Assembly: GCF_007971225.1 (NCBI RefSeq)
Contig: NZ_CP042435.1
Coordinates: 4,343,501 to 4,407,500, forward strand
Reading direction: 5' to 3'
Length of the DNA: 64,000 nucleotides
From: Panacibacter ginsenosidivorans
GTDB lineage: Bacteria > Bacteroidota > Bacteroidia > Chitinophagales > Chitinophagaceae
The position numbers and the translations under genes were made by a program. Of this stretch, positions 1 to 64,000 are shown piece after piece. Under the pieces are notes generated by a model. The model worked only from the letters and a program-made list of their open reading frames with translations. It searched no databases and had not been told where the DNA came from. The first letter of the stretch is position 1, and each line of letters starts with the position of its first letter.

Positions 1-1006
1 TGCCCATAAAAGTAAAATCTGCACCACTCGCTAAAGTCCTTGCTACATCCGGGCCGGAGCGTATGCCGCTATCCATCATTATTTTTATTTTATGCTTATA
101 ATTCTTTACGATCGGTTGCAGAGATTTGATTGCAGATTGCCCGGCATCCAACTGCCTGCCGCCATGATTCGAAACAACAATTCCATCAAAACCCAAACGA
201 ATTGCCATCTCTGTATCTTCTTCGCTTGCCACACCTTTCAACACCAGTTTTCCTTTCCACATATCTCTTATCGGTGCAATTTTTTCTTCGTTTACTCTTC
301 CTGAAAAAGTTTTGTTCATGAATAAACCAAGTTGTTTCATGTTCAAACCTTTTGGCATGTAAGGTTTCAATGTTTCAAATGCCGGCTGACCGTGTATCAA
401 TGTTTTGATTGCCCATTCCGGCCTGCCCATGATCTGCAAAATATTTTGCACCGTCATCTTTGGCGGCATTGCCAAACCATTTCTTATATCACGTGGCCTG
501 AATCCAAACGTTGGTACATCACTCAGTACAACAAGCACAGGGCAATGAGCAGCTTCAGCTCTTTTAATGATGCTGTCTCTTACTTCTTTCTCTGCAGGAT
601 GATACAACTGGAACCATGCTTTACCTTCTGTAATTTCACTGATTCTTTCTATAGATGAAGTTGTAACAGTGCTAAGAATAAAAGGTATATTATGCTCAAA
701 CGCAGCCCTGGCAAGTATTTCAGGCGCATTGGGCCACATAAGTCCCTGCAAGCCAACGGGTGCAATTCCAAAAGGCGCATCATATACATGACCGAATAAT
801 TCGGTCTTTATATCAGAAGAAACATGCTTCGTTAAATAGTAGGGTTTCAATTCAACCTCTCTTAACTCAGCAGTGTTTTTAAAAAGATTCACATCTTCAT
901 TGCAGCCGCCATCAAGATATTCAAAAGCAAAACGTGGAATTTTTTGTTTTGCTTTTTTTATCAGGTCATCTATACCGGGATAATTTGCGTTGTATTTTAT
1001 TTGCAT
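1..1006 (-). CDS. FMN-dependent alpha-hydroxy-acid dehydrogenase (lactate dehydrogenase-like), 3' end cut by window
   Basis: The reading frame starts at ATG 1004-1006 and runs off the left edge after 335 codons, so only the last part of the protein is missing. Visible family features are the N-terminal FEYLDGG segment (about residue 21), the active-site SNHGGRQLD (about residues 277-285) and the FMN-phosphate loop DSGIRSGPDVARTLASGADF (about residues 309-328). All are hallmarks of the LldD/glycolate-oxidase family. These enzymes oxidise L-lactate or similar 2-hydroxy acids to the keto acid with FMN. It is the last gene of the rhamnose block, where the lactaldehyde branch yields lactate, so conversion of lactate to pyruvate is the simplest role. 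The exact substrate is inferred from context. A GCGTC repeat fills the gap to the next gene. Confidence 0.88.
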   Translation of the reverse strand, partial: MQIKYNANYPGIDDLIKKAKQKIPRFAFEYLDGGCNEDVNLFKNTAELREVELKPYYLTKHVSSDIKTELFGHVYDAPFGIAPVGLQGLMWPNAPEILARAAFEHNIPFILSTVTTSSIERISEITEGKAWFQLYHPAEKEVRDSIIKRAEAAHCPVLVVLSDVPTFGFRPRDIRNGLAMPPKMTVQNILQIMGRPEWAIKTLIHGQPAFETLKPYMPKGLNMKQLGLFMNKTFSGRVNEEKIAPIRDMWKGKLVLKGVASEEDTEMAIRLGFDGIVVSNHGGRQLDAGQSAIKSLQPIVKNYKHKIKIMMDSGIRSGPDVARTLASGADFTFMG

Positions 1007-1029
1007 GTGACTACAATAATTTTATATAT

Positions 1030-1094
1030 GATACCAGCGACAATTTTTTATAGCATCGCCTGTTGCGTCGCAATCACTTTATCGTTCCGTACAG
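1030..1094 (+). repeat. GCGTC palindromic repeat, left half, subtype A
   Basis: Starts with GATACCAGC, then GCATCGCC and the core GTTGCGTCGCAATCACTT, ending near CGTTCCGTAC. It occupies almost the whole gap between the dehydrogenase and the kinase. It belongs to the dispersed family described in the findings. Confidence 0.8.
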
Positions 1095-1097
1095 TAA

Positions 1098-2480
1098 TTA
1101 TGCTTTTTCGGAATGGGCAACAGAATATAATTTCAGATCAATGATATTGTCAGGCAAAGATTTAGCATTCCATTGATGATGTATAGCGAGCGCTGCGCCA
1201 AGTGCTGAAGCCTGCGCCACCGTTGCAGCATACACTTCAATACCGGGGAAAGCTTCTGCAAGTAAATGCATATATATAGCATTCCTGCTGAACCCGCCAT
1301 CTACAAAAATTCTTTTTACACTTTCATTCAATACAAGTTTTGTCGAACGTACCTGCTGTACAATTATATCTGCGATCAACTGATGGTATGCTGCTTCATA
1401 ATTTTCAAAAGCACTGATATCTCTTGTTGCAAACATTGATTGCTTCATCATGCCATTGTCACCTGCTGTAGCTTTTCCCGCAGTATGCAACTTATTCAAA
1501 ATCTTTTCATCCAAAGCAACACTGGTAAAATAGTTGCCGGCTTTGTTAAAATGCGCTGCTAATCTTTTTGTTTGCTGCTCATGTTCATTACCGGCAAATA
1601 GGCGGGAAGCTTTTACCGGTGTTCCTTTATAGGAAAGGTAACATAAGCAATCCTGGTGCAGTTCAAGATCAGTAAGTAAACTATGATTGAAAGGATTAAG
1701 GCTGATGCACCATGTACCTGTTGACAATAAGATGAATGGCTCTGTAAAAGCTGAAAGATATGGTATCAGTGCAGCAGAGCTATCATGTAAGCCAATTCCA
1801 ATGGCTATTTTACGCGTATCATTATTGGCATGCACAATATTATCTCCACGATAAATAGGTGCAAATTTTGTACGCATTCCTTCATCATATACCCATTTGT
1901 GGTATTTATGAATTTTAAAATTCCACAACTGTGTGTGGCAACCAACACTGGTTATATCTGTAGCTGCTCTGGCTGAAACAATAAAACTTAGATACTGAGG
2001 CAGGTGGAGGGAATATTTTATCTGCTCATAAATTTTCGGTTGCTCATATTTCAAACGATACAACTGCATTCCTGAATTCAAATTCCCCAACACAGGCGAT
2101 GCTGTTTGTTTTGCAATTAAACTTTCACCACCATAAGTGTCATAAAATTTTTTCTTTAAATTTTCAGGATAAGGTTTCAGGTAATTGTATAATGGCGTTA
2201 GCGGTTTATAAAAATCATTCAGGTGCACAAAACTTGCACCATAACCAGAAAAATTTACCGCTTTTACATCATACTGTTTGTTCGCAATAAGCTGCCAGTA
2301 TTTTTCCCAAATCCAGTTGGTCAGGGCTTTTAAATCTTCGCAGGGAAAGCCATCTTCGTCTGTTGTTTCGTCGAGCTGCACACTTTCTTCCTGCACAACA
2401 TGATATTGTTCATCAAACAATAATATTTTTTTATTGGTTTTGCCAATGTCGAAGATCGCTATGACAGAGATTTTATTCAT
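1098..2480 (-). CDS. rhaB: FGGY-family carbohydrate kinase, probable L-rhamnulokinase
   Basis: 460 residues, close to the usual length for FGGY kinases. The N-terminal AIFDIGKTNKKILLFD is the phosphate-1 motif of the ASKHA fold. LLSTGTWCISLNP (mid-protein) and FVDGGFSRNAIYMHLLAEAF (C-terminal third) match the phosphate-2 and adenosine motifs seen in rhamnulose and fuculose kinases. It would phosphorylate L-rhamnulose to L-rhamnulose-1-phosphate in the cytoplasm. The isomerase lies immediately upstream and the aldolase in the same run of genes, which supports rhamnulose over fuculose or xylulose as substrate. The family alone does not settle the sugar. About 80 bp separate it from the isomerase stop, and a repeat fills that gap. 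Confidence 0.85.
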   Translation of the reverse strand: MNKISVIAIFDIGKTNKKILLFDEQYHVVQEESVQLDETTDEDGFPCEDLKALTNWIWEKYWQLIANKQYDVKAVNFSGYGASFVHLNDFYKPLTPLYNYLKPYPENLKKKFYDTYGGESLIAKQTASPVLGNLNSGMQLYRLKYEQPKIYEQIKYSLHLPQYLSFIVSARAATDITSVGCHTQLWNFKIHKYHKWVYDEGMRTKFAPIYRGDNIVHANNDTRKIAIGIGLHDSSAALIPYLSAFTEPFILLSTGTWCISLNPFNHSLLTDLELHQDCLCYLSYKGTPVKASRLFAGNEHEQQTKRLAAHFNKAGNYFTSVALDEKILNKLHTAGKATAGDNGMMKQSMFATRDISAFENYEAAYHQLIADIIVQQVRSTKLVLNESVKRIFVDGGFSRNAIYMHLLAEAFPGIEVYAATVAQASALGAALAIHHQWNAKSLPDNIIDLKLYSVAHSEKA

Positions 2481-2521
2481 GTTTATTATGGGCCAAAATG
2501 TATTGCTACTATGAAACTTTT

Positions 2522-2561
2522 CTTGCGTCGCACTCTTGTACGCTTTGTTCTTTGTTCAACA
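2522..2561 (+). repeat. GCGTC palindromic repeat, left half, subtype A
   Basis: Core CTTGCGTCGCACTCTTGTAC followed by a GTTCTTTGTTCAACA tail. It abuts the stop codon of the isomerase gene on the minus strand and sits between two genes of the rhamnose locus. Confidence 0.8.
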
Positions 2562-3836
2562 CTACAAACCAGTTGCAACAGTTTTCGATCCACGTTGTTT
2601 AATTAGACTTTCTCTTACTTTTTCACTTCTGTATACAGACAGTGGATTTAACACACCGCCACTTCTTAATCTTGCTTCTGCAACAAGTGCACGAACATCT
2701 GTACGAAATGCCTGCTGCAAAATTTCCTGTGCAGTTACTACATCATTATTATTCTGGGCCTCTGCTAACCTTTTCCTGTCAACCAACAATGCCTGGGCAT
2801 AGGTGATCATGATTGCCTCTACGGATTGTAATAAATCTTCAAGCGGATCTTTTACATTGTGACTCGCATCAATCATCCAGCCAAGGTCTGTTGCATGGTT
2901 CATATCTTTTGCATCCATGCCTTCAACCAGTTCATTGAAGATGAGAAATAGTTGATATGGTTTTATACTGCCAACAGTAAGATCATCATCTCCATATTTA
3001 CTGTCATTGAAATGAAAGCCACCAAGCTTTCCTTCCATCAACAACAATGCAACGATCTGTTCAATATTTGCGTTTGGCAAATGATGCCCAAGGTCAACTA
3101 ATGTGTATGCTTTCTTGCCAAGCTTACTTGTATATAATAATGATTGTCCCCAATCTCCAACAGTTGTGGAATAAAAGTTAGGTTCAAATGCTTTGTACTC
3201 TACAAACATTTTCCAGTGATCGGGCAGAGCTGCATATACTTCCTGCAAACTTTCCAATGTATTCTGAAATGCTTTTCTAAAATTCAACTGGCCGGGAAAG
3301 CATGAACCATCACTTAACCAAACGGTTAATGATTCAGAACCCAACTCTAAGCCATATTTAACTACTTCAATATTGTGATCAACTGCTTGTTTGCGCACCG
3401 CTTTATCTACATGCTGCATGGATCCATACTTATAACTCAATTCCTGATCAGGCTGATCCTGGAAAGTGTTGGAGTTCATGGCATCGAACTTTAAACCGTT
3501 TTGTGCAGCGAGTGCTTTAATGTGTGATGCATTTTCCGGAATATCCCACGGAATGTGTAAAGAGATAGCTCCACTACTTCTGTTCAATGCATGTAGCAAA
3601 CCAATGTCTTCAATTTTTTCTTCAAGGTTACGCGGTTCGCCACCACCGGGAAAACGGCCAAACCTTGTACCGCCTGTACCCAGCGCCCAGCTTGGGATTG
3701 CCACCTGGAAGTCTATCAACTTTTGCAGCAAACCATTTACATCTTTTATATCTGCGGCAATAAAATCAAACTTGCGCTGGTGCTCTTTCTGCAGCGAATG
3801 GTTGTGTTCTTCGAGTTTATATTTTTCTATTTGCAT
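2562..3836 (-). CDS. rhaI: L-rhamnose isomerase, Pseudomonas stutzeri/Bacillus-type sugar isomerase
   Basis: 424 residues with a xylose-isomerase-like TIM barrel. Candidate metal ligands can be picked out: Glu in VEYKAFEP, Asp in LVDLGHH, His in GGFHFND and Asp in the following SKYGDDDL. This is the layout of the metal-dependent L-rhamnose isomerases of the P. stutzeri type, which differ from E. coli RhaA. It interconverts L-rhamnose and L-rhamnulose. Its neighbours are mutarotase upstream and kinase downstream, so the assignment is strong. A related role on another 6-deoxy sugar cannot be excluded by sequence alone. Confidence 0.9.
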   Translation of the reverse strand: MQIEKYKLEEHNHSLQKEHQRKFDFIAADIKDVNGLLQKLIDFQVAIPSWALGTGGTRFGRFPGGGEPRNLEEKIEDIGLLHALNRSSGAISLHIPWDIPENASHIKALAAQNGLKFDAMNSNTFQDQPDQELSYKYGSMQHVDKAVRKQAVDHNIEVVKYGLELGSESLTVWLSDGSCFPGQLNFRKAFQNTLESLQEVYAALPDHWKMFVEYKAFEPNFYSTTVGDWGQSLLYTSKLGKKAYTLVDLGHHLPNANIEQIVALLLMEGKLGGFHFNDSKYGDDDLTVGSIKPYQLFLIFNELVEGMDAKDMNHATDLGWMIDASHNVKDPLEDLLQSVEAIMITYAQALLVDRKRLAEAQNNNDVVTAQEILQQAFRTDVRALVAEARLRSGGVLNPLSVYRSEKVRESLIKQRGSKTVATGL

Positions 3837-3901
3837 AGCAATGTTATTTTGTCTGAACCATGATTTTCAGGATTCACCTGATTATCCTGATTCTTTATTC
3901 A

Positions 3902-4216
3902 TTATGGTAAATAATATACTTCTTTCAATGGAATATTTATTGGAGAATTGTCATCATTGGTCTCCATAATGTCTTTCATATAATCCCACCATTTTTTCAT
4001 TATTGGTTCATTGGGCAGATCATCAAGTTTCGTTTTATCTGCTATAGTAAGGTAACCAAATAATATGTTTGTTTCTTCGTCTAAGAAAATGGAATAATCT
4101 TTTATGCCTTCGTGTTTGAGCAACGATTGTAATTCCGGCCATAAGGCATCATGACGCTTTTTGTATTCGTCTTCACAACCTTTAAAGAGTTTCATTTTGA
4201 ATGCTACACGTTGCAT
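3902..4216 (-). CDS. rhaM: L-rhamnose mutarotase
   Basis: 104 residues, the normal size for RhaM/YiiL. The opening MQRVAFKMKLFKG, the KKRHDALWPEL helix carrying the conserved histidine and the C-terminal KKWWDYM segment are typical. It interconverts alpha and beta anomers of L-rhamnose so that the isomerase receives its preferred form. It lies 65 bp upstream of the isomerase on the same strand. The 320 bp between it and the aldolase gene contain two different repeat elements and no other gene. Confidence 0.92.
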   Translation of the reverse strand: MQRVAFKMKLFKGCEDEYKKRHDALWPELQSLLKHEGIKDYSIFLDEETNILFGYLTIADKTKLDDLPNEPIMKKWWDYMKDIMETNDDNSPINIPLKEVYYLP

Positions 4217-4221
4217 ATTTT

Positions 4222-4375
4222 TTATTTATTTACTTTTTGTCTTGATACAAAAAGTAACAAAAAAATCAAGAACGGATGATATACAGCACATCCGTTCATT
4301 CGCCTTGATTTGGCTCTTGTAACATCTGTGACTTCAGCTATTTTTTCTTTACTCATCAATGATGCGTAATTTACA
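4222..4375. repeat. Double-hairpin element, copy 1
   Basis: Hairpin 1 is TTACTTTTTGT (4230-4240), loop CTTGAT, then ACAAAAAGTAA (4247-4257). Hairpin 2 is GAACGGATG (4270-4278), loop ATATACAGCA, then CATCCGTTC (4289-4297). Beyond it CATTCGCCTT and GTAACATCTGTGACTT are shared with copy 2 at 6805-6955. The second stem has a different sequence from copy 2 but stays fully paired. Confidence 0.75.
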
Positions 4376-4409
4376 ATTCTACTTTATGTTTTAGCCGCAT
4401 AACGATATA

Positions 4410-4452
4410 TTGTACAAGTGTGCGACGCAACAGGCGATGGTACAAAGAACAG
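4410..4452 (-). repeat. GCGTC palindromic repeat, right half, subtype A
   Basis: Reads GTACAAGTGTGCGACGCAAC then AGGCGATGGTACAAAGAACAG, the reverse complement of the family core. It follows directly on the double-hairpin element. Confidence 0.8.
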
Positions 4453-4510
4453 TAGTCAGGCTCAAAATAATATTTATTAAACGTACAATTTTCAATGAAC
4501 ATACTTTATA

Positions 4511-4535
4511 ACTCCCCTTTAGGGGACGGGGGTTT
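4511..4535. repeat. Short G/C-rich palindrome, copy after the aldolase stop
   Basis: ACTCCCCTTTAGGGG followed by ACGGGGGTTT. It lies 3 bp beyond the aldolase stop codon. The CCCCTTTAGGGG core matches the two copies inside that gene. Confidence 0.7.
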
Positions 4536-4538
4536 CTT

Positions 4539-6719
4539 CTATCTCAAAAACGCCATAGCCACACCACCATCAACATTCAATGTGTTACCGGTTGATTTAT
4601 TTAATAGACCACCAACAAAAGCATAACATGCGTTGGCAATATCTTCAGGCAGAATAACTTCATTGAGCAAAGTGCGCTTTGCATAGTATGCGGGCAACTC
4701 TTCAACCGTGATGCCGTATGCTTTTGCACGGCCTTCTGCCCAGCCGCCAGCCCATATATTACTGTTTGCAATAACCGCATCAGGGTTTACAGTGTTTACA
4801 CGTATCTTATCTGCACCAAGTTCTGCAGCCAGCAAACGTGTAAGATGCGCCTGCGCAGCTTTTGCGCTTCCATAACCTGCATTGTTTGGCCCGGCAACTA
4901 CAGAATTTTTTGAGACAATATTGATGATGTCTCCGCCAATATTTTGTTTGCGCATGATCTCCACGCCAAGCTTTGATACCAGAAACTGACCTTTCACCAA
5001 AATATCATACAGCTTATCCCAATCTTCAATTGAATGATCAGTGATAGATTTTGAAATGCTGATGCCCGCATTGTTTACCACAATGTCGACACCACCAAAA
5101 GCAAGTACTGCATTTGCATAAGCTTTTTCGATAGAAGCATTATCTGTTACATCGAGTAATGTTGATGCGGCAGTATCTCTGCCAAATTGTTTTTGAAATT
5201 CCTGCATGGCTTCATTCATACGCCCTTCATTAATATCATTAATGATAATACATGCACCTTCTTCTGCGAATCTTTTAGCAATTGCTTTTCCTATTCCTCC
5301 TGCGCTTCCTGTTATGAGTGCAATTCTGCCGCTCAATGATTTTGGCTTGGGCATGCGTTGCAGCTTGGCTTCTTCCAATAACCAGTATTCAATGTTGAAT
5401 GCTTCCTGCCTTGGCAATGATGTGTATTCACTAACTGCTTCGGCGCCACGCATAACATTAATAGCATTGATATAAAATTCTGAAGCTACCCTTGTTGTTT
5501 GTTTATCTTTTGCAAAGCTGAACATACCTACACCGGGATATAAAATGATCACGGGATTTGCATCACGTATAGCAGGACTGTTTGGATGTTTGCAACTGTT
5601 GTAATATTCCGTATACATCTTTCTGTATGCTTCAAACAACGGAGCGATCTTTTCTTTGATTGCTGCAGTATTCGTTACGTCTTCATCTGTTGAAAGATTT
5701 AATACAAGCGGAGAAATTTTTGTACGCAGAAAATGGTCGGGGCAGCTTGTACCAAGAGGCGCTAATCTTTCAAGGTCATTTGAATTGATGAATTGTAATA
5801 CACGGTCATCATCGGTAAAATGACCGATCATGCCCCCAACCCCTGAAGGGGAGTTTTTAGGGTAACCTGATGAACACAATCCCCTTAAAATTGGAGCGAG
5901 TGTTGCTGCTTTTTTCAACCGTTCTTCTTTGGGTAATGGTTCTATTTTTTGTCCGCCGAAAATGGCGCCTTTCTTTCCATAATTATCTTCAAGGTATTGT
6001 GCGCAACGCTCAATTACTTCAAGGGTGTTGATATAGCTTTCATAAGCTGTATCGCCCCAGGTAAATAATCCATGTGAGCCAAGCATAATGCCACGGATAC
6101 CAGGATTTTCATCAAGACATTGTTTCAACATGAGGCCGAGTTCAAAACCGGGTTTCTGCCATTTTACCCAACCGATTGTTCCGTTGAATAATTCCTTTGT
6201 TATTTTCTCTCCATCTTTTGCAGCCGCGATTGCAATAGCTGCATCAGGATGTAAATGGTCGATATGTTTGAATGGAAGAAATCCATGCAACGGTGTATCT
6301 ATTGAAGGAGCTTTTGATGCAAGATCATAAATGCAATGATTGAACAACTCTACCATTTCATCTTCATATTCTAACCCCCGATAGATATTTTTCAGACTGC
6401 GTAAACGGTCAACATATAAAGCTGCAAGTCCGTTGCGTTTCATGGTACCAAGATCGCCGCCACTGCCTTTTACCCACATCACTTCTGTTTCTTTTCCCGT
6501 CAAAGGATCTTTGGCCATTGCTTTACAGGATGTGTTGCCGCCACCGTAGTTTGTCAAGCGCAGGTCAGCTCCAAGCAAGTTAGAACGATATACCAATAAG
6601 GCTACTTCATCGCCTGCAAGTTCTGCTGCTTTGGCTTCGTCCCACAAATATGAAACGTGTTTGAAACCCCCAACCCCTAAAGGGGAGCTGTAAATCTCAT
6701 CATTTTTAATTGTGCCCAT
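4539..6719 (-). CDS. rhaD: Bifunctional rhamnulose-1-phosphate aldolase/lactaldehyde dehydrogenase
   Basis: 726 residues. The N-terminal half is a class II aldolase/adducin domain with NYGGGNTSCK near residue 60 and a metal-site GSHGLFTWGD about residue 215. The C-terminal 260 residues are a short-chain dehydrogenase with TGSAGGIGKAIA for NAD binding and a catalytic YGSAK. Such fusions (RhaEW type) cleave L-rhamnulose-1-phosphate to DHAP and L-lactaldehyde and oxidise the aldehyde to L-lactate. Two short segments look foreign: SPLGVGG at about residues 12-18 and NSPSGVGG at about residues 290-297. Each is encoded by a copy of a CCCC-palindrome repeat, inserted in frame, and the surrounding protein is undisturbed. 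Metal and cofactor motifs remain intact, so the protein is probably active. Confidence 0.92.
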   Translation of the reverse strand: MGTIKNDEIYSSPLGVGGFKHVSYLWDEAKAAELAGDEVALLVYRSNLLGADLRLTNYGGGNTSCKAMAKDPLTGKETEVMWVKGSGGDLGTMKRNGLAALYVDRLRSLKNIYRGLEYEDEMVELFNHCIYDLASKAPSIDTPLHGFLPFKHIDHLHPDAAIAIAAAKDGEKITKELFNGTIGWVKWQKPGFELGLMLKQCLDENPGIRGIMLGSHGLFTWGDTAYESYINTLEVIERCAQYLEDNYGKKGAIFGGQKIEPLPKEERLKKAATLAPILRGLCSSGYPKNSPSGVGGMIGHFTDDDRVLQFINSNDLERLAPLGTSCPDHFLRTKISPLVLNLSTDEDVTNTAAIKEKIAPLFEAYRKMYTEYYNSCKHPNSPAIRDANPVIILYPGVGMFSFAKDKQTTRVASEFYINAINVMRGAEAVSEYTSLPRQEAFNIEYWLLEEAKLQRMPKPKSLSGRIALITGSAGGIGKAIAKRFAEEGACIIINDINEGRMNEAMQEFQKQFGRDTAASTLLDVTDNASIEKAYANAVLAFGGVDIVVNNAGISISKSITDHSIEDWDKLYDILVKGQFLVSKLGVEIMRKQNIGGDIINIVSKNSVVAGPNNAGYGSAKAAQAHLTRLLAAELGADKIRVNTVNPDAVIANSNIWAGGWAEGRAKAYGITVEELPAYYAKRTLLNEVILPEDIANACYAFVGGLLNKSTGNTLNVDGGVAMAFLR
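5833..5862. repeat. Short G/C-rich palindrome inserted in the aldolase gene, copy 2
   Basis: CCCCCAACCCCTGAAGGGG followed by AGTTTTTAGGG. On the coding strand it adds residues PKNSPSGVGG to the aldolase just before MIGHFTDDDR. Confidence 0.75.
6665..6689. repeat. Short G/C-rich palindrome inserted in the aldolase gene, copy 3
   Basis: AACCCCCAACCCCTAAAGG then GGAGCT. It encodes SPLGVGG near the N-terminus, immediately before the family-typical FKHVSYLWDEAKAAELAGDE. Confidence 0.75.
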
Positions 6720-6765
6720 AACTAATATTTTTTATTGTTGTTAACGATCTTTCTATTCTTTGGTA

Positions 6766-6800
6766 ATCGTTCCTTGTGTCACTAACCTGTACGTTCGGAA
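6766..6800 (+). repeat. GCGTC-family repeat, left half, subtype B
   Basis: TCGTTCCTTGTGTCACTAAC then CTGTACGTTCGGAAC, the GTGTCACTCAC variant of the core. The double-hairpin element follows within 10 bp and a subtype A right half lies at 7043-7100, so all three may form one composite. Confidence 0.65.
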
Positions 6801-6804
6801 CTCT

Positions 6805-6955
6805 TATTTACTTTTTTGTCTTGACACAAAAAAGTAACAAAAAAAGTCAGGAAGAAAAGATATTCAGCACTTTTCTTCATTCGCCTTCATTAAACTTCAG
6901 TAACATCTGAGACTTGTGCTTTTGTATCTCTATTCATCATCGATGATTCTATTCT
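6805..6955. repeat. Double-hairpin element, copy 2
   Basis: Hairpin 1 is TTACTTTTTTGT (6808-6819), loop CTTGAC, then ACAAAAAAGTAA. Hairpin 2 is GAAGAAAAG (6851-6859), loop ATATTCAGCA, then CTTTTCTTC (6870-6878). Compared with copy 1, several second-stem positions change on both sides and keep pairing, while the loop is nearly identical. It lies about 100 bp upstream of the aldolase start. Confidence 0.75.
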
Positions 6956-7042
6956 AAATCGTTTTTGCTATTTGCTTTTAATCTGGTAAATCAGTTTAAT
7001 CCTATAGATCATGGTTCAGACAATTGCTGCTTAGCGATATAA

Positions 7043-7100
7043 TCTTACAAGAGTGCGACGCAACGGAAGCTTAATGCTTATTCTTTAGCCCGGCTCATAA
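7043..7100 (-). repeat. GCGTC palindromic repeat, right half, subtype A
   Basis: TTACAAGAGTGCGACGCAAC then GGAAGCTTAATGC, ending in an AGCCCGGCTCATAAAAA tail. The tail resembles those of the copies at 30856-30985 and 58624-58778. Confidence 0.8.
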
Positions 7101-7130
7101 AAATTTTCTACATCATCCTTACTTCAATAT

Positions 7131-7156
7131 CCTCCCCCGGGGGAGTTAGAGGGGGC
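7131..7156. repeat. Short G/C-rich palindrome after the symporter stop
   Basis: CCTCCCCCGGGGGAG followed by TTAGAGGGGGC, 1 bp from the symporter stop codon. It looks like a variant of the CCCC/GGGG element found after and inside the aldolase gene. Its position could also let it act in termination. Confidence 0.5.
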
Positions 7157-7157
7157 T

Positions 7158-8246
7158 TTATTTTATCGAATTCCCATAACCCACCAACAATACAGAAACT
7201 ATAATGGTTATTATTCCTAATACAATTGTTGTGATCGTTTTTTTGTTTACGCCTTTCCATTCTTTTAATACCAGCCCCCACATATTTGCCGTGAGGATGA
7301 TGAATGCCATGTGCAGTATCCATGAACTGGGGCCATTGCCCAGCTTGCTTTCGCCCATGCCATAGAAAAAAAATTGTAAGAACCATGTAGTGCCTGCCAA
7401 TGCAGAAAAAATATAATTCTTTAACAGCGGTGTTTGTTTATTTGTATAATCATTAAATGTTTTGTTGCGTGCATTTAATATCATGCACCAGATAAAATTT
7501 GTTGTTAAACCACCCCATAAAACCACCACATAAGTTACATTATTCTGGTATAAAAAATTGCCTTGATTTGGATTAGCTGCTTTCCATAATTCATTGGCAA
7601 GATCGGCCATTGGTTTACCGGCTTCGAGACCAAAATTGAAACATGCACTTAACACACCCGATACAATAGAAACAAACATGCCGAGTGCAAATTTATATTC
7701 GGTCTTTGTTTCCATTCCATGCGGGTCAGTAGCCTCTTTTACTAATTGCTTCTCTTTCATCATCCCGGCTTTACCACAGATGATGATACCAACAATACAA
7801 ACTGCAAGTCCCGCAAGAACTGTGAGACCCCACTGCGAACCAGTCAACATGCTAAAAGTATCTTTACCTTCTTTAGGAAAAAGATCATAATAAATGGAAG
7901 GAATAATTGCACCGAACACCATGCATAATCCAAGAATAATACTGCTGCCAAGTGAAACGCCAAGGTAGCGAACGCCCAGGCCATAGGTTAATCCACCAAT
8001 GCCCCAAAGCACACCAAACATATAGGCAAGACCAATGGTACTGCCACTGGCACCTTTGATGATATCTGCAAAACCTGGAATGGTAAGATAAGCGGCAAGC
8101 GGCGGAACAATCAACCAGGAAAAGATGCCTCCAACGATCCAGAAGCTTTCCCAATGCCAGCCCTTTACTTTCTTATAAGGCATATAAAAACTGCCTGAAG
8201 CAAAACCTCCGATGAAATGAAAAATAACTCCGAGTATAGCCTGCAT
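7158..8246 (-). CDS. rhaT: L-rhamnose/proton symporter
   Basis: 362 residues and about ten hydrophobic segments, as expected for RhaT of the drug/metabolite transporter superfamily. The start MQAILGVIFHFIGGFASGSF and the segments GLAYMFGVLWGIGGLTYGLG and GSQWGLTVLAGLAVCIVGI fit the family. It sits in the inner membrane and imports L-rhamnose with a proton. It is the first gene of the catabolic run. Its upstream region carries the shared CTGTCATG direct-repeat operator (8311-8332) and a TACTTTTA -7 box (8286-8293), so transcription probably begins near 8280, about 30 bp before the ATG. Confidence 0.92.
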   Translation of the reverse strand: MQAILGVIFHFIGGFASGSFYMPYKKVKGWHWESFWIVGGIFSWLIVPPLAAYLTIPGFADIIKGASGSTIGLAYMFGVLWGIGGLTYGLGVRYLGVSLGSSIILGLCMVFGAIIPSIYYDLFPKEGKDTFSMLTGSQWGLTVLAGLAVCIVGIIICGKAGMMKEKQLVKEATDPHGMETKTEYKFALGMFVSIVSGVLSACFNFGLEAGKPMADLANELWKAANPNQGNFLYQNNVTYVVVLWGGLTTNFIWCMILNARNKTFNDYTNKQTPLLKNYIFSALAGTTWFLQFFFYGMGESKLGNGPSSWILHMAFIILTANMWGLVLKEWKGVNKKTITTIVLGIITIIVSVLLVGYGNSIK

Positions 8247-8285
8247 GTTCTGTTGATTTTCTATATAGCAATTAACAATCTGGTG

Positions 8286-8332
8286 TAAAAGTATATTGAC
8301 TGATAAAGATAACTGTCATGGTCTGTCATGAA
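8286..8332 (-). promoter_or_regulatory. Rhamnose-regulon promoter and operator upstream of rhaT
   Basis: The operator consists of CTGTCATG at 8313-8320 and again at 8323-8330 (plus-strand sequence, minus-strand promoter), repeated with a 10-bp period. TACTTTTA, reading on the minus strand at 8293-8286, matches the Bacteroidota -7 element with A for G. 17 bp separate the two parts. No good -33 TTTG is seen, which fits a promoter that needs an activator. The same arrangement occurs at 10676-10721 and 18775-18839. Confidence 0.7.
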
Positions 8333-8373
8333 GCAATTGAAATCTTATGAGCCATACTTTTGTGCAAGTATTA

Positions 8374-8530
8374 AACATCCGTTGCGTCGCACTCTTGTAC
8401 GGTTTAAATACAAGTCAGCAAAGTGGGAAAAGCAGGTAAGCCAGAAGAATATCACTTCGTATAAAAATCTCCCGGACTTCCGGCCTGCCGGCTTTCGGAC
8501 TGAAAGCACAAGCGTGCGACGCAAGTAAAG
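8374..8530. repeat. GCGTC palindromic repeat, both halves, subtype A
   Basis: Left core GTTGCGTCGCACTCTTGTAC at 8381-8400 and right core CAAGCGTGCGACGCAAG at 8509-8525, in opposite orientation. Between them is a G/C-rich inverted segment around CCGGCCTGCCGG. It fills most of the 330-bp gap between rhaT and the DoxX-like gene; the rest holds the rhaT promoter. Confidence 0.8.
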
Positions 8531-8576
8531 TTTAATAGATAATTCAATGTTTGGTTAATAAAGAAATAAAACAATC

Positions 8577-8966
8577 TTACAATTTCGGTTTTCTTATAAA
8601 CATACCACTATAATATTTCCTATATGCATATCCTAAAAACAAGTTAGGAACGAGGAGTAAAACGCCCATCCACCAGGCAGAAGGCACCAAAATAGTGTGG
8701 TACAAAAAAACATTTACACTGATTGGAAATACTACGACCGCAAAAAAGGGTGCGTATTGGTTTATCAAAAGTGATATACCGCCAACGATTTGTATTGATT
8801 TTATCATAGGGTAAAAATATCCTATGTCCACAAGCGATTTTTTAAATGCGGCTACTATCCCGGTATGGTTTGGTTCATACGGAATAAAATGAAAAAAATA
8901 ATCAAGCCCGAAGACGAGATAAATAAACCCTAATATAATACGAGAGATCAATGTTGCCTTTTTCAT
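8577..8966 (-). CDS. DoxX-like small membrane protein
   Basis: 129 residues with four predicted membrane segments: around residues 8-27 (IILGFIYLVFGLDYFFHF), 58-75, 76-95 and 100-118. Layout and the N-terminal RIILGFIYLVFG motif are those of the DoxX/DoxD superfamily of four-helix inner-membrane proteins. These are common in Bacteroidota and their function is usually unknown. It lies between the rhamnose transporter and the rhamnosidase on the same strand, but repeat elements on the rhaT side make a shared transcript uncertain. Confidence 0.75.
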   Translation of the reverse strand: MKKATLISRIILGFIYLVFGLDYFFHFIPYEPNHTGIVAAFKKSLVDIGYFYPMIKSIQIVGGISLLINQYAPFFAVVVFPISVNVFLYHTILVPSAWWMGVLLLVPNLFLGYAYRKYYSGMFIRKPKL

Positions 8967-9024
8967 TTTGTTACATTAGTGATCAAAAATGTACGTCAAT
9001 ATTTTAAAAGCATTTTCATCTTTT

Positions 9025-10656
9025 TTACTGCTGAAATATCTCCGGGTATTTTCTTATAAAATAAACAGGCGTGCAGCTCCATGCATGACAATAACTGTTT
9101 ACAGGAAAAAATTTATACGGTGATAAAAAATCATCTTTGGGATCGTACACTTCCCAAAAAGTATCTGCGCCTTTGTTTACCATACCACCCCAATAATTTG
9201 TGAGCAGTTCTTTTGCTTCCTGCTTCAGATCGCATTGGATCATTGCTTCAATAACATAATGATACAAATAAGGTGCACCGGGATATACGACGTTTTGCAT
9301 TGTTGGTAATTTCTTTAATGCAGTAGCGCCTTCTACTTTTGTGGCAACACCGCTAAGCACCATCCATGCCTGCGATGCATAAGAAACCTGGTTGTCTTTT
9401 CCACTTACAAAAACACCGGAAGTTTTATCGTATAAATTTTTGTGTGTTGCATCGGTCATCTTTTTTACTAAAGCAGGAAGCTCCGCTACTTCATTTTCTT
9501 TACCGATCATCTTTGCAAGTTCGTACGTGTTTTTATATGCCCAGATAACAACACCCTGCAACGCTGCCTGTTTATCCAAACCGTTGCGCCAATCGAAGAA
9601 GAGCCACCATTCTTTGTTTGCTTTTTCATAATCGAGCATGCCATCTTCGCCGAGATATTTTTTGGGGATTTCTAATTGTTGTTTTATAAGCGGCCAGAGA
9701 TCAAGTGCTGTTTGCTTATCGCCTGTTGCCTGCACATATTCTTTCACAGCCACATCATAGATCAAAGCATAATCGAATAAAGGATTGATCTGCGGATGTG
9801 GTTTTGGTCTTTCAAAAACATTAGAAGGTGCTACGCCATCTTCATAACTAAGACCTGCAAGCAAATACAAACAATGTTTGGTAAGCGCATAATTTTTGTA
9901 AGAATAAATATTGGCAAGTGATTCAAGATAAAGATCACCGATCCATAATCTTCTGTCACGTTTCGGACCATCTTCATACACTGTTTGCATGCATTCTTTT
10001 AAAGTGGTCAATCCAATTCTGTCTATATCCCCGATCATTTTATTTGTTGTTGCGGCAAGTGCGCCGGGAGTTGTATTCACCGAAGTAGATGCTTTAAATG
10101 AAACATTGGTGATCCGAAAATCTGAATAAACAGAACTCCCCAGCAATTCCATTTTTACATAACAAAAAGCAAAGCGCCGCGGAATAGTAATCGTTGATGG
10201 CACATCTGAAATGGTTATGATCTCATCCTGCAGCCATGCCCGGCTTAAACCACCGGGATAAGGATCGAATGGCGTTGCGAGTTCAGAAGGCACTTCGCCA
10301 AAAGTAAATTTTATACGCAACGGTGCATCTGCTGCCCGGTTCAATTCTTCTACACTAAAAGTAAAATAGCCGGTTAGATGTTCACCAAAATCTACCACTA
10401 CACCAGATTGTTTTTTGAAAGAATTATTATATAACGAATCAACGGGTTTTGATTTGACTGCTTTCCAATGCTGGAATACATTGTCATCCTGCACAAGCGT
10501 AACAAGTGTTACGGGCTGTTTAATTGTTTCAATTAATGGAGGTTTGCTTTCTTCTGCTTTTTGCAACCATCCGCCACGCTGCTCTTTGTAGATATCCTGT
10601 GCATTTGCTGCTGTAACGAGGCAAAGGACAAAAAAAATAAGGCTGCTTTTTTTCAT
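9025..10656 (-). CDS. GH78-family alpha-L-rhamnosidase-like glycoside hydrolase
   Basis: 543 residues with a signal peptide (MKKSSLIFFVLCLVTAANAQ), so exported to the periplasm or beyond. A beta-sandwich region precedes an (alpha/alpha)6 catalytic domain. The segment CMQTVYEDGPKRDRRLWIGD at about residues 222-241 corresponds to the GH78 signature usually written D-x-x-x-x-R-E-R-x-x-W-x-G-D; here RDRRLW has Asp in place of the usual Glu. The protein is shorter than many GH78 enzymes, which carry extra N-terminal modules. It would release L-rhamnose from glycosides and so feed the adjacent catabolic genes. Its promoter carries the same operator as rhaT, which supports a rhamnose role. The exact linkage is unknown. 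Confidence 0.83.
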   Translation of the reverse strand: MKKSSLIFFVLCLVTAANAQDIYKEQRGGWLQKAEESKPPLIETIKQPVTLVTLVQDDNVFQHWKAVKSKPVDSLYNNSFKKQSGVVVDFGEHLTGYFTFSVEELNRAADAPLRIKFTFGEVPSELATPFDPYPGGLSRAWLQDEIITISDVPSTITIPRRFAFCYVKMELLGSSVYSDFRITNVSFKASTSVNTTPGALAATTNKMIGDIDRIGLTTLKECMQTVYEDGPKRDRRLWIGDLYLESLANIYSYKNYALTKHCLYLLAGLSYEDGVAPSNVFERPKPHPQINPLFDYALIYDVAVKEYVQATGDKQTALDLWPLIKQQLEIPKKYLGEDGMLDYEKANKEWWLFFDWRNGLDKQAALQGVVIWAYKNTYELAKMIGKENEVAELPALVKKMTDATHKNLYDKTSGVFVSGKDNQVSYASQAWMVLSGVATKVEGATALKKLPTMQNVVYPGAPYLYHYVIEAMIQCDLKQEAKELLTNYWGGMVNKGADTFWEVYDPKDDFLSPYKFFPVNSYCHAWSCTPVYFIRKYPEIFQQ

Positions 10657-10675
10657 TATGGCTTGTTTAGAAAAT

Positions 10676-10721
10676 TAAAAGTACAGTGTATAATGTAATA
10701 ACTATCATGTACCATCATGAA
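10676..10721 (-). promoter_or_regulatory. Rhamnose-regulon promoter and operator upstream of the GH78 gene
   Basis: Half-sites CTATCATG (10702-10709) and CCATCATG (10712-10719), 10 bp apart, flanked by AA on both sides. TACTTTTA on the minus strand (10683-10676) follows 16 bp later and is identical to the rhaT -7 box. The GH78 start codon is 20 bp beyond. Confidence 0.68.
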
Positions 10722-10847
10722 CAAAGTGAATAGTGCACCGCACCAGAATGTAAATAAATGAATCCTTTTCATCTTTTAAGCTGGGTGTTGTAAATTTAGT
10801 GTTAGTACAAAGTATTATTTACTGCTATAAAAAACACGCCCTGCAAC

Positions 10848-11375
10848 ATGAAAAAGATAACTTTAATTATCCTTTTGATCGCCACATCCTTTATTGCCGG
10901 TTTTGCATTCAAAGGGATGCTAACTACACAAAACAACGAAACACAGGAAAAGAAAAAAGTAACTGGTATAGGTGGTATTTTTTTTAAATGCAAAGACCCC
11001 GGTAAAATGAGGGAATGGTATAAAACACATCTGGGTTTAAATACTAACCAGTACGGGGCAGTTTTTGAATGGCGGCAAGGTGCAGACACTACCAAAAAGG
11101 GGTTTACACAATGGAGCCCTTTTAAAGAAACTACCCATTACTTCGAGCCTTCTACAAAAGACTTCATGATAAATTACAGGGTTGAAAACATAGAATTGCT
11201 TGTTGAAGATTTAAAAAAGAATGCAGTTACCGTTTTAGATACTATTGAAACATACGACTACGGAAAGTTTGTTCACATTCTTGATATTGAAAACAACAAA
11301 ATAGAATTATGGGAACCCAATGATATAGTATATGAAAAAATGGGTAAACAAATGGGTGCCGGGACTACGAAATAA
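10848..11375 (+). CDS. Membrane-anchored or exported VOC (glyoxalase/bleomycin-resistance-like) protein
   Basis: 175 residues. An N-terminal hydrophobic stretch (residues 4-22) acts as a signal or anchor and is followed by a linker. From about residue 38 there is a VOC fold: GIGGIFFKCKDPGKMREWY, then LGLNTNQYGAVFEW and, near the end, HILDIENNKIELWEP, which carries the usual Glu metal ligand. VOC proteins bind a metal and act on varied small molecules. No substrate can be read from this sequence. An export signal is unusual for the family. It is divergent from the GH78 gene and the rhamnose operator between them points away from it. Confidence 0.78.
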   Translation: MKKITLIILLIATSFIAGFAFKGMLTTQNNETQEKKKVTGIGGIFFKCKDPGKMREWYKTHLGLNTNQYGAVFEWRQGADTTKKGFTQWSPFKETTHYFEPSTKDFMINYRVENIELLVEDLKKNAVTVLDTIETYDYGKFVHILDIENNKIELWEPNDIVYEKMGKQMGAGTTK

Positions 11376-11404
11376 CAAGCAGGTAAAAGCGGTTCAGATA
11401 GATG

Positions 11405-11575
11405 AAGCTTTTGTTGTGTACTCACACACATGTAACATCTTTGTGCAGCATTCTGCAAGAAGCTGTGTGAGTAGATTAAATTTTATTCATTATATGCTTT
11501 CAAAGATGCCATAAGTTGTACAGGTGAAGTGATTGCGACGCAACCAGGATGCCATAAAAAACTGTTGCTGGTATC
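11405..11575. repeat. GCGTC palindromic repeat, both halves, mixed subtypes
   Basis: A worn subtype B left half (TTTGTTGTGTACTCACACAC, about 11409-11453) and a well-kept right half (AAGTGATTGCGACGCAACC then GGATGCCAT and GCTGGTATC, 11516-11575). It fills most of the gap between the convergent VOC gene and the MG2/plug gene. Confidence 0.65.
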
Positions 11576-11647
11576 TAACAAATAACTCAAACGGCTTCTA
11601 CAACAACTTTGTAATAACAACAATCGTACATGTATCTTTTCTAAAGA

Positions 11648-14086
11648 TTATTTTATTTTTCCGCTGTTGCTTATAGTAATACGTTTATAAATAAGATCAC
11701 CTTTTGCTGTTACACCGGTTACTGTTACGGTATAATTAGTTGCATTATCTGCCGTAAAGAAATTTACGTCTGCCTCGCCATTTTGATTTGTTGAGAGATC
11801 GCCATTCCAATATATAGTTGTGCGTGGATCAGGAATGGTACTGCTTTTTACTTCTTTATTTGAGTAGTCTGGCATTGGAAATTTCGTAGCCGTATGATAA
11901 GTGATTGGTATAAATGATCTAAAATTTGTTTTACTGTAATCAATACGTCCCGTACCATGTTTTGTATTAATGGAAATTACTCCATCGGCACCACGCACGC
12001 CATAAAAAGCGGCCTCTCCACCTCTTAAAACTTCAATGAAATCAATATCTGAAGGAGATAATGAATTTAGAAAAGTCATAACCGGCCCATCCGGTCCGGG
12101 AATGGCATCGTTGGGTAAAGGGAATTCAGCGCCATCCATAAGAATAAGCGGCTTGGATATGCCCAATCCAAAAATGGTGATATCTCCATACGCATATGAT
12201 ACTCCTGGAACAGTTAATAAGGCCAGTCCTACAGAGCCGTAGCTGCGACTGAGTTTATCACCTGTAAGAATTTGAGACATTGAACTTATTCTTTTAGATA
12301 CGTCATAGTTCGGTTCTTCTTTTTTTACGGTTGTTACCGTTACAGGTGCAAGCCACCCTTTGCCCTGGAAAGTAATTGCTGTATCAATATGGTATTTACG
12401 CAAAGAAGAAACTGTATTTATATTTTCCGCCATATATTGTTGCTTTACAGATAATGGCGTTGGGAAAACCGGAAAATCAAAACTATCAACTACAATGCTA
12501 TCTTCCAGTCTTTGCGCTTTGTGTTTGTCAGTAACCTGTAACGAAAGCCTGAGACTATCGTTACCCTGGGGAATGGGCAGATCAAACATTCCATCTTTGC
12601 CGGTTGTATCAACATCCATAAAAAAGCCCTGCACATTTCTTGTTAGCAATGTCACAACCCTGTCATTTATGCTATTACCTTTTTTATCAATTACTTTTCC
12701 AATGAGGCTCAGGAGCTTTGTATTATCATCATATTTATCAATTACGGTTGTGGTGTTTGTATAGTTCACCTGCTTATTGGATGTTAATGTTGCCATTAAA
12801 AGATCAATATCATCAGCAGAATATTTGCTGTTATTAAGCTGTACCCATTTATCCAGCAGCAATTCATTGGATGGGGGAGGTGCATCAACTTCAATACTGT
12901 CAGCAAACTGAGATATCCATTCGTCCTGTACAGCAACATTAAGTGATGCCGCAACAGGGTTACTGTTTGGGTCTGTTAGTTTAATATGAATTGCTGCATT
13001 TTCTCTTGCATCATATTTCTTTTTTCCCGGTTTTATTTCTATCTGCACATCTTCTTTTGGAACATAAATTTTTCTTTCGCTTAATAATTGTTTGTTCTCA
13101 TCAAACAGTAATAATCTGGCAATACCATGTGGAAAATTTTCAAGCGGTATGGTAATACCATAACTGCCGGTACCAACCGCTGCATAACACAAGCTATCAC
13201 CTTTAACAGCGAGAATAGTGGTATGCATATCAGCAGGCAAGGATTCTTCAAGTGTTACAAATGCTTTTATTGTTTTTGATGTTTGCCTGGCAACAGAAAG
13301 CTGGGCATCATGTTGACCGGCAGCAGGTAACGGATATTTAATATCTGTGCCACTCAAATGAAAAACAACGTTATATTTTTCTGAAGGATCATTAATAAAA
13401 GTAAGACGTGAAAGTCCAAGTTTGTTTGTTGTAAATACTGATATTACAGAATCTTTACTGTTGATAAGATTCCCCTTTACTGATAAAGGATTATTATAAT
13501 TGTCTTTTATTTCAATTACACCTGTTGAAATAACGCCGGGTATTGCTGTAAGCCGTTCTGCAAAAAAATGAATGTCAGGTTTAATATTTTTATTCCTGTA
13601 CATTCTTTCATATTGGGTTGCATAAGCACTTTGATCATGCAATTTTTTATTTAAGATAAATACAGGTTCAATAAAAATATTTGCACTGTCACCTGCAAGT
13701 TGTTTGGCGGTGTAACATCTTATCCAGTAAAAACCCGACGCAATAGAATCAGGCAGATCTAAAACACCGTTTGTGCGCTGCTGTGTATTGTTGAGCACCA
13801 GTTGATCTATAACACTGTCTTTGTCATTTACAAGATCAACAAACAGGTTCCTGTAATTGCTCAAAGACTTATCACCGCTATTTGCCGTGTATGCTTTAAA
13901 CCATATTTTTTCACCTGCTATATAAATATTTCTGTCTGTCTGCAGCAGTATACTTTTTTCTGAGTTTTGTATAAAATCCGAGAAAAGTGTACTTACAAAA
14001 TCGGGGTTAACAGAAGGTGGTTGCCCAAACAGGCAGTGTGACGATGTCAGCAATAACGTTAGAAAAAGGGTAGAGCAGTGTTTCAT
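11648..14086 (-). CDS. MG2-like/TonB-plug-domain surface protein
   Basis: 812 residues from ATG 14084-14086; a TTG two codons upstream is less likely. After a signal peptide ending SHCLFGQ, residues about 40-150 hold a macroglobulin-like domain (LLQTDRNIYIAGEKIWFKAY), followed by further beta domains and a carboxypeptidase-regulatory-like segment. Near residues 640-730 is a TonB-receptor plug domain (LLTVPGVSYAYGDITIFGLG ... FIEVLRGGEAAFYGVRGADG). No long beta-barrel follows, so this is not a transporter by itself. Such proteins are common in Bacteroidota and are thought to sit at the outer membrane, but their role is not established. Convergent with the VOC gene and divergent from the TPR gene. 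Confidence 0.78.
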   Translation of the reverse strand: MKHCSTLFLTLLLTSSHCLFGQPPSVNPDFVSTLFSDFIQNSEKSILLQTDRNIYIAGEKIWFKAYTANSGDKSLSNYRNLFVDLVNDKDSVIDQLVLNNTQQRTNGVLDLPDSIASGFYWIRCYTAKQLAGDSANIFIEPVFILNKKLHDQSAYATQYERMYRNKNIKPDIHFFAERLTAIPGVISTGVIEIKDNYNNPLSVKGNLINSKDSVISVFTTNKLGLSRLTFINDPSEKYNVVFHLSGTDIKYPLPAAGQHDAQLSVARQTSKTIKAFVTLEESLPADMHTTILAVKGDSLCYAAVGTGSYGITIPLENFPHGIARLLLFDENKQLLSERKIYVPKEDVQIEIKPGKKKYDARENAAIHIKLTDPNSNPVAASLNVAVQDEWISQFADSIEVDAPPPSNELLLDKWVQLNNSKYSADDIDLLMATLTSNKQVNYTNTTTVIDKYDDNTKLLSLIGKVIDKKGNSINDRVVTLLTRNVQGFFMDVDTTGKDGMFDLPIPQGNDSLRLSLQVTDKHKAQRLEDSIVVDSFDFPVFPTPLSVKQQYMAENINTVSSLRKYHIDTAITFQGKGWLAPVTVTTVKKEEPNYDVSKRISSMSQILTGDKLSRSYGSVGLALLTVPGVSYAYGDITIFGLGISKPLILMDGAEFPLPNDAIPGPDGPVMTFLNSLSPSDIDFIEVLRGGEAAFYGVRGADGVISINTKHGTGRIDYSKTNFRSFIPITYHTATKFPMPDYSNKEVKSSTIPDPRTTIYWNGDLSTNQNGEADVNFFTADNATNYTVTVTGVTAKGDLIYKRITISNSGKIK

Positions 14087-14223
14087 ATACAAGCCGTTAA
14101 TGGGTGATACCTGAAATTAATCAATAACACACTATAATACCTGCCTTTTCTGTGAAATTATGATAATATTAAAAATAACTTTCTATGCAGTATGAGTTTT
14201 TGTTACAACCTTGGGTATGCATA

Positions 14224-14277
14224 GCATCGCCTGTTGTGTCACTCACTTGTACGTTCTGAACATTGTGCAGCAAAAAG
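14224..14277 (+). repeat. GCGTC-family repeat, left half, subtype B
   Basis: GCATCGCCTGTTGTGTCACT then CACTTGTACG and TTCTGAACATTGTGCAGCA. This is the clearest example of the B-variant core with its tail. It lies between divergent genes. Confidence 0.8.
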
Positions 14278-14328
14278 TAAGCGGCTGATTTTAGGACAAA
14301 TGCTATATTGCGCAGGTAACTCTAAACC

Positions 14329-15060
14329 ATGAAATATATTTTCTTACTGCCGCTTATTCTTTTCTGTAATTCTCTAAATGCACAAGACACATCATTACAA
14401 CCTATAAAAGCAGCGTTGTGCAATTGCTTTGAAAAAAACAAATCAAGAAAACCTCTTAATCTTAATAAACCTTTAGGGGATTGCATAGACAAAGCGTTTG
14501 GCGATAATGTACAAATAGTAGTAGACAAGGCAATAAAAAAATTCGGTAAAGATGCTAAAGCAAATTTTGAACATTTTGCTTTAGATATTTCTGCAGAGGT
14601 GATGGTGGAAACAGTAAGTACGTGTGACGTCTACTACAAGTATATGGATTCCTCACGATTTTATCAGGTCAGTAAAAACAAAGACAGCTTGCGGAAAATG
14701 ATAAATTACAGAACGTATAAAATGGACAGGTCTTTAAGTGCCAACTTTTACTATTTCCGCGCAGAAGTATACTTTGAGTTGGGTGATTATACACATGCCA
14801 TTAAAGATTTAGATAGTTCGGTTATAACAAATCCTACAGATTATAGAGGCCTGGAACTAAAAGGCAATATCATGGAAGTTCAAAAAGATTATGAAAAGGC
14901 CTTGCGGCTTTATCAGAAAGCTTATGATATTAAGCATGCTGTACATCTTGAAGACCTTAAAGAATACCCGGATGAGTATGCAGATGGCGAAGAGCTTTCT
15001 TTACTGATTGAGATAGCTGTTACGAAAAGAAAAATGAAAGAACAAAAGCAGAACCCGTAA
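14329..15060 (+). CDS. Exported TPR-repeat protein of unknown function
   Basis: 243 residues with a signal peptide (MKYIFLLPLILFCNSLNAQ). The N-terminal half contains CNCFEKN and GDCIDKAFGD, with cysteines that could pair in the periplasm. The C-terminal half carries at least two tetratricopeptide-like helix pairs (about residues 139-210: ANFYYFRAEVYFELGDYTHA and YRGLELKGNIMEVQKDYEKA). TPR regions bind other proteins; no partner is apparent. It stands alone between two repeat elements. I do not recognise a specific family. Confidence 0.75.
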   Translation: MKYIFLLPLILFCNSLNAQDTSLQPIKAALCNCFEKNKSRKPLNLNKPLGDCIDKAFGDNVQIVVDKAIKKFGKDAKANFEHFALDISAEVMVETVSTCDVYYKYMDSSRFYQVSKNKDSLRKMINYRTYKMDRSLSANFYYFRAEVYFELGDYTHAIKDLDSSVITNPTDYRGLELKGNIMEVQKDYEKALRLYQKAYDIKHAVHLEDLKEYPDEYADGEELSLLIEIAVTKRKMKEQKQNP

Positions 15061-15105
15061 AAGTTTCTCTTTCGACCAGATCGTTGCAAAACGAAATTAT
15101 TTTGC

Positions 15106-15160
15106 TCTGCTCAGCAAAGAACAGAACGCACAAGTGAGTGACACAACCTTAGCCGCCCAA
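15106..15160 (-). repeat. GCGTC-family repeat, right half, subtype B
   Basis: CTCAGCAAAGAACAGAACGC then ACAAGTGAGTGACACAACC and TTAGCCGCCC. The remaining part of the 15061-15468 gap shows nothing I can name. Confidence 0.75.
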
Positions 15161-15468
15161 ACTACCCAAAGTCCGTCAACAAATCCATCTTCAATAGTTA
15201 AAACAATAATTCACCAGCAGAAAATGCCACAACTATGCACATTAGGTGCAACCCGTTAACCAATATCATTATTTTCCATGATACCTGTCATTGTTCTGAC
15301 AGCATTTTTATTAAATATTTGTTTTGTAATAGAGGCCGAAATGAAACCTGGAGTGGGGATTCTAAAAATGGTTTCTTTTAGCAGGATGATGATGGAAGAT
15401 GAGGATTGTTCTGGTCTTTCATTTTAAGCATATTCATGATCAGATAACGGAACACTAAAACTATAGGT

Positions 15469-15675
15469 ATGAAACTACAAGATTTTATCTCAATGTTAAC
15501 TTCTCAACTAAAGGAAGAAGAGATCTGCCATGAAACTGCTATCAGGAATGAAAAGTTTTTTCAGGCACATAAAATAATGCAACGAATAACATCACTCAGG
15601 AAAGCAATTAATAAAGCAGCAGCGCATAGCCACGAAAATCTGTATGTGTCACAGGTTAAATTTCAATTGCTGTAA
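15469..15675 (+). CDS. Small hypothetical protein
   Basis: 68 residues, highly charged and predicted helical (LKEEEICHETAIRNEKFF ... HKIMQRITSLRKAINKAA), without a signal peptide or membrane segment. The amphipathic, heptad-like pattern and Bacteroidota-like composition suggest a real small cytoplasmic protein. I cannot assign a family, and it has no clear ribosome-binding site. It is convergent with the TonB receptor gene. Confidence 0.45.
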   Translation: MKLQDFISMLTSQLKEEEICHETAIRNEKFFQAHKIMQRITSLRKAINKAAAHSHENLYVSQVKFQLL

Positions 15676-15763
15676 GTAATATATTGGTTAGTAGCACACT
15701 GCCTGAAAAATCTGTATCATTAAAATTTTCTTTTGAACCAAGTCTGCTTCAGCCGGGCTCATA

Positions 15764-15796
15764 ACAAAAAAACATGCTCCCATTACTGAGAGCATG
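15764..15796 (-). terminator. Rho-independent terminator of the TonB receptor gene
   Basis: On the minus strand the stem CATGCTC (15796-15790) pairs with GAGCATG (15779-15773), followed by a run of T (15772-15766). It begins 31 bp after the receptor stop codon. Confidence 0.75.
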
Positions 15797-15827
15797 CCCG
15801 CTGCTTTATGAATACATACACAAGAGA

Positions 15828-18686
15828 CTAAAACCTGAATGTTGCTGTAACAAAATACGACCTGGCAGGAATAGATACGGTTGAATAAGGCGTATTGTTT
15901 TTAACTGCATCGTTATACATTTCTTTGGTGAAGCCCTGCCTGTCAAGCGCTGCAAGGAAAGTACCGGGGCGGCTCCAACTCATTACACCATATGTGTTGA
16001 AAACATTATTGATAACAAGACCGAGTTTGAAATTTTTTGTTACATCATACCCTGTACTGAAATTGAACTGGCTGAATGATGGCAGCTGGAATGCATTGGC
16101 CACATTTGCCTGGCGCTTGCCCATGAATGCCCAGGTAAGCTGTGCATAGAATTTATTAAGATTGTAAGAGGGAGTAATATTGAAGATGCTTCTTGCAATG
16201 TTATCCACTTCATTGCCGGAGAAAGAAACAAGTGAATCATCTTCTGGTCCGAAACCATTTGAAAGCCAGGTATGATAATCTACTGCTTTTGACTTCTGCA
16301 ATGTAAGCACACCACGTACATTAAAATGTTTTGCGAAAGCATAATCTGCTTCTACTTCTACACCGTAGGTTCTGTATTTGTTATACACGAGTGGCGTACC
16401 ATAAAAGGTTTGATCCTCATTCTGAAAATTCTGCACACCTGATACATTGCTTAACACACTGTAAAATGGCGTTACAAATAAATTGAGATTGCCTGTTCGT
16501 GCTTTTATTCCTAATTCAAACTGGCGCACTTTCTGCGCAAGCGGGTTCAATGTTTTAGCGAGGAAATCTGAAGTGGCATTAAAGTACATATCAAGATCCG
16601 GCGCTTTATTACCTTCTGAATACCTGCCATATAAGGAGAACTGGTTGCTGATCGTATAATTTAAACCTGCTGAGTAAGAAAAAGTGTTTACTGTTTTATT
16701 AAAGTTATAGGTAGCTGGCGTTGTACCATATGCATTATCATACAAGGTAAGTGGGTTACCATCTAAACCACCTGCTGTATCCTGGTTTGAAACAGATGGT
16801 GTATTATAACCTTTCACCTGCATGCTTTCGTACCGCACACCCCAATCCACATTTAATGCAGGTGCTATTTGCCAGTTGTGACCAAAGAATAATGCAAGCT
16901 GACTTTGTGCTGCGTGTGCAAGGGAAAAGCCGCCACCTGCAACACCTGTGACACCGTTTGAGTTAGTAACCATTGCAATACTTCCGTCCTGGTTGGTGCG
17001 TGTAATGTTTACCAGTTCTGGTTTGTCTTGTATAGTGCCCAACGCTACACCGCCAAAAGAATTAAGCCTGTCAATTTTCGAATGACCATAAAAGCCACCA
17101 AATGTAAAGCTCATATTTTTCATTTTTTTGGTGAGTGAGAACTGGTCTAACAGTTCTTTTACTTTATTATCAACATAGAAAACGGGTTCGAAGAATAATG
17201 AGTTTGCAGAAACATCACTTCCGGGTAATTCACTGTGATTGACATTAAAATCAAAACCACTGAATGAAGTAATATTTGCCAGTTCTTTTCCTGTACTCAT
17301 TGATTTAATACTGTAAGTACCGGGCGTACCAAGCAAACCAAGAATAGCATAGGTAACAAGGTCATCCATGGCTACAGGATACACCACTGCATTGGTATTC
17401 CACACAGCAGCTTTATCTGAATAGCGCATGGCGTTGTTAAAAGTAAATCCATTACCAAGGCGTTGCTCCCAGTTAAAGCCAAATGATTTATCAATGGAAT
17501 GAATAAGATCACGATTGTTATATGTTGCTATTTGCCCTGTTTGATTGATAGGAAGATTTTGCTGAACAGAAGGCATCAGCACAGAAGATGTAATGGAAAA
17601 ACCTGGTGCGGGTTTAGGGTTGAAAAATCCAACTGTGGGTGTAAATTCAGGCCAGCCATTGTGATCATTCAAATATTTGGCATATAATTTTATAGAACCA
17701 CTATTATATTTTTTTACAATATTGCTACGGAATTGTCCGCCTCTGTTCATCGCATAACCAGGGTTTCTGTTGCCTTCATCATAACGATAAAAACCGCCTG
17801 CATCCCAGAACCAGTTATGCCCGAGAGGTCCGCCAATATTGAAGTCTGTGCGATAGAAATTATTTTTGCCATCACCTTCCAGCCCATATTTGGTTGCAAC
17901 TTCACCGGCAGTTTTATTGCCGCCTTCTTTCATAATATAGTTAAAGATGCCACCGGGTGCGTTTGCGCCAAGAATAGATGCAGTACCACCTTTCACCGCT
18001 TCCAGTCTTCCCAGTGTTGCATCAGGTCTTAGGAAATAATCAGGGCCGTAATTGCCATAGGTTGCATTGGTTACAGGCAATCCATCTTCCTGCATGCTTA
18101 CATAATAATAACCTGAAGCACCATCATTTGAACCAACAGATACACCACGTGAATAAACAGTATTTCTTATTTCACCCAATGCAGAGTTTACATATACACC
18201 GGAAACATTTTTCAAAAGATCTGCTGCACTTGCAGAAACCAGTTTGCTTATTTGCGTTGAGTTAATAGTTGTAATGGCAACAGATGCTTCCATCTTCTTA
18301 CGTTTATCAAATACACCCGTTACAATGATCTCTTCATTATCATTGGATTTTTCTTCGAGTGAAATATTTAAGACACTGCTTTTGCCAGCTGATATTTTTA
18401 TCTCCTTATCATTATAACCAACATAAGATATTATAACTGTTACATTGGTTGATGTTAGACCGGTAAAAGAAAATTTTCCCTGGTCATCAGTCTTGGTACC
18501 ATTGTTTGTTCCTTTGATCAATACAGACGCACCTGCCAGCGGCTCTCCTTTTTGATTGGTAACCTTACCTGAAATAGCAACAGTTTGAGCAGATAACTGT
18601 GAAGAAAATAGCAACAGCATTACAAAGCAGGTAATAAAAACATAAGGCTTTGTACCGTTAAGCAATCTTTTGTTCATAACAAGCAT
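15828..18686 (-). CDS. TonB-dependent receptor with N-terminal carboxypeptidase-regulatory domain
   Basis: 952 residues. A signal peptide (hydrophobic residues about 15-33, cut near LSAQ) precedes a carboxypeptidase-D regulatory-like domain (ISGKVTNQKGEPLAGASVLI, residues about 38-118). A plug domain (about 120-250) and a 22-strand barrel ending in VTATFRF, the terminal Phe needed for outer-membrane insertion, follow. A TonB-type segment EEIIVTGVFDKRKKMEASVA starts at about residue 118. It lacks the SusC signature and no SusD gene is adjacent, so it resembles siderophore/oligosaccharide-type receptors. Its promoter carries the same direct-repeat operator as rhaT and the GH78 gene, so I infer uptake of a rhamnose-containing ligand. 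ATG at 18677 is an equally possible start. Confidence 0.88.
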   Translation of the reverse strand: MLVMNKRLLNGTKPYVFITCFVMLLLFSSQLSAQTVAISGKVTNQKGEPLAGASVLIKGTNNGTKTDDQGKFSFTGLTSTNVTVIISYVGYNDKEIKISAGKSSVLNISLEEKSNDNEEIIVTGVFDKRKKMEASVAITTINSTQISKLVSASAADLLKNVSGVYVNSALGEIRNTVYSRGVSVGSNDGASGYYYVSMQEDGLPVTNATYGNYGPDYFLRPDATLGRLEAVKGGTASILGANAPGGIFNYIMKEGGNKTAGEVATKYGLEGDGKNNFYRTDFNIGGPLGHNWFWDAGGFYRYDEGNRNPGYAMNRGGQFRSNIVKKYNSGSIKLYAKYLNDHNGWPEFTPTVGFFNPKPAPGFSITSSVLMPSVQQNLPINQTGQIATYNNRDLIHSIDKSFGFNWEQRLGNGFTFNNAMRYSDKAAVWNTNAVVYPVAMDDLVTYAILGLLGTPGTYSIKSMSTGKELANITSFSGFDFNVNHSELPGSDVSANSLFFEPVFYVDNKVKELLDQFSLTKKMKNMSFTFGGFYGHSKIDRLNSFGGVALGTIQDKPELVNITRTNQDGSIAMVTNSNGVTGVAGGGFSLAHAAQSQLALFFGHNWQIAPALNVDWGVRYESMQVKGYNTPSVSNQDTAGGLDGNPLTLYDNAYGTTPATYNFNKTVNTFSYSAGLNYTISNQFSLYGRYSEGNKAPDLDMYFNATSDFLAKTLNPLAQKVRQFELGIKARTGNLNLFVTPFYSVLSNVSGVQNFQNEDQTFYGTPLVYNKYRTYGVEVEADYAFAKHFNVRGVLTLQKSKAVDYHTWLSNGFGPEDDSLVSFSGNEVDNIARSIFNITPSYNLNKFYAQLTWAFMGKRQANVANAFQLPSFSQFNFSTGYDVTKNFKLGLVINNVFNTYGVMSWSRPGTFLAALDRQGFTKEMYNDAVKNNTPYSTVSIPARSYFVTATFRF

Positions 18687-18774
18687 TTTAGTTTTTGAGA
18701 CAGTAGTTTCTAAAAAAATTAAAAGACGACCGGATGCAATTTTTTTATAGCAGTGTGCATAGCAATCGATAGGT

Positions 18775-18839
18775 CAAAAGTATTTTTTACATTTCCCGCA
18801 ACCGTCATGCGCTTACATGAACTGTCCTGTACTGTCCTG
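18775..18839 (-). promoter_or_regulatory. Rhamnose-regulon promoter with four in-phase half-sites
   Basis: TACTTTTG on the minus strand (18782-18775) is a perfect TAnnTTTG -7 box. 17 bp upstream begin half-sites CCGTCATG (18802), CTTACATG (18812), CTGTCCTG (18822) and CTGTCCTG (18832), each exactly 10 bp after the last. The first two match the operators of rhaT and the GH78 gene in sequence and spacing. Confidence 0.7.
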
Positions 18840-18938
18840 CCTTCCTGTAATTTTTACGCAATAGATTTACTGTTTTCTAAAACAGGAGGGTTTTAATTTT
18901 TATACTAAGTGGATATAGTTGTATGACTTTTATTTTTT

Positions 18939-19060
18939 GATGTCGGCTATTGTTATGATGGCATCTTCGTTGCGTCGCACTCTTCAGCAGTTAGCTCAGT
19001 ATTGAAGAGAACGTACAAGTGAGTGACACAACGAAAGCTGCTGCCTGCACAAGGCCCGAA
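18939..19060. repeat. GCGTC palindromic repeat, both halves, A left and B right
   Basis: Left half GATGTCGGC ... GATGGCATC then GTTGCGTCGCACTCTTC; right half GTACAAGTGAGTGACACAAC then GAAAGC. It lies in the 487-bp gap between the divergent TonB receptor and beta-helix genes; the rest of that gap holds the receptor promoter. Confidence 0.8.
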
Positions 19061-19173
19061 AAAATATTTTTTTTCTATACCAACACTTCATAAGGCTTCT
19101 TCGTTCTGAAATGCAATCCTGCTGACATTTCAATTTTAGTCAACTTTTTTCCTTTGTCAATTAAAATTTATGT

Positions 19174-20733
19174 ATGAAAAAGATCTTTATCATTTTTTCG
19201 CTGGTAATAAGCATGCAGGGCTTTGCAAAAGTTATACAGGTGCCACAACAGTACACAACGATACAGGCAGCCCTGAACGCAGGTACAGTGGGCGATACAG
19301 TGCTGGTAGACGCAGGAACTTATTTTGAAAACATTGTGTGGCCGCAAACAAATAATCTTCATTTATTAAGCAAAAATTTAAAGACAGCAGCCACTGTTAT
19401 TGATGGTAAAAGAGCTGGCCGTGTATTTGATATTGAATGGAATGGCAACACTGCATTTGCAGCAGAGATCAACGGATTTACTGTACAAAATGGTTTTATT
19501 GATGTGCCTGCACACAAAGGCGGCAGGGGTGCAGGAATTTATGCATTTCGTGCAGCGGTGCAGGTAAAGAATTGTGCACTGGTAAAAAATCTTATTACCA
19601 GTTCTGCGGAGATACAGAACAATGGTGGTGGTGCAGCTATCTATATTATTTCATCACCTGCTGCATTAACGAATATTATTGATCATTGTCTTATTGCCGG
19701 GAATGTGTTAAGAGATGTTACAACCGGTGAAGGTGCTGCAATAGGGGTGGAGAGTTGTAATGCTATTATTGGTAATACTACTATTACTAATAACAAGTTT
19801 ACCGTTTCTGAAGTGGCAGTAGGTACGGTGTATGCTTATTCAGCTTCACTAAAACTGGATGCAGTTAAAATTGAAAACAATACTATCAATACAACTGAAC
19901 AGATTTTATATGGTGCAGCTTCCATAAAAGGCGGCGCTGTGTATGCATATCTTACAAAACTTCAGATGACCAATTGCCTTGTAGATGAAAATATATTAAC
20001 CCCTTTCAGCACCAATGAAGCGCTACTTGGCAACGCTGTTTATTTTTACGGTCAGGCAAAAGATTTTAAAATTTTCAGCAGCACACTTGCTAACAACAAA
20101 AGAACGGATGGAGCACCTGTGCTAGGTACAGGTATTTATTTCAGCAGTTTGCCTGGTATCGCGCCAAACGTTTATAATTCCATTTTATGGAACCCTGATA
20201 ACGGTGCAGAAATTTATAATCAAACAAAACTTACACAGGTTGCCTATAGCGATATTCGGGGTGGATATAATGGTACTGCAGTGTTGAATAGCGATCCAAA
20301 ATTTGTTTCCAATAGAGATTATCATTTGCAAGACAGTTCACCCTGCATCAATTCAGGCAATACTGCACTTGCCCCATCTGTAGATCTTGATGGTAATACG
20401 AGGCCGCAGGGACCTGCTGCAGATCTTGGTTGTTACGAATCAAGTGCAGTATTAGGTGTTTCACTTGCAGATGCGGCAGTCATACAAAATATACACGCAA
20501 CGAATCTGTATCCAAATCCTACAAACGGTTCATTTACTTTAGCTGTTACCGATAATTGGCTCAACGCTTCTATCAAGGTACATGATGCATCGGGAAAAAT
20601 ACTTTTTGCAGATAAAATAATGAACCATACAACAAATTTCAATTTCAGTAAATGGGCAGCAGGCTTGTATCTTATTGAATTAGCAAACAGTGCTCATCAA
20701 ATAAAAAAATTAGAATTGGTAATTCAGAAATAA
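19174..20733 (+). CDS. Secreted right-handed beta-helix protein with T9SS sorting domain
   Basis: 519 residues with a signal peptide (MKKIFIIFSLVISMQGFAK). The body begins VPQQYTTIQAALNAGTVGDT, the usual entry of pectate-lyase-like parallel beta-helix proteins, and continues with helix turns such as NNGGGAAIYI and EGAAIGVESCNAIIGNT. Around residue 400 SVDLDGNTRPQGPAADLGCY is a choice-of-anchor Q motif. The last 75 residues (LYPNPTNGSF ... KKLELVIQK) are a type A T9SS C-terminal domain for secretion and surface attachment. A polysaccharide-binding or lyase role is plausible, but no catalytic residues can be named. Confidence 0.82.
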   Translation: MKKIFIIFSLVISMQGFAKVIQVPQQYTTIQAALNAGTVGDTVLVDAGTYFENIVWPQTNNLHLLSKNLKTAATVIDGKRAGRVFDIEWNGNTAFAAEINGFTVQNGFIDVPAHKGGRGAGIYAFRAAVQVKNCALVKNLITSSAEIQNNGGGAAIYIISSPAALTNIIDHCLIAGNVLRDVTTGEGAAIGVESCNAIIGNTTITNNKFTVSEVAVGTVYAYSASLKLDAVKIENNTINTTEQILYGAASIKGGAVYAYLTKLQMTNCLVDENILTPFSTNEALLGNAVYFYGQAKDFKIFSSTLANNKRTDGAPVLGTGIYFSSLPGIAPNVYNSILWNPDNGAEIYNQTKLTQVAYSDIRGGYNGTAVLNSDPKFVSNRDYHLQDSSPCINSGNTALAPSVDLDGNTRPQGPAADLGCYESSAVLGVSLADAAVIQNIHATNLYPNPTNGSFTLAVTDNWLNASIKVHDASGKILFADKIMNHTTNFNFSKWAAGLYLIELANSAHQIKKLELVIQK

Positions 20734-20794
20734 ATTTTTCTGAGCCTTTTAAAAATATAACAGTACAACCTTTTTAAATAAGAAGTAATTATCT

Positions 20795-20838
20795 AAATAG
20801 CAAACGGGGCGCTGCTTTCAGCGCCCCGTTTGCTATTT
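20795..20838. terminator. Perfect 20-bp stem-loop after the beta-helix gene
   Basis: AAATAGCAAACGGGGCGCTG, loop CTTT, then the exact reverse complement. It starts 62 bp after the stop codon. No T-run of normal length follows on either strand, but the GC-rich stem and position support termination. The remaining bases from 20839 to 21182 show nothing I can identify. Confidence 0.6.
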
Positions 20839-21182
20839 GAAAAAACTTTGAATATGCTATAATTTCAGGTATTTTATAAATGATCTCATACCTCCGTGAG
20901 AATGAGAAAATAGACAATTACCGGATTGAGGGTGTTACTACTTCTCCTTCTTTCAATGCCACCCAGCAACGACACATCCCGCTGCTATCAAATGACTAAT
21001 CAGATCACTGCATTTGCTGAAATTTATAAAAACTGGCATCTTAATTTTTGACGCGTCTACTGATGTTTACAGTTTTATCAAACACGCCAATTGCCGCATA
21101 ATTCATTGGACAAGGTTTACCTGCCCATATAATTTGTACGGTCTTTCTTTGTTTGTAACAAATTTGTGAATCTATCCTTATC

Positions 21183-21479
21183 ATGAAAAAAAAGATCGGC
21201 TCTTTTATAACCGACAAATCTTTTTGCAAAAACAATGGTTGCAGAAGTGCCGTACAAAAATTACCGAAAGAGGTTGATGAAGTAGTAGCTGTATTAACAC
21301 TGCAAGCATTTCACGGTGTTGGTGCTTTTTATGAAGATTTCAGAGAAGTGGGTGATGAAGAAATAATGTCTTATTTAGATAAATTAAGAGAGTTGAGAAA
21401 AACTGGTAATTTTTTTAAAGATTTACGAATGCGTTTTTATGTAATTAATGTCATTAAGAACTGTGATAGCTGTCATTGA
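21183..21479 (+). CDS. Small cysteine-containing protein of unknown function
   Basis: 98 residues, basic start (MKKKIGSFITDK), then predicted helices (EVDEVVAVLTLQAFHGVGAF ... EEIMSYLDKLRELRKTGNFF). Cysteines occur at FCKNNGC near the N-terminus and at NCDSC at the end. The two CxxC-like pairs could bind metal or form disulfides. It is followed after 61 bp by the BON-domain gene on the same strand, so it may belong to the same stress unit. I do not recognise the family. Confidence 0.55.
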   Translation: MKKKIGSFITDKSFCKNNGCRSAVQKLPKEVDEVVAVLTLQAFHGVGAFYEDFREVGDEEIMSYLDKLRELRKTGNFFKDLRMRFYVINVIKNCDSCH

Positions 21480-21540
21480 TAACAAATCCGGTTTATTATT
21501 TCTTTGATCTTAAATAAAATAATTACTCACTCTAAAAATT

Positions 21541-22224
21541 ATGATTATGAAAACCGATATGCAGATTCAAAAAGATGTAATGGAGGAACTTAAATGGCAA
21601 CCTTTTTTAAATGCCACACAAATTGGTGTAGCTGTTAAAAACGGGGTTGTTACCCTATCCGGGCAAGTAGATTCCTATTCAAAAAAATTGGCTGCGGAAA
21701 AAGCTGCTAAGGGTATTGCCGGTGTAAAAGCCATTGCAGAAGGCATACAAATTGGCGTCTCACCTCTCGACAAAAAAACAGATACAGAAATCGCTGAAGC
21801 AGTGCTGAATGTACTAAAATGGCATTCTGCTGTGCAGGAAGAAAAGATAAAAATAAAAGTAGAAGATGGTATTGTAAGACTGGAAGGTGAAGTTGAATGG
21901 GAATACGAGCGCAATAACGTAAAAACAGCTATTGAAAATTTAATGGGCGTACGTTCTGTAATTAACCTGGTTACTATAAAACCTAAAGTAACAGCTTCTG
22001 CAATTGAACAAAAAATTAATGCTGCTTTTCATAGAAGTGCAACAATTGATGCAGAAAAAATAACCGCCGAAATTTCTGACGGCAGGGTTACACTTCGTGG
22101 CAAGGTGCGTTCATTTGCTGAAAAAGAAGATGCGGAAAAAGCTGCGTGGAGTGCTCCGGGTGTAACTATTGTTGACAGTAAACTGGAAATAGAAATACCT
22201 GAATACAGTTTTGAAGAAAACTAA
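21541..22224 (+). CDS. Triple BON-domain stress protein
   Basis: 227 residues made of three BON domains in a row: about residues 5-72 ([20 protein letters not shown]), 78-147 ([20 protein letters not shown]) and 152-222 ([20 protein letters not shown]). Each shows the V-L-x-G-x-V strand and conserved glycine. BON domains are thought to bind membranes or phospholipids (OsmY family), but no signal peptide is present, so this one is probably cytoplasmic. It is one of a group of stress genes with the groEL paralogue next to it. ATG at 21547 is an alternative start. Confidence 0.85.
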
Positions 22225-22258
22225 AACAATCTCGTTCAACACTAAACCTTTCTTTAGC

Positions 22259-22293
22259 AGAAGTTGCCCCGCCCATTGGGTGGGACAACTTCT
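22259..22293 (+). other. Strong hairpin between the BON gene and groEL
   Basis: AGAAGTTGCCCCGCCC, loop ATT, then GGGTGGGACAACTTCT: 14 Watson-Crick pairs, one G-T and one mismatch. It ends 39 bp before the groEL ATG with no T-run, so it may be a weak terminator, a processing site or a leader structure affecting groEL expression. Confidence 0.5.
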
Positions 22294-22331
22294 CTAATGC
22301 GTAACAATATTTGTCTATAAAATGTAATCCC

Positions 22332-23954
22332 ATGTCAAAGCTTATAGAATATGATCTCGATGCCCGTAAAAAATTAAAGAACGGGGTTGATCGTTTGGCG
22401 AAAGCAGTTATTATCACACTTGGTCCAAAAGGCCGTAACGTGGTGTTTGAAAAAATAGATGGCTCGCCGCAAATGTCCTGCGATGGAGTTACTGTTGCCA
22501 AACAAATAGAACTGGAAGATCCCGTTGAAGAAATGGGCGTAAAGATGATCCGGGATGCAGCTATCAGAATTTCAGAGGCTGCAGGCGATGGAACTACAAC
22601 TGCCACTTTACTTGCACGTACTTTGATTGACGCCGGCTTAAAAAAAGTGGAAGCCGGTATGAATCCAATGGATATCAAAAGAGGTATTGACAAGGCGGTA
22701 AAACTCGTATCAGAAAAATTAAAACAGATGGCCATTCCTGTTGGCACTGATAGTGCCAAAATTGAACAGGTGGCAACTATTTCAGCAGGCAACAATCCCG
22801 AGATTGGAAAACTGATCGCTGATGCAATGCGTAAGGCTGGTAAAGAAGGCGTCATCACTATTGAAGAAGCGAAAGGTTTTGAAACCTATGTGGAAGTAGT
22901 GGAAGGTATGCAGTTTGATCGCGGATATTTATCACCGTATTTTATCACTAACCCGGATAAGATGAATGTGGTATATGAAAAACCTTTTGTTCTCCTGTAT
23001 GACAAAAAAATATCAGCAATGAAAGAAATGCTTCCACTGCTTGATAAAATCTCACAGTCTAATGAACCATTGCTTATAATAGCAGAAGATGTGGAAGGCG
23101 AAGCCCTTGCAGTATTGGTGGTTAACAAATTAAGAGGAGTTATACAGGTGGCTGCTGTTAAGGCACCTGGGTTTGGAGATCGCAGAAAAGAAATACTTGA
23201 AGACATAGCTGTGCTTACCGGTGGAACTGTTATATCGGAAGAAAAGGGCTTAAAGTTGGAAAACGCAGAACTGGCGCATCTTGGAAAATGTGATAAAATA
23301 ATTATTACTAAAGATAAGACAACCATTATCGGAGGTTCCGGCGATAAGAAAAATATTGATAATGCTATAATACAAATAAGAGAGCAACTAAAAACGACTG
23401 CTTCTGATTATGATAAAGAAAAACTGCAGGAGCGTCTGGCTAAATTAACAGGAGGCGTTGCCGTAGTATACGTGGGTGCTTCTTCAGAAATTGAATTGAA
23501 TGTAAAAAAAGACGTGGTAGATGATGCGCTTAACGCCACCCGCGCTGCTATGGAAGAAGGCATTGTGCCGGGAGGAGGCGTTGCTTATTTACGTTGCTTA
23601 AAGGAATTTGATAAGATCCAGGATACCAACGACGACGAAAATGTAGGTATTGAAATATTACGCAAAGCATTGGAAGAACCCTTAAAACAAATTTTAGTTA
23701 ATGCAGGGATTGAGCCATCAGAGATTTTACAAAAAGTAAAATCAGGTGAGAATGATTTTGGGTACAATGCGAAATCAGAAAAATTTGAACGTTTATTGGA
23801 AACAGGCATTATTGATCCCGTCAAAGTAAGCCGCCTTGCATTGGAATATGCTGCTTCGGTAGCGGGCATGTTTATAACAACTGAGTGCGTGATTGTTAAA
23901 AAGCCTGAGAAAAAAGATGCAACTATTATTGCCACAGCACAAGATATGATGTAA
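22332..23954 (+). CDS. groEL: GroEL-family chaperonin (60 kDa), probable second copy
   Basis: 540 residues from ATG 22332; an upstream in-frame TTG is not needed. Typical GroEL motifs are seen: [12 protein letters not shown], the ATP-binding [50 protein letters not shown] and [10 protein letters not shown]. GroEL forms a 14-subunit ring that folds proteins with ATP and GroES. Two points suggest a paralogue and not the housekeeping copy: no groES precedes it, and the C-terminus ends in ATAQDMM without the GGM-rich tail. Its neighbour is a BON stress protein. Loss of the tail is known to alter cavity properties in other GroELs; the effect here is unknown. Confidence 0.93.
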
Positions 23955-23965
23955 CTGTTTTTTGC

Positions 23966-24022
23966 AACCAGCCACTGTACTGCTATTATGCTTTGGTTGT
24001 GTCACTCACTTGTACTCTAAAA
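23966..24022 (+). repeat. GCGTC-family repeat, left half, subtype B
   Basis: Begins AACCAGCCACTG, then GGTTGTGTCACTCACTTGTA and CTCTAAAACTTTAATCAACA. It begins 11 bp after the groEL stop. Confidence 0.75.
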
Positions 24023-24204
24023 CTTTAATCAACAAAAGATAGCCACTGCGGTGAAGTATTGTAACATAATGCCCTGTTTTTCAGGGATACTTAAAATATT
24101 TCAAATGCAACCTAAAGTAACATTTGCAACAGACGGTTCTCCACCGTTTGGCATCGCAATCAATCAACAATTAAATATTTTATAAAGTATAAAATTGCTT
24201 AACT

Positions 24205-25308
24205 ATGAAAAAAAATTTAATAATTTTTAGCGCATTGCTGTTAAGCTCAGCAGTGAAAACAAATGCCCAAACATTACCTATTACCGCCGCCAGCTTTCCT
24301 TATACAATTATAGATGGAGACTCAGGCAGGATTGAATTTTTTGGTAAACTTACAGGGTTTAGCGGAGGCATTGATGGAAGCGGACGCGGACCTGCCTTTT
24401 TTCAGATTACAGACGAGAAAACCTATAAACCTTGTTACGAAAGCTATGTCAACATGTACTATCTGCAATTCAACTCCAACGATGGTGAAGGACACGGCGG
24501 ATTGTGCTTTACGGCCAGCCTCGACAATGCCTGCGGAACAGGTTCATTCGGTGGTTGGACTTATGAGAGAATATATGGCAGTAACGGCGAAGTAAATAAA
24601 TGGCATTGTTACAGTATTAAATGGAACAAAAACGGCTTACCTGAACTTAACCGGCAGCAAACAGTTGCAGTTTATATTGATGGCAAACAAAATACTTCTG
24701 CTTGGGGTGGTGTTGCGTGTCCCGCTTTTGCACCACTTTCTGGTGGAACATTCAATCTGATAACCGTAAATCATTCTCCCTACTCACCGCTAACGGGCGA
24801 ACTTATTATGGATGAATTAAGAGTCTACAATGGGAAAGGTAAACTTGTCTTATACAATACACTTGGCTCAAAAGAAGAAATCGAAAAAAGCGTTGTTGGA
24901 CCAAATGGGTCATACAATGGTTTCGGTGATGCGCATTTTGTAAAGGGTGTAAAAGGGTATGCATTATCAGCACATCCTGTATATGGTGGCGGAGATCCTG
25001 ATTTAAAGGTTACTGCAAATGATGCTTCAAATGCTCTTTCTGGCAACAAGGAATTTACAATTAATATTTCGCCAAATCCGGTTACAGGAAATATGCTCAA
25101 TCTTCGTATCAAAAATTCAGGTGAGTCAAACATTCAATTGAGTATTGCTGATATGCAGGGAAGAATACTTGTCAATCAAAATCTTGTGTTGAATAGCAGT
25201 TCAAATAAAACAATTGATGTAGCAGCACTGCCAAAGGGAATTTACATTTTGAAAATCATCAACAATAAAAACGAACAGCAACAAATAAAGTTTGTAAAAG
25301 CAAATTAA
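24205..25308 (+). CDS. Secreted LamG-like protein with T9SS sorting domain
   Basis: 367 residues with a signal peptide (MKKNLIIFSALLLSSAVKTNAQ). The middle part contains jelly-roll-like strands (WHCYSIKWNKNGLPELNRQQ and TGELIMDELRVYNGKGKLVL), reminiscent of LamG/concanavalin-like folds that bind carbohydrate, but the match is loose. The last 80 residues (INISPNPVTGN ... LPKGIYILKIINNKNEQQQI) are a type A T9SS C-terminal domain, nearly the same as that of the next gene. No catalytic site is evident. An intrinsic terminator follows. It stands in series with the large Kelch/VCBS gene. Confidence 0.75.
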   Translation: MKKNLIIFSALLLSSAVKTNAQTLPITAASFPYTIIDGDSGRIEFFGKLTGFSGGIDGSGRGPAFFQITDEKTYKPCYESYVNMYYLQFNSNDGEGHGGLCFTASLDNACGTGSFGGWTYERIYGSNGEVNKWHCYSIKWNKNGLPELNRQQTVAVYIDGKQNTSAWGGVACPAFAPLSGGTFNLITVNHSPYSPLTGELIMDELRVYNGKGKLVLYNTLGSKEEIEKSVVGPNGSYNGFGDAHFVKGVKGYALSAHPVYGGGDPDLKVTANDASNALSGNKEFTINISPNPVTGNMLNLRIKNSGESNIQLSIADMQGRILVNQNLVLNSSSNKTIDVAALPKGIYILKIINNKNEQQQIKFVKAN

Positions 25309-25320
25309 GTACCTCTTCAG

Positions 25321-25359
25321 CAACACCTGTAGTATAAAAAATATTGCAGGTGTTGTTTT
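25321..25359 (+). terminator. Rho-independent terminator after the LamG-like gene
   Basis: CAACACCTG ... CAGGTGTTG stem with an AT-rich loop, followed by TTTTATG. It resembles the terminator at 28504-28542 almost base for base. Confidence 0.8.
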
Positions 25360-25404
25360 ATGTTAATCGTTGACCCAGTCATTTTAATTGCTGAATCAAA
25401 AATT

Positions 25405-25453
25405 TAAAGTACAGGAGTGCGACGCAACAGGTGATGCCATGAAATGACGATGC
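25405..25453 (-). repeat. GCGTC palindromic repeat, right half, subtype A
   Basis: AAAGTACAGGAGTGCGACGC then AACAGGTGATGCCAT and GACGATGCC. It lies in the 277-bp gap between the two T9SS genes. Confidence 0.75.
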
Positions 25454-25585
25454 CTGTACAATAAATACATTCTTCAAAAATATATTTAAATGAATACGAA
25501 AATTTTGATAACCGATCATTCGCCGCCTTTCAGAAAAAGAATTACAACGATCAACCGAATTTTTATATAAACTAAAATCTATTGT

Positions 25586-28486
25586 ATGAAAAAGTATTTA
25601 GTTGTTATCACAGCAGTACTTTTTAATGTGGTAACAATACATGCACAACCTAACACATGGACAAGAAAAGCCGATTTCGGGGGAACTGGCCGACAATATG
25701 CTGTTGGTTTTAGCATTGGAAGCAAAGGATATATTGGCACAGGCTATCCTGACGTGGGCGAGTCCACTAAAGATTTCTGGGAATACGATCCCGCTACCAA
25801 TGCCTGGACCCAGAAAGCAGATTTTGGGGGAGGTTTCCGTGACAGGGCTGTTGGTTTCAGCATCGGCAGCAAAGGATACATTGGAATGGGGTATTTCTAT
25901 AATGGAGGTCCTGTCTATTACAAAGATTTTTGGGAATATGATACCGTTACCAATTCCTGGGCCCGGAAAGCTGATTTCGCGGGAACAGCAAGGGACTTTG
26001 CGGTAGGGTTTTCCATCGGAAGCAAAGGATATATTGGACTTGGTGAGGATGAAACTACTAATGATTTGAAAGATTTTTGGGAATATGATCCTCTCCTCAA
26101 TTCATGGATGAAGAAAACAGATTTTGGAGGAAGCGGTCGTTATGGTGCTGTTGGTTTCAGCATCAGCAGCAAAGGATATATTGGAACCGGTTTGTCGGTT
26201 CTTTCCCTTCTAAAAGATTTCTGGGAGTACGATCCTGCCGCCAATACCTGGACGCGGAAAGCAGATGTAGCAGGGGGTGGTCGCGATTTCGCTGTCGGTT
26301 TCGGTATCGGAAATAAAGGATACATTGGAGCAGGTTCTTCCAATAACCCAAATTTCTGGGAAGAATATGACCCAACTATCAATACCTGGACGCGGAAAGC
26401 TGATTTCCCGGGGACAGGAAAGATTAGTTCGACCGGATTTTCTATCAACAACAAAGGATTTATTGGCACAGGCAGTTATACTAAAGATTTCTGGGAATAC
26501 ACGCCAGACGACAATATACCAGGCATACCATCCATTACTTCTTTTTCTCCAACTTCCGGTCATATTAGTTCAACAGTAACAATCAATGGAACGAATTTCA
26601 GCACAAATCCACTTGAGAACATTGTTTATTTTGGTGCGGTAAGAGCGGTTGTCGCTTCTGCAACTGCAACAAAGCTGAAAGTTTATGTGCCGGTTGGTAC
26701 AACATATGAGCCAATATCGGTTACAACTAATGGTCTAACCGCTTATTCGGCAAAACCTTTTGTGGTGACGTTCGAAGGAGGTAATGATGCCTTTACACAA
26801 AATTCTTTTATCCCGAAGAAAGATTTTCCACTCGGTTACAATCCTTGCGGATCTTATATCGGAGATTTTGACGGTGATGGAAGAACAGATATGGTAACAG
26901 GTGATTTTAATTCCTCTGTAATTTCAGTTTTAAGAAACACGAGCCACACTGGTTCTGTTTCCTTTGCGCAGAAAAAAAACTTTATTGCGGGTAATGGTAA
27001 CAGAAGTTGCACTGCAGGCGATCTTGACGGCGATGGCAAATTAGATATCGTTACCAGTAATATTTCTGCGAATACGATTTCTGTTTTAAGGAACACAAGC
27101 ACAGCGGGAAATATTTCATTTGCGCTCAAAATAGATTTTGCCACCGGAAATAGTCCCGGATATGCAGTTGTACGAGACCTGGATGGAGATGGGAAACCTG
27201 AAATTATTATCACCAATTTTGTATCAGCTACCTTCTCTGTTTTCAGAAACACAAGCTCTGTAGGGAATATTTCTTTTGACACAAGAAAAGATTTTGCAAC
27301 AGCTTTGGGTAATTTTAATTGTGCAATAAGTGATCTGGACGGGGATGGCAAACCTGATGTTGTTGTGGGCACAGAAGCGCCATCAAATATATTTTCGGTA
27401 TTCCGGAACACAAGCACTCCGGGAAATATTTCATTTGCAGCAAGGTTAGACTATACTACATACGCAGAACGGAAAGGAGTTGCGATCGGTGATCTGGATA
27501 GCGATGGTAAACCCGACCTTGCGATCTCAAATTTTAATAACCCGGATCATTCTCTTTCCATATTCAGAAATACAAGTTCAAATGGTGTAATTTCATTTGC
27601 ATCTAAAATAGATTATCCATCCGGGGGCATAGGGTCAGACGTATCGATCATAAATGACCTGAATGGAGATGGAAAACCGGATATTATCCTGAATAATTAC
27701 TGGGTTAGTAATATTTCAGTTTTCAAAAATATCGGAAGTGTTGGAGTTATTTCATTTGCTCCAAAAGTTGATTATTCTACAGGTACGGGTCCGCGTTTTC
27801 TTAATGCTGTTGACATAGACGGAGACGGAAAGCCGGATATTGTATTGGATAATTTATTTTCAGAAACAATATCCGTGTTGGAAAGTCTTATCGGTGACAA
27901 TGGTTGCACCCCACCTTCAGATTTAAAAGTTACCAATATCACAGATTCATCAGCAAAGCTTACATGGACACTACCCGATACTGCTGCTACCACCTTCGAA
28001 ATTCGTTATCGTGTGGCGGGTGATTCAGCCTGGATATACAAGAGAAAAGAGGGAACACAAAATGCAATTACCTTACACGGTTTATCACCCAATACTACAT
28101 ATCAATGGCAAATAAGAAGTAATTGTGGGGGGCAAATATCAGAAGGAATTCACGGTCCTGGATTTACAACGGCAAGTTCATTTGTATCATCTTCAACAAA
28201 CATGTCTGATGCTTTAAGTGCCGGCAACTTCAGCATTAGCATTTCACCCAATCCTGTTACAGGAAATGTGCTTAACCTTTATATCTCAAATGCAACTGCA
28301 ACCAATTTTCAACTCAGTATTACTGATATGCAGGGAAGGATTCTTATCAGTCAAAATTTATTTTTGGGTAGTAGTAGTTTGAATAGGGCAATCGATTTAG
28401 CAGGGCTGCCAAAAGGGATTTACATTTTGAATGTGATCAATAATAAGAATGAGCGGCAACAAATAAAGTTTGTAAAAGCAAACTAA
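25586..28486 (+). CDS. Large secreted Kelch/IPT/VCBS/FN3 protein with T9SS sorting domain
   Basis: 966 residues. Signal peptide (residues 1-21), then six Kelch-like blades (about 24-310), each built on KDFWEYDP..NTWTRKADF followed by GFSIGSKGYIGTG. An IPT/TIG domain (about 315-395) starts IPSITSFSPTSGHISSTVTI. Seven or so FG-GAP/VCBS repeats (about 405-770) carry D-x-D-G-D-G-K-P calcium-loop motifs. A fibronectin type III domain (about 772-862) contains TNITDSSAKLTWTLPD. The last 80 residues are a T9SS type A sorting domain. This layout is that of an adhesive or structural surface protein; no enzyme activity is implied. The Kelch-coding DNA is repetitive and prone to copy-number change. Confidence 0.85.
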   Translation: MKKYLVVITAVLFNVVTIHAQPNTWTRKADFGGTGRQYAVGFSIGSKGYIGTGYPDVGESTKDFWEYDPATNAWTQKADFGGGFRDRAVGFSIGSKGYIGMGYFYNGGPVYYKDFWEYDTVTNSWARKADFAGTARDFAVGFSIGSKGYIGLGEDETTNDLKDFWEYDPLLNSWMKKTDFGGSGRYGAVGFSISSKGYIGTGLSVLSLLKDFWEYDPAANTWTRKADVAGGGRDFAVGFGIGNKGYIGAGSSNNPNFWEEYDPTINTWTRKADFPGTGKISSTGFSINNKGFIGTGSYTKDFWEYTPDDNIPGIPSITSFSPTSGHISSTVTINGTNFSTNPLENIVYFGAVRAVVASATATKLKVYVPVGTTYEPISVTTNGLTAYSAKPFVVTFEGGNDAFTQNSFIPKKDFPLGYNPCGSYIGDFDGDGRTDMVTGDFNSSVISVLRNTSHTGSVSFAQKKNFIAGNGNRSCTAGDLDGDGKLDIVTSNISANTISVLRNTSTAGNISFALKIDFATGNSPGYAVVRDLDGDGKPEIIITNFVSATFSVFRNTSSVGNISFDTRKDFATALGNFNCAISDLDGDGKPDVVVGTEAPSNIFSVFRNTSTPGNISFAARLDYTTYAERKGVAIGDLDSDGKPDLAISNFNNPDHSLSIFRNTSSNGVISFASKIDYPSGGIGSDVSIINDLNGDGKPDIILNNYWVSNISVFKNIGSVGVISFAPKVDYSTGTGPRFLNAVDIDGDGKPDIVLDNLFSETISVLESLIGDNGCTPPSDLKVTNITDSSAKLTWTLPDTAATTFEIRYRVAGDSAWIYKRKEGTQNAITLHGLSPNTTYQWQIRSNCGGQISEGIHGPGFTTASSFVSSSTNMSDALSAGNFSISISPNPVTGNVLNLYISNATATNFQLSITDMQGRILISQNLFLGSSSLNRAIDLAGLPKGIYILNVINNKNERQQIKFVKAN

Positions 28487-28503
28487 GAAATTGTGTTATT
28501 ATC

Positions 28504-28542
28504 AACACCTGCAGTATAAAAATATTGCAGGTGTTTTTATTT
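28504..28542 (+). terminator. Rho-independent terminator after the Kelch/VCBS gene
   Basis: AACACCTGCA (28504-28513) pairs with TGCAGGTGTT (28526-28535), followed by TTTATTT. The 360 bp to the next gene hold only a badly worn GCGTC-family trace near 28735-28785. Confidence 0.8.
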
Positions 28543-28905
28543 GAATTTAAATTACTGTATTGATAAATGATGTATTGCATTAATGCTATATAGAGGCTTT
28601 CTTCAAATCAATTTAATACCCAGCTCTTTTTGAACAGGTTACAAGAAATTCCCGGTAAATACAATAAGGATTAATTATACCCAATATTTAAGTAATAATC
28701 ATTTATTTAATTGTATTACTACTATCATCATTGAGCGTGTCATCCTTAATCCAACTTGTTTTGGACTCACTTACACGTTCTTGTATATTCCAGCATAGTA
28801 TACTACGCTTAACATATGATATGTATTTAATGCTCATTATTGTTACAGATAGTCTGGTGATTGATTTTTCTTAAAAAAATTGTAGTCCGTCCAACGCGTG
28901 CTCAA

Positions 28906-30081
28906 TTAAAAACTCCATCTTCCGCGCAGGTAGATTGTAGTTCCCTGAGTTTGATAGCTCCCATTTTCTGATGCAAAAAAAGATTGGGCGGTAAGATCAA
29001 GGTCAAGATTTTTTGCAGCGTTCCATGCAAAAGACGGGAAGAATATAAGCGTATTGTTTGTGGGAGAATAAACGATTGCAATATTCATAGAAGTAACAGG
29101 CGTAAAGGATTTTATTGCCCCGGCATAAAAAGAATAACGAAAAGGGAACAGGTTTTTAGCCGTCAAATTAAAATTCAAAATTTTTACGTCTGGGTTAAAC
29201 ATATTTAGCGGTTCGCTATTAAATAGAAAAGAAAAAATGCCATACCAGTTCTTCTTAAAAGTATAGTCTGTCATCATTGATGCTGTTACAACACCAAAAC
29301 TATCTGTGAATTTTTGCCTCGGATGAAAATAACTTACCTCTCCTTTAAAACCTGCATCTTTTATGCTGCCTGCCCAGCCTGTTCCCGCAACAACATCAGT
29401 ATTGAAAATACCACCAAGAAATTGAATATCATATTTGCTTTTATTAAACTTATATAAAGCTGCTGCAATGGTTTGATCTTTCTCCTTTCCTGGCTTATAA
29501 GCAAATTCAATTGTTGAATTATCTTTTAAAAAATGTTGGATTCGTATTGCATCATTTCCCGGTCGCTCTTCGTAATCGAAATCGAGAAAGTTATAGGCGT
29601 TAAAAATATCATTGGGATTCCACACATTGTTGATACCCCAGTTAATGCGTTGCCTCCCGATTTTTATGTCCCATTTATCAGTTGAATATTGCAACAGCAT
29701 TCTGTCGATCACAGATTGTACAACAAAATTGGAATCATCAACCCACAGCTTTGACAAATTGAAATAGCCCGGATATTGATTAATTATTTTTCCAAAGCCT
29801 GGTATTTGCGCAATTTGTTCGCCATAAAAAATCCTGTTGCGTATTTCAAGTCGCCCAGAGATTTTTGAAGAGATGTTGAATTTAAAATTCAGTCTGTTGT
29901 GTATGAGATTGGAAGAGGTTAAAGAATCTCCTGCCCCACCAAAACTTACACTCTGCAAATCTTTTACATACCCATGAAACTCGAGCCATTTGGGTTTTTC
30001 TATGCCGTCATCCTGTGAAAAAATTTTTGTTGCGCAAAAGACGAGCAAGAATAAGATCAATATTTGTTTACTGCTGCTCAT
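28906..30081 (-). CDS. Outer-membrane beta-barrel (porin-like) protein
   Basis: 391 residues from ATG 30079-30081, chosen because it gives a clean signal peptide (SSKQILILFLLVFCATKIFS); ATG 30102 would overlap the ATPase gene by 11 bp. The mature part is a run of alternating strands (LEFHGYVKDLQSVSF, KWDIKIGRQRINWGINNVW) ending in YLRGRWSF with terminal Phe, as in outer-membrane barrels. It is the last gene of an operon with a LolD-type ATPase, two FtsX permeases and a LolA-like protein. I infer that it forms the outer-membrane part of that export system. No specific family name can be given. Confidence 0.72.
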   Translation of the reverse strand: MSSSKQILILFLLVFCATKIFSQDDGIEKPKWLEFHGYVKDLQSVSFGGAGDSLTSSNLIHNRLNFKFNISSKISGRLEIRNRIFYGEQIAQIPGFGKIINQYPGYFNLSKLWVDDSNFVVQSVIDRMLLQYSTDKWDIKIGRQRINWGINNVWNPNDIFNAYNFLDFDYEERPGNDAIRIQHFLKDNSTIEFAYKPGKEKDQTIAAALYKFNKSKYDIQFLGGIFNTDVVAGTGWAGSIKDAGFKGEVSYFHPRQKFTDSFGVVTASMMTDYTFKKNWYGIFSFLFNSEPLNMFNPDVKILNFNLTAKNLFPFRYSFYAGAIKSFTPVTSMNIAIVYSPTNNTLIFFPSFAWNAAKNLDLDLTAQSFFASENGSYQTQGTTIYLRGRWSF

Positions 30082-30091
30082 GATTAGCAAA

Positions 30092-30799
30092 TTATCCTGC
30101 ATGCATTACTGATATTGGCGCTGTATCTTTTACGATCTTTCCGTCTTCAAGTGTGATCACTCTTCTCGCTCTTTCAATAACACGCTGGTCATGTGTTGAA
30201 AAAATAAAAGTCATGTTTTCTTCTTTGTTTAGTTGCAACATCATATCCAGAAGATTACCGGCAGAAACAGAATCGAGATTAGCAGTTGGCTCATCTGCTA
30301 AAATAAATTGCGGCTTAGGCGCCAATGCTCTTGCCACTGCAACACGTTGTTGCTGACCACCGGATAATTCCGGGGGTCGCTTATTTGCTTTGTCTGCAAT
30401 ACCAACTTGTTTCAGTAATTCCATCACTCTTGTTTCTCTTTCTTTTGTTGGAGTTTTTTGTAACAACATAATGAACTCAATATTTTCTTTTGCAGTAAGC
30501 ACCGGTATAAGATTGTATGATTGAAACACGAAGCCAATATTGTGTAAACGAAAATCGATGAGCGCACTTCCTTTCATCTTGGTAATGTTTGTTCCATTGA
30601 TCTCCACATAACCCGAAGTGGGTTCGTCTAATCCTCCAATCATATTTAGTAGAGTAGTCTTTCCCGAACCTGAGGGTCCTTTTATTGCAGTAAATTCACC
30701 ACGTTCAATATGCAGGTGTACACCATTAAGTGCATACACAGGAATTGTTTTTTCATCGTAGATTTTTACCAGGTTGTGTGCGTCTATTACTGTGTTCAT
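30092..30799 (-). CDS. ABC transporter ATP-binding protein, LolD/MacB type
   Basis: 235 residues with every ABC motif: Walker A GPSGSGKTTLL (about 40-50), Q-loop VFQSYNLIP, signature LSGGQQQRVAVARAL (about 142-156), Walker B FILADEPTANLD and H-loop STHDQ. Sequence and length match the LolD/MacB/FtsE class that powers FtsX-type permeases. It would bind the two permeases at the inner membrane. It is separated from the upstream permease gene by 220 bp that contain a full GCGTC repeat, unusual within an operon. Confidence 0.93.
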   Translation of the reverse strand: MNTVIDAHNLVKIYDEKTIPVYALNGVHLHIERGEFTAIKGPSGSGKTTLLNMIGGLDEPTSGYVEINGTNITKMKGSALIDFRLHNIGFVFQSYNLIPVLTAKENIEFIMLLQKTPTKERETRVMELLKQVGIADKANKRPPELSGGQQQRVAVARALAPKPQFILADEPTANLDSVSAGNLLDMMLQLNKEENMTFIFSTHDQRVIERARRVITLEDGKIVKDTAPISVMHAG

Positions 30800-30855
30800 T
30801 TTAATTTCTATTCTTTATTGCATCTGAAATTTTATTAGCCGGCTCTTGCCCTTTG

Positions 30856-30985
30856 TGGCATCGCCTGTTGTGTCACTCACTTCAACTTTCAGAACATGAG
30901 TCAACAATTTATGCGTAGCTCATAACTGTTGTACAGTACAAGTGAGTGACACAACAAAAGCTCAATGCATATTCCGTAGCTGGCT
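30856..30985. repeat. GCGTC-family repeat, both halves, subtype B, inside an operon
   Basis: Left half GGCATCGCCTGTTGTGTCAC then TCACTT; right half GTACAAGTGAGTGACACAAC then AAAAGCTCAATGCAT and GTAGCTGGCTAC. Both arms are subtype B and pair with each other. It sits between the ATPase and permease genes. Confidence 0.82.
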
Positions 30986-31019
30986 ACACAATTTTTATCA
31001 TATCGTTTATAAAACATTT

Positions 31020-32231
31020 TCATCTTCGTATTGCTTCTGCAGGTTTTAATTTTAATGCTCTTCGCGCCGGCAAAAGTGATGCAACAAGCGCCGTTGCGAT
31101 GACCATTGCAAGCATTAAAAAAAATTGCCGCGCATTGAATGTTGGGTAAATGAGACTGCTGTAGCCGAGGCTGGAATAAGCTTCTGAAAATTGTTTTAGA
31201 TTGATGCCGCTTTTGTGTGTGTAAGCAATAGTGCTTAAGCCAAACGCAATGCCGACGGGTGTTCCGGCGAAAACAAGAAAAACGGTTTCGAGTAAGATCA
31301 TCGTGAAAACTTTTATCCTGTTCATGCCGAGAGCGAGCAGCATTCCTATTTCTCTTGTTCTTTCAAGCACAGCCATCAACATGGTGTTGATGATGCCGAA
31401 TGCAAGTGCAAGCATGATGATGCCCATATAGATTAGCATAGTTTGATCTGATGCAGAAACAAGCAAATTCATCTCGGGTGAAATTTCCGTCCATGTTTTT
31501 ATTTCAAGTTGCGGATACTCTTTTTGTAATTGTTGCTTTACATTTTCAACTTCTTTTCCTGAACGTAACAGCAAAGCAATTTCATTGTATTGATGTGTGA
31601 TGCCAGCAAGTGTATCTATGTCGCAAATATTTACAAACACATTGCTTTCATCATAAGGTGTGTTCACGGTTTTATAAATGCCAATAATGCGAAACGCACC
31701 TGAAGCAATGTTGCCATCTCTATCCTGGAAGGTGAGAATTGTTTTTGCATTTAATTTTAGCTTAAGTTTCTTCAAAGTTTTTTCGCTTACAATTATTTCA
31801 TAGGGCTTTGAAGCAGTGAAATAAGTTCCATTAACCAGTTTGTTTTTGAGTTGCGTAAGATGATCTTCCTCTGCCGGCATCACTCCGTTTATTTGTATGC
31901 CGCTGCTGCCCGATGCAGTAGAGATCATTCCCTTGATGATCACTCTTCCTGCCGCAGCTTTTACAAGTGAGTTCTTTTTTGTTTGTTGTAATAAATTTTC
32001 TGCGTATGGTATATAGTATTGTATGTCGTAGTCATTTGAAAATTTTGAATGATGAATTTGTATGTGTGATATTTCCGTTTCAATCGCCGCACTGATGCGT
32101 TGTTCAATAAGACCGTTGTAAAATGACATAAGGAAAAATCCAGCCCACAAACCAATAGCAACTGCAGCAATGATAACAAGGCTTCGCGTTTTGTTTCGCC
32201 AGATATTTCTCCATGCTACTTTGATCAACAT
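31020..32231 (-). CDS. FtsX-type ABC transporter permease (first copy)
   Basis: 403 residues. N-terminal membrane helix (WRNIWRNKTRSLVIIAAVAI, about 6-30), a large periplasmic MacB-like domain (about 40-260) and three further helices near the C-terminus (LIYMGIIMLALAFGIINTML, about 266-285; VFTMILLETVFLVFAGTPVG; FFLMLAMVIATALVASLLPA). The ERTREIGMLLALGMNRIKV coupling segment is typical of FtsX/LolC/MacB permeases. It pairs with the second permease (7 bp upstream) and the LolD-type ATPase. A 75-bp piece of this gene has a decayed copy at 48175-48250. Confidence 0.9.
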   Translation of the reverse strand: MLIKVAWRNIWRNKTRSLVIIAAVAIGLWAGFFLMSFYNGLIEQRISAAIETEISHIQIHHSKFSNDYDIQYYIPYAENLLQQTKKNSLVKAAAGRVIIKGMISTASGSSGIQINGVMPAEEDHLTQLKNKLVNGTYFTASKPYEIIVSEKTLKKLKLKLNAKTILTFQDRDGNIASGAFRIIGIYKTVNTPYDESNVFVNICDIDTLAGITHQYNEIALLLRSGKEVENVKQQLQKEYPQLEIKTWTEISPEMNLLVSASDQTMLIYMGIIMLALAFGIINTMLMAVLERTREIGMLLALGMNRIKVFTMILLETVFLVFAGTPVGIAFGLSTIAYTHKSGINLKQFSEAYSSLGYSSLIYPTFNARQFFLMLAMVIATALVASLLPARRALKLKPAEAIRR

Positions 32232-32237
32232 AATTTT

Positions 32238-33449
32238 TTATTTTCTCATTGCTGCAACAGGATTTAGCCTGCTTACATTCCACAAAGGGTAGATCCCGAT
32301 GAGCATCGCTATTATTAAAACGATGAATGCCTGTGATAAAAAAATATCTCCGTTAAATGTTGCAGGGAATATTGCTTCAAATCCAAAATTCTCATAGGCC
32401 CTGGCTCTGTCTCCTGTAAAATGAATTGGTTTTTTTTGCAGGTATAAAACAACAGGAACGCTTATCAGTATTCCGGTTAAAGTGCCGCAGATACTGATTA
32501 AAACTGTTTCGGCAATCAGCATTTTTCCCAACTTAATTTTCTTCATGCCAATTGCGATCAGCATTCCGAATTCATATTTTCTTTCTGCAGTCATCATTAG
32601 TATTGTTCCAAAGATTCCAAATGCAATGATGAGATAAAGAATACCTGTCCATACATAAAAACCTGCAGCATCTGCTTTCATGTGATTCTCTATATCAGGC
32701 ATCATTTGTTTCCATGTCATCACTTCATATTCATTGTCAAGTCCTGATGCCACTGACTGCTGAATGATGTCAAGATTTTCAGGATCGTCGATGGCAAGCG
32801 CAACGGATGTGACAATATTTTCTGCACTCAAAAATTTTTGTGCGGTAGCTAATGGTAAATACACAAGACCATCATTCAATTGTGGCTGACCAAATTTTAC
32901 AATTCCCTTTATAGCATACTTTCCAGCGGCAATTGCTCCCTGGTATCCCTGACCAAGCAAAACAATAGTATCATTTACTGTTAAGTATAATCGTCTTGCT
33001 AATCCTTCTGCGATCAATGCTACATTTTCATTTTTATTAAAGTAAGCGCCGGCTTTCAATTTGCTTTTAAGTGAAGTGAGTTGATTTTCTTTTTCCGGAT
33101 CTGTGCCAACCACCATGCAACCTTTCGTTGTATTTCCTGTTGATGCAAGTGCAAATGATTCAATTCGCGGTACAATTTCTTTTACGGATGGTTGCTGAAT
33201 CTTTTTTAACAATGAATCGGAAAGCACAAAACTATTTTCAAGCACTTGTTCATCCTGGTAACCTCTTTTATGAACCTGAATATATCCTGAGTAAAAGCTT
33301 ACAACATTTTTAATAAGATTATTAAAAACGCCTTCCTGCAATGATTTTATAACAATTGCCAACACAACAGCAAACGATATTGATGCCATGGTAATAATGG
33401 TGCGGCGTTTATTACGCCAGAGATTTCTCCATGTAAGTTTCCAGGTCAT
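32238..33449 (-). CDS. FtsX-type ABC transporter permease (second copy)
   Basis: 403 residues, same layout as its neighbour and clearly a paralogue: WRNLWRNKRRTIITMASISF at the N-terminus, a periplasmic domain, then helices including FYVWTGILYLIIAFGIFGTI and the coupling segment AERKYEFGMLIAIGMKKIKL. Two different permeases with one ATPase suggest a LolCE-like heterodimer. Its start overlaps the stop of the LolA-like gene (ATGA), so the two are translationally coupled. Confidence 0.9.
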   Translation of the reverse strand: MTWKLTWRNLWRNKRRTIITMASISFAVVLAIVIKSLQEGVFNNLIKNVVSFYSGYIQVHKRGYQDEQVLENSFVLSDSLLKKIQQPSVKEIVPRIESFALASTGNTTKGCMVVGTDPEKENQLTSLKSKLKAGAYFNKNENVALIAEGLARRLYLTVNDTIVLLGQGYQGAIAAGKYAIKGIVKFGQPQLNDGLVYLPLATAQKFLSAENIVTSVALAIDDPENLDIIQQSVASGLDNEYEVMTWKQMMPDIENHMKADAAGFYVWTGILYLIIAFGIFGTILMMTAERKYEFGMLIAIGMKKIKLGKMLIAETVLISICGTLTGILISVPVVLYLQKKPIHFTGDRARAYENFGFEAIFPATFNGDIFLSQAFIVLIIAMLIGIYPLWNVSRLNPVAAMRK

Positions 33450-34189
33450 TGCACCCGTGGCATATTTTGTGTTGTGAAAAAATTATCGTCGATCGTTTTA
33501 TCAAATTCAAGCGAGTTATAAATGAGTACAGTTTTATTTCCTTTTTTTTCCGCAGGTATCATTTCCATTCTTGCAGGCAACAATTTTCCACCCAGTATTT
33601 TGATATCCGAACAATGCATCGTATTCACCAGGCTGCCATCTTCATCATAATATTCCGCATGCATCATGATGAAATCATTTTTATCTATCCACAATAAAAC
33701 CTTTCCCCACACAACAGAAGACTGCGGCTTCGGCAACATTTTAATCATGTAACAAGCTCTTCCGTCGATCGTCGTATCTTTTATAATTGACTGATCATAA
33801 TCTTCTACGATCGATGCTTCTTTCACAAGGTCGTCATTTGTAAAGTCAGTGCCCATCCAGCTTTGGCTCATCATAGATGGTGGCAGTTTTATATTGCGTT
33901 CAATTGCGGGCACCCAGTTCCACACTTCCTTCTTGCGTTTCAGGTAAACAATGCCTTTGTCTTTTGCAGGTGATGTAACCAATATCAAAGCAAGATCATT
34001 TCCTTTTGTCCAGGTTTTCATTCCCATTTCTCTCGACCAGTTTGGTCGCACAATTTGTATCATCATATTTGCCTGCGAGGTTTTTCCTTTCGCCCTGTCA
34101 TCAGCTTTCTTCACAATTTCTTTTGCATCCTGTGCATGTACAGAAAGCATAAACAGCAATGAAAAAAAACATGAAATAATTTTTAGCAT
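33446..34189 (-). CDS. LolA-like outer-membrane lipoprotein-sorting protein
   Basis: 247 residues with a signal peptide (MLKIISCFFSLLFMLSVHAQ), so periplasmic. The mature part (KEIVKKADDRAKGKTSQANM ... NWVPAIERNIKLPPSMMSQS, WMGTDFTNDDLVKE) matches the group annotated as outer membrane lipoprotein-sorting protein (LolA-like fold). Such proteins are often encoded with MacB/FtsX permeases. It is the first gene of the operon and probably carries a lipid or lipoprotein between membranes. The cargo is unknown. Confidence 0.88.
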   Translation of the reverse strand: MLKIISCFFSLLFMLSVHAQDAKEIVKKADDRAKGKTSQANMMIQIVRPNWSREMGMKTWTKGNDLALILVTSPAKDKGIVYLKRKKEVWNWVPAIERNIKLPPSMMSQSWMGTDFTNDDLVKEASIVEDYDQSIIKDTTIDGRACYMIKMLPKPQSSVVWGKVLLWIDKNDFIMMHAEYYDEDGSLVNTMHCSDIKILGGKLLPARMEMIPAEKKGNKTVLIYNSLEFDKTIDDNFFTTQNMPRVQ

Positions 34190-34228
34190 AGAAAATTTTT
34201 TTGTACCGGGCTTAAGTAATTCTATTTA

Positions 34229-34275
34229 ACAACTGTTGCGTCGCACACTTGTATGCTTTTATCTTTATTCAGCAT
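34229..34275 (+). repeat. GCGTC palindromic repeat, left half, subtype A
   Basis: AACTGTTGCGTCGCACACTT then GTATGCTTTTATCTTTATTC. It begins 39 bp upstream of the LolA-like start. Confidence 0.75.
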
Positions 34276-34560
34276 AAATAGCTCTCAGTAAAGTTATAGA
34301 GCGAGAAGAATGAAAATACTGATTTATATCAGGCATGAGTAAGGGTATTATCAGCAAGCATGTACATATACACATTTTTTTTTGCCGCTGCATTCAATGC
34401 ATTAGCTAACTTGTTACCCGGTTTTATAGTCATAAAAAAATATACATGAATACTTTCTCTGGTAAATGCTTACCAGGATTTTCTTTATTGCATGCCAAAA
34501 CGAGAATCTATGAAAACTGCAGCTTTTAAAAAAAGTGTTCATCAATGAAAAATTACATTT

Positions 34561-34656
34561 AACAACGGCGCTTTAAATGATGCGATTGATGTAGCAAAAC
34601 TACCAAAAGGCGTGTATGCTTTGTCAGCATCATGCGAGAGAAATCAACATTTATAA
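34561..34656 (+). pseudogene. Remnant of a T9SS C-terminal sorting domain
   Basis: One open stretch reads GALNDAIDVAKLPKGVYAL, the conserved last turn of a type A sorting domain (compare IDVAALPKGIYIL at the end of the 24205-25308 gene), then loses the pattern and stops. No start or upstream body is present. The surrounding gap, 34276-34817, contains nothing else I can name. Confidence 0.45.
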
Positions 34657-34817
34657 CACCGACAATAACGTAATAAAAAAAATTTCAGATATTATTATTT
34701 GATGGCTGGCTTGGTTTCTTTTTATTAAAATCTCATGTAATTTTTTTCAGCGGAAGCTATGGATAGCAAAGATGAAAGGATTGTAAAGCAAAGAAAATGA
34801 AAAGTGACCGATATGAA

Positions 34818-35100
34818 TTAATGACCAACAGGGATCTCAACAATAAATGTTATCCCTATATCATTTTCACTGATAAAACTAATCTTTCCTCCAGGCAAAT
34901 CCAAATAACGTTTTACAATATTAAGGCCAGGGCTTGTACCTTATATTGACGAAACATCTTGTGCCAGAAAAAAACTTGAAAATATATTTGCCTGATCCTA
35001 CCGGGGAATGCCAATGCCCTTATCTATTACCTTTATTGAGATAGTGTTATGGCTAACATTTGTGTTAAGAATTATTTCCTGCCCGACATTTTATTGGTAA
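34818..35100 (-). pseudogene. Histidine kinase C-terminal fragment (decayed)
   Basis: On the minus strand one frame reads SHNTISIKVIDKGIGIPR, stop, DQANIFSSFFLAQDVSSI, stop, then GTSPGLNIVKRYLDLPGGKI and SFISENDIGITFIVEIP. These are the G1 (DKGIGIP) and G2 (GTSPGL, worn from GxGLGL) boxes of a HATPase domain, interrupted by two stop codons (TAG and TAA). Weaker similarity continues to about 35280, probably with frameshifts. The kinase body is missing. Confidence 0.7.
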
Positions 35101-35374
35101 ACTGATCTGGCTCAAACCCGGTTGCCTTTTTACATTTAGCCCAATATAGTCTATTTTAAAAGCTGGCTTTATGGTGCAGCGATAAGGAATAAATGGTAAA
35201 TTATTCAAAACCAGGTTAAACCGGCATTGCTTTTCGCAGCAACTGTTCAACATTCTTTGGTTAGTAATGTCCACCAAAGTGATTCAGATGTACGGTATGG
35301 TATAATACACATATAAAACCAAGCGCCATCTACTGCGCTCACTTCCATTGATATTACGGCAAGATTTAAGAATA

Positions 35375-36391
35375 TTAATTATTCTCCAGCTGTTTAATAT
35401 AGGTGTTCATTAACTTAAGATATTTGTCAACTTCCGAAAGAATTAATTTTCTTTCGGCATCATTTTTTGAATCCCTGGATCTGAGGCTATTTACTTTTGC
35501 CCTGATATTCGAGCGATAACTTTTATAGTAAATAAAAAGTTTGCGGTCTTTTTCAGTTTTTATGGAAGGGAAAAAATCATTATAGCAGCTTAGAAATAAG
35601 TCTGATAAATCCTGCCTGCCAAATGCATCAAGATCCATACACAAAAATGCAATTTCGTTCAATACATCAATCTGGCGGTAATCATCGTTGAATTCTATAC
35701 AATCAAAGGGCAGGGGAGATGGCAGTAAAAAAATATTTCTTGAATGTAAATCCCCATGGCAATCTCTGAAATACCCGGCTTTAAGCCTCGCGGCTACGAG
35801 GTCTTTATTCCTTTCCATAAATGCATAAGACATATCAATGGCCTGGCTAATGATAATGCTACTATTGCTATTTAAATATTCACCCAGATAATCTTTTTCT
35901 GCACCCAAATCATTAAATTTCTTTTGAACATCCAGTATATCTTTTTCGTAAATGATATTTGCACGTTTGTGAAAAGAGGCTATTTTTTCTGCTAAATGCT
36001 GTATATCAGATTGGGTTACTTTGTTGCTGGCTAAAAGTAAATCCATTTGCTTTTCCCTGTCCATTTTTCTCATTCTCACAGCGTGATCTATTATCACACC
36101 ATCTTTCTCTCCGATAAAGACGTTGCCGGAGGACTCTCTTACAGTTTGTACGTCCAGGTACATGTCATCGCTTAATCTTCTGTTTAATTCGACTTCCCTT
36201 TCACAATAGTATTTTCTTGCTTCTATTGTGGAAAAGTCAAGAAATGAATAATGAATAGGCTTTTTTATTTTATACACAAGCCGGTTACATAAAAACACCC
36301 AGGAAATATGTGTTTCAATCAATTCAGGACGGGATAAATCTTCAGGAAAACTTCCTTCCAATAGTAGCTTGTTAATTTGTTCCTTTGTCAT
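35375..36391 (-). CDS. COG2187-type aminoglycoside-phosphotransferase-like kinase
   Basis: 338 residues from ATG 36389-36391; a TTG two codons upstream is less likely. The N-terminal segment THISWVFLCNRLVYKIKKPI is typical of COG2187. A protein-kinase-like catalytic loop CHGDLHSRNIFLL lies about residue 210, followed by FDCIEFND, the usual D-x-E/D metal motif. In many bacteria this domain is fused to an N-terminal COG0645 P-loop kinase; here the two are separate, with overlapping ends (20 bp). The physiological substrate of the family is unknown. A second copy lies at 42187-43233. Confidence 0.82.
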   Translation of the reverse strand: MTKEQINKLLLEGSFPEDLSRPELIETHISWVFLCNRLVYKIKKPIHYSFLDFSTIEARKYYCEREVELNRRLSDDMYLDVQTVRESSGNVFIGEKDGVIIDHAVRMRKMDREKQMDLLLASNKVTQSDIQHLAEKIASFHKRANIIYEKDILDVQKKFNDLGAEKDYLGEYLNSNSSIIISQAIDMSYAFMERNKDLVAARLKAGYFRDCHGDLHSRNIFLLPSPLPFDCIEFNDDYRQIDVLNEIAFLCMDLDAFGRQDLSDLFLSCYNDFFPSIKTEKDRKLFIYYKSYRSNIRAKVNSLRSRDSKNDAERKLILSEVDKYLKLMNTYIKQLENN

Positions 36392-36878
36392 CACCAAGGT
36401 GCAGGTAATCTGCAGTTTTTTCTAGCATGTCTTTAATATTATCATCCGTTGATGTCAGTATCAAATGATTTTCATGCAAAGGCTCCCATTCCTGGTTGAT
36501 TTTTTTATAGACCTCAAAATCAGCTTCACTATCTCCTCTCGGTCTTTTCAATCTTTCCCTGATTAAAGGCTCTTCTGCTGTGACTTCAATAAAAACAAGA
36601 TCTTTATTTTTCACTTCATCAATAAATTTTTTCCTGATATCATTTGTGTAAAAGGTGGCGTCCAGTACCACATTTTTGTTTTGTTTTATTGCCTTTTGCA
36701 TTTGGGCAAGCATTTCATTGTATACTGATAATTTCTCTTTTATTGAATATGTTCTGATACCAAACATCTGCTTTCGCAGTTTGTCACTGTTTAAATAATC
36801 CCCATGGATCATCTCTGCAACACGAGAAGCAAAATAACTTTTACCTGAACCTGGCAAACCAAAGACCATTATAATCAT
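36372..36878 (-). CDS. COG0645-type P-loop kinase
   Basis: 168 residues. Walker A GLPGSGKSYFASRV (residues 7-20), then a DLDAT-like VLDATFYTNDIRKKFIDEVK and the lid-like RERLKRPRGDSE. This is the small AAA/gluconate-kinase-like family usually found as the N-terminal half of a two-domain protein with COG2187. Its last 20 bp overlap the start of that partner gene, so the pair is translationally coupled and probably works together as a phosphotransferase. The substrate is not known. Confidence 0.85.
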   Translation of the reverse strand: MIIMVFGLPGSGKSYFASRVAEMIHGDYLNSDKLRKQMFGIRTYSIKEKLSVYNEMLAQMQKAIKQNKNVVLDATFYTNDIRKKFIDEVKNKDLVFIEVTAEEPLIRERLKRPRGDSEADFEVYKKINQEWEPLHENHLILTSTDDNIKDMLEKTADYLHLGDDKGTN

Positions 36879-37388
36879 GGAGGGATATTTTTAAAAATCC
36901 AATACTTGTGCTTCATTCATTATTATCAGCACAAATCTAAAACTAATTAAATGAGGGTATTATGATTTTCATCATTCGTGTAGAATGATACAATGAAAGT
37001 TTAATTCATTTTTTCACAACATGTCATAAAAAAAACCCTTTATAACGAGAAAGAAGATCAGCGACAGCTTATAATGAAAGGAAATTATTTACTCAAACAA
37101 ATTGTATTCATCCCCCCGTAAGATCAACCAGGTTACCTAAAAAACTCCAGTTAGAAAAAGCAATGAGTGAACAGATCATTGCATTTGGTGAATTGATCGG
37201 GTTGCATAAAAGAAAAAACGAAAACGAAAAAGCTTGTATTTCTACTGACCTTTTTTTGTTGCCAAAGGCATAGTGATTCCTTGATAAATCATAGGTTATA
37301 ACAACTTAAGAAAAATCAGTCTTTCGGCTGATAATAATCATTTTTCAAGGGAGATAAAAGCTATAGATTTGATAAGTAAAAATTTTTT

Positions 37389-37547
37389 ATGATAGCCCCA
37401 GAAAAGGTTCAATTAGAAATAGTTGTTTACTGGTTTGTCATAATAATTTTATTTATTATGCTGGTACTGTATGGAAGGCAGTTAATGGGATGGATACTGC
37501 TAAAACTGTATGAGTATTTTATTCAACATAATCCGATGAAATTGTAA
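37389..37547 (+). CDS. Small single-span membrane protein
   Basis: 52 residues: MIAPEKVQLEIVVYWFVIII then LFIMLVLYGRQLMGW and a short basic tail ending NPMKL. One long hydrophobic helix (about residues 11-29) with an acidic N-terminus and a polar C-terminus. The gap 36879-37388 upstream contains no other gene I can support. No family recognised; the clean helix and fixed termini argue that it is real. Confidence 0.4.
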   Translation: MIAPEKVQLEIVVYWFVIIILFIMLVLYGRQLMGWILLKLYEYFIQHNPMKL

Positions 37548-37656
37548 TTTATCTTAGAAAGTGACTGGTGTTCTCACTTTCTGAAAGAAATAAATAATTC
37601 ATATTGCAGATCTTATGAAGGTGATATAAATGCTTTTTTGACAAAAAAAAATTACA

Positions 37657-37752
37657 ATGGAAGCGATAAAGTCGAACTATATACTTATAATTATTCTTGC
37701 CATTGTCATTTTCGTAATAGCAGTAAGGATAGTTAAAACGACCAAAAAATAA
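37657..37752 (+). CDS. Very small single-span membrane peptide
   Basis: 31 residues: MEAIKSNYILIIILAIVIFV then IAVRIVKTTKK. One membrane helix with a basic C-terminal end, the usual layout of stress-induced single-span peptides. It lies 75 bp upstream of the DUF302 gene on the same strand. Too short for any homology claim. Confidence 0.4.
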   Translation: MEAIKSNYILIIILAIVIFVIAVRIVKTTKK

Positions 37753-37827
37753 TTACTGCAAACTTGTTATAATTAGTGGACTAAAAGTGAATTTAATGAA
37801 TGATCACAGCAATGTAAATTATTTGCA

Positions 37828-38214
37828 ATGGAGTACCATTTCAGCAAAACAGTAAATATTTCTTTTGAAGAGGAAGTTGAGAAAGTAATTGCCGAATTAC
37901 AAAAGGAGGGATTCGGAATAATTACCCGTATCGATATGAAAGAAACTTTAAAAAAGAAAATCAATGTTGATTTCAGAAAATATATAATACTGGGAGCCTG
38001 CAATCCACGTTATGCTTATGAAGCTTTACTGGAAGAAGATAAACTTGGTGTGTTTTTGCCGTGTAATGTGGTGATACAGGAACACGAAGTTGGTAAAGTG
38101 GAAATTTCCATAGTAAATCCTGAAGAATTGATGCATAGCGTGAGCGATCTTAATTTGAGAACATTTGCCACAGAAATAAAAGAATCTTTACAACAGGTAT
38201 TGAATAACTGTTAA
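37828..38214 (+). CDS. DUF302 domain protein
   Basis: 128 residues. EYHFSKTVNISFEEEVEKVI at the start, then KEGFGIITRIDMKETLKKKI, YIILGACNPRYAYEALLEED and LPCNVVIQEHE, which are the conserved parts of DUF302. The fold is known but the role is not; a redox or metal-binding function has been suggested because some members carry haem or a conserved cysteine. No signal peptide is present, so it is cytoplasmic here. Confidence 0.88.
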   Translation: MEYHFSKTVNISFEEEVEKVIAELQKEGFGIITRIDMKETLKKKINVDFRKYIILGACNPRYAYEALLEEDKLGVFLPCNVVIQEHEVGKVEISIVNPEELMHSVSDLNLRTFATEIKESLQQVLNNC

Positions 38215-38511
38215 TATAAATACCTTATTTTAATAAAATATTGCTGATAAAAATTATGCAGCACACGTTGATATTAATCATAAGCTGTAATCATTTATTT
38301 TTTATTTTGCAGGCTGCTGCATTCATGGTATCATTCCTTACATCGCCCACTTCAACTTCTATTCTATTGATTAAAGCATGATGCCGAATATAAATGATTT
38401 GATAAAATCACGAACAATATAAAGAAAAGTGATATGCTTATATATTGAACTGTGTATTTAAAGAATGGAACCTTCAAAGGTAATAGAGGTTTTTAATAAA
38501 AAAGTGTCCAA

Positions 38512-39558
38512 TTAATTGGGATAAATAATGCCATTACTCAAAGTAGCTTTTTCAATTTCGCCTTTATCTAAACGTTGTTCCGGAGGAATATATTTTAGAT
38601 TCAAAAAATGATACATTTCTTCTTCTGTGGAACCCGCTAATCTTTTGCCGGAAATTGCATCATATAATCCATACTCATTTATTTTAAAGCCTTTTTGTTT
38701 GGCAATCATTCTGAGTTTGATATTATGTTCTTTGGATCCTGTGAAGTATAGCATAGCTGCACCATATTCGTAATCATTTACCAGGCGGATATCTACCTGT
38801 ACATTTTCATAGTTCAATATTACACTGGCTTTGGTAGAGCCCTTTACCAATACTTTCGCTACCTGTGGTAGTTTAATAATCCTGTTAACGATCTTTTTTC
38901 TGTCCTTGCTTTCGGCGAGTATAACAATATCAATATCTCCAATGGTTTCTTTTTTTCTACGCAGACTGCCCGCTAATTCTGCTTTTTGCACGCCGGGCAT
39001 TTTTTTTATTTCATTTACTATTTCATTGCCGATTCTTTCAGCATCTTTTAGCAGTATGCGTTTGGGTTCCTTGAATAATTTCAGAGCCCGTTTCATATTT
39101 TCAATTTTCTTTTCGCCAAAGCCCCTTAATCCCTCCAGTTTATCTGTCTCCAATGCTTTGATTAAGTCTTCCCTGTTTTTGATACCGCGTTTATCATGCA
39201 ATTGTTTTAATGTAGCAGGACCAAAACCGGTAATGTCCATCAGCTCCAGTAACTCATAAGGCACGCGCTTTTTAAGCAGTTCAAATGTTTCTATTTTGCC
39301 AGTATGAAGGTATTCTATAATTTTTTCGGCTATGCTTTCTCCAATACCACCAATTTCATCAAGTGTTTTCACATCACCTGAATAACAAGCAATATCTTCT
39401 TTCATATTACGCAATATCCTGGAAACATTTTCATAGGCAATAGCGCGGAAACGTTCTTCGCTTCCCAGATAGCGGTAACAATCTGCCATATGATGAAATA
39501 TAGATGCAAGTGACAAATTGTTTTGAATAATATTTTTTTTTGACAAACCCTCAAACAT
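38512..39558 (-). CDS. polX: Family X DNA polymerase (PolX) lacking the PHP domain
   Basis: 348 residues. The N-terminal HhH region (LSLASIFHHMADCYRYLGSE, DEIGGIGESIAEKIIEY, LMDITGFGPATLKQLHDKRG) is followed by the nucleotidyl-transferase palm with LAGSLRRKKETIGDIDIVIL (about residues 199-218; the two Asp bind metal) and a third Asp in VQVDIRLVN. Ordinary bacterial PolX has about 570 residues, with a C-terminal PHP exonuclease. Here it ends at the PHP border (YIPPEQRLDKGEIEKATLSN) and nothing PHP-like follows. It may fill short DNA gaps in repair but would lack 3'-5' exonuclease activity. Confidence 0.87.
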   Translation of the reverse strand: MFEGLSKKNIIQNNLSLASIFHHMADCYRYLGSEERFRAIAYENVSRILRNMKEDIACYSGDVKTLDEIGGIGESIAEKIIEYLHTGKIETFELLKKRVPYELLELMDITGFGPATLKQLHDKRGIKNREDLIKALETDKLEGLRGFGEKKIENMKRALKLFKEPKRILLKDAERIGNEIVNEIKKMPGVQKAELAGSLRRKKETIGDIDIVILAESKDRKKIVNRIIKLPQVAKVLVKGSTKASVILNYENVQVDIRLVNDYEYGAAMLYFTGSKEHNIKLRMIAKQKGFKINEYGLYDAISGKRLAGSTEEEMYHFLNLKYIPPEQRLDKGEIEKATLSNGIIYPN

Positions 39559-39579
39559 AAAGTATCTATTTGTTGCATG

Positions 39580-39640
39580 GAGTACAAACTGCTAAAGAGT
39601 GCGACGCAACGAAAGCCCAATCATAATTCTTCACTCTGCT
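39580..39640 (-). repeat. GCGTC palindromic repeat, right half, subtype A
   Basis: GTACAAACTGCTAAAGAG then TGCGACGCAACGAAAGCCC and AATCATAATTC. It begins 22 bp upstream of the polX start. Confidence 0.78.
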
Positions 39641-39765
39641 AAATAAAAGGCAAATAACAGGCTAAACCCTTTTCCAGTCTATGAGGATAATCACTATATG
39701 TTGTGATAGCTATCAGTGTTTTAAGCGATAACTAAAAGTAGTTTCGTTATCTAAAAAAGCTTGCT

Positions 39766-40069
39766 ATGAATGCGGTCATTACACCGGAAATACGTGAAGT
39801 AATTGGGGCTGTTCACTATAGGCCCGCCGTATCAATTATTATTCCGTTTGAACCAAAGATGAGTTTGAGACTACATGTATGCTGCTCAATATGGAAGTGA
39901 TGAAGATGTTATTTATAAAGCCTCTGAGCCTTACAATAAATTTTCTCATATAAAAGATGCAGTGGATGATGTGATTGAAAAAGTACTGGAAACTGGTGGG
40001 GATGTGGAATTTGTAGATAAAGATGTACTGGATGCGTACAAACATATTGCACTTATACAATATTATTAA
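39766..40069 (+). pseudogene. Internally deleted baeRF-type (bacterial release-factor-like) protein
   Basis: The first part reads MNAVITPEIREVIGAVHYRP then AVSIIIPFEPKMSL, the expected N-terminus of the baeRF3/7 group as I know it from Bacteroidota. It then shifts frame at once into a second part reading MYAAQYGSDEDVIYKASEPY and, at the end, GGDVEFVDKDVLDAYKHIAL, the expected C-terminus. The roughly 300 residues that should lie between are absent. The result cannot make a normal protein. The family assignment is from memory of conserved ends. Confidence 0.6.
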
Positions 40070-40251
40070 ACAAGAAATTTTATGAAAACAATATTGTTGC
40101 AATTGATTTAGTCATGTTCCGGTGATGTTAATTCATCAATAATCTTGCTTAAGCTTATCTCCTTTATTCTCAGTATTTTACTAAAGTCATTAATCACCAA
40201 ATGCAAACACTTCTTTTGTTGAGAAATAGTTACGACATAAAGCAAAAAGTT

Positions 40252-40881
40252 ATGAAAAAGAGTTTTGTATCACTTTTATTAATCACGCTTATTGTAATAT
40301 CATGTACAAATACCCGTATTACTTCTTCATGGAAAGCGCCTGCCTCAACGCCTGTTAAGTACAAAAAAATCTTAGTCATAGCATTATCTCAACCGGATAA
40401 CAGCCTGAAAGAAAAAATGGAACAGCACTTGGTAGGAGATCTAAAATCACACGCCATTGATGCTATTTCCGCGTATCAGCAATATGGTCCTAAAGAATTT
40501 GATAAAATGAATGAAGAAGGGTTTGTTGAGCAAATAAAAAATACAGGAACAGATGCGATAATGACAATTGTATTGCTTGATAAATCAAAAGAACGTAATT
40601 ACGTTCCCAATCACATTATTTACACACCATATGCAATTTATTATGACCGTTTCTGGGGTTATTACACAACGATATATGGACGTGTCTATACCCCCGGTTA
40701 TTATGTTACCAATACTGAATATTTCTGGGAAAGCAATTTATATGATGCAACTACCAAACACCTTGTTTATTCTGTTCAAACAAAATCTTTCAACCCCGAT
40801 AATTCAGAATCACTGGCGCATGAATATGGACAGCTGATTGTAAGTGACATGGTAAAGAAAGAAGTAATTGGCAAGGAGTAA
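40252..40881 (+). CDS. Lipoprotein of unknown function, DUF4136-like
   Basis: 209 residues from ATG 40252 (an upstream ATG at 40201 would spoil the signal peptide). MKKSFVSLLLITLIVISC is a lipoprotein signal with Cys18 as the acylated residue. The mature part (TRITSSWKAPAS ... GTDAIMTIVLLDKSKERNYV, tyrosine-rich IIYTPYAIYYDRFWGYYTTI) resembles exported DUF4136-like proteins of Bacteroidota, whose function is unknown. It stands alone downstream of the baeRF remnant. Confidence 0.75.
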   Translation: MKKSFVSLLLITLIVISCTNTRITSSWKAPASTPVKYKKILVIALSQPDNSLKEKMEQHLVGDLKSHAIDAISAYQQYGPKEFDKMNEEGFVEQIKNTGTDAIMTIVLLDKSKERNYVPNHIIYTPYAIYYDRFWGYYTTIYGRVYTPGYYVTNTEYFWESNLYDATTKHLVYSVQTKSFNPDNSESLAHEYGQLIVSDMVKKEVIGKE

Positions 40882-41042
40882 ACCAATTCATTCAATGAGT
40901 ACATTCAAAGTAAGCTAAATTTTATGACTGTTGAATTTCATTTGCCGCAGGAAAAAGTCAAGACACAAATAAATTAAAAACACATTTCATATTTAAAGTG
41001 AAGTAAGAAGTAACTTCTTCCAGACAATACAAAATGCATGAG

Positions 41043-41080
41043 GTAGCTGTAGCGTCGCAATTTTCGTAATTTGGTTCTTT
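41043..41080 (+). repeat. Worn GCGTC repeat fragment
   Basis: GTAGCTGTAGCGTCGCAATT then TTCGTAATTTGG; the core is recognisable but both flanks have diverged. The remainder of 40882-41203 shows nothing I can name. Confidence 0.45.
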
Positions 41081-41203
41081 TGTCATTATTTAAAAAATAA
41101 TAATTTATATTCCTAATTACCGAATATAACTATTCAGATTATTAACGTTCATCCGGCAAATCAATGACGGTTTAAGATTATAAGCTATTAGAACTTATTT
41201 TTT

Positions 41204-42175
41204 ATGAAACTTTTTTCTTTATTTAATAGTATAGAATTCGGTGAGCAAATCGCAAAGGAATTGAATATTCCGCTAAGCATGCATGAAGAAAGAGAATTTG
41301 AAGACGGTGAACACAAAATCCGTTCAATGGAAAATGTGCGCAATGAAGAAGTATTCGTGATTCATTCTTTATATAGTGATGGAATGCAAAGTGTAAATGA
41401 TAAACTTTGCCGTTTACTATTCTTTATAGGCGCATTAAAAGATGCCTCCGCGAAAAATGTCACAGCTGTTGTTCCTTATTTGTGCTATGCACGTAAGGAC
41501 AGGAAAACAAAATCAAGGGACCCCATTACTACACGTTATATAGCACAACTTTTTGAAGCAGTTGGAACCGATCGTATCATAACAATGGACGTACACAACA
41601 TCCAGGCATTTCAAAATAGTTTTCGCTGTTCCACTGAAAATCTTGAAGCAAAAAAAATATTTGCAGATTATTTAGCTCCATTGATTTCAAATGAAAATGT
41701 GGTGATTGTGTCTCCTGATATTGGAGGCATTAAAAGAGCAGAACAGTTTCAGCAGTCTTTACAGAAAAGGATGGAGAGAAATATTCCCCTGGCGTTTATG
41801 GAAAAATACAGGAGCCAGGGAGTTGTATCGGGCTCCATATTGTTGGGAGAAGTAAAAGATAAAACTGCTATCATTGTTGATGATCTTATCAGTACAGGAA
41901 CTACTATAGCCCGTACAGCCACAGCTTGTAAAAAAGCAGGAGCTAAAAAAATATTTGCACTTGCCACTCACGGAATCTTCACGGGAAATCCAGACGAGGT
42001 TTTTGGTAAAGAAATGTTGCAGCAAATAATTATTACGAATACCATTCCGCCTTTCAGGTTAAACAATACAAAGACGAAAGAGAAAGTAACGGTATTAAAT
42101 GCAGCAACCTTGTTTGCTGAGACAATAAAAAGAATAAATGAAGGAGGTTCGATTACAGCACTGCTGAATGATTAA
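41204..42175 (+). CDS. prs: Ribose-phosphate pyrophosphokinase (PRPP synthetase), probable second copy
   Basis: 323 residues. Conserved parts include YLCYARKDRKTKSRDPITTR (ATP loop with RKD), IITMDVHNIQAFQNSF (Mg-binding DxH) and the PRPP-binding loop IIVDDLISTGTTIARTA. It makes PRPP from ribose-5-phosphate and ATP. The N-terminus (KLFSLFNSIEFGEQIAKELN) departs from the canonical S-G-x-x-x-x-L-A start and the flexible loop is shorter, so this is a divergent member. It is followed after 11 bp by a COG2187 kinase and lies close to NAD salvage genes that use PRPP. Confidence 0.88.
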   Translation: MKLFSLFNSIEFGEQIAKELNIPLSMHEEREFEDGEHKIRSMENVRNEEVFVIHSLYSDGMQSVNDKLCRLLFFIGALKDASAKNVTAVVPYLCYARKDRKTKSRDPITTRYIAQLFEAVGTDRIITMDVHNIQAFQNSFRCSTENLEAKKIFADYLAPLISNENVVIVSPDIGGIKRAEQFQQSLQKRMERNIPLAFMEKYRSQGVVSGSILLGEVKDKTAIIVDDLISTGTTIARTATACKKAGAKKIFALATHGIFTGNPDEVFGKEMLQQIIITNTIPPFRLNNTKTKEKVTVLNAATLFAETIKRINEGGSITALLND

Positions 42176-42186
42176 ATTGGGAACAA

Positions 42187-43233
42187 ATGACAACTAAAAA
42201 TACAGTAGAAGCAGTTACTGATAATCGTTTTTCGATTGAAGAAAAGGTTGCGTTTTTAAAACAGCCTGAAGTCTATCCTTTTCATGCACAAAAAGTGAAT
42301 ACAAAGGAGACGCACATGTCATGGATATTTTTTGTTGGCAATTTTGTGTACAAATTAAAAAAACCTGTCAGATACAATTACCTGGATCATCGAACGCTAG
42401 CCTCGAGATTGAAAGATTGCAGAAGAGAAATTCGGTTAAATAAAAAATTGGCTGAAGATATATACATAGGGCTTACACCACTCACTTCAACTGAAGAAGG
42501 TAAGTTAGAACTGAGCGGGAATGGTAAAATTGAAGAATGGTTGGTAAAAATGAACTACATATCTCAGGAAACAATGCTCGATCATGCTATAAGGCATAAT
42601 TGTATTAATGAAGAGCGATTAAAACAGGCGGCTTTATTGCTTTCAAATTTTTACAAGGAAGAGCCATCTGTAAGGATGGGTGAAGAGGAATACAAAAAAA
42701 AATTACGAAAAGAGGTTATAGAAAACTATAAAGCATTGATTCAACCGGACTATAAACTACCTGAACAGGTAATCAAAAAGCTTACAAACAAACTGCTCTG
42801 TTTCCTGGAGAAACATTCATTACTTTTTAACGAAAGGGTATCGCAGAAAAAAATTATTGAAGCGCATGGTGATCTTAGACCCGAGCATGTTTGCCTTACT
42901 CCAAAACCAGTGATTATTGATCGTCTTGAATTCAGCCGTGCATTGAGAATATTGGATACGGCTGAAGAGCTTTCTTACTTTGCAATGGAATGTGAAATGT
43001 TAGGAAATGTTGTTCTTGGTGAATTTTTTTTTAACACTTATTCCGAACAAACTTCAGATAATATAAATCCGTCATTGGTTCTTTTTTATAAAATAAAAAG
43101 AGCTTGTCTCCGGGCTTACCTTGGTGCAAGACATGTAACAGAATCGAATTATAAAAGAGACAACGGATGGCTTACCAAAGCAAACAGATATGTAGCACTG
43201 GCAGAACAATATGACAAAATACTTACAACGTAA
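42187..43233 (+). CDS. COG2187-type kinase, second copy
   Basis: 348 residues, paralogous to the protein at 35375-36391: THMSWIFFVGNFVYKLKKPV near residue 40, then the catalytic loop EAHGDLRPEHVCL followed by IIDRLEFSRALRILD. His replaces the usual Asn in the loop (HGDxxxEH), a variant I believe recurs in this family. There is no P-loop kinase next to it. It is 11 bp downstream of the PRPP synthetase, so the two are probably one transcript. A phosphotransfer role on an unknown small molecule is inferred. Confidence 0.8.
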   Translation: MTTKNTVEAVTDNRFSIEEKVAFLKQPEVYPFHAQKVNTKETHMSWIFFVGNFVYKLKKPVRYNYLDHRTLASRLKDCRREIRLNKKLAEDIYIGLTPLTSTEEGKLELSGNGKIEEWLVKMNYISQETMLDHAIRHNCINEERLKQAALLLSNFYKEEPSVRMGEEEYKKKLRKEVIENYKALIQPDYKLPEQVIKKLTNKLLCFLEKHSLLFNERVSQKKIIEAHGDLRPEHVCLTPKPVIIDRLEFSRALRILDTAEELSYFAMECEMLGNVVLGEFFFNTYSEQTSDNINPSLVLFYKIKRACLRAYLGARHVTESNYKRDNGWLTKANRYVALAEQYDKILTT

Positions 43234-43271
43234 TGTAATATTCTAAGATGAATAAAGTTTAGAATGCACAA

Positions 43272-43613
43272 ATGAATTACACAACAGGCGGTCCGATAAA
43301 AAATAATTTGTATAAAAGCAATAAAACGAAAACAGTGCAACCAATAAAATCTTTCTGGAGCCTTGATAAGCCAGAACTTTTCTATCAAACTGACTCTTCT
43401 CTAAATGGTTTAGCAGAAAGTGAGGCAAGTACCCGTTTACTCAACAACGCTGTCTTAATAAAATACCGAAATCATGAACGCAACGGTAAGAAAAAGCGGC
43501 ATAGAAAAGAAATACCAATTGATGAATTAGTACCGGGTGCTATTGTATTATTAAATGCCTGCGGTATTATCCCGGCAGATGCATGCATATACTGCGATAG
43601 CTTTATATTTTGA
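43272..43613 (+). pseudogene. Internally deleted P-type ATPase (MgtA-like) remnant
   Basis: 113 residues. It reads KSFWSLDKPELFYQTDSSLN then GLAESEASTRLL, the N-terminal cation-ATPase domain, and passes directly to KEIPIDELVPGAIVLLNACG then IIPADACIY, the actuator domain. The two membrane helices and about 100 residues that normally lie between are missing, and the catalytic DKTGT domain is absent altogether. The frame stays open across the junction, so a short protein could still be made, but it cannot transport ions. Confidence 0.7.
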
Positions 43614-43660
43614 ATGATAATAGATAATATTTGGATGTTAGCAAAACTCAGGGGCAGAAG

Positions 43661-44440
43661 ATGACAGATGTACAGAATTTATTGGAAATAGCAAAGTATG
43701 CGGCGCTTGATGCAGGCAAAGCAGTTATGGAAATATACAGATCTGGGGAATTTGAAACAGATATAAAGACAGGCGCTTCTCCTGTAACCAAGGCAGATAA
43801 AATATCTCATACAATTATCACGGGGCACCTTGATAAGACCCATTTACCAGTTCTTTCCGAAGAAGGGGGGCATATTGATTTCAAAAAAAGAAAACAATGG
43901 GAATATTTTTGGTTGATAGATCCGCTTGACGGGACAAAAGAGTTTATTAATAAAAATGGTGAGTTCACTATCAATATTGCTTTCGTAAGACAGAATACCG
44001 CTGCCGGAGGTGTAATCTATGCGCCATGTAACGATACTTTGTATAGTGGGTCAAAAGAAACGGGGGCGTTCAAAAATGAGAAAGGGAGCCTGGTTGAATT
44101 TCCGCCATTGGCTGAAAGAGTTCAATTTAAAGATCTGCTGCAAAGAGAACATATAACAGTAATAGCTTCCAGATCTCACGTGAATTCTGAAACAATGACG
44201 TTTATAAAACAGTTTCAAAGTACAAAGCTTATGTCACTTGGCAGTTCACTTAAATTCATGCTACTTCTTGAAAACCGGGCTGATATTTATCCAAGATTGG
44301 GAGCGACGATGGAATGGGACACGGCGGCTGCTCATGCAATTTTAAACGCTTCCAACAGGGGCGTGTACCAGGCTGATATGAAATCAGAACTCTGTTATAA
44401 TAAACCTGATCTTACAAATCCGTTCTTTATTGCGTTTTAG
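43661..44440 (+). CDS. cysQ: CysQ-like 3'(2'),5'-bisphosphate nucleotidase
   Basis: 259 residues from ATG 43661, preceded by GGGGCAGAAG; a TTG start at 43631 would add ten residues. Motifs of the Li-sensitive inositol-phosphatase superfamily: SPVTKADKISH, PVLSEEGG, FWLIDPLDGTKEFINKNGEF (metal-binding D-P-L-D-G-T) and MEWDTAAAHAIL. CysQ removes the 3'-phosphate of PAP; some relatives act on NADP. Next to it, convergent, are the NAD salvage genes pncB-pncA. The stop codon overlaps the end of pncA by 14 bp, so the two genes are tail-to-tail. Confidence 0.87.
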   Translation: MTDVQNLLEIAKYAALDAGKAVMEIYRSGEFETDIKTGASPVTKADKISHTIITGHLDKTHLPVLSEEGGHIDFKKRKQWEYFWLIDPLDGTKEFINKNGEFTINIAFVRQNTAAGGVIYAPCNDTLYSGSKETGAFKNEKGSLVEFPPLAERVQFKDLLQREHITVIASRSHVNSETMTFIKQFQSTKLMSLGSSLKFMLLLENRADIYPRLGATMEWDTAAAHAILNASNRGVYQADMKSELCYNKPDLTNPFFIAF

Positions 44441-45068
44441 CCCCCACGATGTTCAAAGCTGCGGGCAAACTACCACTTTGAATAATCATTCCGCCTTTGT
44501 CTTTAAACACCTGCATCGTTGTTATAAAGTCTTCCTTCTTCAAAGGACAAGTGCCATCTTCTATGATATATGTTTCAAACCCTTCCTTCAAACTATCCAT
44601 CGCTGTATAGAAGACACATATATCACCACATAATCCGGTTATATAAACTTCTTTTACTTTTTTGCCACGCAAATAATCAGCGAGACAGGTTGATTTACGA
44701 TGGCCATTATCATAAAAACCGCTGTAGCTGTCTATTTCCGGATCGGTACCTTTTCTGAAAATTGCCTCCGCTTTATTCGTGTTAAATGCAACAGGAAAAC
44801 TTGCACCTGATGTTCCCTGCACGCAATGATCCGGCCAAAGGGTTTGTTGCAATCCGTTTAATTCTATTACATCAAAAGGTTTTTTCCCTACATGGCTGGA
44901 TGCAAAGCTTTTATGATCAGGAGGATGCCAGTCTTGTGTAATGACAACCAACTCAAAATAGTTTTGCAGTTCGTTTATAACAGGAATAATCTTATCGCCT
45001 GCAGGAACTTCCAATGCGCCACCGGGTAAAAAATCGTTTTGAATATCGACAAGTAGAAGTGCTTTCAT
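44427..45068 (-). CDS. pncA: Nicotinamidase (bifunctional with pyrazinamidase)
   Basis: 213 residues from ATG 45066-45068, chosen because it starts 4 bp after the pncB stop; an upstream ATG would overlap pncB. Catalytic and metal residues are visible: Asp in LLVDIQNDFLPGG, the metal site DWHPPDHKSFAS, Lys near EAIFRKGTD and Cys in GLCGDICV. It hydrolyses nicotinamide to nicotinate and ammonia. Together with pncB upstream it forms the two-step entry to NAD via the Preiss-Handler pathway. Confidence 0.92.
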   Translation of the reverse strand: MKALLLVDIQNDFLPGGALEVPAGDKIIPVINELQNYFELVVITQDWHPPDHKSFASSHVGKKPFDVIELNGLQQTLWPDHCVQGTSGASFPVAFNTNKAEAIFRKGTDPEIDSYSGFYDNGHRKSTCLADYLRGKKVKEVYITGLCGDICVFYTAMDSLKEGFETYIIEDGTCPLKKEDFITTMQVFKDKGGMIIQSGSLPAALNIVGAKTQ

Positions 45069-45072
45069 TCTA

Positions 45073-46485
45073 TTATTTTTTATAATCATCTTTCAGCTGA
45101 TCTCTTAATGCCAGTAATTTTTTGCTTACACCTACTTTATACAGGTGTGGATTTTCAAATCTTTTATACTCTGTGGGTAAGAGTAATAATCTCCTCTTTG
45201 CATACCCGGCAATATCTTTTAATGAATAAGACTGAGAAATTATTTTTCCTTTCTCCATCACTTTTTGCAGCAAAGGTTCCTGCTGAAAATTTCCTATTAC
45301 AAGAGATTTACCAGCTTCAAAGGGATGATACATGATGTCAGTTTTTTGTTGTTCTTCTGTGAGCGTAACTACATCTGCACCAAAGAATAGCCCATCGCTG
45401 GTAATTACTCTATACGTATGCTTTATCCCGGGCAATGTTATTTTCTCAAGTGTTTCTGATAACTTTAAGCGAGGCTTTCCGGAAGCCATCGAAAGTTTAT
45501 AAACACCATCCAGTGCAGCATCCGGTTGACCAGTAACAAGACGCGTACCTACGCCAAAAATATCAATCTGTGCACCCTGCTCAGTTAAACTTTTAATTAC
45601 ATACTCATCGAGTTGATTGGAAGCTACTATTTTCATGTAATGCAAACCAGCTTCATCGAGCTCATTTCTTGCAACTTTGGAGAGATAAGCAAGATCACCA
45701 CTGTCCAAACGGATACCTCCCGCACGATGCCCATTGCTTTCCATTTCTTTTGCAACTGTAATAGCATTAGGTACACCGCTTTTAAGTGTATCATATGTAT
45801 CAACAAGGAATATGCAATCATCCGGACGTGCTTTTGCAAAAGCACGAAAAGCTTCGAGTTCACTATCATAGCTTTCAATGAAAGAATGTGCCATCGTTCC
45901 TGCAGCAGGCAATCTGTATAATTGTGCTGCATATACGTTACTGGTTGATTCGAATCCACCAATAATGGCACCTCTTGCAGCAAGTATACCGCCCATACCC
46001 TGTGCTCTTCGTAAACCAAAATCGCTCAGGAGGCGATTACCCGCGACATACCTCATCCGTGAAGCTTTGGTTGCAATAAGTGATTCAAAATTGAGTATGT
46101 TCAGCAGCAGTGTTTCCACCAGTTGTGCTTCAATAATATTTCCCTCAACACGAAGTATAGGACAATTGGGAAAAATAATTTCGCCTTCCATGCAAGAATA
46201 TACATTACCGCGAAACTGAAATCTCTTAAGATATTCAATAAAGGAAGAATTGAATTTTAATTCTCTGAGAAAGGAAAGATCATCATCTGTAAAATGCAGG
46301 TCCGTCAATATATTCAAAACGTCCTGCAATCCCGCAAAAACCACATACCCTCCCTTGTTCGGCACTTTACGAAAAAAATAATCAAAACATGCAGTATCAT
46401 CTTTTCGGCCTTCCATGAAATATGTTTCTGACATAGTTATTTCATACAGGTCAGTGTAACTTCCGCTGATTGAAAAAGATAACAT
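45073..46485 (-). CDS. pncB: Nicotinate phosphoribosyltransferase
   Basis: 470 residues, typical length. TDLYEITMSETYFMEGRKDD opens the protein; RRAQGMGGILAARGAIIGGF, VDTYDTLKSGV and GIRLDSGDLAYLSKVARNEL are the family motifs that bind nicotinate, PRPP and ribose phosphate. It joins nicotinate with PRPP, using ATP, to give NaMN. The gene precedes pncA, and a PRPP synthetase gene is 3 kb away on the other strand. Confidence 0.94.
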   Translation of the reverse strand: MLSFSISGSYTDLYEITMSETYFMEGRKDDTACFDYFFRKVPNKGGYVVFAGLQDVLNILTDLHFTDDDLSFLRELKFNSSFIEYLKRFQFRGNVYSCMEGEIIFPNCPILRVEGNIIEAQLVETLLLNILNFESLIATKASRMRYVAGNRLLSDFGLRRAQGMGGILAARGAIIGGFESTSNVYAAQLYRLPAAGTMAHSFIESYDSELEAFRAFAKARPDDCIFLVDTYDTLKSGVPNAITVAKEMESNGHRAGGIRLDSGDLAYLSKVARNELDEAGLHYMKIVASNQLDEYVIKSLTEQGAQIDIFGVGTRLVTGQPDAALDGVYKLSMASGKPRLKLSETLEKITLPGIKHTYRVITSDGLFFGADVVTLTEEQQKTDIMYHPFEAGKSLVIGNFQQEPLLQKVMEKGKIISQSYSLKDIAGYAKRRLLLLPTEYKRFENPHLYKVGVSKKLLALRDQLKDDYKK

Positions 46486-46528
46486 TCGTTTAATTTAACG
46501 TGATTTCGGGATAAGATAAAATAATTAT

Positions 46529-46680
46529 GATACCAGCTTTTATACCCTGATTGGTCTTCGTTGCGTCGCAATCCTTTCATCGTTCTGATTATGAGTTGAG
46601 CTTTTAGATGCCAAAAGATATATTGATGAAGTGCTTGCGACGCAACGAACGATGCTATAAAATTCCAAAGTTGGTATCAT
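46529..46680. repeat. GCGTC palindromic repeat, full-length, subtype A
   Basis: Ends in inverted GATACCAGCTTT (46529-46540) and AAAGTTGGTATC (46667-46678), 11 of 12 bases paired. Inside are GTTGCGTCGCAATC and TTGCGACGCAAC in opposite orientation. This is the best complete copy and defines the element as about 150 bp. The remainder of the 46486-46894 gap shows nothing further. Confidence 0.85.
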
Positions 46681-46894
46681 CAAAAATAGATGTTCATGCA
46701 GAACTCACGTTAATTTATGAAATTTTAAAAGAACAAAGAGTAAATTGTTAGATATTCCTTGTTATTAAGGTGTATTTCGTGAGATTGCTTTATGCTGCGG
46801 CTTTCCGTAGTGGTTCCCGGTATTTGAATTTGCAGGTATTCTGCTCAAAAACGTCGAGACAACGTAATGATAGAATTTTTTCATTTTATTTCAG

Positions 46895-47611
46895 TCAATA
46901 GCCTGATAATCTAACAGCAGCATATATTACAACAGCTCCTGAAATTGTCATGATTGTACTCCCTATAGAATATTCATGCTGACATTCCGGTAACAGATCG
47001 GTTGCCCCCAGGTAAAAAAAGAAACCAGCAAATAAAGCAAGCATTAATCCAAGCAAAGATGTAGGCAGCGAGAAAAAAAATGTTGATAAAATTCCCGCCA
47101 CAGGCGCCAATGAATTAATCAGCAGCCATTTAATAGCTTCTTTTCTTTTACAATTATTTTTAATAATAATCATGACCGTGTTGATACCGTCAGACAAACC
47201 ATGTGTTATCACAGCAGCCGCAACAATTGTCCCCATAGAAACTGAGATGTTAAATACAAATCCTATTGCGATGCCATCAAGAAAACTATGTATCGATAAA
47301 CTGCCCGCACCAATTCTGCCTTTTATTTTATTTTTTACCTGCTGTTCTTTTGAATCCGAATGCAGTATAGCAAGCCTGTCAAGGGTCATATAGATAAGAA
47401 ATCCCAGAGCCGCCATCGAATTAATTATTTCAAAACTATGCTTTCCACCTGCGAGGGAAAGTGATTCCGGCAACAGATCAAAAAAGCCGACTCCTATAAT
47501 TGCGCCTGCGCTAAAACCTGGAATAAGTCCCCATCGGTCTTTAACCCTTAAGGCAAACAGGCCACCTGCGAGTGTTGAAAAAAAAGTAATAATGGTTATT
47601 AAAATGAGCAT
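46895..47611 (-). CDS. ZIP-family metal transporter
   Basis: 238 residues and eight predicted membrane helices. The metal-site helices IHSFLDGIAIGFVFNI (TM4) and AAVITHGLSDGINTVMII (TM5) carry the His/Asp pattern of ZIP proteins. A His/Ser-poor cytoplasmic loop precedes TM4. It would move zinc or another divalent metal into the cytoplasm. No regulator or metal box is visible nearby. It is followed 43 bp upstream by a small gene in the same direction. Confidence 0.86.
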   Translation of the reverse strand: MLILITIITFFSTLAGGLFALRVKDRWGLIPGFSAGAIIGVGFFDLLPESLSLAGGKHSFEIINSMAALGFLIYMTLDRLAILHSDSKEQQVKNKIKGRIGAGSLSIHSFLDGIAIGFVFNISVSMGTIVAAAVITHGLSDGINTVMIIIKNNCKRKEAIKWLLINSLAPVAGILSTFFFSLPTSLLGLMLALFAGFFFYLGATDLLPECQHEYSIGSTIMTISGAVVIYAAVRLSGY

Positions 47612-47654
47612 GAGGGAAAACTAAAACTATTGAGGGTTTATTATTTTTTGAAGA

Positions 47655-47981
47655 TCAATTATAATATAGTGCCGAAAGAAAAATATACGGGTTAATTGAA
47701 TCCTGTTGTTTTGTTGTTTCCAGATACTCGCCCAATTCCATTTCAAGAAAATTCGCGTAAGACCGCACCTCCCATACATAGAGGTTTTTCCCTCCTGGTG
47801 TTTTTTTTATTACACCCGGAAGCATTTCATACAGTGCGCCATTCCAGCACGCATTTTCCAATTGCTCTGTTTGTGAAAGGTATTTATCACTATCTGAACT
47901 GCCTTTTTCACCCATTAATTGTTGAGAAAATGTTGAATCTGTCAACAATAATATCTCCTGCTGAATAAGGTTTGTTTTCAT
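47655..47981 (-). CDS. Hypothetical protein
   Basis: 108 residues from ATG 47979-47981. MKTNLIQQEILLLTDSTFSQ opens it; mid-protein has ENACWNGALYEMLPGVIKKT and the C-terminus YVWEVRSYANFLEMELGEYL. No signal peptide or membrane segment. It may share a transcript with the ZIP gene, whose start lies 43 bp downstream. I do not recognise a family. Confidence 0.55.
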   Translation of the reverse strand: MKTNLIQQEILLLTDSTFSQQLMGEKGSSDSDKYLSQTEQLENACWNGALYEMLPGVIKKTPGGKNLYVWEVRSYANFLEMELGEYLETTKQQDSINPYIFLSALYYN

Positions 47982-48174
47982 AACAAAATATTTAGGATTA
48001 CTGATCAACAAATAATAATATCCACGAAGTTTCAATTTATGAATACCACCAGCCAATGATCTTAGCGTCCTTTATATATGATTTTGATCATCAACTTTTC
48101 GCAACCGAATTAAAGTTGAACAGACCAGTGTCATTTTAAAACCCCATTTCTCTGATAACTGAGTTTAGTTGGCC

Positions 48175-48255
48175 GGATACAGAAGCAAGTAAATTCATCT
48201 CAGGGAAAATTTCTATCCATGTTTTTCATATCAGGTTATGGAGATTCTTTTATCT
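48175..48255 (-). pseudogene. Short decayed piece of an FtsX-type permease gene
   Basis: The plus-strand sequence CAGAAGCAAGTAAATTCATC then TCAGGGAAAATTTCTATCC and ATGTTTTT closely follows 31455-31505 of the permease gene (CAGAAACAAGCAAATTCATC ...), in the same orientation, for some 55-75 bp. Neither end continues. The rest of the 47982-48435 gap holds nothing I can name. Confidence 0.55.
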
Positions 48256-48435
48256 CATGTTTGCCCTGTATTTAATCAGCGTGATTTCAATTATTTGTTA
48301 TACTGATACCAGTCATAGATTATGGGTATTCTCACAAAGTATCTTTATTGCACACAAGAATCAAAAAATATCCACTGTAAAGAACAAGCATCTACACAAA
48401 GAACATTGAACCATTAACCTTGCTAAAATTTCATA

Positions 48436-49296
48436 ATGGAAAAAATATTAGTGGTTATAGATGTGCTCTCGCCTGATGAGAAGACGCTCAATTTCGCATG
48501 TTACCTTGCCAACGCAAATCATTCAAAACTTACTGGGGTATTTCTCGAAAATCTCTCTTATGAAGACAGAGCGGTTATAAAAAGCATGTATGGTTCACCT
48601 TATATAGAAACAATTTTGACTACGGATATACCTGACAATATTCTTAAGAGAAAAGCCTGCGAAATGGCAATAATTCAGTTCAATAAGGTTTGTAAAAACA
48701 AAGGCGTTGCGCATTATGTACATCTTGATCGCGGTATCCCTGCGGAAGAACTGATCGAAGAAAGCAGGTTTGCAGATTTCCTGATAATAGACGCTGAAAC
48801 ATCTTTTTCAAAAAGAACAGAAAGCATACCCACAAAATTTGTAAAGGATGTTCTTGCAAATACTGAGTGTCCTGTAATAATTTCACCTGACAGTTTTGAC
48901 GGGGTTGATGAGATCATATTTGCTTACGATGGTTCCGGATCTTCGGTATATGCAATCAAGCTCTTCACCTATTTATTTCCGCAGTTTACAGATAGAATGA
49001 TCAGGATTGTACATGTTAATAAAGATGATGAAAATATAGTTAGCGAAAATCGCAAATTAAAAGAGTGGTTACAATCCCATTACAGCAATATTGATATGGT
49101 TGTGTTGCAGGGTGAGCTAGGAAAGTTGCAGGGTGAGCTAGGAAAAGAATTGTTCGCTTATCTTTTGGAAAAAGAGAATATGTTTGTTGTAATGGGTGCT
49201 TATGGAAGAAGCTGGGTATCGAACCTGTTCACCAAAAGCGATGCTGATTTGGTTGTAAAGTCTATCAACTTGCCGGTCTTCATCGCGCACTATTAA
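48436..49296 (+). CDS. Universal stress protein (tandem UspA domains)
   Basis: 286 residues, two UspA domains. The first (about 1-140) begins MEKILVVIDVLSPDEKTLNF; the second (about 150-286) has EIIFAYDGSGSSVYAIKLFT and ends in MGAYGRSWVSNLFTKSDADL, the G-x-x-G-x9-G-S/T-like ATP-binding loop in worn form. Such proteins help cells survive starvation and other stress. The coding sequence contains a 21-bp tandem duplication (49105-49146) that repeats LQGELGK in frame. Confidence 0.87.
   Translation: MEKILVVIDVLSPDEKTLNFACYLANANHSKLTGVFLENLSYEDRAVIKSMYGSPYIETILTTDIPDNILKRKACEMAIIQFNKVCKNKGVAHYVHLDRGIPAEELIEESRFADFLIIDAETSFSKRTESIPTKFVKDVLANTECPVIISPDSFDGVDEIIFAYDGSGSSVYAIKLFTYLFPQFTDRMIRIVHVNKDDENIVSENRKLKEWLQSHYSNIDMVVLQGELGKLQGELGKELFAYLLEKENMFVVMGAYGRSWVSNLFTKSDADLVVKSINLPVFIAHY
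49105..49146 (+). repeat. 21-bp tandem duplication inside the universal stress gene
   Basis: Two units starting TTGCAGGGTGAGCTAGGAAA follow one another (49105-49125 and 49126-49146) and differ at the last base only. They encode LQGELGK twice. Confidence 0.85.
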
Positions 49297-49531
49297 AATT
49301 TATTTTCTATTTGACCAATAGGGTTGGCGAAAAAAACAAATTGATGATCTTGCAGGTGGTGTTGGGAAAATAGAGATGAAAAGCTAGTACTGCGTTCGTA
49401 TCACGGCCGCTAACGCAGCTAAAAAAGTAAATCACGACGGACAGGCCTTTAAAACCTATATCGTTCCCCAGCATACATTAGATGCTATATACTTACACAA
49501 GTTTTTAATAAGTCGGTTTGTAATTGTTCCA

Positions 49532-49825
49532 TTACGTCTTGAAGTAAAAAAAAATTCTCGAAAAATATAACATGAAAATGCCGCAAGTGAATAATCCCAA
49601 TTCAGCGACCTCTTGTCGCTTTGCAAATTTTATGAGATCACTTGCAAGACGAAATTGCCGGGCGATCTCGTCATTCAACTTTTCTTGTTCACCAAATTCT
49701 TTTGGCAAACTTTCCTTAATGCAAAGTTTTCTTTTGTCCCAAAACTCAGGCGGGATTTTGAACCAAAGGCAATAAAAATAATGCTGAGTGTCGACAGCAC
49801 TGCGGCTGATCTTCATCATAAACAA
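49532..49825 (-). pseudogene. Gene remnant, left copy of a repeated fragment
   Basis: On the minus strand it reads KESLPKEFGEQEKLNDEIAR then QFRLASDLIKFAKRQEVAEL. After G at about residue 78 the similarity to the other copy (56100-56310) stops and the remainder looks random. No proper start codon is present. I cannot name the parent protein. The 49297-49531 stretch before it shows no identifiable gene. Confidence 0.5.
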
Positions 49826-49859
49826 ACATGATTCTCAGTATAAATAGCTTAAATAATAA

Positions 49860-49898
49860 AAGTATTAAAGTACTTCTAAACTTTTAAATATATCTTTG
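49860..49898 (+). promoter_or_regulatory. Probable nirK promoter with inverted repeat
   Basis: TATCTTTG at 49891-49898 fits the Bacteroidota -7 element. AAGTATTAAAGTACTT at 49860-49875 is an inverted repeat (AAGTA/TACTT) placed where the -33 region would be. Since an Rrf2/NsrR-like gene ends the cluster, this is a candidate operator. No other copy was found before the internal genes. Confidence 0.45.
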
Positions 49899-49996
49899 TG
49901 CTATAAATCGGAAATGGAAAAAGAGAAATGACCGATAGGGGAAATCAGGAATGTAGATACCATTATCCGGGGAACTTTCAAACTAAAAATATTTAT

Positions 49997-51025
49997 ATGA
50001 AACATAATCTAAGTTTAACGCTGGTATTTATAACCACGATGTTCAGCAGTTGCTTCTCAACTGCAGACAAAAGCAATGATCCGGGAATCAATGATAAAAT
50101 GGCTTATGGCGCACCCAAAGCATATATAACCAAAGAAGCTATTCCTGCAACAACAACGGACGGACCTGTAGCTTATGCTCCTGGTCTTCCTGCCATTGTT
50201 GATAATGACACAGTGGCGATAAGAGTAGATGTGCAACACAAAAAAATAACGGTTGCCGAAGGTGTTAGTTTTTGGGCCTGGACATTCGGCGATTCAGTAC
50301 CCGGTCCTGTGTTAAGAGTGCGCGTTGGTCAGATTGTAAAGTTCACAATGTTCAATCGTTCCGGCCTTACTGCAGAAGTATCTCCACCAATGCCCCACTC
50401 CATAGACTTTCACGCTGCTATGGTCGACCCGCATGATAAGTACAGAAGCATCAACCCCGGTGAAGCATTGCATTTTCAATTCACCGCAAATTATCCCGGC
50501 GTGTTTATGTATCACTGTGGTACGCCTGTGATTTTACAGCACATGATTTCTGGCATGACAGGTATGATTATCGTTGAACCTAAAAATGGTTTTCCGGGCA
50601 AGGTGGACAAGGAATTCACGATCGTGCAAAATGAATTTTATCTAAAACAGAACGACAGTATGTATGAAACAGACGTGAACAGCGCGAGAAATCGGCAGCC
50701 GATGTTTGTGACTTTTAATGGCAAGTACAAACAATACGTTCAAAGCCCGCTTGAAGTAAAAGCCGGCGACCGCGTAAGGTTATACATTCTGAATGCAGGT
50801 GCCAATCTTACTTCAAGTTTCCATGTCGTAGGAACCATCTTCGATAAGGTGTGGCTCGACGGTAATCCTCACAATGAGCTTCGCGGAATGCAAACGGTGG
50901 AACTGGGCAGCAGCAACGGCGCTATTGTTGAATTTGTTGTTCCCGAAAAAGGTACTTACGCCTTTGTTGATCACTCATTTGCCAGTGTTGAACAAGGAGC
51001 TATCGGTTTGATTGAGGCGAAATAA
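49997..51025 (+). CDS. nirK: Copper-containing nitrite reductase, lipoprotein form
   Basis: 342 residues from ATG 49997; a longer frame upstream would mask the lipoprotein signal (Cys19 in FSSC). Two cupredoxin domains. Type 1 copper ligands His134, Cys174, His182 and Met187 and type 2 ligands His139, His173 and His326 are all present. Catalytic Asp137 and His276 are also in place. It reduces nitrite to nitric oxide, here probably anchored to a membrane on the periplasmic side. It is the first gene of a run that encodes NO-stress proteins. About 80 bp separate it from the redoxin. Confidence 0.93.
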   Translation: MKHNLSLTLVFITTMFSSCFSTADKSNDPGINDKMAYGAPKAYITKEAIPATTTDGPVAYAPGLPAIVDNDTVAIRVDVQHKKITVAEGVSFWAWTFGDSVPGPVLRVRVGQIVKFTMFNRSGLTAEVSPPMPHSIDFHAAMVDPHDKYRSINPGEALHFQFTANYPGVFMYHCGTPVILQHMISGMTGMIIVEPKNGFPGKVDKEFTIVQNEFYLKQNDSMYETDVNSARNRQPMFVTFNGKYKQYVQSPLEVKAGDRVRLYILNAGANLTSSFHVVGTIFDKVWLDGNPHNELRGMQTVELGSSNGAIVEFVVPEKGTYAFVDHSFASVEQGAIGLIEAK

Positions 51026-51106
51026 AAAACCGGATCAAAGTGGATTGAAATATTCCAGCAACAATATTCATAAAATCAGCCCACTTCATTTGAAAAAACA
51101 TGAAAG

Positions 51107-51595
51107 ATGAAAAAGATATTATTTATCATAGCAGGCTTGTTAAGTTCATTCATGGCGCTGCAGGCAACCCCACCGGGAAAGCTGAAGATTTATCTGTTTC
51201 TGCAATCACAATGCCCTTGCATCTATAATCACAAAGAAACTTTTGGCTCGTTGATAAAAAATTATGGTGATAAAGTAAACTTCACCGCTGTTTTTACAGA
51301 CAGCAAAGAGAGCAACACGGCTATGCAGCATTTAATTCATGATCTCGGCTGGAATTTGCCGTATATAAAAGACAATCATCATCAGCTTGTGCAGCAGTTA
51401 CAACCAGCAGTAAGCACCGATTGTGTGCTTGTTGATAACAGGGGGAACGTGTTGTATAAAGGAGCTATTGATGACGGACCAATGAATATGGGCACGGTAA
51501 AACATTTCTATTTAAAAGATGCACTGGAAGCATATCTCCATCATTTACCCATCAAGATTTCTACCGCAAAGGGACTCGGTTGCTTTCTGCAATAA
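51107..51595 (+). CDS. Exported thioredoxin-like/redoxin protein
   Basis: 162 residues with a signal peptide (KKILFIIAGLLSSFMALQAT). Strand KLKIYLFLQSQCPCIYNHKE carries CPC in the position of the thioredoxin active site; the C-terminal KGLGCFLQ cysteine is typical of exported redoxins of this type. It resembles AhpC/TSA-like periplasmic proteins and may supply reductant or protect copper. Its place between nirK and the RIC gene suggests a role in nitrite or NO metabolism, but this is not established. Confidence 0.7.
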   Translation: MKKILFIIAGLLSSFMALQATPPGKLKIYLFLQSQCPCIYNHKETFGSLIKNYGDKVNFTAVFTDSKESNTAMQHLIHDLGWNLPYIKDNHHQLVQQLQPAVSTDCVLVDNRGNVLYKGAIDDGPMNMGTVKHFYLKDALEAYLHHLPIKISTAKGLGCFLQ

Positions 51596-51655
51596 GACCC
51601 GGCGAACGGAAAACAAAATTTAGAAACTTTTTATATAATCAATAAACATAAAGCC

Positions 51656-52624
51656 ATGCAAACAACACAACAAAACATTTTGAATGTAACATTACTTGAA
51701 CCGAGGCAAAAGCATCCTGCAATTTTTACACACTTTGATGCCTTGCAGGAAGGTGAAAGCTTAACCATTCACAACGACCACGATCCTAAACCGCTCTATT
51801 ATCAATTACTGGGAGAAAGAGGAAACATTTTCAAATGGGAATATCTTGAACAGGGCCCCGAGGTATGGAAAGTCCGCATAACCAGAAATAATACAGGTGA
51901 GCGCGAAGAAACACTTGGGCAAATTGCTGCAAAGGATTTGCGCAAGGCACAGATATTTAAAAAGTATGGACTTGATTTTTGTTGCGGCGGTAAAAAAACA
52001 GTGAAGCAGGCATGTGCAGATAAAGGGTTGGATGTTACTAAAATAGAACAGGAGTTGCAACATGCCGATAAATATTTTTCTACCCGTCCCTTGCCTTATA
52101 ATGACTGGAGTCTCGATTTTCTTGCCGATTATATTGTGAACACGCATCATAGCTATGTAAAAAAATCATTGCCCGAGATACAGGGATATGCTGCTAAAGT
52201 GGCGCAGGTGCACGGAGACAAGCATCCTGAATTGCTGGCGATTCATCAGTTGGTGGAAGAAATTAAAGCAGAGTTATCTGCCCACATGATAAAAGAAGAA
52301 AATATTTTATTCCCCTACATCAAAGAACTGGTCACTTCAAAAAATAATGCACAGACAATGCACGTGGCACATTTTGGCACTATTCAAAACCCTATTGCCA
52401 TGATGGAAATGGAACATGAGTTAGTGGGCAAAAACCTTGAAGAAATAAGAACATTAAGCAACAATTATGCATTACCTCAGGATGCGTGCGCAAGCTATAG
52501 CCTGTTGTACAGGATGCTTGACGAATTTGAAGACGACCTGCATACACATGTTCATCTTGAAAACAATATCCTTTTTCCAAAAGCACTTGAATTTGAAAAG
52601 CAATTAAACAATGAAAGAGCATAA
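51656..52624 (+). CDS. RIC/YtfE/ScdA-type di-iron Fe-S cluster repair protein with N-terminal DUF2249
   Basis: 322 residues. A DUF2249 domain (about 10-80) precedes the ScdA N-terminal motif KYGLDFCCGGKKTVKQAC (Cys109-Cys110). A hemerythrin-like four-helix bundle follows, with His in THHSYVKKSL, HGDKHPE, HMIKEENILF, MEMEHELVG and HTHVHLENNILF, expected to bind two irons. The family repairs Fe-S clusters damaged by nitric oxide. Its product belongs with NirK, the source of NO. Its end overlaps the next gene by 14 bp. Confidence 0.92.
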   Translation: MQTTQQNILNVTLLEPRQKHPAIFTHFDALQEGESLTIHNDHDPKPLYYQLLGERGNIFKWEYLEQGPEVWKVRITRNNTGEREETLGQIAAKDLRKAQIFKKYGLDFCCGGKKTVKQACADKGLDVTKIEQELQHADKYFSTRPLPYNDWSLDFLADYIVNTHHSYVKKSLPEIQGYAAKVAQVHGDKHPELLAIHQLVEEIKAELSAHMIKEENILFPYIKELVTSKNNAQTMHVAHFGTIQNPIAMMEMEHELVGKNLEEIRTLSNNYALPQDACASYSLLYRMLDEFEDDLHTHVHLENNILFPKALEFEKQLNNERA

Positions 52625-53087
52625 ACCTATCAGGCGCGATAAAGCATTTGTTTCTTTTTCAAGAGATCATCATTTTGGTTTATTACTGGTGTGGAAGATC
52701 CGCAATGATTTGAAGGGGAATATGGATGCGAAACCTATCAGCGAATATGTATTGACTTTTTTTGATGATAACTTAAATCAACATTTCAAAGACGAAGAAT
52801 CTCTGCTATTCAGCAAATTGCCTGCTGATGATGTTTTACGCAAACAAGCAAAAACGGAGCATAATAAAATTTACCTGCTTATCGAATCGCTTCGTGAAAA
52901 CAATGAGGACAAAGAATTGCTAAAGGAGTTTGCAGATTTACTCGAGGTACACATAAGATTTGAAGAAAGAGTTCTATTCAATCACTTACAGGAAAAAATG
53001 GATACGGATGAGTTAGAAGCTATTTTCATCAGCATCAATAAAGATGATCATGTAAGTAACTCCATGAAATTATTCGCACATACATAA
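52611..53087 (+). CDS. Hemerythrin-domain protein
   Basis: 158 residues, one four-helix bundle. Putative iron ligands: SFSRDHHFGLLLVW, FFDDNLNQHFKDEESLLF, AKTEHNKIYLL and LLEVHIRFEERVLFNHL. It binds O2 or NO at a di-iron site in the cytoplasm. Overlaps the end of the RIC gene and precedes the DUF1858/DUF2249 gene by 12 bp, so it is in the same operon. Confidence 0.88.
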   Translation: MKEHKPIRRDKAFVSFSRDHHFGLLLVWKIRNDLKGNMDAKPISEYVLTFFDDNLNQHFKDEESLLFSKLPADDVLRKQAKTEHNKIYLLIESLRENNEDKELLKEFADLLEVHIRFEERVLFNHLQEKMDTDELEAIFISINKDDHVSNSMKLFAHT

Positions 53088-53099
53088 TGCTTAGCAGCC

Positions 53100-53909
53100 A
53101 TGATTATTAATGATAATACAAAAATTGCAGCGATCCTAAAACATAATCCTGATGCATTGGAAGCCATCATCAGCATTTCACCAAAATTTACGAAACTGCG
53201 TAATCCTGTTTTAAGAAGGTTAATGGCAGGGCGAACAACCGTTTCGATGGCAAGCAAAATCGGTGGATGCGATCCTGCTGATTTCTTCATAAAACTTCAG
53301 CCATTAGGTTTTGAAATTGATGATACGGTTACCGGAGTTAATGAAGAGCAAAAAGAAGTTCCGGAATTTATTTCGTCTTTAAAAACCGGTGACATTGTTG
53401 TTTTGGATGTGCGGCCCATCATTGCATCGGGAAAGGATCCACTCAGGATTATTCTTGAAAAAATAAGCAAGGTTCAGCAAAACCAGGCGCTCAAGATCAT
53501 CAACAGCTTTGAACCCACACCATTAATGCTTTTGTTGGGGAAACAAGGATTTCAATCATATGTCAACTTGATTGATGAAGATTTGGTGGAGACTTATTTT
53601 TACAGGGCAGCAGAAACGAAACAAAGTGAACCGCTGCAGGTTGCAGTTGGATCAAAGAATTGGGAAGAAATGATGGAAGAATTCCATGATAAAATGCAAA
53701 CCATTGATGTGCGTGCACTAGAAATGCCGCAGCCAATGTTAACCATTTTAGATTCACTGGAAAAATTGCCGGAAGAAAAAGCATTATATGTTTATCATAA
53801 ACGCATTCCTGTGTTTCTGCTGCCCGAACTCAGGCAAAGAAAATTTGATTATCGTATAAAAGAAGTAGCCGGCAACGACGTGCATCTGTTAATCTTTAAA
53901 ACCCAATGA
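53100..53909 (+). CDS. DUF1858/DUF2249 two-domain protein
   Basis: 269 residues. N-terminal DUF1858 (about 1-75): TKIAAILKHNPDALEAIISI and AGRTTVSMASKIGGCDPADF. Two DUF2249-like domains follow (about 100-175 and 197-268), each with a D-V-R start (VVLDVRPIIASG and TIDVRALEMPQP). The combination is found beside RIC and hemerythrin genes, with no proven activity. The last bases overlap the next start (ATGA), indicating translational coupling. Confidence 0.83.
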   Translation: MIINDNTKIAAILKHNPDALEAIISISPKFTKLRNPVLRRLMAGRTTVSMASKIGGCDPADFFIKLQPLGFEIDDTVTGVNEEQKEVPEFISSLKTGDIVVLDVRPIIASGKDPLRIILEKISKVQQNQALKIINSFEPTPLMLLLGKQGFQSYVNLIDEDLVETYFYRAAETKQSEPLQVAVGSKNWEEMMEEFHDKMQTIDVRALEMPQPMLTILDSLEKLPEEKALYVYHKRIPVFLLPELRQRKFDYRIKEVAGNDVHLLIFKTQ

Positions 53910-55183
53910 TAGCAGGTAACAACGATACAAGAACCACCACGCATAAAGTAGTATTGCCGTTTTATATTTACGCAGCATTATCATTTCTTGCAGCTGCTAT
54001 ACTATTGTTCACATCCTCCCAAGTAACTGGACATTATTTTCAGCCGCACACTTTGGCAATCACGCATGCCATGACGCTCGGCTGGGGTACCATGATCATT
54101 TTAGGCACAAGCCATCAACTGTTGCCGGTGCTGATTGAAGGAAAATTATACAGCAATACGCTCGCCTATCTTTCATTTGCATTTGCTGCTGTCGGTATTC
54201 CATTGCTGGTATATGCATTTTACACTTTCAACATGAGGTGGCCGGCGCAATATGGAGCGATGCTTATCAATGCAGCAATTGTTTGCTATCTCATCAATGT
54301 TTCAGCAAGTATTGCAAAATGCAAACACGAAAATGTCCAGTCGGTGTTTGTTTTTACAGCTGCAATATGGCTATTTATTACAACTGCAATAGGCGCATTG
54401 CTTGTTTATAATTTTACCTATAACATTTTACCAAGGGATTCCCTGCATTATCTTTCGCTTCATGCGCATGCAGGGATTGCCGGATGGTTTTTGTTGCTTG
54501 TTACGGGCGTTGGCTCAAGATTGATTCCAATGTTTTTGATCTCTAAATATGATAACAAAAAGCTTTTGTGGCGGATATATGCATTGATAAATCTTGGGCT
54601 CATAGCATTTGTTCTGTTGTTTGTTTATTCGGCAAAACCAGTCTTTTATTTGTTTTCCGCACTATTTATTGCAGCAGGGCTGAGTTTATTTGTATTTTAC
54701 TGTTATAAAGCTCATCAACAAAGGATCCGTAAACGCGTTGACGGGCAAATGAAAATTTCATTGCTCTCTGTTCTGATGATGATAGCGCCATTGATATGCC
54801 TGTTACTTATTGTGCTGTTGCTGCTTTTGTCATCTGTAAATGGTAGCTTGATATTGGCCTATGGCTTCAGCATATTTTTTGGATGGCTAACCGCCATTAT
54901 TTTAGGGATGACATTTAAGACATTACCTTTTATTGTATGGAATAAAGTTTATCATGCAAAAGCGGGTCTGGGGAAAACACCCAGCCCTGGGGATTTATTC
55001 AGCAAAAAAATATTTAACGGCATGGCGATTAGTTACGTGGTTGGATTTGGGTGTTTCTTGATCGGAATTTTATCAGCGGATGATATCGCAATAAAAACCG
55101 GTGCAATACTTTTGTTTTGCTGTGCTTTCCTTTATAATCTGAATGTTTTCAAAATACTTTTTCATAAACAAAACAGCAAATGA
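53906..55183 (+). CDS. Histidine-rich polytopic membrane protein, heme-copper oxidase subunit I/NnrS-like
   Basis: 425 residues, about twelve membrane helices. Helix 2 reads HTLAITHAMTLGWGTMIILG then TSHQLLPV; a helix in the middle reads LHYLSLHAHAGIAGWFLLLV then TGVGSRLIPMF. These paired His-rich G-W helices look like a doubled metal- or haem-binding unit, as in NnrS and distantly in NorB/CcoN. The full set of CuB ligands of an oxidase is not clear. It could handle NO at the membrane or help install copper or haem. Position between a DUF2249 gene and a Fe-S assembly gene, with 4-bp overlaps on both sides, ties it to NO stress. Confidence 0.62.
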   Translation: MIAGNNDTRTTTHKVVLPFYIYAALSFLAAAILLFTSSQVTGHYFQPHTLAITHAMTLGWGTMIILGTSHQLLPVLIEGKLYSNTLAYLSFAFAAVGIPLLVYAFYTFNMRWPAQYGAMLINAAIVCYLINVSASIAKCKHENVQSVFVFTAAIWLFITTAIGALLVYNFTYNILPRDSLHYLSLHAHAGIAGWFLLLVTGVGSRLIPMFLISKYDNKKLLWRIYALINLGLIAFVLLFVYSAKPVFYLFSALFIAAGLSLFVFYCYKAHQQRIRKRVDGQMKISLLSVLMMIAPLICLLLIVLLLLLSSVNGSLILAYGFSIFFGWLTAIILGMTFKTLPFIVWNKVYHAKAGLGKTPSPGDLFSKKIFNGMAISYVVGFGCFLIGILSADDIAIKTGAILLFCCAFLYNLNVFKILFHKQNSK

Positions 55184-55503
55184 ATGTGTCAACAAATCAT
55201 AGTGTTAAATGCATGTTTGCGCTTGCCGGATTGCATGATGTTATTGATCCCGAAGTGGGATTGAACGTGGCTGATATGGGTTTGATATACCAGTTGAATT
55301 TTGATGAAGAAGCAAGACAAGTTAATTGTTTAATGACATTGAGTACAAGATTTTGCCCGATGGGCGAAAGCATTGTTGATGGCGTAACCAACAATTTAAA
55401 AATAAATTTTCCGGACTCTGACGTGCTGGTGGAATTGACATTTGATCCGCCCTGGCGTTATGAAATGATATCGGAAGAAGGCAGAAATTTTTTAAACAGG
55501 TAA
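55180..55503 (+). CDS. MIP18/DUF59-family Fe-S cluster assembly factor
   Basis: 107 residues, the whole of a single DUF59 domain (PaaD/SufT-like). HDVIDPEVGLNVADMGLIYQ near the start and LSTRFCPMGESIVDGV, with its conserved Cys, in the middle; DPPWRYEMISEEGRNFL ends it. These small proteins assist in maturing Fe-S proteins. Here it would help repair those damaged by NO. Overlaps the membrane gene before it by 4 bp; the regulator gene begins 3 bp after it. Confidence 0.9.
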   Translation: MNVSTNHSVKCMFALAGLHDVIDPEVGLNVADMGLIYQLNFDEEARQVNCLMTLSTRFCPMGESIVDGVTNNLKINFPDSDVLVELTFDPPWRYEMISEEGRNFLNR

Positions 55504-55506
55504 CGA

Positions 55507-55938
55507 ATGTTAAGTTATACATGTAAAACTGCGATAAAGGCTGCGGTATATCTTGCTTCAAAATTTGAAAGTGGCGAGAATGCAGGTATTAAGGAAATAG
55601 CCGAATATATTAATGCAAGTGAACACACTGTTGGCAAACTTATGCAAACACTCGTTAAGCAAGGCGTCGTTAACAGTGTGAAAGGACCGTCGGGTGGATT
55701 TTATATTTCCAAAGAACAAACAAAACAGCCTATCATTAATATAGTGGAAGCAATTGATGGAAAAAACGTATTTAAGGAATGCGGATTGGGCTTAAGCAAA
55801 TGCTCAGCTTCGCATCCATGTCCTATACATAACGAATATAAAGAAGCAAGAAACCTGATAGAACAATTATTCAACACACGCAGGATCGCAGATTTATGCG
55901 AGTTTGTAAATAGTGGATTAGCTTATTTAATGGGGTAG
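55507..55938 (+). CDS. Rrf2-family transcription regulator, NsrR-like
   Basis: 143 residues. Winged-helix N-terminal half (YTCKTAIKAAVYLASKFESG, ASEHTVGKLMQTLVKQGVVN, VKGPSGGFYISKE). Three cysteines at 92, 99 and 105 (ECGLGLSKCSASHPC) match the spacing of the Fe-S cluster ligands in NsrR/IscR-type members. Such proteins release DNA when NO destroys the cluster. It is the last gene of the NO cluster and could control the promoter before nirK, where an AAGTA/TACTT inverted repeat is seen. Confidence 0.87.
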   Translation: MLSYTCKTAIKAAVYLASKFESGENAGIKEIAEYINASEHTVGKLMQTLVKQGVVNSVKGPSGGFYISKEQTKQPIINIVEAIDGKNVFKECGLGLSKCSASHPCPIHNEYKEARNLIEQLFNTRRIADLCEFVNSGLAYLMG

Positions 55939-56099
55939 CGAAGGGCGATCTTGGGTCTTTTTATCATCCCCAATCAAGGTTTTTACTCCTTGGACTGAAG
56001 GGTCTTATGGCGCTTTTTTTCGTCAATTTATTTTGTCTTAATTAAAACGGTGCCATGCAATTGCAGTGTTGACTTAACAAATTTGAGGCACATCAGGCA

Positions 56100-56315
56100 C
56101 ATATGCATTTTTTAAATTAAAATCTTCCTGTGCAAGTTTATACAACTTTAAAGCAGGATCAGATTTCTCCTTTATGTATGCACCTAATTCAGCAACTTCC
56201 TGTCGCTTTGCAAATTTTATAAGGTCGGATGCAAGTTGAACTTGACGATCAATTTCATCAATTTAATTTTTCATGATCGCCGAACTCTTTCGGCAAACAG
56301 CCGCCGAAGGTCGAC
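56100..56315 (-). pseudogene. Gene remnant, right copy of a repeated fragment
   Basis: On the minus strand: FGDHEKLN, stop, DEIDRQVQLASDLIKFAKRQ then EVAELGAYIKEKSDPALKLY and KLAQEDFNLKNAYVPDVPQI. A frame break (TGA/shift) occurs at the LN/DEID junction. It matches the left copy (49532-49825) for some 40 residues and keeps a longer C-terminus. The parent is not recognised. The rest of the 55939-56708 gap, apart from the hairpin and tRNA-like piece, holds no gene. Confidence 0.5.
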
Positions 56316-56360
56316 TGTTATAAAAGATTGAAATGGAGTGTCTTAATTGTTCGGTTTTGT

Positions 56361-56400
56361 ACAAAAAAGAAAGGCTCACTTTTTTGAAGTGAGCCTTTCT
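56361..56400 (-). terminator. Rho-independent terminator (minus strand)
   Basis: AGAAAGGCTCACTT pairs exactly with AAGTGAGCCTTTCT (loop TTTTG on the plus strand), and the minus strand continues into a run of six T. On the minus strand it directly follows the tRNA-3'-end-like piece at 56401-56415. It would also end transcripts arriving from the fucosidase gene. Confidence 0.75.
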
Positions 56401-56415
56401 GCGGACCGGACGGGC
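56401..56415 (-). other. tRNA 3'-end-like fragment
   Basis: On the minus strand the bases CCCGTCCGGTCCGC resemble a tRNA T-stem end plus acceptor strand, with a terminator immediately after as tRNA genes often have. The rest of the tRNA (no T-loop GGTTCGA) is missing. Attachment-site scars of integrated elements can look like this. The match is short, so chance is possible. Confidence 0.35.
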
Positions 56416-56708
56416 CGGCTTGAAAGCTCACTATTTATTTAAATTCAATCTATTATAATTTTCAGTCGCGGTAAATCTTAAAAAACTTCCTTCTTTACTA
56501 TTATGAACAGCATCGTACATTTCTATACAAAAATATGTCAATTTTATCTATGCAATAGTCCACGTACCCATTGGAACGCATTACTTTGAGCTGACAGAAA
56601 GCGCCATGAAATAACGGATAATAAATTTAAATCATTAGCGGCCACACTGCTTCTTCTGACAATAGTGATGTAACAATATTAAGCTCTATGGTTCTTGTTT
56701 TTATCCTG

Positions 56709-58334
56709 TTATATTATCTTCAACACATATGCATTATCGCAGGGCTGCTTTTGCGGAAGATTAACCGCAAGTCCATCCGCTGTTTGCTGCCATTGTATGT
56801 TATCATTGTTGCCTAACAACTGAACATTTGATATCTTTTCAGAGGCGAGAGATTTTATAAACACTTTCCCACTTTCGGGCCACTCAAAAAACGTCGCGTA
56901 TAATTTGTTTCCCTTTGTAGTAAACCGAAAATCTTCTGCGCCTAATGGCTTGCCCTTGCCTTCGTTAAAACCTTGTGCATTTAATGGCGCAGCAGTTTGA
57001 ATAGCCGGTCCTTCTCCAAAAATTTTCCAGGGTCGTGTTGCATAAACTGCTTCATTATTTATCTTCATCCATTCGCCTATTTCTTTAACGATAGCCATTT
57101 CAAGTTCATCTATACTGCCATCTCCGCGAACAGGAATATTGAGCAATAAATTACCATTCTTACTTATTACATCCATCAATGTTTGTATTACTGTTGCAGC
57201 AGTTTTGTAACTTTTGTTGTTGTAAATCCTGCGATCATAGTGCCAGCCTCCTATGCAGGTATCTGTTTGCCATTCGAAAGGTTCAATGCTGTTGCTTGCG
57301 CCGCGTTCAATGTCCCATACCATGCATTTGCGCTGCTCTTCGTCAAGAACTTTTCCATTCAATACTGCTTGTAACTTACCATTTCTTTTTATGCTTTCGT
57401 TGTAAAGATATGCAGCAATGCGTAAGCCTGCATCGCTGATGGGCCATAAAGGCAAAGCGGTATCATCAAAATAAACAATATCCGGTTGGTATTTATTTAT
57501 GAGATCCACTGTCCTGTTGAAGAATTTTTCACAATATGCTTTTGAAGGAACATTCGTGCCGCCGCCCCAATTCCACATTGTACCAAAGTCAATACCATCC
57601 GGACTTAGCGGGTGGTTTTGTGCATACAGTTCCTGCGGGTCCAAGCCATCCCACCATTTATTTTTTCCATCAGTTTTTGTAAGCTTGCCATCATAAGGAA
57701 TGCCTGCAAATGTGCCGGTTTTATCACTCCGCTGTGAGGGTTCATACCACATCCATGCATGCGAAGCATGAACACTTACACCAAAAGGTAATCCATGTTT
57801 TTTTGCTGCTTTTGCCCACCCTTCAATCAGGTCCTTTTTGGGTCCGTACTTTGTAGCATTCCATGATTGATAACTGCTTTTGAAATTGTCGAAGTTATCG
57901 TGATGATTTGCCATAGCAACAAAATATTTGGCACCTGCATTTTTATATAGTTCTACTAATGCATCAGGGTTCCAGTTCTCTGCCTTCCATTCATTTATTA
58001 CATCTTTAAATCCAAACTTCGAAGGGTGCCCATATTTCTCAACATGATATTTATAATGATCACTTCCTTCTTCATACATGCCACGTGCATACCAGTCGCC
58101 GTGTTCAGGTTGGCATTGTGCACCCCAGTGTGCCCATATACCAAACTTTGCATCCTGGAACCATGCCGGCACTTTATATTGTTTCAACGAATTCCATGTT
58201 GGTTCAAATGGACCATCTGCAATTTGTTCGCCATTAAGTTTAGTGCTGTTTAATATTGCTGCTGCAGATGATTTCGATAACCACCATGCAGGGATTGTCG
58301 TTGCCAATCCTTTTATAAGGTTTCTTCTTTTCAT
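56709..58334 (-). CDS. Alpha-L-fucosidase, GH29 family
   Basis: 541 residues. The N-terminus MKRRNLIKGLATTIPAWWLS is Tat-like (RRNLIKG), so export of a folded protein is likely. QDAKFGIWAHWGAQCQPEHG (about 59-78), ANHHDNFDNFKS and KYQPDIVYFDDTALPLWPIS are GH29 signatures; the first Asp of YFDD is the expected nucleophile (about residue 291). The C-terminal 100 residues form a beta-sandwich (TTKGNKLYATFFEWPESGKV). It removes L-fucose from glycan side chains. It lies next to a glucan-degrading locus, which fits fucosylated xyloglucan. Confidence 0.92.
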   Translation of the reverse strand: MKRRNLIKGLATTIPAWWLSKSSAAAILNSTKLNGEQIADGPFEPTWNSLKQYKVPAWFQDAKFGIWAHWGAQCQPEHGDWYARGMYEEGSDHYKYHVEKYGHPSKFGFKDVINEWKAENWNPDALVELYKNAGAKYFVAMANHHDNFDNFKSSYQSWNATKYGPKKDLIEGWAKAAKKHGLPFGVSVHASHAWMWYEPSQRSDKTGTFAGIPYDGKLTKTDGKNKWWDGLDPQELYAQNHPLSPDGIDFGTMWNWGGGTNVPSKAYCEKFFNRTVDLINKYQPDIVYFDDTALPLWPISDAGLRIAAYLYNESIKRNGKLQAVLNGKVLDEEQRKCMVWDIERGASNSIEPFEWQTDTCIGGWHYDRRIYNNKSYKTAATVIQTLMDVISKNGNLLLNIPVRGDGSIDELEMAIVKEIGEWMKINNEAVYATRPWKIFGEGPAIQTAAPLNAQGFNEGKGKPLGAEDFRFTTKGNKLYATFFEWPESGKVFIKSLASEKISNVQLLGNNDNIQWQQTADGLAVNLPQKQPCDNAYVLKII

Positions 58335-58623
58335 TGGTAAATAGATATGATTTATTTATACCGGTACATTCGAAAATCAAAAAAGATTTACAAGAAATCG
58401 TATTACTAAAGCAAACACCTTAGAGATTTATTTTCACGACAATTAATAATTGTCAATTATACACTTTATTTTTTGTTACAAAAAATCGAGATGGTTTTAT
58501 ATGCATAAACGAAGCAACTTATTTTGTAATCACATCTACTTCTGCATAACCAATGTTATTATTATTCTCTGTGTTTAAAAATTTCAAAATACACTTTCAC
58601 TTCGTTTTAATTACTCATTTTTT

Positions 58624-58778
58624 GAATACCGGCAGAAGATTTTCATGGCATCTTCATTGCGTCGCAATCACTTCATCTGCATATTTTCATGGTAATAGCA
58701 AATAATTTGCTGCTGCATATTCATCAGTATAAGAGTGCGACGCAAGAAAAGCGTTATGTATGTTCTGCAGCCGGGTTC
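58624..58778. repeat. GCGTC palindromic repeat, full-length, subtype A
   Basis: Begins GAATACCGGC and CATGGCATC then ATTGCGTCGCAATCACTTC; ends AAGAGTGCGACGCAAG then GCAGCCGGGTTC. It lies in the 604-bp gap between the fucosidase and the GH5 gene; nothing else is seen there. Confidence 0.82.
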
Positions 58779-58938
58779 AAAAAATTCCAAACACTTAATA
58801 AAAGACTGAGCCTGCAAAACAGTTTAACTGCTGCAGGGCTTAGGATTTTTAATAACTGCTTGCTGAAACGGAAATCATGATCGATATCAATTCCGGAATT
58901 GATATTTTGTAATTCTTTAATATTGTTTTTGGCATTGA

Positions 58939-60390
58939 CTAATGAGACCCGGCAATGAGAGCATCAATTGTGCGTTGATCTTTTACTGTGTTATTGCTTC
59001 TATCCAATGCACCACCTGTATCCCACCAGAAAGGTTTTATCCCACGGGCTAATGCTTCTTTGGTAGTAAAGGTTATCCAATAGTCAACCGAAGCCTCGTG
59101 CGTTGCCAGGTCTAAAGGGACATGGTTGGAATTATCACGCCTGTAGGCACCATACTCACCCATTATAACCGGAATTCCTTTATCAATAAATGCTGCTTTA
59201 ACTTTATCGTAGTCAGAAATTATGTCGCTCTCTTCCCCGTATGTAGCATTACGATCAGGTTCAATGGTTGAATGATGTCCGCTGCCCCAGTAGTAAAACA
59301 TTTTACCCCAGCTCGCATCTTCACTAAGGAAACAAAACTGTGAAGGTGTATAGTTGTGCGCTTCAACCATCAGGCGATTAGCTACCGGGTCGGCAGGAAG
59401 TGTGGTCATGTATTGCGATGTCAATGACATAGATGTGCTTGGCCCTTGCAGGATAAGAACGCGATAGCTGTTTTTTCCTCCTGTCGAGCGAACTGCATTG
59501 ATAAACGCCTGATGATATTGTAATAAGATCCCTGTCTCCTCTGCATCATCAGCGTTCGGTTCATTAGCGCTTGCAAACAGGAGATGCTCATCATAATCAC
59601 GCATGGCAGTAGCAATTTGCTCCCATAATGCTTTCTGTTTAGCACTAACAGAATCTTGTTTTGCTTTAGTGATGTTGTTTTCCAACCAACCACCATCCCA
59701 ATGAATGTTCAGCATGACATACAAACCGTTATTAACACAATAACCCACAACTTCTTTTACCCTGTTCATCCAGTTTTGATCTATGTGTGCTGTGGCTTTG
59801 TTGTCAACGTGTAAATCCCATGCGCAGGGTAAGCGAATAGCAGTAAAACCTGATTGCTTTACAAATTTTACATACGATTCTGTAATCAGAGGATTACCCC
59901 AACTTGTTTCTCCACCTGTGGCTTCCAGTGTATTCCCGATATTCCATCCTAATGTAAATTTATCCGCTAATTGCACGGCAGTGCTCATTCCAATTGAATC
60001 TGGTGCCTGGGGAGATATATTGTAAGACGGATATATTGTAGCAGGTTGCGAAACTGAAACTCTCCTTGCCTGCCCGTTTGCAGCGTCTATTGATAATGTT
60101 ATAGAACGGGTAGCGCCGGTCTCATTTGATGTTGCAGATAACTGGACGGTACTATTACCGCTATTGCCAGATGTTTTGCTCAATTGTAACCATGAAGCTC
60201 CATTACTAATAGTCCAATTTGCATTTCCGTTTATGGTAAGATCGGTTGTTCCTCCGCTCGCCGGAAGAACAATTTCAGATGGAGATGCGGAGAGTTGCGG
60301 AGTAATTGTACCATTGTTTTTTTTACAGCCTGTCATCAACAGTACTGCAAAGACAAACCCTAACATTGTATAAGTCCTGAACTTGTTCAT
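58939..60390 (-). CDS. GH5 endoglucanase with BACON domain, lipoprotein (xyloglucanase-like)
   Basis: 483 residues from ATG 60388-60390; a longer frame upstream would hide the lipoprotein signal (Cys22 in LLMTGC). A BACON domain (about 33-117, WTISNGASWLQLSKTSG) precedes a GH5 barrel. Conserved parts: TLGWNIGNTLEATGGETSWG (about 146-165), NIHWDGGW, acid/base Glu277 in SANEPN and nucleophile Glu412 in IMGEYGA. The BACON-GH5 lipoprotein layout is that of Bacteroides ovatus xyloglucanase BoGH5A (GH5 subfamily 4). It would cut the glucan backbone at the cell surface. Neighbours are the SGBP and SusCD genes. Confidence 0.9.
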   Translation of the reverse strand: MNKFRTYTMLGFVFAVLLMTGCKKNNGTITPQLSASPSEIVLPASGGTTDLTINGNANWTISNGASWLQLSKTSGNSGNSTVQLSATSNETGATRSITLSIDAANGQARRVSVSQPATIYPSYNISPQAPDSIGMSTAVQLADKFTLGWNIGNTLEATGGETSWGNPLITESYVKFVKQSGFTAIRLPCAWDLHVDNKATAHIDQNWMNRVKEVVGYCVNNGLYVMLNIHWDGGWLENNITKAKQDSVSAKQKALWEQIATAMRDYDEHLLFASANEPNADDAEETGILLQYHQAFINAVRSTGGKNSYRVLILQGPSTSMSLTSQYMTTLPADPVANRLMVEAHNYTPSQFCFLSEDASWGKMFYYWGSGHHSTIEPDRNATYGEESDIISDYDKVKAAFIDKGIPVIMGEYGAYRRDNSNHVPLDLATHEASVDYWITFTTKEALARGIKPFWWDTGGALDRSNNTVKDQRTIDALIAGSH

Positions 60391-60561
60391 TTTTTCTGTA
60401 CTCAAAGTGTAATAATTTAATTTCTGTATTATAAGAAGCCGTTTAAGTTTTGTTTGTATCCCGATTTTGAAACCGAAGATGACAGTTGTACAGCAGGTGA
60501 AGTGTTCCCCAAAGTTGCTGGATGCAAGCAATTACTTCGCACTCGCTGCTCACAGAATCTA

Positions 60562-60615
60562 CGGCACAAGAGTGCGACGCAACGAAAGATGCCATAAGAA
60601 ACATGGCTGGCATTC
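60562..60615 (-). repeat. GCGTC palindromic repeat, right half, subtype A
   Basis: GCACAAGAGTGCGACGCAAC then GAAAGATGCCAT and GGCTGGCAT. A worn left half may start near 60510. It lies in the 326-bp gap between the SGBP and GH5 genes; the gap holds nothing else. Confidence 0.78.
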
Positions 60616-60716
60616 AAATAAATCACTTTAGACAGCTTCTGAGGGGATGGTGCAATTTTTTTCATTGCCCATCCCCAGGTCATCCTTTGCTTGATTGGAA
60701 ACTTCCAATTCTACTG

Positions 60717-62198
60717 TTATTTTATTTTTACCACTCTTAAATTATCAAACGCGCCATAAAAGCCTGTGGGTGTATCAGATGTGCTGTAATTATGTAAATA
60801 CACAATACATTCACTGTTTCCTGTTGTTCCCAATAAATCAACAAACTTTGTCATTGAAGCTCCTTTACCATCACCAAGTGTAGCGTCCGTTTTACGGAAC
60901 ATAGAAAAAGGAATGGTTATGGTTTTCCAACTGGTTGTGCTATACGCCGCTGTGGTAGTTGCAGAGGTTTGCCATGGTTCCCACCGGGCTATGTATGTAA
61001 CATCGGAGCTTTGAATGTCAATTGTACCACCATTCCACGGTTGTGGGATATTTACTTCGAACTTAAATGCCCAATTGTCGATCGGATCATTCATATTGGC
61101 CGCAGGTATCCATTGTACGGCGTTCATGCGTATGGCATAGCTAGACCAGGTGTTACCCTCGCCGCCACTAAGAATGCCCCTTTGTAACACCTGATACAAA
61201 CTTTTATTCCCAGGAAAATCAGCATTGTAAGGCGGCCATCCTGAATTTGGATCGCCACTGGTTAAATTACTTCCACCCCACCATTGCCAATTAAAATTAC
61301 CAGCCCACTCCCAGTTTGATATAGAACCTGTGCTGATATCATTTACATTATATATTGTAGTTACTGAACCGAATTGAGTGGTAATTGAGACAGGACCGCT
61401 TGTTGAAATGGAAGGCATAAAAAAACCAACGTAGCTACCATCATCTGATGATTGAAAGGAGGTGATAGCTGCTCCGGCAAAAGTGAATGATTGAATATTT
61501 CTAAGATAGGTACCATGGACATACACCGAATCCCCATCAATTGCATTTTCATTGGAAACACTGGTAATCGTGGGGATTGCCTCGATTTTAAATGTTACTG
61601 AACCACCTTTTGTTGTTAATAATATCTGATCAGCAGGTTGTTGTGCAGGCATAAGAAAACCAAGAGAAGTACCATTAAGGTTTGAATGGAAAGATGTTAT
61701 AGCAGTCCCTGCATAAGAAAGACTTTGAACCAGAACTAAATTGGTACCGAATAGAAAAACAGAGTCGCCAGGGTTAGCAAATACATTGGAAATCGCACTA
61801 ATAGTTGGCGCACCGGGTCCTAATTTAAATGGAAAAGTGGTTGTACCTCCAGTTGTTGTGTACTCTATTGTATATAGCTTACTGGTATCTATTGTTGAAA
61901 ACATTATAGAAGGTATTTGCACTACTGCACTGTTCTCGGCAAACAAAGTGCCGTTAAAAGGTGTAGTTACACCATTGAATTTTATTTCAATTGCATTTTT
62001 CAGATTCTGACCCGTAATAACCACCCACTGACCATCTGCAACGAGGCTATTAAGAATGGTGTCATTCGGAGTAGCCACATAACTTCTGATTTCTGAAATA
62101 ACAGGAGGTCTTTCAACATCTTTTTTACAAGCCGTCAATAATGCCACTATCACTATAAAAAGCGACAAATATGATCGGTGATTTAATATTTTATTCAT
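60717..62198 (-). CDS. Surface glycan-binding protein, SGBP-B-like lipoprotein
   Basis: 493 residues. Lipoprotein signal (FIVIVALLTACKKD, Cys about residue 24). Three IPT/TIG-like domains (about 32-125, 126-205, 206-285: ISNVFANPGDSVFLFG, VSNENAIDGDSVYVHG), then a C-terminal carbohydrate-binding region rich in aromatic residues (ISNWEWAGNFNWQWWGG, NWAFKFEVNIPQPWNGG, YIARWEPWQTSAT). This matches the SGBP-B family with its xyloglucan-binding domain. It sits on the outer surface and delivers glycan to SusCD. It lies between susD and the GH5 gene. Confidence 0.88.
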   Translation of the reverse strand: MNKILNHRSYLSLFIVIVALLTACKKDVERPPVISEIRSYVATPNDTILNSLVADGQWVVITGQNLKNAIEIKFNGVTTPFNGTLFAENSAVVQIPSIMFSTIDTSKLYTIEYTTTGGTTTFPFKLGPGAPTISAISNVFANPGDSVFLFGTNLVLVQSLSYAGTAITSFHSNLNGTSLGFLMPAQQPADQILLTTKGGSVTFKIEAIPTITSVSNENAIDGDSVYVHGTYLRNIQSFTFAGAAITSFQSSDDGSYVGFFMPSISTSGPVSITTQFGSVTTIYNVNDISTGSISNWEWAGNFNWQWWGGSNLTSGDPNSGWPPYNADFPGNKSLYQVLQRGILSGGEGNTWSSYAIRMNAVQWIPAANMNDPIDNWAFKFEVNIPQPWNGGTIDIQSSDVTYIARWEPWQTSATTTAAYSTTSWKTITIPFSMFRKTDATLGDGKGASMTKFVDLLGTTGNSECIVYLHNYSTSDTPTGFYGAFDNLRVVKIK

Positions 62199-62222
62199 AA
62201 TAGTATATTGTAACGTTATGGA

Positions 62223-63797
62223 TTAAAAATACTTAACAGGCGGTTCAGCGAGATTTGGATCTGCTGCCAGTTCGGATGCAGGTAATTGCAGTGTAAACGA
62301 TGAAATATTAGCTGGCACTACAGCTGTGCCAATAGGTGAATCCGGGGTAGCTATACCATTTTCATACTTAAATGTTACCCGCTGTTGGTTATTGAGAATA
62401 TTAACCGCTTTAGCAGAATTCCAGTAAGAAAGTCTAACAAGGTCCAGCCAATATTGCCCTTCGAAAGCGAATTCAATTCTTCTTTCTTTAAGAATACTGT
62501 CTATGTTAATCGTTGAAACTGGATCAACACCAGCCCTTGTTCTTACTTTATTAAAATATTTCAACCCCTCAGCATCGGAGGTGGTTCCATTATTCCCCAG
62601 GATCGCTTCAGCATAAACTAAATAAACATCTGCAAGACGAAGCAGTGCATCATGCTCAATTGATGCCGTAAAGGTCATAGAGGGTGAATTGTTATCCTTT
62701 TCGTTCCCGATAATATGCTTCTTCATACTTTGACTAGTAGCTGTGTATCCCCCTCCTGCTGCATTTAATTCGGGGTAATAATCCCCATTAAGCATAAACG
62801 AAGCTTTTCTTCTTATGCTGTCCTTTGCAGAATAGTTGAGATACAAATCGTAAGTAGGGTCCAAAGAAAGCCACGCACCATTTTTTTGTGGGTTGATATC
62901 ATTCGATGGAGAATAAGTCAGCAATAAATTACCTTCTTCCCATCCAATACTTGGACCTGTAGCCCACTGAAGTGCAAATAGTACTTCCTGGTTATCATTG
63001 TACTGAGATTGGAACAGGTTGTAATAATTATTCAATAAACTCAAGCCGCTTTCATTACAAACGGTTCCCGCATATTTTTTTGCGCTGTCTAATAATTTCT
63101 GATCACGACTTCCATTGCCTTCCAAACCAGACATAGTAAGGTAAACTTTTGCAAGCATTCCCTGTGCTGACCATGTTGTTACTCTTCCTTTTTCATCGTT
63201 ACGAGGTAAGCTATTTGCGGCAAAAGTTAAATCATTAACTACAAACTGATAAACATCTGAAACAACATTACGTTTTAGTAATGGGTCCTGAATAAGCTTA
63301 CTGTTATCTTCGATGATAGGCACTGCACCCCACAACATAGCGAGATAATAATAGGCAGTGCCACGAATAAATTTTGCTTCGCCAATAGCTGCATTTTTAT
63401 CTGCATCACTGATGGATTTATCTGCCTTTTGTTCTATGGAATTAATAACACCATTGCATTGACCAATCAAATTATACAATCCTTTCCATCCACCCTGCAT
63501 TACGCTATTGCCAGCAGTAATGGTGCGTGTATAAAGCTGAACCCAATCGCTGATCCATTGACGGTTGCCATTTCCGCTTAAGATATCTCCCAAAGGCAGA
63601 TAGGCTTCGTGATGCCATACACCCCAAGGAGAACCACCATAAAGACTGGCAGTGGCTAATCTTAAATCTGCAGTGGTTTTATAAAAGTTATCCGAACTTA
63701 TTTGCGATTGCGAAGGACGGTCGAGAAAGCTTTTATTACAAGCAAAGCAGGAGACCGCAATCACTGCAATCAGTAAAATTTTATTAAGACGTTTCAT
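62223..63797 (-). CDS. susD: RagB/SusD-family nutrient-uptake outer-membrane lipoprotein
   Basis: 524 residues with a lipoprotein signal (ILLIAVIAVSCFACNKSFLD; Cys about 18 or 20). SusD landmarks: FLDRPSQSQISSDNFYKTTA, AIGEAKFIRGTAYYYLAMLW (TPR helix) and LRLADVYLVYAEAILGNNGT, ending DPNLAEPPVKYF. It caps the SusC barrel and grips oligosaccharide before import. It directly follows susC (114 bp) and precedes the SGBP-B-like gene (24 bp), the usual PUL order. Confidence 0.93.
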   Translation of the reverse strand: MKRLNKILLIAVIAVSCFACNKSFLDRPSQSQISSDNFYKTTADLRLATASLYGGSPWGVWHHEAYLPLGDILSGNGNRQWISDWVQLYTRTITAGNSVMQGGWKGLYNLIGQCNGVINSIEQKADKSISDADKNAAIGEAKFIRGTAYYYLAMLWGAVPIIEDNSKLIQDPLLKRNVVSDVYQFVVNDLTFAANSLPRNDEKGRVTTWSAQGMLAKVYLTMSGLEGNGSRDQKLLDSAKKYAGTVCNESGLSLLNNYYNLFQSQYNDNQEVLFALQWATGPSIGWEEGNLLLTYSPSNDINPQKNGAWLSLDPTYDLYLNYSAKDSIRRKASFMLNGDYYPELNAAGGGYTATSQSMKKHIIGNEKDNNSPSMTFTASIEHDALLRLADVYLVYAEAILGNNGTTSDAEGLKYFNKVRTRAGVDPVSTINIDSILKERRIEFAFEGQYWLDLVRLSYWNSAKAVNILNNQQRVTFKYENGIATPDSPIGTAVVPANISSFTLQLPASELAADPNLAEPPVKYF

Positions 63798-63911
63798 GTG
63801 CTAATTTTTATTTTTTGAATTTTGCCACATGTTATTCGCCATAAAATTTTCTCCGCCGTTTGGTATAATAGCTCGAAAATTTTATAGCTCATTTCATGAT
63901 CTCAAATTTTG

Positions 63912-64000
63912 TTATTTAGTTAAATTCAGGTTTACTCCGAATGTAAATGTTCTCGGCTGAGGATAATATCCACCATCCCAACCAGCCTGTAACGGATTCC
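63912..64000 (-). CDS. susC: SusC/RagA-family TonB-linked outer-membrane protein, C-terminal end only
   Basis: The stop codon (TAA) is at 63914-63912; only 29 codons lie within the window. They read NPLQAGWDGGYYPQPRTFTF then GVNLNLTK, the invariable end of SusC proteins (YPxPRTFTFGxNLxF/L). It forms the TonB-dependent pore for the glycan. The remainder is beyond the right edge. Confidence 0.88.
   Translation of the reverse strand, partial: NPLQAGWDGGYYPQPRTFTFGVNLNLTK

Follow-up and report, generated by a model that had tools for sequence, protein, structure and literature searches.

A probable double direct-repeat operator before a TonB-dependent receptor gene of Panacibacter ginsenosidivorans and its candidate GntR/LacI-type regulator

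Why should the promoter of one TonB-dependent receptor gene carry four copies of a half-site, when two other promoters in the same stretch of DNA carry two? The question arises from 64,000 nucleotides of the P. ginsenosidivorans genome (NZ_CP042435.1, positions 4,343,501 to 4,407,500, hereafter the window). For this DNA it had been predicted that half-sites beginning at 18802, 18812, 18822 and 18832 lie in exact 10-bp phase, and that the additional ones could give cooperative binding and a sensitivity of the receptor gene different from that of the catabolic genes.

The four half-sites and their regulon

The region 18802-18839 reads CCGTCATGcgCTTACATGaaCTGTCCTGtaCTGTCCTG, as originally described, and in the window it alone matches the pattern CYRTCMTG repeated four times at 10-bp spacing, with two mismatches, both of them in the second half-site, CTTACATG. 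The same four-unit search returned no match in any of 100 dinucleotide-shuffled windows; the four half-sites are therefore present as predicted, in 10-bp steps, and a chance origin is ruled out by the shuffle and window searches. The two other window promoters have indeed two half-sites each, in one pair per promoter (Table 1). The recurring unit of this putative operator is the pair, an 18-bp direct repeat made of two 8-bp half-sites with a 10-bp step. Since the receptor gene lies on the minus strand, the extra sites (18822 and 18832) are promoter-distal and the 18802/18812 pair is promoter-proximal. Scored with a matrix built from 40 RhaT operators, the distal pair, an exact consensus whose 18 bases are identical in one orthologue (L258), reached 25.6 bits, comparable to the other operators of the same genome (24.7-27.3 bits), while the proximal pair is weak, with 16.4 bits versus a minimum of 19.5 among the 40 training operators. 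The extra sites are thus the strong ones. That they serve the divergent gene at 19174 is unlikely, as both their orientation and the -7 box point to the receptor.

Table 1. Operators, promoter boxes and genes of the rhamnose region in the window.
Feature	Position	Strand	Sequence	Remarks
Receptor, promoter-distal ("extra") operator pair	18822-18839	+	CTGTCCTGtaCTGTCCTG	Gene-sense CAGGACAGtaCAGGACAG; inferred centre about -60.5
Receptor, promoter-proximal operator pair	18802-18819	+	CCGTCATGcgCTTACATG	Gene-sense CATGTAAGcgCATGACGG; inferred centre about -40.5
Receptor promoter, -7 box	18775-18782	-	TACTTTTG	19 bp from the proximal pair
TonB-dependent receptor, regulated gene	15828-18686	-		952 aa; carboxypeptidase-regulatory-like domain, plug, barrel
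rhaT operator pair	8313-8330	+	CTGTCATGgtCTGTCATG	-7 box TACTTTTA at 8286-8293 (minus strand)
GH78 operator pair	10702-10719	+	CTATCATGtaCCATCATG	-7 box TACTTTTA at 10676-10683 (minus strand)
GH78-type alpha-L-rhamnosidase	9025-10656	-		Pfam PF21104 and PF17389; no NCBIfam match
RhaT, L-rhamnose/proton symporter	7158-8246	-		NCBIfam equivalog NF010024 above cut-off
Bifunctional rhamnulose-1-phosphate aldolase/short-chain dehydrogenase	4539-6719	-		TIGR02632 and NF006191 above cut-off
L-rhamnose isomerase-like protein (RhaI type)	2562-3836	-		TIGR02629 E 8.5e-149, below curated cut-off
FGGY kinase, probable rhamnulokinase	1098-2480	-		Pfam FGGY; rhamnulokinase model E 1.2e-14, below cut-off

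The 5.53-Mb genome contains five exact pairs, which stand in front of rhaT, the receptor gene, two GH78 genes and one GH106 gene. Three of them are at the window promoters and two, at 5.19-5.20 Mb, precede the GH106 and the second GH78 rhamnosidase. Allowing one mismatch adds two places, and the reversed control gives three. Judged by gene family, four of the five exact sites stand before genes for rhamnose transport or rhamnosidases, and the fifth, that of the receptor, is tied to rhamnose by the GH106 neighbours of the receptor's orthologues. The extra pair is hence no accident and shares its regulon with the catabolic genes, in agreement with the original prediction. Rhamnose would induce these genes through a hybrid regulator of GntR/LacI type.

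Two further features of the region were recorded. A lactate-dehydrogenase-like FMN enzyme is encoded on the same strand beyond the kinase end of the rhamnose genes (L003:17858-19006). The sequence CGTTGCGTCGCACTCTT is a dispersed repeat. The genome has 290 exact copies of it, 149 in forward and 141 in reverse orientation (none for the reversed-pattern control), and at up to two mismatches the window has 11, including 8380-8396, 18968-18984, 7049-7065, 39595-39611 and 60568-60584; one copy lies 129 bp past the receptor operator and another 50 bp past the rhaT operator.

Operator architecture and the candidate regulator

Read in gene-sense, the five sites of this genome are direct repeats of CATGACAG- or CAGGACAG-like form, and a TA box lies 18-19 bp past the end of each, TAnnTTT in four cases and TATTTTAG in the fifth. 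Among sampled pairs, TAnnTTT stands at 18-19 bp in 84 of 154, versus 15 of 3080 random windows, and 41 of the 45 RhaT operators have it at 18 or 19 bp. Excerpts of the literature place the -7 consensus of Flavobacterium psychrophilum, TAnnTTTG, at -12 to -5 (PMC9723704) and give TTTG near -33 together with TAnnTTTG as the promoter consensus of B. fragilis (PMC7366714). If the -7 box is taken to lie at -12 to -5, the pair comes to stand at about -49 to -32; operator letters occupy the -33 place, the absence of TTTG there following from the search pattern. The fixed 18-19 bp spacing would be activator-like, a class II position, though a repressor could also sit there.

The CATG core is self-complementary, and a palindromic reading was thus considered. 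It is ruled out by 30 loci retrieved solely with the regulator protein, of which 23 contain an exact pair (23 pairs): all exact half-sites at most 40 bp apart in these loci are direct repeats with a 10-bp step, none being inverted or at any other step. The pairs hence lack the palindrome of a GntR operator, and their binding by the regulator is probable. The correlation of 0.99 for the direct repeat, versus 0.07, is partly circular, the sites having been picked with a direct-repeat pattern.

The scan of window genes next to the rhamnose genes, in which the far side (L003) was represented by one ORF, revealed no regulator. The pairs' regulator is likely a protein, unlinked to the window, that joins a GntR winged helix to a LacI/periplasmic-binding-protein sugar domain. 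The window's genome encodes one protein of this family (C1:5180793-5181821), 63% identical to that of a second genome (G038), and its gene lies about 10 kb from the GH106 operator. In G038, the gene of a 71% receptor orthologue is followed by GH106 and is divergent to a gene for a GntR plus Peripla_BP_3 protein, and four half-sites stand in the gap between the receptor and regulator genes. Over 394 genomes of the family, the exact pair was found in 144 of the 185 that are regulator-positive, being absent from the other 41, and in 20 of the 209 that are negative, where presence means E <= 1e-50, a threshold also admitting paralogues; the exact pairs total 361 and 23, respectively (reversed-pattern control 13 versus 10). 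Because the regulator travels with rhaT, such co-occurrence is by itself no proof of binding. A divergent regulator gene lies within 700 bp of 22 of the 45 RhaT operators. In the window's genome the region before the regulator gene yielded no pair, and autoregulation was rejected there on this ground.

The domain assignment draws on several comparisons. In the protein of the window's genome the N-terminal GntR winged helix is recognised above cut-off (PF00392, E 4.4e-8) and Pfam Peripla_BP_3 falls below its cut-off. The C-terminal LacI/periplasmic-binding-protein fold is seen in an AlphaFold model of the G038 orthologue (pLDDT 87.0, 7-sequence alignment), which matches the lac repressor (Foldseek E 2e-13) and, among many tied matches, the AraR sugar domain 3tb6 (Z 19.4, rmsd 3.3, 246 aligned). 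The AraR DNA-binding domain was matched by sequence (4egy, E 4.1e-4), and the top NCBIfam model for the DNA-binding domain of the regulator was PdxR, of MocR type, far below cut-off. In the window's genome an NrtR-type gene (NUDIX plus winged helix) is located just upstream of the GntR hybrid gene, on the same strand (L057:18020-18784).

Site number before other receptors

Comparing the number of sites before orthologous receptors had been proposed as a check on the original prediction. We read up to 700 bp upstream of 45 homologous receptor loci (a set that may omit the window's own genome), and a recognisable pair was found in five only, four of which have at least four half-sites, with variable spacing between pairs. 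In the two closest, half-sites begin at 0, 10, 23 and 33 (L258, 75% identity) and at 0, 10, 22 and 32 (L275, 71%, the G038 record). Two Mucilaginibacter loci have five in-phase units, one of them poor, with a sixth seen by eye (L264, 58%), and four in-phase units (L272, 59%), while the last has a single pair (L293, 43%). The spacing between pair starts is thus 20 bp in the window, 22 bp in L275 and 23 bp in L258, so that strict phasing is not kept: the presence of more than one pair recurs before L258, L275, L264 and L272, and the exact phase between pairs, on which the prediction had laid stress, is lost in the two closest orthologues.

When a position matrix was aligned to the -7 box, scores of 43.8 for the window (four units), 47.0 for L264 (five) and 25.7 for L272 (four) were obtained, each at 19 bp, and the scores of L264 and L272 were not reached in 200 plain shuffles per locus. 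No TAnnTTT box was found at the expected place in L275, nor in L258 by the matrix test, TATTTTGC being seen there by eye. The Chitinophaga orthologues L259, L260 and L262 are without a normal operator, L262 having a degenerate pair, and no operator was found before two receptor paralogues (52% and 43%) in the window's genome. The Chitinophaga orthologue in G006 adjoins AraC- and NrtR-type genes, and its regulation appears to have been rewired. A Mucilaginibacter orthologue (L265:4785-4850) has, by eye, 10-bp tandem units of GAGGCAGGTT form, with TACATTCG at about the same distance, as though the regulator and its site had changed in step. In G038 the receptor gene is divided between two frames (L042:2509-5339, ORFs of 361 and 583 aa), by a frameshift or an assembly error.

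Are four sites, then, a rule for receptors? Mostly they are not. The sample consisted of 154 pairs. They were taken from the window, L057/L058, 30 search loci and 112 fetched regions, of which 12 had been chosen because of arrays or regulators. It counts overlapping pairs of one array apart, leaving 147 operators after merging, covers part of the 384 exact pairs over 394 genomes, some listed places (e.g., G012, G169, G257 and two in G204) being omitted, and is limited to arrays that have an exact CY..CY pair, so that L121, L122, L123 and, in L124, the array on the receptor side do not enter it. Gene class was the best blastp match to 21 reference proteins, with 65 of the 154 unclassified. Among the merged operators, runs of two half-sites make up 42/45 for RhaT, 13/15 for SusC, 10/11 for GH78 and 9/9 for GH106, the SusC cases with four (window, L117) and a four-unit RhaT case (L118) having been sampled because of their arrays. 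The 133 merged operators not chosen for arrays (L128-L257) have two half-sites in 126 cases, three in seven and four in none; all 13 SusC-class operators among them have two, and the idea that receptors generally have more sites was consequently rejected for this sample.

Four-unit arrays (up to three mismatches) occur at ten places in 8 of the 394 genomes, with two matches of the reversed control, both in G176. SusC-type receptors have four of these arrays before them (window, L117, L123, L124), and the remaining ones lie before RhaT (L118), GH78 (L120) and unclassified ORFs (L116, L119) or between two candidate genes (L121, L122). Compared with 13 of 133 unselected operators, SusC at 4 of 10 is in mild excess (p 0.019, framed post hoc and with the window counted). 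Post hoc Fisher tests with the window counted gave, for the receptors, 5/5 versus 2/45 (p 1e-5) and 5/7 versus 2/45 (p 1.6e-4); for other SusC proteins the post hoc test gave 2/14 versus 2/45 (p 0.24). No general surplus of half-sites was found around 138 pairs, window included, with 17 extras on the same strand and 17 on the opposite one. One array, on G176 C6 (L116:6262-6339), is made up of eight half-sites that keep exact 10-bp phase, the outermost being weak, and precedes a 590-aa ORF without a Pfam match at E 1e-6.

How the double operator might act, and comparison with known systems

The sites, their regulon, spacing, orientation and partial conservation are visible in the sequence; the identity of the binding protein, activation, cooperativity and an effect on the dose response are inferences. 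We are inclined, with some reserve, to regard the 38 bp as a double operator of the GntR/LacI-type regulator, with class II-like activation through the weak proximal pair and help from the strong distal one. On the proximal pair (about -49 to -32) the regulator would take the place of the -33 box and activate transcription. At the receptor this pair is degraded, and the perfect pair 20 bp upstream, near -60, would stand in a class I-like position on roughly the same helix face, where its occupancy could help the regulator to fill the weak proximal pair, or itself contact RNA polymerase. The response of the receptor gene would then differ from that of rhaT and the rhamnosidases with their one pair, and would probably be steeper. 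Cooperativity and a receptor-specific sensitivity are plausible, and the two-pair arrangement may tune how readily the receptor turns on.

The same regulator and sites might instead serve repression, the protein blocking RNA polymerase until sugar binds and the second pair tightening the block. Bacillus subtilis AraR, which combines the same two domains, is called a repressor in the PDB, and the operator lies over the -33 position; a repressor, however, needs no fixed 18-19 bp to the -7 box, as an activator would, and we consider repression rather unlikely. Quite unlikely, in our opinion, is a GntR-family activator that polymerises head-to-tail on the 10-bp direct repeats, with array length setting the response curve of each gene: two units for the sugar permease, and between four and eight for certain receptors and some other genes.

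Site turnover is likewise improbable: a spare upstream pair would have arisen while the proximal one decays, the four-site state being transitional and without special function. The degraded proximal pair, at 16.4 bits, and the inter-pair spacings that differ among orthologues fit such a course, but L258 and L275, which represent two other lineages, have two pairs whose half-sites all score well, and two Mucilaginibacter loci have at least four units. More improbable still appears a combination of two inputs, with a second regulator on the distal, CAGG-type pair and the rhamnose regulator on the proximal, CATG-type one. The two types do separate by gene class, CATG accounting for 36/45 RhaT operators and CAGG for 14/15 SusC and 9/11 GH78 ones, and the receptor promoter of the window has one pair of each; a single protein of the regulator family was nevertheless found in this genome, and the regulator orthologue adjoins CAGG/GAGG-type arrays in L264, L272 and L275.

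Activation through the double operator, if correct, makes the receptor question testable, as one protein in one genome would serve five natural promoters, whose one or two pairs lie at a nearly constant distance from the -7 box. More broadly, the analysis puts forward a candidate for the missing regulator, together with a definition of its site, for a rhamnose regulon spread through the family, the regulator or a near relative being present in 185 of 394 genomes. In the literature searched, with RegPrecise and most subscription journals outside its scope, we found no description of this GntR/LacI-type regulator or its operator.

Among known systems, AraR of Bacillus subtilis resembles the candidate in architecture, pairing a GntR winged helix with a LacI-type sugar domain. 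The AraR sites are palindromic and AraR represses, whereas the site described here is a direct repeat at an activator-like place. Escherichia coli CRP offers a parallel for the promoter layout, with tandem class II and class I activator sites near -41.5 and -61.5, similar to the inferred centres of about -40.5 and -60.5 on the same helix face; CRP is, however, a different protein, and here the sites are direct repeats, the promoter is of the Bacteroidota -7 kind and activation is presumptive.

Direct-repeat sites are on record for regulators with GntR domains, namely those of MocR type (GabR, TauR, PdxR), FarR, NagQ and NanR, and extra, weaker half-sites beside GntR palindromes have been reported (PMC4494728, in excerpt). 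MocR proteins carry an aminotransferase-like domain, in place of which the candidate regulator has a sugar-binding domain. Within the phylum, excerpts of PMC3878776 describe FucR and ManR of Bacteroides thetaiotaomicron as GntR-family regulators that, as proposed here, control sugar pathways; they serve fucose and mannose rather than rhamnose, the RhaR of that species is of the AraC family, and the comparison made here is at the level of the family. For rhamnose, the available portion of PMC3870299 names regulators of the AraC, DeoR and LacI families, the DeoR motifs being direct repeats of 10-11 bp, and "GntR" does not occur in the main text as available. The DeoR-family RhaR therein shares with the present case a rhamnose regulon and direct repeats of 10-11 bp periodicity, but belongs to another family; a direct-repeat, activator-placed GntR/LacI hybrid would, if true, add a type of regulator beyond those in the accessible part of that work.
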